Shown here piece by piece: positions 1 through 38,449 of a stretch of DNA of 38,449 bases. Numbering within the stretch: the first letter of the stretch is position 1; each line of letters starts with the position of its first letter. Where the stretch lies: the NCBI GenBank assembly GCA_020053015.1, contig JAGVNY010000135.1, positions 1 to 38,449 on the forward strand, read 5' to 3'. The notes below the pieces were generated by a model that did no database searches, was not told the origin of the DNA, and worked only from the letters and a program-made list of their open reading frames with translations. The translations under genes and the position numbers were made by a program. The DNA comes from Candidatus Zixiibacteriota bacterium (GTDB lineage: Bacteria > Zixibacteria > MSB-5A5 > JAABVY01 > JAHJOQ01).

Positions 1-314
1 ATATGCCTGGAGCAATCGACTATTACGAGCTTCCCATTGCGGGAACCGTCAACAATCCTGTCCATCCAAGTATCGAGTTCGAGTCCGACTCTGAACACGA
101 CATCGGCCTTGGCCACTTTGCTCATATAGCTTGGTCGAACTTCCACAAAGTGCACGTCGGAAAGCGGCGATGCGATTGATGATACAGTCACATACTCCCC
201 GCCAACCTCCTGTACGAAGTAAGCCAGATCAGTCGTCGATGTGACTGCGTTGATCTCCGCAATCGAGGCAGAAGTGGCAAGCAACGCCGCGAAGACAATC
301 ACTATGAATTTCAT
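1..314 (-). CDS. Metal ABC transporter substrate-binding protein (ZnuA/TroA type), N-terminal part
   Basis: The first 104 residues of a periplasmic metal-binding protein; the rest lies beyond the left edge. The protein begins MKFIVIVFAALLATSASIAE, a clear signal peptide, followed by AVTSTTDLAYFVQEVGG and then DVHFVEVRPSYMSKVAKADV. In the cluster A-1 family (zinc/manganese ABC binding proteins) this last stretch is usually DPHxxEPRPS and its His is a metal ligand; here it is DVH, with the His kept. The ATG at 314 has an AGGAG ribosome binding site that overlaps the stop codon of the upstream outer-membrane protein gene, only 11 bases away, so the two are probably one operon. The metal is not provable from this part; zinc is favoured by the His-rich neighbour. 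The transporter ATPase and permease would be expected beyond the left edge. Confidence 0.85.
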   Translation of the reverse strand, partial: MKFIVIVFAALLATSASIAEINAVTSTTDLAYFVQEVGGEYVTVSSIASPLSDVHFVEVRPSYMSKVAKADVVFRVGLELDTWMDRIVDGSRNGKLVIVDCSRH

Positions 315-325
315 TTCGTCGACTC

Positions 326-1498
326 CTAAAAGTTGTGCGGTTGGTGGGGACCGAGACTGAACACCATTTGCAGCATTAGTTCCCAGAATCCGTCGCCTTC
401 CTCTGGCTTGGTCCAGTGCGTCACCAATCGAACCAGCGACGTTTCCTCCATCGGCGCGAAGCCAGCAAATACCCCAACGCGCCACGTGTCTGACTCAGCG
501 ATACTGTGGACCCCCTCCTCGGCTTCGATCAGAGACCGCTGCCTGACATACTCGCCGATCATCCCAGCGTTGTACTTCTGCCGAAAGCGATAGTCGATGT
601 AGCCGTAACCTCCAAAAGAGTTAAGATGGTCTCCGTCATGTTGCTCCTCTCTTCTCACGAGCCCTTCCGCCTCCACTTGCAGCGAAGCATACCTGTTCGG
701 TTTGTACTTGTATTTCACGTCGACACCCGCAACCACGGCTTTCGGATTTGACACCGAGTGTTCAAGCCCTTCCTGACCGTCAGCCTCTTCCTCTTCGTCG
801 TGATGATGGGCGCTGTACACGCCATAGACTGCTGAGGCGCCGACGGCCAGTTCAGCGTGCTCTGAAGTGGCAAAAGAGGATGTTACCCGTCCAAAGACGC
901 CAGGGCTGGTTGACGAAACTGACTCATCTTCAACATGCTCTTCCTCTGCTTCATGCGAATGACCGAGCAATGCGTCGCCTTTGAGCAAGGCAGCCATGAC
1001 CTCGGTGAAGGCTCCGCCTGTTGGAATGGAGAAGGACGCTCGCACCGCAACGTCGTTTAGACCTTCGTCTCCGAAAAACTGCATATGTGGAATTGGGCGC
1101 TGAACGAAGGACCACGCGTGCTCGTGAACCGGATTCAGCCGCCCGAATTCGAGCAAGTATTTTCCCACTCTCAAGTTTGTATTGAGCGGAAGACCCCTCA
1201 AGATAGTAGCATACACCTCCTCAACGTCCGCGGACGTGCCCGCATGCCAGGCAACCACTGCGTCCGCGCGCACGTACGGGTTGAGATATCCGCTGACCAT
1301 GATTTCCATCTCAGGATCCGCCACATTGAGCTTTTCCTTCTCGGACGTCCTCGTGCTGTCATTGTGGCTGAACATACTCAAGTTGCCGACGACTGACAGA
1401 TCGGGATTCGCAGTCGTCTGGGCGTACGATGCGGCGAACAGACCCAGTGCTGTCGCCAAGACAGAAGCAAGTCTGATTAACACGCTTAGATTCTCCAT
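326..1498 (-). CDS. Outer-membrane beta-barrel protein with His/acidic loops, probable zinc-linked
   Basis: A 390-residue protein with a signal peptide (MENLSVLIRLASVLATALGL, then an SYAQ cleavage site) and many alternating polar/hydrophobic strands ending in a C-terminal aromatic residue (PHNF), as in outer-membrane barrels. Three predicted loops carry metal-ligand-like runs: HSHEAEEEHVEDE, AHHHDEEEEADGQEG and EEQHDGDH. Similar His-rich barrels sit beside zinc ABC binding proteins in other Gram-negatives, and here the next gene is such a binding protein. I infer a role in zinc passage or capture at the outer membrane. The frame opens earlier at a GTG (1534), but the ATG at 1498 puts the signal peptide at the N terminus and lies downstream of a GAGGTGGG stretch. 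No TonB box or plug domain is visible, so a porin is more likely than a TonB receptor. Confidence 0.7.
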   Translation of the reverse strand: MENLSVLIRLASVLATALGLFAASYAQTTANPDLSVVGNLSMFSHNDSTRTSEKEKLNVADPEMEIMVSGYLNPYVRADAVVAWHAGTSADVEEVYATILRGLPLNTNLRVGKYLLEFGRLNPVHEHAWSFVQRPIPHMQFFGDEGLNDVAVRASFSIPTGGAFTEVMAALLKGDALLGHSHEAEEEHVEDESVSSTSPGVFGRVTSSFATSEHAELAVGASAVYGVYSAHHHDEEEEADGQEGLEHSVSNPKAVVAGVDVKYKYKPNRYASLQVEAEGLVRREEQHDGDHLNSFGGYGYIDYRFRQKYNAGMIGEYVRQRSLIEAEEGVHSIAESDTWRVGVFAGFAPMEETSLVRLVTHWTKPEEGDGFWELMLQMVFSLGPHQPHNF

Positions 1499-1572
1499 CG
1501 TTGACGAAAAAGAAACCCACCTCGCACCTGTCACGTGACCCAGTGCGAGTGTATCGAATAGCTTTGTGGAAA

Positions 1573-1881
1573 CTAACGAAAACGAGGAGGCGCGCGACCA
1601 GCCGGCAATTTCCTGCAGGCAGTCTCTACGCCGACGGATGCACTTTGGAGAGTGTATCCGGCAGAGGAATGGATAAAGGAAAGTCCCAGAAGAGCCGTGA
1701 CAGCAACCGCCACAATTGAATGACAGGCGATGCAGCTTGGATTGTCGCAGTGCGTCCCATGATCAAGCAGAAGAACGAAAGCGGCTATCAGCAAGCATAG
1801 CACGAGCATTCGCGCAACGTGGCGCCAGAGAGCTGATCTGCCCGGTCGCGTTGTCTTTGAAGTCATGACTGTTTCTAACAT
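1573..1881 (-). CDS. Small membrane protein with a CxxxxCxxCH motif, unknown
   Basis: About 102 residues. A basic N terminus is followed by one hydrophobic segment (MLVLCLLIAAFVLLL), then DHGTHCDNPSCIACHS, a second hydrophobic stretch (IVAVAVTALLGLSF) and a basic tail. The Cys/His cluster between the two membrane segments could bind a metal, which suits the downstream metal-uptake genes on the same strand. I do not recognise a family with confidence. The start is uncertain: GTG 1890, ATG 1881 and ATG 1866 are all possible and none has a good ribosome binding site. Confidence 0.5.
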   Translation of the reverse strand: MLETVMTSKTTRPGRSALWRHVARMLVLCLLIAAFVLLLDHGTHCDNPSCIACHSIVAVAVTALLGLSFIHSSAGYTLQSASVGVETACRKLPAGRAPPRFR

Positions 1882-1976
1882 AAAGGTCACTACTAAGTTC
1901 CAGTCGAGAGATCAAGTCCGATGGGACAATTGAGAGGGTAACATTGACTGGAGTTTCCAGAAGACGTAGCCCTGGG

Positions 1977-3035
1977 TCAGGGAGCTCCGAGCACCAAGTC
2001 CCTGGCGCCACCGACGTTTAATGCAAATGCAAGCACACTCGCAGCAAGCACGGTCACGAGGATGAAGATGAAGAAGCCAAAGTATTTGCGTTTCCGAGTT
2101 GCTGACACGGACTTCTCGGGGTTATTCGTTTCGACGTTCGATTCATTCGCGTGATCATCTGTCTCGTCTAGCCACCTCGCAACGATCCTCTGCGCCTCGA
2201 ACTCGGAGTCGCTCTCCTCGGGAAATGTCGTCATGCGTAGCTCCGAAGACTCATCGTCACGCTCATCGGCAGCAGTAACTCGGACCAGAACGCAGGTTAT
2301 GTTGTCTTCTCCGCCAGCGGCGTTGGCTGCCGCAATCAGCTCACGTGACATTGACTCGATATCATCCGTATTCGCCGTCACAATCCTCAACAAATGCTCG
2401 TCAGAGACGAATCCGGAGAGCCCGTCGCTGCACAGCAGGAAGACATCGCCAACTGCTACCGCGTCTTCGCGCACGTCCACTCTAACTCTTTCTCGGACTC
2501 CGAGTGCACGAGTTATCACGTTCTTATTCGGAAAATCAGCCGCATCCTCGGATCTTAGCTGCTTGCTGGCTATAAGCTCGTTCAGGAGCGAGTGGTCAGA
2601 AGTCAACTGGGATAACGAGCCCTTGCGGATACGGTAGACACGGGAGTCACCGACATGGCAGATGGAAATCGTCCCGTGGTGGACGACTGCGGCAACCACG
2701 GTTGTCCCCATTCCCGCGAGCGAGGAGTTTGAAGCCGCCAGGCGATGAACGCGCGTGCTGGCAATTCTCACGGTAGAGGCGAGGAACCGAGCTTCGTCGC
2801 TCAGCTCGATGGGATGACCAAAGGCAACTTCAGCGCCGGGCGGAGGCTCGCCGATGTCATGAAGCCGAATGATGGTATCGACAGCTGTACGCGATGCAAC
2901 CTCGCCTGCGGCATGGCCGCCCATGCCATCGCAAACAACGGCGAGCCGTTTCTCCAGCAGATATCCAAACCTGTCTTCGTTTATCTTTCGCTGCAGGCCT
3001 ACATCCGAGGCGCCATAAATCACCACATTACACAT
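1977..3035 (-). CDS. PP2C-family serine/threonine protein phosphatase with C-terminal membrane anchor
   Basis: 352 residues. The catalytic PPM/PP2C domain fills roughly residues 5-260 with the expected metal-binding motifs: KINEDRFG near 17, VCDGMGGHAAGE near 34, GTT, HVGDSRVYR, TSDHSLLNE, LLCSDGLSG and GGEDNIT. These coordinate the two Mn/Mg ions that dephosphorylate pSer/pThr. An acidic linker follows, then one membrane helix (FGFFIFILVTVLAASVLAFA) near the C terminus, so the enzyme is probably held at the inner membrane with its catalytic domain in the cytoplasm. The ATG at 3035 has AGGGTGA upstream. It is the last gene of a run with a PEGA-domain protein and an unknown protein. Bacterial PP2C enzymes usually reverse Hanks-type kinases, but no kinase or FHA gene is in the window. 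Confidence 0.93.
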   Translation of the reverse strand: MCNVVIYGASDVGLQRKINEDRFGYLLEKRLAVVCDGMGGHAAGEVASRTAVDTIIRLHDIGEPPPGAEVAFGHPIELSDEARFLASTVRIASTRVHRLAASNSSLAGMGTTVVAAVVHHGTISICHVGDSRVYRIRKGSLSQLTSDHSLLNELIASKQLRSEDAADFPNKNVITRALGVRERVRVDVREDAVAVGDVFLLCSDGLSGFVSDEHLLRIVTANTDDIESMSRELIAAANAAGGEDNITCVLVRVTAADERDDESSELRMTTFPEESDSEFEAQRIVARWLDETDDHANESNVETNNPEKSVSATRKRKYFGFFIFILVTVLAASVLAFALNVGGARDLVLGAP

Positions 3036-3088
3036 ACTTTCACCCTAAACACCAGACAGGCATTATAATCAACAACAAAATCTCCGCC

Positions 3089-4489
3089 TTACCTTCGCTT
3101 TAGCTTGATTTCAAGCATCTTTGGTTCGCCGGACTTGAGTTTGGCGCCCTTGTCATCAGGCTTATATCCGACTTTGTCGAATACAAACTCGTACTTGCCG
3201 GGAGGTAACAACTGCTCGTACTCACCGCTCAAGTCGGTTCTCCCGAGAATCACCTTTCGATCCTGCTCTTTTATGTCCGCGATGATCTCCACATCTGAAA
3301 GTCTCTCATGAGTCTGCTTGTCCGTCACAACAAATCGAACCAACACACGCTCGGTTACAGCAATCTTCTGCTCTTCCCGACTCTCAGTCCTCCTGTTGGA
3401 GATAGGACGCATTCCCACTGCTAGCGAGGTTTGATCGGCAGATATCACGACGGATGTGTCAGCATAGCCACCAGCTTCGAAGAAGACTCTGTGTTCCATA
3501 GCGGAAATACGCATCGAAGTCGGGGTGCTGGCATCGGCGTAAAACTCCCTGCTTCCTCTGTCCAGCTTCACAATCCTCGCGCCAATATCTGTCGTTGCAT
3601 CTCCCATCAGGTCGAAAGCCGTGATTGCGATTGAGCGTGTGAGCTCAAACGAGAAGTCATCGGGAGACGCCAGATTCAGGCTGAGCGATATAGGAAGATC
3701 ATCAAAGCCCTGCTTCCTCAGGACGTAGTCCCTTCTTCCCATCGGCAGTTGAAGCACATTTCCTGATTCACCAGCTGTTGAGTCATTTTCCGCGAAGACC
3801 ACGGCGGCCCCGGTTGGAGCAGTGACGATTCGCACCGGCTTGAAGAACCACCCAGAAATCCGCAGACGGGCAAGACTGGAATCGAGTTCCACCTCCCACA
3901 TCTGCCCGATACCGCTGTGCCACTCACCGGATGCAAGATTCTCGTACGACATCCATATCCCATCAAGGGCGCTGTGCTTGAGTGAGATGTTCAACGTATC
4001 CGAAACCGGAAACTCTGCTGAGCAAGGAGTAACGCAAGGGAGCGTATCACCGTTGACTATTATCATGGCGGCATCTGGAGTGCTCTCGAAGTACAATCCT
4101 CGCCTGAACACCAACGGCTCGAACACAGCGCCGTCAGACTCGCCAATAACCACTGCGCTGTCTATGGGAAGGTAGCCGGACATCCGCAGTTGGACGAAAT
4201 GCTGGCCAGGCTCCATTGAAGCAAGCGCCAACGGAGTATGTCCTTCCGGGATATTGTCAATTGTGACATCGGCTCCCTCCGGATAGCTCGTCAACCAAAT
4301 CCTGAAGTCACCATGAGGAGTCGTTAGTCGCAGCCGCCGGTATTGCGTCTGCAAACTGCTGTCGCCATTCTCAGGGCCAGACAGACCGATCACTATGGCA
4401 ATAACCGCAACAGCGACAAGAGCTACCCCAACGAGTACCGAAAGCCACCGGCTTCGGAAAGTGTGGTATGTCGTCTTGAACTCGCGCAC
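3089..4489 (-). CDS. Membrane-anchored PEGA-domain protein
   Basis: 466 residues. A short basic N terminus precedes a single membrane helix (about residues 14-36, VLVGVALVAVAVIAIVIGL), so most of the protein should be outside the inner membrane. A PEGA domain lies around 68-130 (YPEGADVTIDNIPEG, then HFVQLRMSGY), and weaker repeats of the same kind follow (STPDAAMIIVNGDTLPCVTPC; TAPTGAAVVFAENDSTAG). The C-terminal 85 residues resemble a carboxypeptidase-regulatory-like beta-sandwich (LSDVEIIADI, GRTDLSGEYEQLLPPGKYEF). PEGA domains are usually surface or cell-wall-associated modules. The GTG start lies 3 bases after the stop of the upstream unknown gene, which suggests translational coupling since no clear ribosome binding site is seen. 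With the PP2C gene downstream, a sensor or target of a phospho-signalling pathway is possible but unproven. Confidence 0.8.
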   Translation of the reverse strand: MREFKTTYHTFRSRWLSVLVGVALVAVAVIAIVIGLSGPENGDSSLQTQYRRLRLTTPHGDFRIWLTSYPEGADVTIDNIPEGHTPLALASMEPGQHFVQLRMSGYLPIDSAVVIGESDGAVFEPLVFRRGLYFESTPDAAMIIVNGDTLPCVTPCSAEFPVSDTLNISLKHSALDGIWMSYENLASGEWHSGIGQMWEVELDSSLARLRISGWFFKPVRIVTAPTGAAVVFAENDSTAGESGNVLQLPMGRRDYVLRKQGFDDLPISLSLNLASPDDFSFELTRSIAITAFDLMGDATTDIGARIVKLDRGSREFYADASTPTSMRISAMEHRVFFEAGGYADTSVVISADQTSLAVGMRPISNRRTESREEQKIAVTERVLVRFVVTDKQTHERLSDVEIIADIKEQDRKVILGRTDLSGEYEQLLPPGKYEFVFDKVGYKPDDKGAKLKSGEPKMLEIKLKRR

Positions 4490-4492
4490 TGT

Positions 4493-5158
4493 TTAAGTAA
4501 GATACTCGAAGTCCGGGCGGTCAAACTCGCCGCGAGCGCTTACATGCATCGGGGCCAATCGACGCGTTAGAGCTTTCGTGAATCGCTCCAAACGATCGAG
4601 ACGCGGCGGACAGCTCTGCGGATGACCCGGAAACATCCCAGAGAAGTCACGGAGTTGTGACATTGCGCCAGTTGGCAGTCCTGATGCGTCACAGGCGGCC
4701 ACTCCTGCAGCCGTGACGATGAGATGGCAGAATCTGAGGTGCTTAGTGGCGCAAGAGATAAAGACTCGCGGTTCCTGCTCGGCGAAATCAACGCGCTTGT
4801 CTTCTTGCCGTTCCCGTATATAGTCTGCGAATTCTGTGAACTCGGATGACAAGTAAGGGCTAACCGACGAGACAGCTGAGGGACCGAAGACAAAGCTAAA
4901 CCCCCGGGAGTTGCGCTTGACTGTAGCCGGTACTTCCAAGTCACAGTCGAATAGAACGCTCTCTATCGAAAGCCCGGCCGTGAAAGCAATCAACTGCGAA
5001 TAGCGGTGACTCAGGGACTCCTTTAGTCGCGACAGCCTATGATCGTTGAGCTCGCTCAGTCGGCCATCTCGCTCAAGTTTGACCGTTCGCTTCGCTTGCC
5101 GATAGCCCGCGAGATCGATTTCGAGCTGCCTGACCGTCTTGATCCAGACCGCATCCAT
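4493..5158 (-). CDS. Conserved-looking hypothetical protein, first gene of the PEGA/PP2C operon
   Basis: 221 residues, no signal peptide and no membrane segment. The first 55 residues are charged and helical (RQLEIDLAGYRQAKRTVKLE, RLSRLKESLSHRYSQL), probably a coiled coil. The rest looks globular, with scattered Cys (FDCDLEV, FISCATKHLRFCHL, AACDASG). I recognise no family. The ATG at 5158 has a GAGGAG ribosome binding site nine bases upstream. The stop is 3 bases before the GTG of the PEGA gene, so the two products should be made together, and a cytosolic partner of the PEGA/PP2C pair is a reasonable guess. Confidence 0.7.
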   Translation of the reverse strand: MDAVWIKTVRQLEIDLAGYRQAKRTVKLERDGRLSELNDHRLSRLKESLSHRYSQLIAFTAGLSIESVLFDCDLEVPATVKRNSRGFSFVFGPSAVSSVSPYLSSEFTEFADYIRERQEDKRVDFAEQEPRVFISCATKHLRFCHLIVTAAGVAACDASGLPTGAMSQLRDFSGMFPGHPQSCPPRLDRLERFTKALTRRLAPMHVSARGEFDRPDFEYLT

Positions 5159-5231
5159 AGCGACTGCTCCTCTTCTCTCGCTCTCCTAAAAGTCTACCGC
5201 AGTCCAGTTCCGCTTCCAGTACTAGATGCAG

Positions 5232-5256
5232 AGGCGGGAGTCGCATGCTCCCGCCT
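5232..5256 (-). terminator. GC-rich hairpin after the lipoprotein gene
   Basis: A perfect 9-bp inverted repeat (AGGCGGGAG and CTCCCGCCT) with a 7-base loop. It lies between the stop of the upstream lipoprotein gene at 5330 and the start of the next gene at 5158. Its position fits a transcription terminator for the minus strand, but no run of T follows it in that direction. Confidence 0.45.
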
Positions 5257-5329
5257 TTGCTACGCCATTCTACTCAAATCAATTGCGTTGCCTATTACGA
5301 AGGCAACAGCTCGCGTGACGAGCAAGAAT

Positions 5330-6202
5330 CTACTGGCCCGACATCACCTGACTGACTTCCGCCGGAGTATATCCCTCCGGAACCGCAAAGCGGGACTTGT
5401 CAATCTTATCGCTCTTCACATCTTGCACCTGCAACGTGAGGCCCATGTTGAACGTATTCGGTAGTCCCTCGTTTATCGCGAGACTTACGTCGCCGGCGAA
5501 CGGAAACCCTCCCAGCTTCGTGTAGAAGCTGTCGAGATTATCACGGCTCATGCCGAAACGCTGCAGGAAATCAAGGAATCCACCCGGTTGCATTCGCTTG
5601 TCTGCTATCTCGCTTATCGCTCTCGCCTTGAACGAGTTGAATGCATCATATCCGACGAAGCTGTCGCTCACCCAGAACTTCCCGGTCATCCGAGTTGTCG
5701 CTTCTTTGTCCGCAGTTTTGATCGGAATCGCGAATGACACGTCCACACCCTTGCACTCCACGCCCGCGATTACCTTCGTCTCCGACAGCGGCTTCACTTC
5801 GATACTAAGCTGCGGTGAAGTGGACGGAGGAACTGAGGAGGAAGCGGGGATCGGTATGGAGGCATAAATCTTCGATACGTCGTTGAGGTACAGGACTACC
5901 TTCTTGTCGAGGTCGATCACCGTGGAAAATCTCGATGTCCTCGTGGTGTCTCCCATCGGAATTAGGGACTCCATATCTACACGGGCAGCGGCTCCGTCAG
6001 TCGTGTACTGCTGATTGAAGGTTATGTTGCTCATCATCGGAATACCAGACACTGTCATCGTGTACGCAATGGAGAGATTCCCCCCGGCTGCCTGACCAGC
6101 AGGCGTACCGCCTTCCGACGTCTTCGAGTTTGCCTTTTCCGACGGTGAGCAGCTGAATATCAGCGCCGCCGACATCATCACCAGAATAGCCTTCTTAATC
6201 AT
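5330..6202 (-). CDS. Lipoprotein, DUF4412-like
   Basis: 290 residues. A lipoprotein signal (MIKKAILVMMSAALIFSC) puts the lipidated Cys at 18, followed by a Ser/Lys/Gly-rich linker. The mature part has the pattern of DUF4412-type periplasmic proteins: an opening strand (LSIAYTMTVSGIPMMSNITF), a central IDLDKKVVLYLNDVSKIY segment, then a strand around VIAGVECKGVDVSFAIPI and a C-terminal VPEGYTPAEV. The function of this group is unknown. The ATG at 6202 has AAGGAG seven bases upstream; the longer frame to 6256 lacks a signal at its N terminus and overlaps the neighbouring gene, so I reject it. Confidence 0.75.
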   Translation of the reverse strand: MIKKAILVMMSAALIFSCSPSEKANSKTSEGGTPAGQAAGGNLSIAYTMTVSGIPMMSNITFNQQYTTDGAAARVDMESLIPMGDTTRTSRFSTVIDLDKKVVLYLNDVSKIYASIPIPASSSVPPSTSPQLSIEVKPLSETKVIAGVECKGVDVSFAIPIKTADKEATTRMTGKFWVSDSFVGYDAFNSFKARAISEIADKRMQPGGFLDFLQRFGMSRDNLDSFYTKLGGFPFAGDVSLAINEGLPNTFNMGLTLQVQDVKSDKIDKSRFAVPEGYTPAEVSQVMSGQ

Positions 6203-6252
6203 GCTGCAACTCCTTCTCGTCGCCATGCCGTGCCGCGACTGGCGCCGTATTG

Positions 6253-6459
6253 TCAATTTGATTCACTTCTTCGCCCGAGAACAGGGGAATCAGCCTCCTG
6301 CCTGCGTGTATTGATGATCCGATTAATCTCCGATATCTCGTGGATGAATTCGCGTCTGGTCTGGTGGTCAAGATCCAATATGCTGTCGAGACTCCAATGA
6401 AGGTGATATGCGACAAAAGCTACCTCCCGGGTAAGCTCCTCCCGGGGGTAGCTCGTCAT
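6253..6459 (-). CDS. DUF6760-type small protein of contractile injection systems
   Basis: 68 residues. The sequence YPREELTREVAFVAYHLHWS followed by ILDLDHQTRREFIHEISEIN matches the small DUF6760-like protein that, as I recall it, sits between tube and LysM/spike genes in extracellular contractile injection system (eCIS) clusters. Its role there is unclear; assembly is likely. Its ATG overlaps the stop of the preceding tail assembly gene by four bases (ATGA), so the pair is translationally coupled. No other eCIS gene is present beside it. The family assignment is from pattern memory and needs a profile search. Confidence 0.75.
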   Translation of the reverse strand: MTSYPREELTREVAFVAYHLHWSLDSILDLDHQTRREFIHEISEINRIINTRRQEADSPVLGRRSESN

Positions 6460-6860
6460 TTTCCCAGGCGCTTGTACTCCACATCAAATGCGTGACCGCA
6501 TGATGGACATGTCACGGAAACCGTCGGTTCGCCATCCTCATTGATGCTTCTGTAGAGATCCTGCAAGAATGAGAGATCGGCGGAATACATTTGCTGCACA
6601 ATCTCCGAAGTGATCCCATTCAGGTCACCGAGCTTGGTAACTACCCTCGAAAGTATCAAGATCACCAAGTACGCCTTGTTGTCCTTGACTCTCGGATCGC
6701 CGAGAGGTTCGATCTCGTCTCTGGCTGTCGCAAGTCGCATCACTCCTTCCCTGTGAACCTTGCCGTCATGATCGATGTAGCCCTTGGGAAGCGTGAATGC
6801 GAACTCGGTTGAAAACGGTGATCTGCTCGTAGTAACCGTATCGTGCACAGTGTCTCTCAT
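6456..6860 (-). CDS. T4-like tail assembly protein of a contractile injection system
   Basis: 134 residues. The middle is strongly reminiscent of the short tail assembly proteins of eCIS loci: STEFAFTLPKGYIDHDGKVH, EGVMRLATARDEIEPLGDPR, YLVILILSRVVTKLGDL and SADLSFLQDLYRSINEDG. It ends with VTCPSCGHAFDVE, a single CxxC that may bind zinc with a second copy or partner. The ATG at 6860 has GGAGT six bases upstream. It is coupled to the DUF6760 gene by a 4-base overlap. In complete loci these proteins are thought to help tube or baseplate assembly; sheath, tube, baseplate and AAA+ ATPase genes are all missing from this window. Confidence 0.78.
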   Translation of the reverse strand: MRDTVHDTVTTSRSPFSTEFAFTLPKGYIDHDGKVHREGVMRLATARDEIEPLGDPRVKDNKAYLVILILSRVVTKLGDLNGITSEIVQQMYSADLSFLQDLYRSINEDGEPTVSVTCPSCGHAFDVEYKRLGK

Positions 6861-7191
6861 ATCTACTCCGAGATTTCAATCCAGCTCAATGTCAGCGCCA
6901 GGTCATTCTCCTTGAAGCTCGCAATCCGACGCAATCAACGCAGCTGGCCATTACACCGCCTGCCAAAGCGTCGATTCCGGTCGACAATCGCCGTTGTCGG
7001 CAACGAAACGAAAGAAATCACCTGGAGTTCGATTGTCAATTCAAAAAAAGCTGCACATCAACTGATTGACTGGCGGTCTCTTTCCGATCTCCGTCAGTGA
7101 TGGCGGAACATTGTCGCCGCTTCAGCGTTCGAGAATGCGGAGGAAATCAGTTCGGTTACGGCCATTTAGGTACGATCTGAAGAAGGATATG
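6861..7191. other. Intergenic region upstream of the tail-type genes
   Basis: About 330 bases between divergent genes. One minus-strand frame runs towards the tail assembly start and ends in TAG at its ribosome binding site, but it is broken by several TGA codons and its translation has no recognisable motif. I see no RNA gene and no convincing promoter pair. Confidence 0.4.
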
Positions 7192-7401
7192 ATGACTTTG
7201 AAGACGAGATTCGTAGAATTCGACACGTCATCCGGTGAACTCGTTATTCACCTGCCTGCCCATTCGCAGGAACTCCGGAGAATCGTCCTCGAGCGCCTGA
7301 ACGACCGTATCCATGAGGCAGGGCACAGACGCCCCACCCTTGACGACCTTGAAGAGACAGTAACATATACTCTGCTTGAGAACGCCATTCCAATCGATTA
7401 G
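7192..7401 (+). CDS. Small acidic hypothetical protein
   Basis: 69 residues starting MTLKTRFVEFDTSSGELVIH, then LPAHSQELRRIVLERLNDRI and ending in LEETVTYTLLENAIPID. It looks like a short strand pair followed by helices, with no signal or membrane segment. An AGAAGG ribosome binding site ends five bases before the ATG at 7192; a second ATG at 7189 is too close to it. No family recognised. It is divergent from the two tail-type genes. Confidence 0.5.
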   Translation: MTLKTRFVEFDTSSGELVIHLPAHSQELRRIVLERLNDRIHEAGHRRPTLDDLEETVTYTLLENAIPID

Positions 7402-7457
7402 ACATTTCTGTTCATGTATCCCACTCACTGATTCAGCATACACTTGAATCTCTTTGA

Positions 7458-7484
7458 TTGACTCGCCTTGTGGCTAACTATACT
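7458..7484 (+). promoter_or_regulatory. Candidate sigma-70 promoter upstream of the 7544 gene
   Basis: TTGACT, 15-base spacer, TATACT. The -10 box matches five of six consensus positions, but the spacer is short. The predicted start of transcription is about 50 bases before the ATG at 7544 and supports that reading frame. Confidence 0.35.
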
Positions 7485-7543
7485 TTGTGTCCGTCAGAAG
7501 GCTTTTCAATGGAGTCAGCAGGAACGATTGAAAGACAGTCGGG

Positions 7544-7834
7544 ATGAGTTCGACTACTGATCATACAAATCAAACAATCGACCTCACACTCTGCGCAGCA
7601 GAGAGAGTGCACAGGCCGGGGCCATTTGTGATTCTCGAGTCTACGGATTCGAAATGCGTGATCGCGGAGATTGACGTCCCTGCAAGCGCCAATGTCCTTC
7701 CGCAGTTCGCCCCAACGGCAGCGCAGATATATCCAACGAGCGCGCGAAATCTCTTCAGGGACCACCGGCGCCTCATCAGGTTGATGATGCAAGTTTCCAT
7801 GGACACCGGCCATCAGACGAGCCCTGATAAGTAG
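7544..7834 (+). CDS. Small hypothetical protein
   Basis: 96 residues with a predicted strand-rich N-terminal half (VILESTDSKCVIAEIDVP) and a basic helical end (ARNLFRDHRRLIRLMMQV). Codon use looks like that of the neighbours and a promoter-like sequence lies upstream, but the ribosome binding site is weak and overlapping minus-strand frames exist (7478-7813). I do not recognise it. The frame could be spurious. Confidence 0.42.
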   Translation: MSSTTDHTNQTIDLTLCAAERVHRPGPFVILESTDSKCVIAEIDVPASANVLPQFAPTAAQIYPTSARNLFRDHRRLIRLMMQVSMDTGHQTSPDK

Positions 7835-7908
7835 TAGGTCGGGTTCCGAGTGGAGCGGGGCGTAACGAGAAACCAGATGCTCTGATTCTCACCGCGACCG
7901 CAAAAGCC

Positions 7909-7937
7909 GAAGGCCTTCTCGATCAGAGAAGGCCTTC
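7909..7937 (-). terminator. Hairpin terminator after the 347-residue sorting-domain protein
   Basis: A perfect 12-bp inverted repeat (GAAGGCCTTCTC and GAGAAGGCCTTC) with a 5-base loop, 26 bases downstream of the stop at 7963. On the minus strand it is followed by GGCTTTTGC, a short T run. Confidence 0.75.
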
Positions 7938-7962
7938 TGTATACAACAACAAGACAGGGTGA

Positions 7963-9006
7963 CTATTTCATCAGCATCATTTTGCAGGTGCGCGAGTACT
8001 GCTCTGTGGTAAGACGGTAGAAGTATATCCCGCTCGCGATGGGATTCCCCGAATCATCGGCGCCGTTCCAAATCACGCTGTACGAGCCAATCTCACGCTG
8101 GCCCGACACGAGCGTAGCGACCTTCTGACCGATCACGTTGTACACCGAGAGATCGATATCCATCGAGCGCTCCAAAGTGAAGTCGATCGTGGTGGTCGGA
8201 TTGAACGGATTCGGATAGTTCTGCGAGAGCTTGAACACACCCGGGATAACCGGATTGAAGTCGTCGGCAGCGCTGCTCGACACGGTCGTAGTGACCGGAG
8301 CGCTCACAGTCACTGAATTGTCCATGGCGGACTTCACCGAGAAGGTCATCACATCAGTTTCATCGGGAAGCGCTCCCGAAGGCACATGAACCCTCACGAC
8401 AACAGCTATGGAATCCCCCGGATTCACATATCCGCTCGGATTGGCGCCAAGAATATTGACCGCCCAGCCGGAAGCTGAGGAAGCCTCAAGCAGACAGAAG
8501 TCGATTCCCTCGCCGGTGTTCATCACATAGAACGTGTAATCGGTGAAGGAACTCGGGCTGCCAATGCCATCCATCGGCGGCTTGAGAGCAAGAGCGATGG
8601 TATAGGAGACGGACAGATTGACTTCCATCCAATCACCATTCTGAGTCCAGATGGCATCATCCGGTCCCACCGCTGTAGCCGATACTCCGTTGATCTTGAA
8701 GCTAATGGCATCGCCTGGATCAGCTCCGTCGTGCTCGGGAGTGGTAAAATCATCTCGATAGACCGCAGTCGCTACATACTGGCCTGCTGTGCTTACGATG
8801 CTTGTGCCGCATCGCAGGTCGTCGGGATCGTACGCGTCGATTAGCCCCCCCACTGGAAGTGGATTGCCATTCAAGGTAACAGATGGCCCGAAGAAGAATA
8901 CAAACTCATTACTCTTATGCACCTGTGCAGATGCACTTGGTATGGACACGACAAACAACAACATGAGAGGTAACAGCCTAACTGATATTCTTGAAAACTT
9001 CTTCAA
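7963..9006 (-). CDS. Secreted protein with FlgD-like C-terminal sorting domain
   Basis: 347 residues starting at a TTG (9006) with a strong GGAGGTG site six bases upstream. A signal peptide (MKKFSRISVRLLPLMLLFVV, then PSASAQ) is followed at about 32-135 by a roughly 100-residue beta domain (VTLNGNPLPVGGLIDAYDPD, YVATAVYRDD, IWTQNGDWMEV) that occurs twice more in the neighbouring giant protein. A second beta domain (about 135-245) resembles the Ig-like domains found before sorting signals. The last 90 residues are the FlgD-Ig-like/type IX-like sorting domain (LSQNYPNPFNPTTTIDF, VYNVIGQKVATLV, GIYFYRLTT). Export and cell-surface attachment are therefore expected. It lies 60 bases downstream of the 1768-residue protein gene with a hairpin between them. 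Confidence 0.85.
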   Translation of the reverse strand: MKKFSRISVRLLPLMLLFVVSIPSASAQVHKSNEFVFFFGPSVTLNGNPLPVGGLIDAYDPDDLRCGTSIVSTAGQYVATAVYRDDFTTPEHDGADPGDAISFKINGVSATAVGPDDAIWTQNGDWMEVNLSVSYTIALALKPPMDGIGSPSSFTDYTFYVMNTGEGIDFCLLEASSASGWAVNILGANPSGYVNPGDSIAVVVRVHVPSGALPDETDVMTFSVKSAMDNSVTVSAPVTTTVSSSAADDFNPVIPGVFKLSQNYPNPFNPTTTIDFTLERSMDIDLSVYNVIGQKVATLVSGQREIGSYSVIWNGADDSGNPIASGIYFYRLTTEQYSRTCKMMLMK

Positions 9007-9024
9007 AAGTCACCTCCGTTTGAT

Positions 9025-9053
9025 CGGCAGGGCGGCTCATGACCGCCCTGCCG
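9025..9053 (-). terminator. Intercistronic GC-rich hairpin
   Basis: A perfect 11-bp inverted repeat (CGGCAGGGCGG and CCGCCCTGCCG) with a 7-base loop, 13 bases after the stop of the giant repeat protein and just before the ribosome binding site of the next gene. No T run follows, so it may be a partial terminator or an mRNA-stabilising hairpin that lowers expression of the downstream gene. Confidence 0.5.
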
Positions 9054-9066
9054 CATGAATTGGCTG

Positions 9067-12000
9067 CTACTTCATCAACATCATCTTCTTGGTCTGCGCG
9101 TAATCGCCTGACGACAACTTGTAGAAGTATACGCCGGACGATACAGTTCTGCCGGACACATCATCGCCGTTCCAATCGACCGTGTATTCACCGGCCGCCT
9201 GGAAACCGTCCACGAGAACCTTAACCTGCTCGCCAAGGAGATTGTAAACCGTCAGAGTCACGTTGCCCGCATCAGCCACGACGTACGAGATGGACGTCTT
9301 CGGGTTGAACGGGTTCGGATAGTTCTGACTCAGATTGAACGTCATGGGAATCGTGGCGTGGCCACCGAGCGAGCTCAAAGCTCCAACATTCACCTGATCG
9401 CCATTGTCTGACCAGGCAAATGTCTCAGCGGTCTCGACACCGTTGATTACCAGGTGGAACTCGCCACCGGCAGCCGGACCTTCTGACACGTTCTTAGTGG
9501 TAGCGTCATCACCATACACCGGCATGAAGCCGAGCATACCGTTGGTCGCAACCACGAACGCACCGCAAATGCGGCCGTTTGCATCGACTGCTTCGACAAC
9601 CGAGCCCGATACGATCGGCGTGCCGTCAACCGTCACTGCGTCGCCGTACAGATCGATCCACTGCGTGGTCGGAACGACCGAAGCGAAAGTGGCGCGTTTG
9701 GCCGAAGTATTGTCTGCAACTGTCGAAGCAAATGTCGCAAACTTCGCGCCCGGATAGGTCAAGGTCACATCCTCAGTAACCTTGAACCAGTAACCGAATT
9801 CAGGAGCCAGATAGCGAAGCGTTGAGAAGTCAGGATTGTTTGGATCCCACGTCACACCGCCACCGTAGAAGCCCAGCGCAACGATCAATTCTGAATAGAT
9901 CGAAGCCAGGGCAACCGGCGTCGAGTCGTTGACGTCAGGCAGATATGAAGCGAGGTTCCAACCTTCTTCGAGGTAAATCGGGGTAGACGGATCGACCGGC
10001 AGACCCTCAACGCAGAACTCAACGTCTTCGCTCACTCTGAACCAGTATCCATGATAGTGATCCATCGTGTGCAGAGTCGAGAACTGTGGCAGGTCTGGAT
10101 CGTAAGTCAGACCGCCCTGCTCGAAGCTGAGAATCACTTCGACTTTGTCGACTATGCTGGCGATCAGCGTCTCAATGTCGTCACTCTCGGTGTCGACATT
10201 CCACGAGATCAGGTTCCAACCTTCATAAAGATCAATACAAACCGTCTTGATCGACTGAGCATCAAAGCAAGCTTCGATCCTATCGCCGTTCTGTGTCCAT
10301 TCAACCGGCACGTCGAGGTACTCGGTCACATCGAAGCCATTCAGCTTGATCGTGACCAGGTCGCCCGGATCGCAACCTTCGTCAAGCGAAGGAGTAGTCA
10401 AGCTGTCGTCACGGTAGACCGGCATGAAGCCGTAGTGACCGCTTTCGTCGACAAAGAACTGACCACAGAGTACTCCGCTCGGATCGAACGCCTCAATCAC
10501 ATCACCCGGTAGAATCGGGAAGCCGTCGAGAGTGGCGCTTCCGCAGTACAAGTCAATCCACTCGTTGGTCGGCATCACGTCATCGGAGATCACGAGAGTA
10601 ACAACTACTTCCTCGTCCGGGGCCGCAACCGGCAGCAGAGTCGGATAGTAGCCATCCTTGTGGACACGGAGCTGGTAAATGCCCGAGTAGCCCTCGAACA
10701 GGAAGTTGCCGCCACCGGAAGTCATCATCGAGGCAAGAACCATACCATCGGGATACGAATCCCAGAGCTCGACGACTGCATCGTCGATAGGATCGTGGGC
10801 TTCCGTCTCAACCGTGCCTGCGATATCGGTCGGCACAGCCGCTCCGACTGCGAGGTGCACGAATACGTGCTGATCGGCGACGCCCGTTCCGCTCACCGTG
10901 ATAGAGTCGTAGTAGTCACCTTCTACGAGAGAGCCTACGTTCACCATCAGGGCGACGGTACCGTCATCCGTGCCTGAGGTCGGCAGGACTGACAGCCAGG
11001 GTCCGATATGAACAGTTGCAGTCCAATCGATACTGACTTCGCCGCAATTGGTGATTTCAAGGTACTGATCTGCCGGATTAGCTCCGCCCTCGGTCGCCGT
11101 GAATTCGAATATGTCAGGATTGACATCAAGACACGGGATCGGCGGCTGGAGAATCTCAATGGAACCGGCGACAAACTTCGGATAGACAGGATCGCCGTTT
11201 TCGTCGGCAAACATCAATTCATTGTCCGGCAATGTGAAGGAGATCGTGTCAAGCGGCACGATGCCTGGAACAGCAGCCGGATCGATGTGGAAGTGCAGAT
11301 ATGCCAGCGGGCCGGTGCCCGGAGCAATCATAGCTTCCTGCACAACGATGATGCCGACCAGTACAGTCTGATTCACGTTGTCAATCGATACAACCTTCGA
11401 GGCTATGTAATCGACGCGTGTGCCAAAGAAGTTGACCGAATCGCAAGTAAGTCCGTTCACGACCTTGGCCAATCCGTCGAATCTGATCGGAAGAGTAATG
11501 CCTGAGAGATTTTCGATGTTCTTGAAGTTCACTTCAACAACGACGGCTTCACCAGGCATGCCGCTATCAGTGCCAACCCAAACCGTGTCCTCATCAGGAA
11601 TCACGACTTCGTTAACAACGAGATCGACAATAGCGGCCTGCGGTGAGTTAAACGCATTTCCGGAGACCCAGATGGTGTCCTGATACTCACCGGCGACAAG
11701 CGAAGCGCCGTCAATCGAAAGGACTATGTCATCCGGCGCTACGCCAGAGACCTTGGAAAGGAGCAGCCACGCCGAGTCCTTCGCGGCAGTCCAGCTCAGA
11801 GTTCCGGTTCCGCCGTTTATCACGTGGAGAACCTGGTCAGCCGGATTCGGGCCACCCTCGTCCATTTCAAATGAGAAGTAGGAAGGATCGAGAACGATTT
11901 CCGGATTCTCTGCCACTGGATTGACGACGAGCGTCACACTGGCAGTCTGCGGATCATTCGTAGCTGCCGGATCGGACACTGTGACTGTGGCCACATAAGT

Positions 12001-14373
12001 GTCGGGAGTAAGGCCGGTGATATCGACACTGAGCGTCACCATCCCGTCGCCAGTTCCCGAAACAGGATTGAGCGCCAACCAGGCGGCATCATCCGACGCC
12101 GTCCAATTGAGCGTTCCGCCACCGATATTGGTGATCGTGAGGAGCTGATCTGCCGGATTCGCACCGCCCTCGGTCGCTGTAAACGTGAAGGATGTGCCTT
12201 CGAGGAAGATCGTCGGCGGAGCCTCAGCTATGTTCAGTGTTACTTCCGCAGTCTGCGGGTCGTTAGTGGCCGAGGGATCGGAGATCGTAACCGTGGCAAA
12301 GTATGTGCCTGCGGTCATGGCTGTGATGTCGACGGTCAGAGTAACTGCCGCATCGCCGACGCCACCGGTCGGATTGAGGAACAGCCATGCTGCATCATCA
12401 GAGGCGGTCCAATTGAGCGTTCCGCCGCCTGTGTTCGTTATGTTCAGCGTCTGATCAACAGGATTCGAGCCGCCCGCGACCGCGTCAAACGTGAACGCTG
12501 TCGGATTGAGATCTATGGTCGGCGGAGCCTCGTTGATTGTCAGGTGGACCAGCATCGTCTGAGGATTGTTGGCCGCCGCTACGTCCGTGATGGTCACGGT
12601 CGCGTCATATACACCAGCGGCAAGCCCAGTAATATCAGCACTCAGCTCGACGTCGCTGTTGCCGACTCCTGATGTCGGATCGAGCGTCAACCAATCGGCA
12701 TCATCAACGCCAGTCCAGTTCAGCGTGCCACCGCCACCATTAGTGATGTGGAGAACCTGAATTGCAGGATTCGCACCGCCAAGAGTAGCGACGAAGAACA
12801 TCTCCGTAGGATCTAGCACGATGAGCGGAGCCGGCTCTGCTATGTTCAGTGTAACGGTAGCCGATTGCGGGCTATTGTCCGCAGCAGCGTCCGTAACAGT
12901 CACGATTGCATTGTACGTACCGGCTGTAAGGCCAGCGATGTTTACGCTCAGCGCGGCTGAACCATCGCCCGAGCCGGAAACCGGATTCAGTGACAGCCAG
13001 GCAGCGTCATCTGAAACTGTCCAGTTAAGCGATCCACCACCGCTATTCGTAATGCTCAACATCTGATCAGCAGGATTCGAGCCGCCCTGCACTGCATCAA
13101 ATGTGAATGCAGTCGGATCAAGGACAATATGAGGTGGCAGAGCTGAAACGTTCAACGTGACAGTCGCCACCGCCATTGCATCCTTCTCTAAATCGTCGAG
13201 AACTGTAACCGTCGCATTGTATGTACCAGCAGCAAGACCTGTTATGTCAACATTCAGCGTGGTCGAGCCATCACCGGTACCGGATGCCGGATCCTCCGAC
13301 AGCCACGGGGCATCGTCAGTAGCCGTCCAGTGGAGCGTGCCGCCGCCGCCGTTGGTGATGTTTAGCGCCTGGCCAGCCGGATTCGCGCCGTCCTGGACAG
13401 CGTCAAATGTGAAGCTCGTCGGGTCAAGCACGACAAACGGAGAAGGCTCCGAGATGTTCAGAGTGACATTGGCCGTCTGCGGGCTGTTATCAGCGGCCGG
13501 ATCAGTCACGGTAACAGTGGCATTATACGTGCCGGCAATCAACCCTGTGGTGTTAACGGAGAGTGTTGTCGAACCGTCTCCAAAACCTGACAGAGGATTC
13601 AGAGTCAGCCATGCAGCATTGTCGGAAACACTCCAGTTAAGCGTGCCCGTACCGCCGTTCGTGATGCTCAGAACCTGATCGACGGGATTCGCGCCACCCT
13701 GCACTGCGTCAAACGTGAAAGCAGTTGGGTTGAGCACAATGCTCGGCTGCTCGGTAACGACACCCAACTGGTTGTCTACGGTAATCGTAGCTTTCGTAAA
13801 TGCCGGAGAGAACCCAGTGCCACCAGAGGGCGAGAATTTGAATGTCCCTGCAGGCGGGAAGAATAGAGTATCTATCTCAATCTCGAAGCTTTGTGGAAGC
13901 TGCGTCGGATCGAGCACTCTGACTCTAAGCTGGCCCAGCTCCGTGGCAACATTCGGAGGCATGAATGAGGGAGGGAAGAAATTGATCATACCAACCAAAC
14001 AGCCGTTGCGGTCGGTCAGCTGTGCCAACGGGAAAGTAGATGCGTCAAGCGCAGCCTGAGCGAATGACTTTGCCAACGCAGCAGCGGTGAACGAAAAGGT
14101 GTCAATGGCGATCAGGGAATCGTCGTGACCCATTCCGCCACCCGTGTTCGTCCTGGCAATCAAGGGCAAAGATACCCCAAGGATGTTGCTTTGGTCAGTA
14201 CGACCAATTAGCGGCAGCAGCAACAACGTATCTGCCGGATCATCGATCGTCCACACATGTGTAGACGGTGTGAATCTCAGCGTGTCCGGAATACCCGCAT
14301 CCTGAGCGAGCGCCGGAACCGTCAGTATGATCGCGATCATCATCGTCAGAATCATGCATCGCGTTGTTTTCAT
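9067..14373 (-). CDS. Giant secreted BACON-repeat protein with cohesin-like and sorting domains
   Basis: 1768 residues. Domains in order: signal peptide 1-23; an N-terminal region to about 205; seven BACON-like repeats of about 100 residues at 209-925, each with a VLxPTxFTFDAVxGGxNPxDQ start and a GGGTLNWTxSDDAAWL core; a cohesin-like domain 928-1076 (VWVGTDSGMPGEAVVVEVNF); an eighth BACON-like repeat 1077-1178; a carboxypeptidase-regulatory-like domain 1181-1262; a beta domain 1268-1372 (EWIDLYCGSATLDG) repeated at 1568-1665; a two-fold GWNLxSW region 1378-1540; and an FlgD-like sorting domain 1678-1768 (LSQNYPNPFNPKTSI). The ATG at 14373 has an AGGAGGAG site. BACON domains are linked to glycan or mucin binding, so a surface adhesin or scaffold is likely. 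The long antisense open frames here are by-products of the repeats. Confidence 0.9.
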   Translation of the reverse strand: MKTTRCMILTMMIAIILTVPALAQDAGIPDTLRFTPSTHVWTIDDPADTLLLLPLIGRTDQSNILGVSLPLIARTNTGGGMGHDDSLIAIDTFSFTAAALAKSFAQAALDASTFPLAQLTDRNGCLVGMINFFPPSFMPPNVATELGQLRVRVLDPTQLPQSFEIEIDTLFFPPAGTFKFSPSGGTGFSPAFTKATITVDNQLGVVTEQPSIVLNPTAFTFDAVQGGANPVDQVLSITNGGTGTLNWSVSDNAAWLTLNPLSGFGDGSTTLSVNTTGLIAGTYNATVTVTDPAADNSPQTANVTLNISEPSPFVVLDPTSFTFDAVQDGANPAGQALNITNGGGGTLHWTATDDAPWLSEDPASGTGDGSTTLNVDITGLAAGTYNATVTVLDDLEKDAMAVATVTLNVSALPPHIVLDPTAFTFDAVQGGSNPADQMLSITNSGGGSLNWTVSDDAAWLSLNPVSGSGDGSAALSVNIAGLTAGTYNAIVTVTDAAADNSPQSATVTLNIAEPAPLIVLDPTEMFFVATLGGANPAIQVLHITNGGGGTLNWTGVDDADWLTLDPTSGVGNSDVELSADITGLAAGVYDATVTITDVAAANNPQTMLVHLTINEAPPTIDLNPTAFTFDAVAGGSNPVDQTLNITNTGGGTLNWTASDDAAWLFLNPTGGVGDAAVTLTVDITAMTAGTYFATVTISDPSATNDPQTAEVTLNIAEAPPTIFLEGTSFTFTATEGGANPADQLLTITNIGGGTLNWTASDDAAWLALNPVSGTGDGMVTLSVDITGLTPDTYVATVTVSDPAATNDPQTASVTLVVNPVAENPEIVLDPSYFSFEMDEGGPNPADQVLHVINGGTGTLSWTAAKDSAWLLLSKVSGVAPDDIVLSIDGASLVAGEYQDTIWVSGNAFNSPQAAIVDLVVNEVVIPDEDTVWVGTDSGMPGEAVVVEVNFKNIENLSGITLPIRFDGLAKVVNGLTCDSVNFFGTRVDYIASKVVSIDNVNQTVLVGIIVVQEAMIAPGTGPLAYLHFHIDPAAVPGIVPLDTISFTLPDNELMFADENGDPVYPKFVAGSIEILQPPIPCLDVNPDIFEFTATEGGANPADQYLEITNCGEVSIDWTATVHIGPWLSVLPTSGTDDGTVALMVNVGSLVEGDYYDSITVSGTGVADQHVFVHLAVGAAVPTDIAGTVETEAHDPIDDAVVELWDSYPDGMVLASMMTSGGGNFLFEGYSGIYQLRVHKDGYYPTLLPVAAPDEEVVVTLVISDDVMPTNEWIDLYCGSATLDGFPILPGDVIEAFDPSGVLCGQFFVDESGHYGFMPVYRDDSLTTPSLDEGCDPGDLVTIKLNGFDVTEYLDVPVEWTQNGDRIEACFDAQSIKTVCIDLYEGWNLISWNVDTESDDIETLIASIVDKVEVILSFEQGGLTYDPDLPQFSTLHTMDHYHGYWFRVSEDVEFCVEGLPVDPSTPIYLEEGWNLASYLPDVNDSTPVALASIYSELIVALGFYGGGVTWDPNNPDFSTLRYLAPEFGYWFKVTEDVTLTYPGAKFATFASTVADNTSAKRATFASVVPTTQWIDLYGDAVTVDGTPIVSGSVVEAVDANGRICGAFVVATNGMLGFMPVYGDDATTKNVSEGPAAGGEFHLVINGVETAETFAWSDNGDQVNVGALSSLGGHATIPMTFNLSQNYPNPFNPKTSISYVVADAGNVTLTVYNLLGEQVKVLVDGFQAAGEYTVDWNGDDVSGRTVSSGVYFYKLSSGDYAQTKKMMLMK
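11599..13749 (-). repeat. Tandem array of seven approximately 306-bp BACON-domain units
   Basis: Seven head-to-tail coding units with diverged DNA but a conserved protein pattern (FDAVxGGxNPxDQxLxITNxGGGTLNW). Units 1-6 are closer to each other than to unit 7. An eighth unit lies apart at about 10840-11145, beyond the cohesin-like domain. Such arrays can recombine and change copy number, but the divergence suggests this one is old. Confidence 0.85.
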
Positions 14374-14456
14374 TAAACTCCTCCTGTAGTTCTGATTTTG
14401 AAATCCATTGAAACTACTCGTTTTTTTTCCCTAAGAATGCTCTCTGTTCTGGCCAC
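14373..14456 (-). CDS. Possible 27-codon leader ORF overlapping the giant gene start
   Basis: A GTG directly after AAGGAG opens a frame of 27 codons that ends in TAA sharing one base with the ATG of the giant gene (TAATG). The overlap is typical of translational coupling. The spacing between the AAGGAG and the GTG is too short for a normal start, so translation is doubtful. Confidence 0.2.
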   Translation of the reverse strand: MARTESILREKKRVVSMDFKIRTTGGV

Positions 14457-14500
14457 CTCCTTCAGACACATAGAAAAGCCCATATATCAGTTCAACTAAT

Positions 14501-14587
14501 TCAAAAACTCGAGCTTCGGACACCAACAACTCGACGAAGGGTACGAAAAGGAAGCGATATTCTCACGAACTTCAGGTACTCCGCCAT
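14501..14587 (-). CDS. Possible 28-residue leader peptide in the 5' UTR of the giant gene
   Basis: An ATG at 14587, shortly after the predicted transcription start and preceded by GGGGG, opens a frame translating as MAEYLKFVRISLPFRTLRRV and ending in SSSF before TGA. It is basic and unlike any leader I know. It may be chance. Confidence 0.2.
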   Translation of the reverse strand: MAEYLKFVRISLPFRTLRRVVGVRSSSF

Positions 14588-14616
14588 CCCCCGGGCGAAA
14601 TCCTGACGGCACGACA

Positions 14617-14644
14617 AATATACCCTATTAGCCTGCAATGTCAA
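14617..14644 (-). promoter_or_regulatory. Strong sigma-70-type promoter for the giant BACON gene
   Basis: On the minus strand TTGACA (14639-14644), a 16-base spacer and TATATT (14617-14622). It is one of the best promoter matches in the window. Transcription would start near 14610, giving an unusually long 5' UTR of about 235 bases before the ATG at 14373. Confidence 0.65.
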
Positions 14645-15081
14645 GCGAAAACTCATCCTTCTGTTACACACAAGTCCCTTAATTACCAGCAAGTTACGGC
14701 ACCTGTTCAAAGAAAGTCCAAAGGCTTCCGTTCAAAAGACGCTTGATTAAGCCCATGTTCACTCGGCACGGTTGGCAGCTTCCGATTTGCAGCGATCTGC
14801 CTGGAGACGCTAACTACTTGGTCTCGCGCTCAGTGCGGGCGACTCATCCCCTGCATGGCTGTTTGGGAAGCGCCGCTTGTAAGGAAAAACCAGATGTTAT
14901 TCGCCTCTGCGAGAGACGAATAGGTTCTGCCCATTCATATTGCAGAGACAATTCGGAAGAACGAAGCTGGAGCCCCACCCGCAGATCCCGTGGGAGTCGG
15001 AAGTAGGAAGAACATGGTCACGGTGTACGAAGAATTGAGCCCGCTTGCACCCCCGCACAGATTTCCAACGTCATTTTCAGT
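14645..15081. other. Gene-free region with a stem-loop, possible small RNA
   Basis: No convincing gene in about 440 bases; the plus-strand frame at 14743-15006 has Cys/Arg/Ser-rich random-looking translation. A clear stem-loop is at 14898-14922: TATTCG pairs with CGAATA, then one C-A mismatch, then CTCT with AGAG around a GCG loop. A second short pairing is CCCAC (14974-14978) with GTGGG (14990-14994). I tested the region by eye against 6S RNA, SRP RNA and the cobalamin, TPP and c-di-GMP riboswitches without a match. Confidence 0.35.
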
Positions 15082-15109
15082 TTGACACCTAAAGATTTCC
15101 GACTATTTT
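15082..15109 (+). promoter_or_regulatory. Candidate promoter for the PtsN-like gene
   Basis: A perfect -35 box TTGACA at 15082-15087; the -10 is less clear, with TATTTT at 15104-15109 after a 16-base spacer being the best placed. It lies about 50 bases before the TTG start of the EIIA gene. Confidence 0.3.
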
Positions 15110-15155
15110 GCGATACTTATTACTAACGTAAGGCCGTGCTTACGAAAGGATTACG

Positions 15156-15659
15156 TTGAACATATCGCGCTACATGAAGCCGGAGATGATTCGGCTTGAC
15201 ATGCAATGTGAATTCGAGCCGCCAGCGGATGATTCAGGCTATTCGAAGAAGCAACTTGCCGGGATGAAGGAGGCGATACTTGAGGAGCTCGCTGATCTGC
15301 TTGATTTCTCGGGCAAAGTCTCCAACAAGCGGAAGCTCGTAAATGACCTCTTTAATCGGGAGAAGAAGGCCACAACGGCTATCGGCCACGGTATAGCGGT
15401 CCCTCACGTGCGGACAATGCAGGCAAAGGAATTCGCAATCGCAATTGGCCGGAAGGCCGAGGGCTATGAATTCGATGCCCCCGACGGGCTCCCCGTTAGG
15501 CTATTCTTCTGCATGGCAGCTCCGCCTTATGACGACACGCTATATCTCAAAGTGTTCAAGGCTCTTGCCGAACGGCTTCAATACCAGGAGTTCGTTGATA
15601 ACCTGCTTACGGCCTCCGACCCCCATCTCATCATTCGTGCATTCAAAGAACTGGAATAA
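15156..15659 (+). CDS. PtsN-like PTS EIIA domain protein
   Basis: 167 residues. The EIIA-2 fold (mannitol/fructose/nitrogen type) covers about residues 30-165, with the phosphorylatable His in GHGIAVPHVR (His84) and the later VRLFFCMAAPP and LYLKVFKALAERL segments. In the family the His takes phosphate from NPr/HPr and the protein usually acts as a regulator of nitrogen, potassium or carbon metabolism rather than in sugar import. The start is a TTG at 15156 with GAAAGGA five bases upstream. No EI, HPr or membrane EII gene is nearby, so a regulatory role is favoured. The residues before the domain (to about 28) are extra relative to a minimal PtsN. Confidence 0.82.
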   Translation: MNISRYMKPEMIRLDMQCEFEPPADDSGYSKKQLAGMKEAILEELADLLDFSGKVSNKRKLVNDLFNREKKATTAIGHGIAVPHVRTMQAKEFAIAIGRKAEGYEFDAPDGLPVRLFFCMAAPPYDDTLYLKVFKALAERLQYQEFVDNLLTASDPHLIIRAFKELE

Positions 15660-15846
15660 CCCCTTCCCCGATAGGACTCGTTCTGTCAGCCACATCGAAA
15701 CTTCGGTGATTCCGCGTTTAACAGTGTAACCAATAGTCCGAGGATCATCAAACCCGCTGTTCTTCAAGGATTTCATGATCTGGCCGATAAACTAACTGAA
15801 GTGTACCGGCCGCGTTGCGTCGGCATAACAGATAAGAAGACTGTAA

Positions 15847-16629
15847 ATGGCGAAATCGAGTTTCCTGGACGAGACAATCAAAGATAACGACACCCTCAGT
15901 CTTGTCCGGAGTCTGGTAGTTGAATCCGAGCGCAAGTACAGGGCGCTTGTCGACAACGCAAATGTAGGGATCTACGTTGTTGACGATTCTCGCGTCCTTT
16001 ATGTCAACTCCTATTTGAGCCGACTGACAGGCTATGCCGAGGAAGAGTTGGTCGGAATGCAAATCAAGCAGATAATCGATCCAAAGTACTTGGATGAAGT
16101 GATGGCGCGAGTTCTGCATAGGTTGAAAGGCAATGTCGATCCGCAACCGACGGAGTTTCGGTTGGTCTGCAAAGACGGCAGTGCAATTGACGTATCGGGT
16201 CGTGCGAACAAGTGCGTCTATGAAGGGCAGCAAGCGATCATCGGCACAATGCTTGACTTGACGGAGATCAAGAGCGTTAAGGCGAGAGTGGCACATCTCG
16301 AAGAAGTGATTGAGAGCGTGCCTATGCCGGTTCTTCGTATCGACGTGTCGGAGCGGATATCAGATGCCAATCAGTCGGCTGAGCGACTCTTCAGAGATAG
16401 CGGCTCAACTTTGCAGAACGTGCACCTTGCCAGTTTGCTAGTTGATGAGAATCCTCAAAGACGCATTACAGACATATTCCTCAGGAGCAGACGCAACGTA
16501 TGGAACGGCAAACTCAGTTTCCTGACCGGCGCTGGCGAATCGATCGAGGCTTCGGTGTCCGCCATCCCTATCAAGAACGAGAGAAGCTCATTCGCGGGAA
16601 TCACGCTGCTGATCGAAAGCTACGTCTGA
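15847..16629 (+). CDS. Stand-alone PAS-domain protein
   Basis: 260 residues with two PAS domains. The first (about 25-145) has the classic ALVDNANVGIYVVDDSRVLY, RLTGYAEEELVG and FRLVCKDGSAIDVSGR pattern with a PAC end (IIGTMLDLTEIK). The second (about 148-255) is weaker (VIESVPMPVLRIDVSERISD, NGKLSFLTGAGESIE). No kinase, GGDEF, HTH or other output domain follows before the stop. Such short PAS proteins pass signals by protein contact. It lies 190 bases after the PtsN-like gene on the same strand. Ligand unknown. Confidence 0.85.
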   Translation: MAKSSFLDETIKDNDTLSLVRSLVVESERKYRALVDNANVGIYVVDDSRVLYVNSYLSRLTGYAEEELVGMQIKQIIDPKYLDEVMARVLHRLKGNVDPQPTEFRLVCKDGSAIDVSGRANKCVYEGQQAIIGTMLDLTEIKSVKARVAHLEEVIESVPMPVLRIDVSERISDANQSAERLFRDSGSTLQNVHLASLLVDENPQRRITDIFLRSRRNVWNGKLSFLTGAGESIEASVSAIPIKNERSSFAGITLLIESYV

Positions 16630-16741
16630 CCTCCTTTTCGAGCTGCTTGTCCCCTGCACCCTAACTGTGTCAGCTTGAATTTGGCCTGGAGCCCGGCTCT
16701 TCCAGTGATAACATGTCTCCGGATTAGACCTGCACAAGAAA

Positions 16742-16767
16742 CGGGCATGTTCTCTCGAACATGCCCG
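16742..16767 (-). terminator. Hairpin terminator after pdxT
   Basis: A perfect 11-bp inverted repeat (CGGGCATGTTC and GAACATGCCCG) with a 4-base loop. On the minus strand it is followed by TTTCTTG, so it can end the pdxS-pdxT transcript; it could also stop readthrough from the PAS gene. It is 117 bases after the pdxT stop. Confidence 0.65.
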
Positions 16768-16883
16768 CCGATTCGCTTCCCAGCGCTAAGCAGTTCCAGT
16801 GCTACCCCTGGATGTCTAACCCCTTTACAGTAGTTATTGTCGGAAGAACCGTCTCGTTGTTTAGCTACGATGAACTCTTCTTT

Positions 16884-17468
16884 TCAAAGCGAAACTGCGT
16901 CGAGTTCGAGGAAGAATTCATGGAATGCGGGGTTATCGGTCAATTCCGGATGGAACGCCGTGACAAGCACGTTTCTCTGCATCGCGCCCACTACTTCGCC
17001 TCTACAGTGAGCTATCGGCGTCACATGAGAGCCCAGACTTACGATCTTCGGAGCTCTGATGAATACCATCTGAAATGGTTGAGTCACTGCATGAATACAG
17101 GCCGTCCCCTCATCTATAAACGAATCGATCTGTCTGCCGTAAGCGTTTCTGGCGGCGCTGATGTCAATCAGCTTGAGCGGGTGAATCGCAGGATCATCGA
17201 CGCTGTCTGAAAGGACTATCAGTCCGGCACACGTGCCCCAAACGGGGCGCCGCCTTCCGAATTCAAGCAACGGTTCCCGGAGGTTGAAGGTGTCAATCAG
17301 CAGTTGAATCGCGGTCGATTCGCCTCCCGGAATTATTAGCCGGTCAACTTCTCGCAGATTTTCGACGGTGCGGACGAGAGATGGCCTCGCGTCGAGTCGC
17401 TCGATCATGCGGCAATGCAGACCAAAGTCCCCTTGAAGAGCGAGGACACCAACAGTCTGCTTACTCAT
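16884..17468 (-). CDS. pdxT: Pyridoxal 5'-phosphate synthase glutaminase subunit PdxT
   Basis: 194 residues, the usual length. PdxT hydrolyses glutamine and passes ammonia to PdxS in the DXP-independent PLP pathway. The class I glutamine amidotransferase triad is present: Cys80 in VWGTCAGLIVLSD, and His173/Glu175 in TAFHPELTDNP. The oxyanion-hole and substrate motif LIIPGGESTAI is at about 44-54. The gene follows pdxS by 72 bases on the same strand; that gap holds a small CGGCGG/CCGCCG hairpin (17492-17509). Cytoplasmic, expected to form the 12+12 PdxS-PdxT complex. Confidence 0.96.
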   Translation of the reverse strand: MSKQTVGVLALQGDFGLHCRMIERLDARPSLVRTVENLREVDRLIIPGGESTAIQLLIDTFNLREPLLEFGRRRPVWGTCAGLIVLSDSVDDPAIHPLKLIDISAARNAYGRQIDSFIDEGTACIHAVTQPFQMVFIRAPKIVSLGSHVTPIAHCRGEVVGAMQRNVLVTAFHPELTDNPAFHEFFLELDAVSL

Positions 17469-17540
17469 TCTGATTCACCAAAAAGACGAAGCGGCGGCGC
17501 TCACCGCCGGTCGAAAGATGTCCTGCAGTTACTCAGGCAA

Positions 17541-18419
17541 TTAGCGATACTGTAACAGATTTTCCTCCGGTATGTCCCGGATATCGAGGCCATCCATGGG
17601 AGCGCCGAGAGGCCTGCTTGCCTCAAGGACAGCTCTCGGATCGCTAAAATGAGTAGTGGCTTGCACTATAGCCTTCGCCCTCGCAGGCGGGTCCGATGAC
17701 TTGAAAATCCCGCTCCCCACGAAAACCGCCTGCGCGCCAAGCTGCATCATAAGAGACGCATCAGCAGGAGTAGCTATACCTCCCGCTGCGAAATTTGGCA
17801 CCGGAAGCTGCCCGAGATGGGCGGTCTCCTCGACAACCTCAACAGGCGCCTTCATCTCCTGAGCTTCGCGCTTCAATTCATCGGGGTTCATTCCCTGAAG
17901 CCGTCTGATGTGCGACATGACAATGCGCATATGGCGGACCGCCTCGACGATGTTGCCCGAGCCTGCCTCGCCTTTAGTGCGTATCATCGCGGCTCCTTCG
18001 GAGATTCGACGAAGCGCCTCGCCAAGATCGCGACATCCACACACGAACGGAGTTTTGAATCGCCACTTGTCCACATGGAATTCCTCGTCCGCAGGAGTCA
18101 GAACTTCGGACTCATCGATATAATCCACTTCGAGCGCTTCAAGCACCTGTGCTTCGGCGAAGTGTCCGATCCTGCATTTGGCCATGACGGGAACCGAAAC
18201 CGCTTGTTTGATCTGAGCAATGACTTCCACGCTTGCCATGCGGGCTACTCCGCCCTGCTTGCGAATATCGGCGGGCACTCGCTCCAACGCCATCACTGCA
18301 ACTGCACCCGCATCCTGTGCGATCTTTGCCTGCTCGGCTGTCGTGACGTCCATGATCACCCCGCCCTTGAGCATCTCGGCAAGACCCACTTTGAGCTTCC
18401 AACTGGAATCTTTCAACAT
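17541..18419 (-). CDS. pdxS: Pyridoxal 5'-phosphate synthase subunit PdxS
   Basis: 293 residues, typical length. PdxS makes PLP from ribose 5-phosphate, glyceraldehyde 3-phosphate and ammonia. With the start chosen here the catalytic residues fall at the standard numbers: Asp24 (GGVIMDV), Lys81 ([10 protein letters not shown]) and Lys149 ([10 protein letters not shown]), and the phosphate-binding [14 protein letters not shown] is near the C terminus. The ATG at 18419 follows an AGAGGTG ribosome binding site; the frame also opens at 18437 but without support. It is transcribed with pdxT and is divergent from the IscU gene. PLP is the cofactor of SelA, encoded elsewhere in the window. Confidence 0.97.
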
Positions 18420-18452
18420 ATCACACCTCTTGGTCAATATCTAACCAGACTT

Positions 18453-18480
18453 CTAATATAGTCCAGAAACAGCCCGGCAA
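18453..18480 (-). promoter_or_regulatory. Candidate promoter for pdxST
   Basis: On the minus strand TTGCCG, 16-base spacer, TATTAG, about 35 bases before the pdxS ATG. Both boxes are moderate matches. The same TTGCCG -35 with a 16-base spacer also precedes the desulfurase-like gene. Confidence 0.35.
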
Positions 18481-18678
18481 GAAGCTAAAAATACCGACAC
18501 TTCCGCGACTGTTTCTCTGCTGCCGACCTCGGTATTCATCTCTGTCAGCCTTCGCGGATGCGAACAATGCCCTTCACAAACTACTTGAACGCCTCAACAA
18601 TGCTCGAAGTTGCACGGCAACCGGCTATCGTCTTCGGATTGGGCTCGATTTTTCGCTTTCTTCTTGGCATTCATCGCG

Positions 18679-18684
18679 TATAAT
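18679..18684 (+). promoter_or_regulatory. Consensus -10 box upstream of the IscU-type gene
   Basis: A perfect TATAAT about 70 bases before the chosen ATG. No good -35 lies at the usual distance (GCTTTC or CTTTCT), which suggests activator dependence or an alternative arrangement. Confidence 0.4.
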
Positions 18685-18753
18685 ATGGCGGAATAACGTC
18701 GCGAGGCTGCCACCGTGCTTCGCACGAATCTCAATCTTGGAGCAGAAAGGCAG

Positions 18754-19149
18754 ATGTCAAGACTCCACCCATATTCAGACAAGGTCATGGACCACTTCAC
18801 CAATCCCAGAAACATGGGTGAGATAGCAGACGCAGACGCAGTCGCGGACGTCGGAAATCCCGCCTGCGGCGACATGATGCGGCTATACATCAAGGTCGAG
18901 GACGGCAAGATCGTTGACGTTAAGTTCAAGACCTTTGGCTGCGGGGCCGCAATAGCGGCATCGTCGATGCTGACTGAGATTGTCAAAGGCAAAACGATTG
19001 CCGAGGCGGAAAAGATCACGAACCGACAGGTAATAGATGCTCTCGGTGGACTCCCCCCTGTGAAGCACCACTGCTCAGTGATGGCCGAGGAAGCCCTCGC
19101 CAACGCTATAAAAGACTACAGGTTGAAGCATCAAGGTTCAGGAAGTTAG
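18754..19149 (+). CDS. IscU/NifU-type Fe-S cluster scaffold protein
   Basis: 131 residues. IscU proteins assemble [2Fe-2S]/[4Fe-4S] clusters on three Cys, using sulfur from a cysteine desulfurase. All ligands are present: Cys38 and Asp40 in GNPACGDMM, Cys63 in KTFGCGAAIA and Cys107 in PPVKHHCSVMAEEAL. The N terminus YSDKVMDHFTNPRNMGEIAD is that of the archaeal/NifU-N-like IscU group. The frame opens at 18715, but the ATG at 18754 has AAAGG upstream and gives the usual N terminus. The desulfurase-like gene follows 207 bases later on the same strand with its own promoter-like sequence. No HscA, HscB, ferredoxin, IscA or IscR gene is present. Confidence 0.93.
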   Translation: MSRLHPYSDKVMDHFTNPRNMGEIADADAVADVGNPACGDMMRLYIKVEDGKIVDVKFKTFGCGAAIAASSMLTEIVKGKTIAEAEKITNRQVIDALGGLPPVKHHCSVMAEEALANAIKDYRLKHQGSGS

Positions 19150-19307
19150 CGCTTCACAATCGAGTCTGCATGTCCCGGAGGCAGAGTGTGCGTCGCGGAC
19201 AAGTCATTTACGGGGCTGGGTCATTCGGGTCAGAAGTACTTACGCTAATTGCCACGTCTATCTCTCCCCCGATTGACGCGGACTCCTTGAGATAGCTTCG
19301 ATTCTCT

Positions 19308-19335
19308 TTGCCGCGACAACTCGGACTTGTATATT
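19308..19335 (+). promoter_or_regulatory. Candidate promoter for the desulfurase-like gene
   Basis: TTGCCG (19308-19313), 16-base spacer, TATATT (19330-19335). Transcription should start near 19342, which favours ATG 19357 as the start codon over the earlier TTG 19327. Confidence 0.45.
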
Positions 19336-19356
19336 CGTGGTATGGATGTTGGCAGA

Positions 19357-20565
19357 ATGATTTACTTCGATCATCAATCAACGACGCCGGTCGATCCGCG
19401 TGTGGTGGAGGCGATGCTGCCCTATTTCTCCGGAACATACGGAAACCCCTCATCGCATATCCATGCGCAGGGAGTTGCGGCTGGAGAAGCGCTTGACAAC
19501 GCTCGCCTTTCGGTGGCGTCATCGATAGGTGCAAAACCAGAGGAAGTCATTTTCACATCGGGAGCCACTGAAGCTAACAACCTCGCGATCAAGGGTTTCG
19601 TTGAGGCAAATGCTGATAGGGGAAAACACATAATAGCCTCGGCAATCGAGCACTACTCGGTACTGGCACCACTTCGATCACTTCAGTCTCGTGGATTCGA
19701 AGTCACCTATGTTGGCTGCGATAAATACGGCATGGTTGACCCAGTGGATGTGGGCAAAGCGCTGAAACATGACACGGCGATGATTACTGTGCAGGCAGCC
19801 AATCCTGAGATCGGGACAATTCAGAGAATTCAGGATATCGCGCTCTTCGCGAGAAAGCACGACGTGTACTTCCACACTGATGCAGCGGCCGCTTCCGGCA
19901 TTGTTCCGATTGACGTTGATGTTCTTGGAGTTGATTCTCTCACGCTATCGTCACACAACATGTACGGGCCCAAGGGCGTCGGAGCTCTGTACCTTCGCAC
20001 CGGCAATCGGCTCTCGTGCCAGATCGTGGGTGGCATGCAGGAAAGCGGCTACAGATCGGGCACAGAAAACCTTCCGGGAATTGTGGGCATGGCAAAGGCC
20101 TGTGACTTGGCGAAGGCGGAGGCGAGTACTCGGATTGAACTGCTCAAGAACTTGCAGATTAAACTCTGGGATTGGCTCGCAAACAACGTCGAGTATCTGG
20201 AATTTACTGGGCATCCCATGTACCGCATACCGGGACATGTCAGTTTTTGGGTCAAGTTCATAGAGGGTGAGTCGCTTCTCCTGATGCTCAACATGAAGGG
20301 AATCATGTGCTCATCGGGTTCGGCTTGCTCATCGAATCTAAGAGGGCACGACGAGGAAGATCTTGCTGCCTCGCATGTCCTCACCGCTGTCGGTGTGCCG
20401 GCTGAATTCTGCTCCGGGTCACTAACAGTGTCGATGGGCAAAGACAACACCGAAGACGAAGTTGACTACATGATTTCAGCGCTCCCGAGCATCATAGAGC
20501 GCCTCCTCGCGATGTCCCCGCTCTATGCGGACAAACTCAAGGGCAAAGACCCTTACTCCAAATAA
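19357..20565 (+). CDS. NifS/IscS-like protein lacking the PLP-binding lysine
   Basis: 402 residues, full length for the cysteine desulfurase family (class V aminotransferase fold). It starts MIYFDHQSTTPVDPRVVEAM and keeps SGATEANN, the PLP-stacking His99 (IEHYSVL), Asp175 (HTDAA), SGTEN and the mobile sulfur-carrying Cys324 (SSGSACSSN). The Schiff-base lysine, normally in SSHKxYGPKG, is Asn201 here (SSHNMYGPKG; codon AAC at 19957-19959). The Gln of the usual DAxQ is Ala178, and NNEIG is NPEIG. The frame is otherwise intact. As I recall, an Archaeoglobus IscS with Asp at this position crystallises with IscU and lacks ordinary desulfurase activity, so this may be the same subfamily; its closing SPLY segment also agrees. 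Extra Cys318 is near the active loop. ATG 19357 is chosen because the promoter leaves little leader before it. Confidence 0.9.
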   Translation: MIYFDHQSTTPVDPRVVEAMLPYFSGTYGNPSSHIHAQGVAAGEALDNARLSVASSIGAKPEEVIFTSGATEANNLAIKGFVEANADRGKHIIASAIEHYSVLAPLRSLQSRGFEVTYVGCDKYGMVDPVDVGKALKHDTAMITVQAANPEIGTIQRIQDIALFARKHDVYFHTDAAAASGIVPIDVDVLGVDSLTLSSHNMYGPKGVGALYLRTGNRLSCQIVGGMQESGYRSGTENLPGIVGMAKACDLAKAEASTRIELLKNLQIKLWDWLANNVEYLEFTGHPMYRIPGHVSFWVKFIEGESLLLMLNMKGIMCSSGSACSSNLRGHDEEDLAASHVLTAVGVPAEFCSGSLTVSMGKDNTEDEVDYMISALPSIIERLLAMSPLYADKLKGKDPYSK

Positions 20566-20581
20566 CCCGTTTCTCCTGGGA

Positions 20582-21853
20582 TCACTTCTCCCTTATCCAG
20601 CGCATAACCTCTGGAAAAGTAGCCCTTTTGCCGTACATCAGTATCCCGACTCGAAAGACCTTCGCTGCCACCCAACCCATGGCGATGATTGAAACAATGA
20701 GGATTGCAACAGACAGCGCCAACTCCATCCCAGAAGGCGGAGTCGCTCTCATTCGTGAGATCATCATTGTCGGTGTGAAGAACGGAATGAAAGACAGAAT
20801 CTTGATGAGCATGCTGTTCGGACTGCGAGTAATCATGAATTGGATCAACGCAGGTAGCATAAGCGCCATTACGATCGGGAACATGAATTGCTGCGCTTCG
20901 CGATCGGTTGTCACTGCCGCACCGATTATCGCGAAGATGCTCGAATAGAGCAGATATCCAAGAATCATGTAGACGGCGAACATGACAAGAAATAGCGGGG
21001 AGATCGAGGATAGCCCCTGCTTGACAAATCCTGCGTCGCCGAATCCGATGGTCAGAATGAGCGCCATAGCGGCCCAAATGAGCAGTTGCACGATTGTGGC
21101 CGAAGCTAATCCAAGAATCTTGCCCATCATCAATTGAAATGGTGTTACCGAAGAGACGAGCGTCTCCACCACTCGTGATGACTTCTCCTCCAGCACCACC
21201 CTGAGAAGCTGCTGACCGTAGCCGATTATCGTTCCGAACATGACCATGACAAACACCAGGCTGCCGAGATATTCCGAGAGAAACCTCTCCTTTGATGACA
21301 TGCCGGATTGCCGCTCACCGAGCTTGACGAACTGCAGCTCGACATCAGCAATCAGATTGCCGCTCGAGTCCGGACTGACGCCAAATGCCTGAAGCCTCTG
21401 TTCCATTACTACCCGGGTTAGCGCACGTTCCAGACGCCTGAATTTGGTTACGTCACCAAGCGATTTGCCATGGTACTTGGCGGTCTCCGACGACAACAGG
21501 CTCGAGTCGATCACCATGTAGAACGCTATGGAGTCAGCACGAACAAGACTGTCAAGGCGAATCATGGCGGCTTCGGCATCCTCAGCAGTTGACCTGCAGA
21601 GAGAAATGTCATAGACCGAAAGTGGGTCAGGCAAAGTGTCGGTGAGCACAGAAATGAATCGATCAGCCTTTTCTGCCTCTACGTCAAGAATCGCGAATCG
21701 CGCCTTCTCGCTATCTGCAGACCCGGCAAGAAGCGCTGGAAGAAACACGAGTGCCGCCATTATGAATGGGCTAAGAACCGTGCCGATAACAAAGCTCTTC
21801 TTCTTCACAACATCACGGTACTCCCGCATCATTATAGCAATGAGCTTATGCAT
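20582..21853 (-). CDS. ABC-2 type exporter permease (NatB-like)
   Basis: 423 residues. One N-terminal helix (KKSFVIGTVLSPFIMAALVF) is followed by a large external domain of about 140 residues and then five or more helices (VFVMVMFGTIIGYGQQLLRV, ILGLASATIVQLLIWAAMAL, FLVMFAVYMILGYLLYSSIF and others), the layout of the NatB/YhaP ABC-2 family. The conserved EEKSSRVVETLVSS loop precedes the core. The ATG at 21853 overlaps the stop of the ATPase gene (ATGCATAA). It would pump an unknown substrate, possibly sodium or a lipid or peptide. Convergent with the desulfurase-like gene, 16 bases apart. Confidence 0.88.
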   Translation of the reverse strand: MHKLIAIMMREYRDVVKKKSFVIGTVLSPFIMAALVFLPALLAGSADSEKARFAILDVEAEKADRFISVLTDTLPDPLSVYDISLCRSTAEDAEAAMIRLDSLVRADSIAFYMVIDSSLLSSETAKYHGKSLGDVTKFRRLERALTRVVMEQRLQAFGVSPDSSGNLIADVELQFVKLGERQSGMSSKERFLSEYLGSLVFVMVMFGTIIGYGQQLLRVVLEEKSSRVVETLVSSVTPFQLMMGKILGLASATIVQLLIWAAMALILTIGFGDAGFVKQGLSSISPLFLVMFAVYMILGYLLYSSIFAIIGAAVTTDREAQQFMFPIVMALMLPALIQFMITRSPNSMLIKILSFIPFFTPTMMISRMRATPPSGMELALSVAILIVSIIAMGWVAAKVFRVGILMYGKRATFPEVMRWIREK

Positions 21854-22763
21854 GAATTGTCGTCTTCTCCGAATCTCGAACGATCTCCACGAATATGCCA
21901 TGCAAAGACGGCTCCACTATTTCAAATCGCCGCACGTTGGATTTCGCGACAAGCTCGCGAAGCAGCACTTGCGGATCCGCACCTGCGGACAGCTTGAATT
22001 CAGCGTACTTGTTGAAATCTGACACCCTCTCAACTCCAGCCACGCTTGCAAACTGACGTGCATCCCCGTCGATTTCCGCTATGACGGTATTACGTCCGAA
22101 TCGTGCCTTTACATCAAAGAGCTGACCGTCCAGCGCTTTCCGACCTCGGTTGATCAGACAGATCGTGTCGCAGAGTTTCTCCGCCTGCTCCATGACGTGC
22201 GTAGACAGGATGATCGTGCTGCCGTTCCTCTTCTCTTCCAGAATGATGTCTTTGATCAACTCTGCGTTTACGGGATCGAGACCCGAGAACGGCTCGTCGA
22301 GTATGATAAGCTTGGGCCGATGGATCAGCACGGTAATGAACTGCAACTTCTGCTGCATCCCCTTGGACAACGTTTCTACCCTCCTGCCCTTAGTTTCCAA
22401 CAAGCCCATTCTGTCCAACCACGAGTCAATCAGGGATTTTGAGTCTCGTCGTCTGATACCCTTAATTTCAGCCATAAACGCAAGCACATCCTCAACGATC
22501 ATCTTCTGATAGAGCCCACGCTCTTCAGGAAGAAAGCCTATCTTATCCTTCGTTGCTTCACTGCTTCGCTCTCCCATTAGAGTGATCTCGCCCTCGTCCG
22601 GCGCGATGATGTTTAATGCCATGCGAATGGTCGTGGTCTTACCCGCACCGTTGGGGCCGAGCAGTCCGCATATGATGCCCGGCTCAACGCTCAGGGAGAG
22701 CCCCGAGACCGCCGTCGCACTATTGAACGACTTGCTCACATTGTCGATTTTGAGGATTTCCAT
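21846..22763 (-). CDS. ABC transporter ATP-binding protein (NatA-like)
   Basis: 305 residues. Walker A GPNGAGKTT at 36-44, signature LSKGMQQKLQ, Walker B LIILDEPFSGLDP and the switch His in STHVMEQ are all intact. The last 80 residues form a DUF4162-like C-terminal domain (IAEIDGDARQFASVAGVERV), common in two-gene ABC-2 exporters. The gene is directly coupled to its permease by an 8-base overlap. A GGAGG ribosome binding site lies about 11 bases before the ATG. Substrate unknown. Confidence 0.94.
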   Translation of the reverse strand: MEILKIDNVSKSFNSATAVSGLSLSVEPGIICGLLGPNGAGKTTTIRMALNIIAPDEGEITLMGERSSEATKDKIGFLPEERGLYQKMIVEDVLAFMAEIKGIRRRDSKSLIDSWLDRMGLLETKGRRVETLSKGMQQKLQFITVLIHRPKLIILDEPFSGLDPVNAELIKDIILEEKRNGSTIILSTHVMEQAEKLCDTICLINRGRKALDGQLFDVKARFGRNTVIAEIDGDARQFASVAGVERVSDFNKYAEFKLSAGADPQVLLRELVAKSNVRRFEIVEPSLHGIFVEIVRDSEKTTIHA

Positions 22764-22823
22764 TTTCGATGAATCCCTCCGGAAACCTGATTACTGCCGA
22801 TCATCCCGCTTGGCAACAGGTGT

Positions 22824-22859
22824 CGCAACCAAGAACGATATGTAGCAATCTTGGTTGCG
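22824..22859. repeat. 11-bp perfect inverted repeat between divergent genes
   Basis: CGCAACCAAGA (22824-22834) and TCTTGGTTGCG (22849-22859) around a 14-base centre. It lies about 60 bases upstream of the ABC ATPase start and 220 bases before the coiled-coil gene, so it could be an operator for a dimeric repressor or a leader hairpin. No T run on either side suggests a terminator. Confidence 0.55.
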
Positions 22860-23081
22860 GAATTCCAGTAGAAAGCGCTCTCAGGATCGGACAATCGCAA
22901 ATGATTTCCGCGAGAACTCCAACACACTATGGGAGAAATCCGTTAGTTGCGCTTCGGGGTCGATTCTCGTAGCAGATGCCATTGCGCTGTGTCACAATAT
23001 GTTACGTTACAAGCGTCGGGGAAAATGGATCGGCACAGAGTTTGCAGGTTAATGGATCGCACCTCAGGAGGAGTGTTTGCT
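22860..23081. other. Rest of the divergent ABC / coiled-coil intergenic region
   Basis: No gene. I see no promoter with two good boxes on either strand. The overall gap between the divergent genes (22764-23081) is about 320 bases and its one clear structure is the inverted repeat listed separately. Confidence 0.4.
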
Positions 23082-23867
23082 ATGATCGAAAGGATTAACA
23101 GCCAGAGCATCACTGTTTGGCCAGCTGCCAAATCATCGCAACAGCCAAAAGACCTCAGTCTGAAGGTCCCAGAGGGGCAGGGCCAAGGGGCTGAATACCT
23201 CTTCAACCCGCGGCTTGCCGACAAAATCAGCCGTTCGCGCGAAAGCCTGAATAGCGAGATGAAGATCCTGCAGGAGGCGGAAGCAAGAAAACAGCAAGAC
23301 GCCAAACAAGTCGAGCAGGAAGCGGAATCCTCAGGGGGATTCGACACGCTCGCGAGTCTGAAGCGAAGTCTCACGCGCATGAAGTCTCTCTTGTATCAAA
23401 TGGCCTCTGCGACTGGGGGCAACTTCGAGGCGACGGAAGCAATCCAGAGAGAACTCGCCGATGAACTTAGAGGCTACCGAAGAGTATTCAGAGGAATAGA
23501 CATCTCCGTCGATCAACCGGAACCCGATTCGCGGCGTAAGCTCGATGTTGCGGAACAGGTGCGGCAAGCAGCCACGGACTCATCCTCGACGACCGATGCG
23601 CTCAACGCTGTGGAGCGCGCAGAGAGCGATGTCGAAATTGCTCTGCGCACGCGAGAAGAAGTGACCAAAGAAGAGTCCCGAACAGCTGCTGCTCTGAAGA
23701 CCGCCGAGCAGAATCTCGCTGCCGCAGAGAACACATACTATCCTCAGGACATTTTGTCGAGAGCGAGGGAAGTTGCGGAGATGCTGCAACAGCAAAGCGG
23801 CGCAACCAGCGCTCAACGATCGCTGAAACCGGACGAAGTTTATAAACTCCTGAACTTCGGTCAATAA
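23082..23867 (+). CDS. Coiled-coil protein of unknown function
   Basis: 261 residues, almost entirely helical and charged after residue 45: KISRSRESLNSEMKILQEAE, EARKQQDAKQVEQEAESSGG, then a long AAxLKTAEQNLAAAE region. No signal peptide and no membrane segment. The ATG at 23082 has an excellent CAGGAGGAG site eight bases upstream; the longer frame to 22947 has a Cys/Arg-rich start that looks non-coding. The pattern recalls flagellar or secretion chaperones and filament-type proteins, but I cannot assign a family. Its last codons overlap the convergent lipoprotein gene by 7 bases. Confidence 0.7.
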   Translation: MIERINSQSITVWPAAKSSQQPKDLSLKVPEGQGQGAEYLFNPRLADKISRSRESLNSEMKILQEAEARKQQDAKQVEQEAESSGGFDTLASLKRSLTRMKSLLYQMASATGGNFEATEAIQRELADELRGYRRVFRGIDISVDQPEPDSRRKLDVAEQVRQAATDSSSTTDALNAVERAESDVEIALRTREEVTKEESRTAAALKTAEQNLAAAENTYYPQDILSRAREVAEMLQQQSGATSAQRSLKPDEVYKLLNFGQ

Positions 23868-24715
23868 GTGAGAACGACCTCTTCCTCAATCTCGTGAAGC
23901 CGTCCGTCATAGGCAACTCGCGTCCGATATCGGACTATCTCTCGAGCGTTTCCGGGCGGCAATCCACACATAGAGACCTCGTAGTAGAGGCCTTCCTTCT
24001 TCACAGCAGGCAGATCGATTACGCCGTCCGGAATCTCATCGATGAACGGCGACTTTTCGATCTCGTCGCGGTATCTCGCTAGCAGACGCCGGTAGTCCTC
24101 GTTGGCGGTCGGAAATGCCGACCACACCCACCATTCAGTCGAAAGCTCTTTTGGAGATTCTCCGGACTTCTGAGCATACGTTTGGTTTATGTGCTCTCTG
24201 AGCCTCGACTCGAGAAACAGGTCAGCCTTTCTGCATACCAACATTCTCGGGCTGTACTTGAGGTAGACGGCCAGAGCCGCGATCTCGAACGCCTGTCTCT
24301 CGGTTATCCCGGATTCGAAACGACCCGCTGAAAGTTCTCCGATAGCAGTAGCGAAATACTTTCCGAAGATCGAATAGAATCGGTCAGCTGACTCGTCATA
24401 GAAGATGTCGAGATTCTCGGCTGGAGGCCTCTGAAACCTTGCCGATAGAAGCTTCACACCGGGAAATGCGCCCGGGAATTCTCTGCTGGATTGAAATCTC
24501 TCGACTCGTGGAATCAAATCGTCGACGTTTCGCTTGTTGAAATCAGCGGCCAAATTCGAATCGAGATCCCTGCTGTACACAATTGTCAAATCATAAGAAG
24601 ACACCGGAATCTGATTGCCTGAACTGCTTTTCTCGGAGCATGACGCGAGAATCAGAACAAGCGCTGTTGCGGTCAACAGAACTAATGTAGAAAGCGCGCT
24701 GCCCGAGCGGCGCAA
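23861..24715 (-). CDS. Lipoprotein of unknown function, last gene of the selAB operon
   Basis: 284 residues. A lipoprotein signal of MRRSGSALSTLVLLTATALV then LILASC puts the lipidated Cys at 26. The rest has no recognised domain; it has Arg/Glu-rich helices (YFATAIGELSAGRFESGI, RRLLARYRDEIEKSPFID) and a strand-rich end (REIVRYRTRVAYDGRLHEIE). The TTG at 24715 is chosen because GGAGG lies seven bases before it and the signal length becomes normal; an ATG at 24775, 3 bases after the propeller gene, is the alternative and would give a 44-residue signal. Expected in the periplasm or outer membrane with the propeller protein as partner. Confidence 0.65.
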   Translation of the reverse strand: MRRSGSALSTLVLLTATALVLILASCSEKSSSGNQIPVSSYDLTIVYSRDLDSNLAADFNKRNVDDLIPRVERFQSSREFPGAFPGVKLLSARFQRPPAENLDIFYDESADRFYSIFGKYFATAIGELSAGRFESGITERQAFEIAALAVYLKYSPRMLVCRKADLFLESRLREHINQTYAQKSGESPKELSTEWWVWSAFPTANEDYRRLLARYRDEIEKSPFIDEIPDGVIDLPAVKKEGLYYEVSMCGLPPGNAREIVRYRTRVAYDGRLHEIEEEVVLTY

Positions 24716-24778
24716 CGTCTTTCCTCCGCACAATGGCGAAGACAGCCGAATTGGGTCGAGGAAGTTCAAACTCATAAA

Positions 24779-27064
24779 TCACAACTCCAGTATCCCGAAC
24801 ATTTCAGACGACCTTGGACCGTAAACAGACTTCGCAGGCATCAACCAACCCATCACTTTTGGCGGATCCGATTCAAGAGCGGAGTCGATATCAAACAGCT
24901 CAAGTCCAAATCCGAGGTCCTTGTCCTTCTCAGTCAACGAAGCCTTAAGATATGCGAGAGGTATTTTCAACTCGAAGCTATACCCAGACAAAGTCGTTAC
25001 TCCCCCGACAAGCGGATCGAACTTCTGGTTTCCTCGAACCGTGAATCCCTTGCCCGGTTCGGTCGGTGGGCAGACAATGAAGGTCATCACGTTTTCGTCG
25101 ATCCCTTTCGATCGTGTCAAGAACGAGCCTGATCCCGGCCTTGAATCAACATAAAGAGCGACATGGTCGGCCTTGTCGTCACCGGCTGCATAGAGCGCGT
25201 CGTCGAGCACAGTGACCCCGATGTACAGGTTGTACTGGTCGAGACCGACATGAAACCGGCCGGCTATGTCCGTGGTGTCACTCCAGCGATTCTGATTCAC
25301 CGAGACGTACCCACGTTCCATGACAGCGATAGGCACGGACTTGCCCCAGTCATCAAACCTGCCATCGAGAGCTATCGGATTCTTCAATTTCACTGCCTTC
25401 ACTATTGCGCGATCCGACTCCCGCACAATATCCAGCTTGAAGCGGATCTCCTGAGACAGCTGCGGATCCATCAGTTCGATCAGTCGGCTCTCGGTTTCGT
25501 CGAAGCACTTCTTCGCCAGCTTGGCGTCCCCCTGCCGCTTCAATGCCACCCCAAACGTCAAGAACAGCTCCGGCAACTCCTGGAGCTTCGCCGGTATCCC
25601 GGCGTAGGTCTTATAGAGGCTTGAAAAATAGTCGCCTTGCAAGCGAAAGGACAAATCTGAAAGCCTCTCGGCCGCGTTGAGGACAACCCGAGGCGCTTCC
25701 TTTGCCTCGTCCGGCTTCGAGCCGAGAAGCAATCCGTACGCGGTTAGCCCTCTGCCGTAGTAATCGGCAGCATTCGCGAGCAGATTCCCGTTGTAGCAGA
25801 GATCACCGAGTTTCAGCAGAGCTCTGATCTCAAGCGACGATCCGGAATACTTGGATGCGATATCGACATATGTGCTCACGACCGCATTCATGTCACCCGC
25901 GAATGAAAGCAAATAGGCCTTCGCGAAATGGGCACTGCGGGCCTCAGGGCTTCCGGCGTCAGCTTTTGCAATGGAATCGCAAATCGCAATCTCACGGTCA
26001 ATGTCGACCGAGGCAAATTCGACGCCATATGCAGGTGAGCCGCCAAATCCACTGAATGCGCGGGGTGAACTCGGATTGTACAAGTCAGCAACGTAGACCG
26101 AGCCGCTTGATTGATCCGGGACGATGAGGAACTTCCCGGAAGGATCAACCGAAGTGCAGGCAGATCCTTCGCCCGCGGCCTCTTTTTGGATGAGATCTAC
26201 CTTAGCATAGTCGCTTGAATCGACGTAGTCGACACCGTAGAACCACAGCGCTCCGCCAGTAGTCTCATACCCGTGAACCACAGCCAATCTGCTTCCATCG
26301 CCTGAAAGCCCCAGAGACGAAGGCGACTGGCCCGTCTCCACGACATTGACTACTCGACCGCTGCGCGTGTTGATCACACTGACGCAGTTCCCTCCACGTA
26401 CTCCCAGCTCGATGCCGCGGTTCACCGTGAAAAGAAACCTTCCGTCCGGCGACAGAGCAAGCCAGCAAGGCTCAATTCCCGCGAATAGTGTGCCCACCAG
26501 TGTGGCGGTGCGCGGATCAATCACGCTAATGGAGTTGTCATCCAGGTTTGCGCAATACAGCCTTGACCCGTCTTTCTGAATTGTGAGTGCTACGGGATTC
26601 GAGCCCACTCCAACGGAAGAGACTGGCGCCATCTGCTTCACGTCAATGATCGTGATCCTCTTTTCACTGGTCCCTGAGTACGACCCATTCGCGATATAGC
26701 AGTAGCTACCGTCCGGATTGAAAATCGCGTCGGATACGGGCGCATCAAGGTCGATCTTTGCGGTTATCTCATCAGCAGCGGTCGCGACTATTTCGATAGA
26801 TTTGCTTTCGGGAGAAAACAACCAGACATGCCTGCCATCCGGTGTCGTCCTCGCCAATGTCACTCCGGGCATCGCATCGATTTGAGAAATAACGGTGTCC
26901 CGCACGAAATCTCGTACCTCAATGACAGACCTTCCATCCTCACTTGGAACCGCAAGCGGCATATACATCTTCTGTCGTACCTCTGCCGATACGCTTGCGG
27001 TGCCGATCATCAGGAACAGAAGACAGACAAGACCTGCTGTCCCCCTGAAATCTAACGAACGCAT
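24779..27064 (-). CDS. Exported YVTN beta-propeller protein with TPR-like middle and CBM9/DOMON end
   Basis: 761 residues. Signal peptide 1-27 (GLVCLLFLMIGTASVSAEV). Residues 30-340 are YVTN/cytochrome-D1-like propeller blades (FNPDGSYCYIANGSYS, KDGSRLYCANLDDNSISVID, LSPDGRFLFTVN). Residues 350-550 are helical with a TPR-like spacing (ALLKLGDLCYNGNLLANAAD, FGVALKRQGDAKLAKKCF). The last 200 residues look like a CBM9/DOMON-type beta-sandwich (IALDGRFDDWGKSVPI, YNLYIGVTVLDDALY, DHVALYVDSRPGSGSF). This combination suggests a periplasmic binding or scaffold protein rather than an enzyme. GGGGAGG lies eight bases before the ATG, 3 bases after the amidohydrolase stop, so it belongs to the selAB operon. 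Confidence 0.82.
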   Translation of the reverse strand: MRSLDFRGTAGLVCLLFLMIGTASVSAEVRQKMYMPLAVPSEDGRSVIEVRDFVRDTVISQIDAMPGVTLARTTPDGRHVWLFSPESKSIEIVATAADEITAKIDLDAPVSDAIFNPDGSYCYIANGSYSGTSEKRITIIDVKQMAPVSSVGVGSNPVALTIQKDGSRLYCANLDDNSISVIDPRTATLVGTLFAGIEPCWLALSPDGRFLFTVNRGIELGVRGGNCVSVINTRSGRVVNVVETGQSPSSLGLSGDGSRLAVVHGYETTGGALWFYGVDYVDSSDYAKVDLIQKEAAGEGSACTSVDPSGKFLIVPDQSSGSVYVADLYNPSSPRAFSGFGGSPAYGVEFASVDIDREIAICDSIAKADAGSPEARSAHFAKAYLLSFAGDMNAVVSTYVDIASKYSGSSLEIRALLKLGDLCYNGNLLANAADYYGRGLTAYGLLLGSKPDEAKEAPRVVLNAAERLSDLSFRLQGDYFSSLYKTYAGIPAKLQELPELFLTFGVALKRQGDAKLAKKCFDETESRLIELMDPQLSQEIRFKLDIVRESDRAIVKAVKLKNPIALDGRFDDWGKSVPIAVMERGYVSVNQNRWSDTTDIAGRFHVGLDQYNLYIGVTVLDDALYAAGDDKADHVALYVDSRPGSGSFLTRSKGIDENVMTFIVCPPTEPGKGFTVRGNQKFDPLVGGVTTLSGYSFELKIPLAYLKASLTEKDKDLGFGLELFDIDSALESDPPKVMGWLMPAKSVYGPRSSEMFGILEL

Positions 27065-27067
27065 TTG

Positions 27068-28693
27068 CTATCCTCCCCAATCCTCCAATGTATCCCATCC
27101 GTGGACACACTCGCCTTCAAGAAAGGTCGCCGCGACCCGAAGCTCTCTGAGTTGATCCGTCGGCACCTTTGCCGGGTTCTGCTCCAATAATATCAGATCG
27201 GCATAATAACCTGGCGAAATCACACCGTAACTGGATTCATCCCCTAGCGCGTAGGCGATGCCCGACGTAAATCCTCGGATGGCATCTCCGACAGCAAGTC
27301 TCTGGTCGGGTCGGTGAGTATGGCGCCTATCGAATGACTTCCGTGTGACCGCCGACCATATGCCCGCTACAGGGTCTAACTTCTCGATCGGTGCGTCTGA
27401 GCCGAAAGCCAGCCGTGAACCTGCCTTCAGCAATGTCTTGAAACTGTATGCCATCGACGACCGCTTCCCAAGATACTTCGAGATCAGGTAGATATCGCTG
27501 CTGCAATGGGACGGTTGGACGGAAGCAACAAGTCCGAGATGCGCAAGACGAGCGATGTCATCATCGCCTATGATCTGCACATGCTCAATCCTGTGCCTGA
27601 GAGACCAGAGCTTCTTCGGCAGAGCTTCAAACGCATTGATGGTCTGGCTGTTGGCACGGTCTCCGATAGCATGCACTGCGCATGCGAGGCCACCGCCGGC
27701 AGCCCGTCTTATCTGGTCCTTCATCTCGGCCTCCGAGGTAACCTCGACACCAGCGTTCTTCCGCGATCCGGCGAACGGTTCAAACATCAGTGCTGTCTGC
27801 GAACCCAGTGAGCCGTCAGCGAATATCTTGACTCCAGCTATGGCCAGCCTGTTATCTCCGAATCCTGAACGGAGCTTCAATGAGAGCAATTGTTCAAGGA
27901 ATCGAACGGGGATGTACTGGCGGACTCTCAGCTTGAGACCGCGGGACTGATGATACTCCTGCAGCAGCTCGAAATTGGCTATGTCGTCGAAATTGCCCAC
28001 AGAGGTAACACCCTTTGCGTGGCACTGTCTAACTGCGAGATCGATCTGATCGAATGCAGTCGATTTGGATGGCTTCGATACATGTCTCCACACGAGGATG
28101 CAGGCGTTCTCACGCAAGACACCGGAAGGATCGCCATCTTGACCGCGGTCTATCTGACCGCCCGCAGGATTAGAGGTTTGACGGTCAATTCCAGCAATCT
28201 TCAACGCTGCAGAGTTGGCCCAAAGCAGATGCTCATCTTTAGAGAATATCGCGGCAGGATGTCCGCGCGAGACGCGGTCGAGATCAGCCTTGTGCGGAAG
28301 TCGCGGCTTTGCCCATTTGTCCTTAGCCCACCCTTTGCCCACCAACCACCCGTCGGGCGGGAGTTTCCTGGCGTGCTGCTTGCATCGATCAAGCGCCTCT
28401 TCATAAGAGGTGCAACCGTCGAGATCAACGTTTGAGGTCGACAGGGCAAAGTAAGCAAAATGAACGTGAGCATCTCCAAAAGATGGCAGCAATGTGCGGC
28501 CAGCAAGATTGATGAGCCGGTACTCGTCCGTGGGAACGGCGACAATGTCGTCATTACGTCCCACCCAGCTGATCCTGCCGTGGCTTACTGCAACTGCCTG
28601 AGCCGATGGATTGCGAGGGTCGAGTGTCACTACATTGCCGGAGTGGAACAGCAACCCCGGAGCTTCGTTCGCCTCTTTGCGAATGCGTTTCAT
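27068..28693 (-). CDS. Amidohydrolase family 3 protein (YtcJ-like)
   Basis: 541 residues. N-terminal beta-sandwich (GNVVTLDPRNPSAQAVAVSH) and a metal-dependent TIM barrel: DAHVHF (His76, His78), VHAIGDRAN, HRIEHVQI, and the conserved Asp in AFGSDAPIEKLDP, followed by WSAVTRKS. This is the large Amidohydro_3 group of zinc enzymes that cleave C-N bonds of amides, N-acyl amino acids or formamides; the substrate cannot be read from sequence. No signal peptide, so cytoplasmic. Its ATG overlaps the selB stop by four bases (ATGA), so its translation is tied to the selenocysteine factor. No in-frame UGA is present, so it is not a selenoprotein as read here. Confidence 0.92.
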   Translation of the reverse strand: MKRIRKEANEAPGLLFHSGNVVTLDPRNPSAQAVAVSHGRISWVGRNDDIVAVPTDEYRLINLAGRTLLPSFGDAHVHFAYFALSTSNVDLDGCTSYEEALDRCKQHARKLPPDGWLVGKGWAKDKWAKPRLPHKADLDRVSRGHPAAIFSKDEHLLWANSAALKIAGIDRQTSNPAGGQIDRGQDGDPSGVLRENACILVWRHVSKPSKSTAFDQIDLAVRQCHAKGVTSVGNFDDIANFELLQEYHQSRGLKLRVRQYIPVRFLEQLLSLKLRSGFGDNRLAIAGVKIFADGSLGSQTALMFEPFAGSRKNAGVEVTSEAEMKDQIRRAAGGGLACAVHAIGDRANSQTINAFEALPKKLWSLRHRIEHVQIIGDDDIARLAHLGLVASVQPSHCSSDIYLISKYLGKRSSMAYSFKTLLKAGSRLAFGSDAPIEKLDPVAGIWSAVTRKSFDRRHTHRPDQRLAVGDAIRGFTSGIAYALGDESSYGVISPGYYADLILLEQNPAKVPTDQLRELRVAATFLEGECVHGWDTLEDWGG

Positions 28694-30564
28694 TCTGCCA
28701 GCACTCTCCGATCTCCAATGCGTTTCGTTATGCCCATTGAATCGAGCTTCTCGAGAATAGGCACACCGTACTTCCGCGAGAACCCGAACAGATCACGCAC
28801 GTCTGCCACGCCTAACTGCCCTTTGGACTTTATGGTCTCGACAATCCCATTCGTGATTCGCTCGAAGTCGGCTCCCAACAATACGAGGCCCTCCGGTAGT
28901 TCGACAATCTCTCCGGAGTCAATCATGAATGCAACCACATCACGCATCGCGAAGGACTTCCCTTCAATCTGCCTGCGTGAGGGGGGATTTGACGGATCAT
29001 CCCTGAACATTCTGAGCACGTCCCCTTTGAGTCTCTCCTGCTCAGGTTTAAGCCTCGGCTGAAACCCGGCAGAGTGCACAAGCGCTCCTGCCACTGACAG
29101 CCTCCCGTCTTCGATCATCCACTGAATCGCGAGTTCACTCGCGTATAAGTCGGCATCGAGTTTCGAGATCAATTCTGCTTTGGGTATACCCTTGCGGGCC
29201 GGATGCCTCTCATGAAATCTGATGACTGTCTCAGTCAGCTTGTCCGCGAGCCTGGCGTATTCGGATGCTCCATAGACCAGTTCTCCGCGTTTCACCAATT
29301 GCCCGGACTGCACCATCTTCTCGATCACGCTGGAAATCTCGGTCCTCGACCTATTGACCGAGCGGCACACGCTGGCGACAGGCGCCGCCTTGCGCTCCGA
29401 AATCTCATGCAGAACCACACTTTCGACTTCGTCGACACGGATCGACTCAAGACGCTTCCTGGTTCGCTTGTCCGACCGGGGGTGGTCAGCACAATCCGTG
29501 GCTATAACTTCGCCTCCTCCGAGAAGAACATCAGGCGCTGGAAGACGCAGGATGAATCGATCTCCAACGCGTGCGAGCGCCGGCGAATCCAGACGAAACT
29601 CGCAAATACCTTCGGAGCCCGGCTCAAACATATCATCCTGAAAAACGATAGCGGTCGCGTTGACCTTCGCAGTGCCGAGCAGCAGCTTCACAGACCGGCG
29701 ATGCGTGAGTTTGATATTGGCATGCCGTGATATCCTTATGCGGGCAGCAATCGATCGTGAGCCCTCATATTCTCCGGTTCTGATAACCGCACATCCTCTA
29801 TGGAGGTCGTTGTAACTAACGCCTGTTATATTGAGCGCCGCCCTCGCGCCCAATTGAGATCTGTCACGCAGCTTTTTGTGAGCCTGAATGGCTTTGATCT
29901 TTCCATGCAATCGCTGTGGAACGACCAGAATGTCATCGCCGACATTGAAGACACCGTCTCGCATCGTACCTGTTACGACCGTTCCGTGCCCGGTCATCGA
30001 GAAGACCCTGTCCACGTACATCCTTGGGAGTCCTAAGTCCGCTCTCTGCTCGATTGTCGAGAGGCTCTCTCCAATCGCTAGTCGGATGTCCTCCAATCCG
30101 GATGAGCCAACGGCTGAAAACCTGCAAAACCTGGCGCCGTCCAGGAAAGTGCCCCTTACGCGTTCAGCGACGTCGGCAGTCACGAGCTCGAGCCACTCAG
30201 GCTTCACCATGTCCGTCTTCGTAATCGCGATTAATCCACGCTTCGTGTTTAAGTAGTCGAGTATCTCAAGGTGCTCCTGCGACTGCGGCATCCAACCATC
30301 GTCCGCCGCAACCACGAACACCACTGAATCGATGGCGCCGACCCCGGTGATCATCGCGTCGACGAATTTCTCGTGACCAGGGACATCAACGACAGCGACT
30401 TCCGAGCCATCTGCCAGTAGAAACCAGGCGAAGCCCAGCTCGATGGTCATCTCGCGAGCCTTCTCCTCCGGGAGTCTATCAGGATCCATACCTGTCAGAG
30501 CACGGACCAGCGACGTCTTGCCGTGGTCGATATGTCCGGCTGTTGCGATCGTATAAAGCATCAC
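28690..30564 (-). CDS. selB: Selenocysteine-specific translation elongation factor SelB
   Basis: 624 residues, close to the family length. SelB brings Sec-tRNA to UGA codons next to a SECIS hairpin. GTPase motifs are intact: GHIDHGKTS (10-18), DVPGHEKF (60-67) and a TKTD specificity motif. EF-Tu-like domains 2 and 3 follow ([35 protein letters not shown]), then about 250 C-terminal residues with winged-helix repeats that bind the SECIS ([36 protein letters not shown]). selA lies 73 bases upstream on the same strand and tRNA-Sec is 3.4 kb away. The next gene overlaps it by four bases. Confidence 0.96.
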
Positions 30565-30637
30565 TTCCCTGTGTTAATCAGCAGCGAGCATCTCGCTTCC
30601 AATGGTCGCATCGAGATTTCAATGAGCTTCGACCATG

Positions 30638-32026
30638 TCAATTATACGCAGCCAGAACAGCCTTCACAACGAGTTCATCCTCGTGTTCAAAGACCGCTTT
30701 TAGATCAAGCACGAATCTATCGTCAACAACTCGCCCGATTACAGGAGGCTCGCCCAGCCTCAGGCGCGCGGCGATATCATCGGGAGCGATTGTAGTCGGA
30801 AGGCGAACTCCGTGGGAGGGCAGATTCTCGCCCGGAGCGCTGCCTCCGCCTGCCAGGGCGCTGAGCGAAATCGTGTCGGCCTCAACACCTGCCGAGTTCA
30901 GGGCTTTGGACATGCGCTCGGCTCGATCGCGAAGACTCCCCACGCTCCGCTTGAGCAGTCTGACAACCGGCAAATCGGTCTCCGCAAGGCCTCTGAGATA
31001 AGACAGAATCGTTTCTTCAAGAAACATCAATGTCATCTTGTCCGGGCGCATTGCCCTGTACATCGGATTGGCGTGCAAAGCCTTAATCCATTCGGTGTCA
31101 CCGAGGATGATCCCAGCCTGAGGACCACCGAGCAGCTTGTCGCCGGAAAAGCATACAAGATCAGCTCCTGAGCGGAGAGCATCATCAATCGAAAGCTCGT
31201 CTTGAAGACCAAACTCCGACGGGCTCAGCCACACGCCAGAACCGAGATCATACATCACGGGCACTGATCGCTCTTTGCCGAGCTCCGCCAGCAACTTCGC
31301 TTCAACAAACTCGGTGAAGCCGTGCACACTGAAGTTTGACAGATGTACTTTGACTATCATGCCAGTGTTTGAGCCGAGCGCTCGGAAATAATCATCAAAC
31401 GACACTCGGTTCGACGCACCGACCTCGCGGAGGATCGCCCCGCTTGCTTCCATCACATCGGGCATTCGGAACCCGCCGCCAATTTGGACGAGCTCTCCTC
31501 TCGATACAACACATTCCTTCCCCTTGCACAATGTGTTCAGGATGAGAAACACTGCCGCAGCGTTGTTATTGACAACACAAGCAGATCGAGCGCCGGTGAG
31601 TAGTGTCAGCAAGCGAGAAGCATGCTCTCCTCGTCTTCCTCTCTTGCCGGATACGAGATCGTACTCGAGATTAGTGTAGCCTGTCAGCCGTCTTGCGACA
31701 ATCTCCACGAGTCCCTGCCCCAGAGGTGCACGTCCGAGGTTTGTGTGGACCACTATCCCCGTGCAATTGATCACTCGAGTCGAGAATGTCCTGCCGCTCA
31801 GCTTTAGTGAGGCGAGGATATCATCTCTGAGCATGCCCCCTTCAATTTCCAGCCCTTCCGACAGCCGACGACGACACCCGTCGAACGCCCGCTGAATCTC
31901 CTGAACCACGAAACTGCGGGAACACATGCGTACAAAGTCAGCGAACGCAGGGTCCCCCGCAGCTTGCTCCACCTGCGGAATGTCACGCGGAGTAAGAAAC
32001 TTCTTGTCAAAGACGGAACTCACCAT
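30638..32026 (-). CDS. selA: L-seryl-tRNA(Sec) selenium transferase SelA
   Basis: 462 residues, family length. SelA is a decameric PLP enzyme that converts Ser-tRNA(Sec) to Sec-tRNA(Sec) with selenophosphate. The N-terminal tRNA-binding region (LTPRDIPQVE...) and the core with RVINCTGIVVHTNLGRAPLG, YTNLEYDL, VVNNNAAAV and ELVQIGGGFRMPDVM are present. The PLP lysine is Lys297 in CFSGDKLLGGPQAGI. First gene of a five-gene minus-strand operon. selD, which would supply selenophosphate, is not in the window. Confidence 0.97.
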   Translation of the reverse strand: MVSSVFDKKFLTPRDIPQVEQAAGDPAFADFVRMCSRSFVVQEIQRAFDGCRRRLSEGLEIEGGMLRDDILASLKLSGRTFSTRVINCTGIVVHTNLGRAPLGQGLVEIVARRLTGYTNLEYDLVSGKRGRRGEHASRLLTLLTGARSACVVNNNAAAVFLILNTLCKGKECVVSRGELVQIGGGFRMPDVMEASGAILREVGASNRVSFDDYFRALGSNTGMIVKVHLSNFSVHGFTEFVEAKLLAELGKERSVPVMYDLGSGVWLSPSEFGLQDELSIDDALRSGADLVCFSGDKLLGGPQAGIILGDTEWIKALHANPMYRAMRPDKMTLMFLEETILSYLRGLAETDLPVVRLLKRSVGSLRDRAERMSKALNSAGVEADTISLSALAGGGSAPGENLPSHGVRLPTTIAPDDIAARLRLGEPPVIGRVVDDRFVLDLKAVFEHEDELVVKAVLAAYN

Positions 32027-32173
32027 ACTAAATAAATATAGCCGTCCCGCGGGACTGCAACAAGCTTAAACCGGCTGAGACGCCCGTAATGCGACCTTTG
32101 GATGGCTGCAAATTCAACTGCATAATCTCTCGTGACGAGTCTTGGAATGGAGTTGCATAATAATCCAAAGCGC

Positions 32174-32201
32174 TTGACATTTCCCGCATTAAATCTATCT
32201 T
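32174..32201 (+). promoter_or_regulatory. Candidate promoter for the 32303 gene
   Basis: TTGACA (32174-32179), 16-base spacer, TATCTT (32196-32201), about 95 bases before the ATG at 32303. A second TTGACA overlaps the -10 box at 32200-32205. In the 276-base region between selA and this gene I see no clear minus-strand promoter for selA. Confidence 0.4.
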
Positions 32202-32302
32202 GACACGAAAATGACCCTTCATCAGGTTGATTCAGACTGGCACACTCTGTTTAGAAATCTGATATGCCAGCCGACATCGAATGATAGGGGTCTTGACGGA
32301 CT

Positions 32303-32635
32303 ATGAGCATGCATTCATGTGAGTATGGTCTTTCGAAGTCCAACTTCTCGCGCGCCGAGCAGCGCGCAATTGACGAGCACAAGTATTTCCTCTCTTTGGA
32401 AGCAGGACGTGATGTCGGAGATGAATGTGCTATCCGGCACTGGCTTCAGTTTCACGCTCGGAGATGGCGGCACCATCGCCTTCAGGAAGAGATGTCCCAG
32501 CAGCGAGAGGAGATAATGCGCTACAAGTGGATTGCTTCCGAGCAGGCCGGTCGTGATCTCGGATCGGACGCTGTGAATGAGTGGATATCCAAATTCGCTC
32601 CGTCCTGGCGCGCCTTTAGAGACGACCAGGAGTAG
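32303..32635 (+). CDS. Small protein with an internal duplication, unknown
   Basis: 110 residues, mostly charged and helical. Two copies of one motif: HKYFLSLEAGRDVG...HWLQFHARRWR at about 26-58, and YKWIASEQAGRDLG...EWISKFAPSWR at about 73-104. The shared pattern is aromatic-x(4)-S/E-x-AGRD-x-G-x(8)-W-x(5)-A-x-x-WR. No signal or membrane segment. I do not place it in a named family. The ribosome binding site is weak, but the duplication argues strongly that the frame is real. Confidence 0.72.
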   Translation: MSMHSCEYGLSKSNFSRAEQRAIDEHKYFLSLEAGRDVGDECAIRHWLQFHARRWRHHRLQEEMSQQREEIMRYKWIASEQAGRDLGSDAVNEWISKFAPSWRAFRDDQE

Positions 32636-32730
32636 GCACCCTCAATCGCCTCTTTCCACGTCACATATTCTGAGAAGTCCCCGATGAGCGATGCTGAGCA
32701 TCTGACAGCAGCGAATGACATCTTTGTGTC

Positions 32731-32759
32731 TTGACAAAATGCACTTGTGAGTCGATATT
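32731..32759 (+). promoter_or_regulatory. Promoter of the dockerin protein gene
   Basis: TTGACA (32731-32736), 17-base spacer, GATATT (32754-32759). Transcription near 32766 would leave an 80-base leader before the chosen ATG at 32846 and makes the earlier in-frame ATG at 32768 unlikely. Confidence 0.5.
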
Positions 32760-32845
32760 GACCAGAGATGAAACGTCCGTCTTTTCGCAGCTTCTTCAGA
32801 GGATTTCGAAATCGACTTATTGACTACTTGCCGGGAGAAACAACC

Positions 32846-33829
32846 ATGAAAAGATCTAAAGCCTTTGCAGCGCTGTTGACTCTTCTGCTTTTGACCGCCT
32901 TCTGGTCAGTTCGCGTCAGCGGAAGTCCATTGGCGGCAGATCACTCCTGCATTTCGCAGTTCGATTCGATTCCGTTGAGCGTAGTTCAGCAGATCACTTC
33001 AGGCTACGACATTTACTACGTCCATACATCGCACGGAAGTCAGATAATGACCGGAATCTACATGGTCTACGACGAGGACGACTCCTACCTGCCGCCAGAC
33101 TTTTATGAAGTTGGCAGCGACCTTGGCCACTACGGCGACACGAGCTGGGCGCCGGGAACGCGCGTCTACCTGAATGCCAATCCAGAGTGCAATATGGCAA
33201 TGTTCTCGTGGTGCGGGGGAGTGTCGGACAACACCGAGGAAGGAATCAACGCCTATCTCTCCAAAATGGAAGAACTCGAAGCCGCCTACCCGCTGGTCAA
33301 ATTCATTTACATGACCGGACATCTCGATGGCAGTGGGCCGAGCGGCAATCTTTACATTCGCAACAATCAAATCCGAGCTTACTGCGCATCCCACGACAAG
33401 ACCCTGTTCGATTTCGCCGACATCGAGAGCTACGATCCTGACGGGAATTACTATCCGGATGAATCTGACTATTGCCAGTGGTGCTACGATTGGTGCCAGA
33501 CGCATTCATGCCCGGACTGCGGAGACTGTGCGCATTCGCACTGCTTCAACTGCTACCAGAAAGGCAAAGCATGGTGGTGGATGATGGCGCGGCTCTCGGG
33601 CTGGACTCCACAACCGATCGAGGAAATCTGCGGGGATGCAAACCGTGACGGTTTCATCGACATCGACGATGTGGTATTCCTGATCCAGTACATCTTCGCT
33701 GGAGGTCCAGCGCCCAATCCTTATTGGGTCGGTGATGCCTCGATGGATGACTTCATTGACATCGACGACGTGGTCTGGCTGATTATGTACATCTTTGCTG
33801 AGGGGCCGGAACCGTGCAGCAAGAAGTAG
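32846..33829 (+). CDS. Secreted dockerin protein with SGNH-like catalytic-type domain and Cys cluster
   Basis: 327 residues. Signal peptide MKRSKAFAALLTLLLLTAFW followed by SVRVSG. Residues 33-205 form an alpha/beta domain with motifs that look catalytic: YYVHTSHGSQIMTG (57-70), FSWCGGVSDNTEEGINAYL, FIYMTGHLDGSGPSGNLYIR and FDFADIESYDPDGNYY. They resemble a recurrent secreted family I cannot name; an SGNH-hydrolase-like fold is a guess. A Cys-rich patch at 210-236 has nine Cys (WCYDWC, CPDCGDC, CFNC) and may bind metal or form disulfides. Residues 262-324 are a type I dockerin: two calcium loops (GDANRDGFIDIDD, GDASMDDFIDIDD) each with a following helix. GGGAGAA lies about nine bases before the ATG at 32846, which gives a proper signal peptide, unlike 32768. 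Confidence 0.82.
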   Translation: MKRSKAFAALLTLLLLTAFWSVRVSGSPLAADHSCISQFDSIPLSVVQQITSGYDIYYVHTSHGSQIMTGIYMVYDEDDSYLPPDFYEVGSDLGHYGDTSWAPGTRVYLNANPECNMAMFSWCGGVSDNTEEGINAYLSKMEELEAAYPLVKFIYMTGHLDGSGPSGNLYIRNNQIRAYCASHDKTLFDFADIESYDPDGNYYPDESDYCQWCYDWCQTHSCPDCGDCAHSHCFNCYQKGKAWWWMMARLSGWTPQPIEEICGDANRDGFIDIDDVVFLIQYIFAGGPAPNPYWVGDASMDDFIDIDDVVWLIMYIFAEGPEPCSKK

Positions 33830-33896
33830 GCACTGGGCTGTATCTCACCCGCCTTCTGTGACGCTCTCTGGGGCATGTCCGAATCTCACAAAGAAA

Positions 33897-33985
33897 CGGA
33901 AGGGGAAGGAATCGAACCCTCCGCGCCCGATGTGGGCGCCAACGGGTTTGAAGCCCGCGGGGGCCACCAGACCCCATCCTCTTCC
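33897..33985 (-). tRNA. selC: tRNA-Sec (UCA anticodon)
   Basis: 89 bases without an encoded CCA; the discriminator base is G. The anticodon TCA is at 33949-33951 (window) in the loop CTTCAAA. Signature features of selenocysteine tRNA are visible: a 6-bp D stem (GGGGTC/GGCCCC) with a 4-base TGGT loop, a long variable arm (CGCCC/GGGCG stem), and a 5' GGAAGAGG end. The acceptor plus T stems total 12 pairs in my folding (7+5 or 8+4) rather than the common bacterial 8+5, with A6 unpaired or mismatched to C. Starting six bases after its -10 box, it is nearly leaderless. Confidence 0.95.
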
Positions 33986-33991
33986 AATGCG

Positions 33992-34020
33992 AATATAATC
34001 AGCCTGTCGGGGTGTTACAA
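33992..34020 (-). promoter_or_regulatory. Promoter of tRNA-Sec
   Basis: On the minus strand TTGTAA (34015-34020), 17-base spacer, TATATT (33992-33997). It begins just after the bshB1 stop at 34023, so the tRNA has its own promoter between the two genes. Confidence 0.7.
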
Positions 34021-34022
34021 GA

Positions 34023-34733
34023 TCAAACCGATGGAACAGTCATCTTCATCGGATCGTCGATCTCAATCATCTCAGAAACGACATATGGCTCACCGTATTG
34101 CCGACGAATTTGTATGCCGTAGGCGCGGTCGCGAGTGCGGAGAAATTCGAAGATGTCTATCCCCGGAGAGAATATCTGTTTCGATTCCGGAGTGCGATCA
34201 AACTGCGAGCCGTAGCAACTGACAGCTTCGAGTTTGCGGTCAAACTGATTCGATATATCGACTACGAACGACGCGCGCACGTCGCGGTAGTATGTCGAAT
34301 ACAATATCTTGTGCGGGCGGTGGGGTTCGCCATCGCTGTCGAGCTTCTTCAGACCGGAAAAATAGCAGGCTTCTTTGCCTATCTGACAGCAGTGAGTGTG
34401 ATCCGGATGCCGGTGTTCCCAGTACGGGAGAACAACCAGATGCGGACGAAGCCTGCGGAGCACGCCCACGACTTTCAAGACGTTTTCGCGGGCAAACGCC
34501 ACACCTGCATCCGGCAATCCGAGATTCTCTCGGATGCTCAGACCCATCGCATTGGCTGCAGTTTCGGCCTCACGCTCACGGTCATCTGCCGTACCTTTTG
34601 TGCCCATCTCACCCCTCGTGAAATCCAATACGCCAGTTTTGTAACCGAGATCGTGCATCTTAATGAGAAACCCGCCTGACGTAATCTCGGCGTCATCGCG
34701 ATGAGCAGCTATGACAAGCACATCGAGCTTCAT
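34023..34733 (-). CDS. bshB1: Bacillithiol biosynthesis deacetylase BshB1 (LmbE family)
   Basis: 236 residues. BshB1 removes acetate from GlcNAc-malate to give GlcN-malate. The zinc-binding LmbE/PIG-L motifs are at AHRDDAE (His11, Asp13, Asp14) and HRHPDHTH (His112). The family usually has AHPDDAE; here the Pro is Arg. TRGEMGTKGT and SCYGSQF are typical of the BshB1 subgroup. The ATG at 34733 is 13 bases after the bshA stop; the tRNA-Sec promoter lies directly downstream. Cytoplasmic. Its neighbours bshA and bshC support this assignment over other LmbE deacetylases. Confidence 0.94.
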   Translation of the reverse strand: MKLDVLVIAAHRDDAEITSGGFLIKMHDLGYKTGVLDFTRGEMGTKGTADDREREAETAANAMGLSIRENLGLPDAGVAFARENVLKVVGVLRRLRPHLVVLPYWEHRHPDHTHCCQIGKEACYFSGLKKLDSDGEPHRPHKILYSTYYRDVRASFVVDISNQFDRKLEAVSCYGSQFDRTPESKQIFSPGIDIFEFLRTRDRAYGIQIRRQYGEPYVVSEMIEIDDPMKMTVPSV

Positions 34734-34746
34734 AAATTCAGCAGCC

Positions 34747-35868
34747 TTATCGCATCAAGATTTCCTGATAGTACGTCTCGTACTCGCTCACCACTGTATT
34801 GCGGTCAAACCGCGTGGAAACCGATTCCCGAGCCTGTCGCGAGAATTGCCGGTGCTTCTCGTCATCCGTTAGGAGCTCGAGTCCGCGAATCGCCATGGTC
34901 TCGGTGTCTCCCATGGGCAGAACATAGCCGGTCTTCCCGTCCTCGACAAGTTCCGGAATACCGGTGTGCGAAGTCCCGATTACGGGCACGCCGCACGCCA
35001 GAGCTTCAAGCGCGGCAAGCCCAAAACTCTCGTGTTCAGACGGAAGCAGGAACAGGTCTCCTATCGAAAGCAGATTCTCAACGTTCTCCTGGTTACCGAG
35101 GAATACCACATCATCATTCAAGTGATACTGCTGAACCCGCTCCCTTGCTACTCCGAGATCCGGTCCCTCGCCGATAAGCAGCAGCTTGGACGGCACCCCA
35201 GACCGTATCAGCCTGAAGATGTCGAGTACATCGCCGATTCGTTTCAGAGGGCGGAAATTCGATACATGCATGACAATCTTCTCGTTGTTCGGCGTCAGCT
35301 TCCTCTTGTAGTCGCAACATCCGTCCGGTTTGTATTTCTGCATGTCGACGAAGTTGTAGATCACGCGTGGCTCGTCACATATCTTGAATTCGCGACAGAC
35401 TTCCTGTCTCAGGTAATTGGATACGCAAGTGACACCGTCGGATGACTCGATCGAGAATTTGGTGATTTCATAGAATGACCGATCCGATCCCACAAGCGTG
35501 ATGTCGGTTCCGTGCAAGGTCGTAATAACCTTCAGCTTCTCGTCACGGAGAAGCTGCTTGGCAAGGTAGCAGCATGTTGCATGCGGAATGGCATAGTGCG
35601 CATGCAGCAGCTCGAGCTTCCAGGTCTTCACGACTTCAGCAAGCTTGGCGGCGAGAGCAAGAGTGTACGGCGGGTACTTGAAGAGCGGGTATGCGTTCAC
35701 TTCGACTTGATGATAAAACAAGTTCTCCATGAATCGATCCACACGAACCGGCAGCTCATAGCTCACAAGATGTACCTGGTGACCGCGTTCAGCGAGCGCG
35801 ATGCCCAACTCGGTCGCAAGAACACCCGACCCGCCGGTCACCGGGTGGCATGTAATCCCAATCCTCAC
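34747..35868 (-). CDS. bshA: Bacillithiol glycosyltransferase BshA
   Basis: 373 residues, family length. BshA (GT4) transfers GlcNAc from UDP-GlcNAc to L-malate, the first step of bacillithiol synthesis. Signature segments: MRIGITCHPVTGGSGVLATE, LLHAHYAIPHA, TTLHGTDITLVGSD and, in the GT-B C-terminal lobe, LLPSEHESFGLAALEALACG (donor-binding E-x7-E). The GTG at 35868 has GAGGA upstream and follows the bshC stop by 12 bases. The order bshC-bshA-bshB1 forms one operon. Confidence 0.96.
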   Translation of the reverse strand: MRIGITCHPVTGGSGVLATELGIALAERGHQVHLVSYELPVRVDRFMENLFYHQVEVNAYPLFKYPPYTLALAAKLAEVVKTWKLELLHAHYAIPHATCCYLAKQLLRDEKLKVITTLHGTDITLVGSDRSFYEITKFSIESSDGVTCVSNYLRQEVCREFKICDEPRVIYNFVDMQKYKPDGCCDYKRKLTPNNEKIVMHVSNFRPLKRIGDVLDIFRLIRSGVPSKLLLIGEGPDLGVARERVQQYHLNDDVVFLGNQENVENLLSIGDLFLLPSEHESFGLAALEALACGVPVIGTSHTGIPELVEDGKTGYVLPMGDTETMAIRGLELLTDDEKHRQFSRQARESVSTRFDRNTVVSEYETYYQEILMR

Positions 35869-35880
35869 GTCCTATGATCC

Positions 35881-37500
35881 TCACAAAGCAATGACTTGAT
35901 GCTCCGTTACATCAATATCGAGATTGTCTCTGATTTTCTCAAGAACTGACTGTCCATACTTGTTCAAGAAATGCAACAGATTATAATGCCGTTCCTGAAG
36001 CGATTGTTCCGGAAACAGAGCATCAGCCATCAATCGGTACTTTCGAGTAAAATCATCATTGGCCTTCCGGTGGCTCTTGAAAGCCTTTTCCTCAAACGAC
36101 TTCAACTCGAAGTCGATCTTCTTGCGGGTTTGCTCTAATGTCCGGATGAGGTCTTTATCTGCCGAGATTCTCAGACCAATCGATTCCATTTCCTTCATTA
36201 TCCTGCTCCTCGTCTCTGAGAGACTCTTCCCATGCTCGTCCGGGAATTGAGTGCGGAGAATCTCCGTGAGATACTCTTCCCTGTCGGTAAACCTCGCCAG
36301 CCTGCCGAGTTCGATACTGTGCTTTTCGATGAGCCTGCGGCACCATTGCTCGACAAGTGTCGCCGAGAGTCGCATGTGAACCACGGGCGGAGTCACCCCA
36401 AACAGGTCGAACAGACCTTTCGCCTGAGCAAAATACGCAACCTCAGCCGGTCCCCCGACATATCCGACTGCGGGAAAAAGCCTGGATTGGACTATCAACC
36501 TCAGAAGGACATTGGGCGAAAAACGCGACGGGTCGCTATCTACCTCGGCCGCGAGCTCTTCGCGTGTCCGCCTGTCGCCGAAGTCGGCAATCTCCAGACG
36601 CCCGTCTGCAATCTTGATCTTCCTGCGCGCGCCGGCTACATAGAACAGATTCAGACTGTCATGGTCGCGCACAACTTGCTGATGATACCCCGTCTGAACA
36701 AGCGACTCACTTGCGGATACAATCGCTCTTCGGGTATCTTCACCAGAGAGTATCTCCTGCCTGAAGATCGGAGCCGACAACTCCTTCGCCTGTGAATCTG
36801 AGGGATCAAACAGAATCAGCGATTTGTCTGGACAGAGCAGCCGCAGGGTCTTTGCAAACGCCGTTGACGCGCGCTCGCCTTTTCGGTAGAGATCAACCAG
36901 GGAAGAAACAAGGGGCCTGCCGTTTGACTCGGCTGGCATCGCTCCAAGCGCAGCCTCTCTGAATCCGTCGATTTCTTCTTCAAGAACCAACTCTGAGACA
37001 GGTTGACCGGGGATTAACCCCGAAGGCGCGTACTCGATCTTGGAGAGCTTTCCATTCTGGTCAGGGAGGTATACGTGGTTGATTTCCTCAAAATCATGAT
37101 CATCAGTGGCCATCCAGAAGACCGGGACAACAGACATGTCAAGCTTGCTGCTGAGTTTTGCCGCGAGCTTCGAAACGGTGAACGCTTTGTAGAGAACGAG
37201 CAGCGGCCCGCCCAGAAAGCATATCTGGTGTCCGGTAACAACGCAAAGCGCTCCTCGCCTGATCTTCTCGATTGCATCCGCAGCCTCATGGCTGTCGCCG
37301 AAGAGACGGTTTTGTCGAAGCAACATATCGGCAAGCTTGTCGCGCTGGTATTCGCTACGCGCCAGGAGACCCGAAGTTCGTTCGTAGCTACTGAGTTCGC
37401 GGAAGTCCCCACCGAGCCATTTCGATAGAGAGCCGGGATCATAAACAAAGTTGCTGAACAACTTCGTGATTCCCGGAATGTCTCTGAACTCAACCCGCAA
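35881..37500 (-). CDS. bshC: Bacillithiol biosynthesis cysteine-adding enzyme BshC
   Basis: 539 residues, family length. BshC is the putative ligase that adds Cys to GlcN-malate to finish bacillithiol. Characteristic stretches are VTGHQICFLGGPLLVLYKAF, VPVFWMATDDHDFEEIN, YVGGPAEVAYFAQ and a long coiled coil followed by the QERHYNLLHFLNKYG end. The frame opens upstream inside the RND gene; I choose the TTG at 37500 because it gives the usual VEFRDIPG N terminus and has GGGAAGG about nine bases before it. It overlaps the last 11 bases of the RND gene. The TTG start suggests modest translation. Confidence 0.92.
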   Translation of the reverse strand: MRVEFRDIPGITKLFSNFVYDPGSLSKWLGGDFRELSSYERTSGLLARSEYQRDKLADMLLRQNRLFGDSHEAADAIEKIRRGALCVVTGHQICFLGGPLLVLYKAFTVSKLAAKLSSKLDMSVVPVFWMATDDHDFEEINHVYLPDQNGKLSKIEYAPSGLIPGQPVSELVLEEEIDGFREAALGAMPAESNGRPLVSSLVDLYRKGERASTAFAKTLRLLCPDKSLILFDPSDSQAKELSAPIFRQEILSGEDTRRAIVSASESLVQTGYHQQVVRDHDSLNLFYVAGARRKIKIADGRLEIADFGDRRTREELAAEVDSDPSRFSPNVLLRLIVQSRLFPAVGYVGGPAEVAYFAQAKGLFDLFGVTPPVVHMRLSATLVEQWCRRLIEKHSIELGRLARFTDREEYLTEILRTQFPDEHGKSLSETRSRIMKEMESIGLRISADKDLIRTLEQTRKKIDFELKSFEEKAFKSHRKANDDFTRKYRLMADALFPEQSLQERHYNLLHFLNKYGQSVLEKIRDNLDIDVTEHQVIAL

Positions 37501-38449
37501 CTTCGCTTGCCTTCCCGTGTTTGCCGGTGAAGAAGTCAGAGATGTCGTCAAACACGGTGTACACAACCGGTACAACGACCAGCGTGAGCAAAGTCGACGA
37601 AATCAGCCCGCCTATCACCACCTGGGCAATGGGAGCACGGAGTTCGGCTCCCGGACCAATACCCAGCGCGAGCGGAAGCATCCCAAAGACCGTGGAAAAG
37701 GTCGTCATCATGATAGGACGGAATCTCGTCGGGCCTGACTTCAGCAGGGCGTCGTATCTCGACATTCCTTCCGCTCGGGCCTGTTTTGTGAAGTCAACGA
37801 GCAAGATCGCATTCTTTGTGACGATGCCCATCAACATGATGACACCAATGAGCGATATGATCGAAATCGAGCTCCCGAAGACGAAGAGACCTATGAATCC
37901 TCCTATCAGCGACAACGGAAGAGATGCCATGATCGACACCGGATCGATGAAGTGGTTATACTGAGAAGCAAGCAGCAGGTAGATGAACAAGATCGCCAGA
38001 AACAGCGCTTCGAATATATAGTCGAAGGACTCTTTCTGATACTCTCCCTCACCGACAGGAGCGATGCCATAGCCTGCCGGCATCTCAATGGTCGCGATTC
38101 CTTTCTCCACGTCTGCGCGGACGTCCCCCGCAAACCGCCCTTCGACGTTCGCAACAACACGGAACTCACGCTTGCGGTCATACCGCGTCTTCTCAGTTGG
38201 GCCTCCCCACCGATCGAGGCTCGCGACGCGCGAAAGGGGAACCATAAAGTTGTCCGTTCCTTCAATCTCCTTGAACGACGGGATCAAGAAGCTCTTCAAT
38301 CCCGGGCCGGCGCTTCGCTGCAATTCGCCAACCCTTAGCCTGATGTCATACTCGTCATCGCCGTCTTTGAATCGCGACACGACGTCGCCCTCGATCATCA
38401 GGCGCACGGCTGATCCTATCTGATACATGTTCAAGCCGAGATCGGCCAC
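37490..38449 (-). CDS. RND-family efflux pump (AcrB/HAE1 type), C-terminal part
   Basis: The last 319 residues of a much longer inner-membrane pump; the remainder lies beyond the right edge. Typical segments: YIFEALFLAILFIYLLLASQ, PLSLIGGFIGLFVFGSSISI, LIGVIMLMGIVTKNAILLVD, RFRPIMMTTFSTVFGMLPLA and the final VVVPVVYTVFDDISDFF. The part before the membrane region belongs to the periplasmic porter/docking domain (YDIRLRVGEL, VNVEGRFAGD). Proton-driven export of drugs or other hydrophobic compounds is expected. Its stop overlaps the bshC start region, so the two may share a transcript. Confidence 0.94.
   Translation of the reverse strand: MADLGLNMYQIGSAVRLMIEGDVVSRFKDGDDEYDIRLRVGELQRSAGPGLKSFLIPSFKEIEGTDNFMVPLSRVASLDRWGGPTEKTRYDRKREFRVVANVEGRFAGDVRADVEKGIATIEMPAGYGIAPVGEGEYQKESFDYIFEALFLAILFIYLLLASQYNHFIDPVSIMASLPLSLIGGFIGLFVFGSSISIISLIGVIMLMGIVTKNAILLVDFTKQARAEGMSRYDALLKSGPTRFRPIMMTTFSTVFGMLPLALGIGPGAELRAPIAQVVIGGLISSTLLTLVVVPVVYTVFDDISDFFTGKHGKASEVAG

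Follow-up and report, generated by a model that had tools for sequence, protein, structure and literature searches.

The window, a stretch of 38,449 nucleotides from a Zixibacteria genome, encodes an intact homologue of the cysteine desulfurases IscS and NifS in which Asn stands in place of the PLP-binding lysine. The same lysine-less clade is present in 22 of 133 genomes of the phylum, is under purifying selection, and is in most loci paired with the gene for the IscU scaffold. By analogy with the IscS of Archaeoglobus fulgidus, we consider it probable, at roughly 60%, that the protein is a pseudoenzyme derived from IscS and binds to IscU, with its Cys324 acting as a cluster ligand or persulfide holder and with sulfur made elsewhere.

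Active-Site Residues of the Lysine-Less IscS

The translated protein (Table 1) carries the motifs SSHNMYGPKG, DAAAAS, NPEIG, and GSACSS and matches the TIGR03402 profile (NCBIfam NifS) with 433.6 bits (E = 5e-130), under the equivalog cut-off of 530.75. Its homology to IscS/NifS extends over the full-length sequence and the fold. Aligned with Escherichia coli IscS (a reference sequence in full match to PDB 1p3w), N201, A178, P150, and T357 of the window protein correspond to K206, Q183, N155, and R354, and H99, D175, and C324 to H104, D180, and C328. The alignment bore out the first-pass annotation, which had described Asn at the PLP-lysine site, Ala for the PLP-contacting Gln, and NPEIG for NNEIG; the change of Arg354 to Thr is an addition to these, bringing the changed active-site residues to four. 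The protein thus lacks the PLP-binding lysine, Arg354, and Gln183 that characterize a desulfurase enzyme and retains the persulfide-forming cysteine of the mobile loop.

The codon at the lysine site is neither AAG nor AAA, and the relatives have no lysine there either. That another lysine takes the PLP role is excluded because the clade alignment has no conserved lysine column, none reaching at least 90% Lys; the adjacent lysine of the GPKG motif is gone in seven clade members.

Table 1. Coordinates of the lysine-less IscS gene, its iscU partner, and the residues discussed in the text
Feature	Position in the window	Strand	Basis or remark
iscU / NifU N-terminal scaffold gene, 131 aa	18754..19149	+	All ligands (Cys, Asp, Cys, His-Cys) present
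Lysine-less IscS/NifS homologue, 402 aa	19357..20565	+	Translation, profile match, fold
Pro150, replacing Asn155 (NPEIG vs. NNEIG)	19804..19806	+	Alignment with E. coli IscS
Ala178, replacing PLP-contacting Gln183	19888..19890	+	Alignment with E. coli IscS
PLP-lysine site, codon AAC, Asn201 (E. coli K206)	19957..19959	+	Alignment with E. coli IscS
Cys324, sulfur-carrying / cluster-ligand cysteine kept (E. coli C328, A. fulgidus C321)	20326..20328	+	
Insert of 7 residues (327-333) particular to the clade, within the mobile Cys loop	20335..20355	+	
Cys352, second invariant cysteine, found only in the Zixibacteria lysine-less clade	20410..20412	+	
Thr357, replacing substrate-side Arg354	20425..20427	+	Alignment with E. 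coli IscS

Outside the lost residues, the clade has invariant positions of its own: two of the loop insert (Asp332 and Glu333) and, beyond it, Cys352, Trp298, Thr284, and Asp392, with His294 nearly invariant. N327 of the insert is likewise invariant in the clade, and the insert is predicted to be disordered; that its residues form an iron-binding loop is speculation. An AlphaFold2 model built with eight sequences had a mean pLDDT of 85, falling below 50 in the Cys loop (325-335). The best PDB matches of the model were NFS1, many of them with ISCU2, followed by A. fulgidus and E. coli IscS, and its TM score to NFS1 and IscS was about 0.9. The predicted fold is in agreement with the NFS1-ISCU2 and A. 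fulgidus IscS-IscU structures.

Conservation and Purifying Selection in Zixibacteria

In all 22 genomes the clade member lacks the lysine, the site being occupied by Asn in 19, Thr in two, and Val in one; fragments were found in a 23rd genome (G053). In the scan of 133 genomes the clade is well separated, its members scoring 600-713 bits against the clade profile and the remaining homologues no more than 460. No clade member keeps the active-site Lys, Gln, Asn, or Arg, and Cys324, His99, and Asp175 are invariant. The retention of these three residues, noticed in the first pass for the window protein, extends to 66 of 66 aligned sequences.

The loss of the lysine goes together with the loss of the substrate-side arginine. 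The Arg354 site holds Thr in 21/21 aligned clade members, and among the 66 aligned sequences the arginine is absent from all 27 lysine-less and present in all 39 lysine-bearing proteins, figures that count sequences and not independent events. Both residues are kept in 41 more homologues, which come from two other phyla. The dN/dS ratios of close clade pairs (0.05-0.08) indicate purifying selection and compare with 0.03-0.07 in the normal lysine-bearing homologues.

IscU Partner and Gene Surroundings

The iscU gene lies directly upstream of the lysine-less gene in the window and usually downstream of it in relatives, adjoining it in 16 of the 22 loci. In one further genome (G003), iscU adjoins a second fragment located on a different contig. 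In families f4 and f5, five genomes carry iscU in nonadjacent positions, in two of them directly after a gene for an Rrf2 regulator. The ligand residues of the IscU proteins are conserved, all five being intact in 20/20. In deeper relatives, the lysine-less gene and iscU are part of a housekeeping cluster that also contains genes for TatA and for purine and phospholipid metabolism.

The IscU partners of lysine-less IscS have a Pro before the N-terminal Tyr (18754-18780 in the window) in 20/20 cases, and in 4/5 cases in the second clade described below; other IscU proteins mostly have Met or another residue there. For human ISCU2, an N-terminal Tyr reportedly triggers dimerization (PMC8617193).

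Several other genes of the window are of note. The PLP synthase genes pdxT and pdxS (16884-18437) lie beside iscU, an adjacency seen again in families f1 and f2 alone; in loci L045 and L049, pdxST is codirectional with the lysine-less gene. Genes for SelB and SelA (28690-32026) lie on the opposite strand, 8-11 kb farther downstream, and the same neighbors are present in the close relative G002. The window also encodes BshC of bacillithiol synthesis (35881-37575) and a 1768-aa protein that combines BACON domains with a C-terminal domain for type IX secretion (9067-14373).

Other Desulfurases and Sulfur Metabolism in the Host Genomes

A second, normal desulfurase, which the first-pass annotation had proposed to look for, was found in the window's own genome. 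It is a standalone lysine-bearing NifS (contig C5) with no IscU within 1.5 kb on each side. The genome also has a fusion of a lysine-bearing NifS with a SelD-like domain of the AIR-synthase type (L003:1486-3813), and frames of a length similar to this NifS-SelD fusion are seen in many relatives. A lysine-bearing NifS is encoded elsewhere in 6/6 of the lysine-less genomes checked.

Genes for SufB, SufD, SufS, and a SufU-like protein are found together on one contig of the own genome. The only NifU-type IscU found there is the partner of the lysine-less gene, as the other match is the SufU-like one beside SufS/SufB/SufD. Searches for SufB and SufD gave no match in four lysine-less genomes, G009, G035, G040, and G042 (completeness 96, 97, 84, and 77%, respectively), and the IscU system should therefore be the working scaffold in them.

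The own genome encodes dsrA, and the gene is present in 13/22 lysine-less and 7/34 other genomes (Fisher P = 0.005 with one partial gene included, 0.019 without it). Irrespective of the direction of the pathway, this link to dissimilatory sulfur metabolism is only suggestive, because related genomes cluster.

A Second Lysine-Less Clade

A second bacterial phylum, that of the genome behind locus L013, has five lysine-less proteins encoded beside iscU. They carry Thr, Thr, Ala, Asn, and Pro at the lysine site and Leu at the arginine site, keep Gln183, and have neither the loop insert nor Cys352. In a tree built with the trait columns masked, both bacterial clades were supported by 100/100 and A. 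fulgidus IscS (sequence as in the 4eb5 record) was placed outside both, and the best tree consequently requires three losses. A single origin was nevertheless not formally rejected, with a p-AU of 0.06 for all three lineages and 0.08 for the two bacterial clades. In searches of other phyla, the lysine was kept in the 30 best-scoring of 399 genomes of one phylum and in all 11 matches from 245 genomes of another; a third phylum, with 396 genomes, yielded no match at the cut-off used.

Locus L013 also holds a single case of a 202-aa IscS-like frame (6001-6609) that has lost most of the PLP domain and kept the C-terminal part with the Cys loop (GSTCSS). It is flanked by genes for an Mrp/ApbC-type ATPase and for FeS_assembly_P (DUF59), and it may represent decay or an assembly fault.

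Proposed Role of the Lysine-Less IscS

The clade-wide replacement of Lys, Gln, Asn, and Arg, the invariance of Cys324, His99, and Asp175, and the paired loss of lysine and arginine suggest, at the level of sequence, a protein that has kept the fold and the mobile Cys324 loop and would have lost the capacity for cysteine turnover. Like A. fulgidus IscS, it would dock on its partner IscU, and Cys324 would enter the assembly site of IscU, either to complete the coordination of the nascent [2Fe-2S] cluster for a time as its fourth ligand or to hold a persulfide. The sulfur could come as free sulfide or be mobilized by the normal lysine-bearing desulfurase of the same genome. Several observations count against the pseudoenzyme: the PLP-contacting His99 and Asp175 are invariant, so the cofactor may still bind, iscU is nonadjacent in five f4/f5 genomes, and the neighboring pdxST genes in f1/f2 would suit a PLP-binding protein.

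A different course of sulfur is conceivable, in which the standalone NifS passes persulfide sulfur to Cys324 and from there to IscU, with Cys352 perhaps as a second thiol. Such a relay is in line with the separation of that NifS from any nearby IscU, with the restriction of the invariant Cys352 to the clade, and with the conserved Asp and Glu of the 7-residue insert. However, Cys352 and the insert are both absent from the second lysine-less clade and from A. fulgidus IscS, and neither can thus be required for a role common to all. Passing sulfur from one IscS-type protein to another is not known as an established step. We regard the relay as rather unlikely.

In PMP-dependent dehydratases, the Lys is replaced by His. 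The protein could similarly hold PLP or PMP without a Schiff base and catalyze a different reaction. The retention of His99, Asp175, and Thr71 is consistent with this; PLP is drawn in the A. fulgidus structure 4EB5, and E. coli IscS K206A retains some PLP binding (PMC9978102). On the other hand, the lysine site drifts between Asn, Thr, and Val, with Ala and Pro added in the second clade. In place of the pocket Gln there is Ala, Ile, Ser, Cys, or Val, and three members have Gln instead of the neighboring His. Such drift is unlike a conserved new active site, and the pdxST adjacency that would fit a PLP enzyme is confined to two families. A reaction of this kind appears quite improbable.

The first-pass annotation had proposed a desulfurase-like partner of IscU that draws on another source (sulfide, persulfide, or selenium) or holds PLP without a Schiff base. 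The sequence supports this proposal insofar as the gene is intact, paired with iscU, and devoid of the residues for normal use of cysteine. A selenium role for the nearby selenocysteine genes fared poorly and is very improbable: despite the sel genes of the window and of G002, the pairing is with iscU, the gene lies in an unrelated cluster in deeper relatives, and the NifS-SelD fusion of the same genome can supply selenium. Lastly, a sequencing error or decaying gene, for which one might invoke the incomplete source assembly of 263 contigs, is ruled out with near certainty by the open frames in 22 genomes, the low dN/dS, and the invariant Cys324, as expected from the intact frame noted earlier.

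The evidence for cluster building with IscS as a mere ligand-giving partner has so far come mainly from a single protein of an archaeon. The two bacterial clades, both conserved, with their paired losses and in part from genomes with no detectable SufB/SufD, make the question testable and provide more proteins to study. More generally, IscS may have turned independently into a noncatalytic part of the IscU scaffold in several lineages of bacteria and archaea, losing the PLP lysine and the substrate arginine each time. Iron-sulfur assembly would then be driven by sulfide and uncoupled from cysteine, and in some bacteria this would be the sole scaffold system. We put this generalization forward tentatively and with the odds somewhat against it.

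Comparison with Known Systems

A search of open-licence papers found none linking the phylum Zixibacteria, or the word pseudoenzyme, to cysteine desulfurases. What is new here is a lysine-less IscS that is bacterial and conserved and that has two features of its own, the loop insert of the clade and an additional conserved cysteine. The window protein shares with the NifS/IscS desulfurases (E. coli IscS, TIGR03402, human NFS1) the fold, the Cys loop, the His and Asp of the PLP pocket, and an IscU partner gene, but differs from them in having no equivalents of Lys206, Gln183, Asn155, and Arg354. Changes at two of these positions, K206A and Q183E, render E. coli IscS desulfurase-inactive (PMC9978102). 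The two-gene iscS-iscU arrangement is shared with the minimal ISC system (MIS), which consists of a desulfurase and a scaffold with no carrier; the difference is that the cysteine desulfurase of MIS is described as the sulfur supplier (PMC12192291).

Two archaeal proteins are also among the closest known systems. IscS1 of Methanosarcina acetivorans, compared by its published description, is reported to have lost the catalytic lysine and to be encoded in an iscSU cluster (PMC7585200). The second is A. fulgidus IscS, the precedent that the first-pass annotation had named correctly: Asp at the lysine position is stated to leave it devoid of desulfurase activity, and one of its cysteines serves as a ligand of the cluster in IscU (PMC7585200), the ligand being Cys321 (PMC9769115). 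Structures are available for it (PDB 4EB5, 4EB7, and 4HVK) and for its D199K mutant (4R5F). It is 47% identical to the window protein, keeps the Cys, His, and Asp, has an IscU partner, and shows the changes Lys to Asp, Gln to Ala, and Arg to Leu. Unlike the window protein, it is archaeal, keeps NNEIG, has neither the Cys-loop insert nor Cys352, and represents a lineage separate from the window clade in the best tree. Nevertheless, the A. fulgidus-type traits, loss of the lysine and the arginine, retention of the cysteine, and an IscU partner gene, are all present here.
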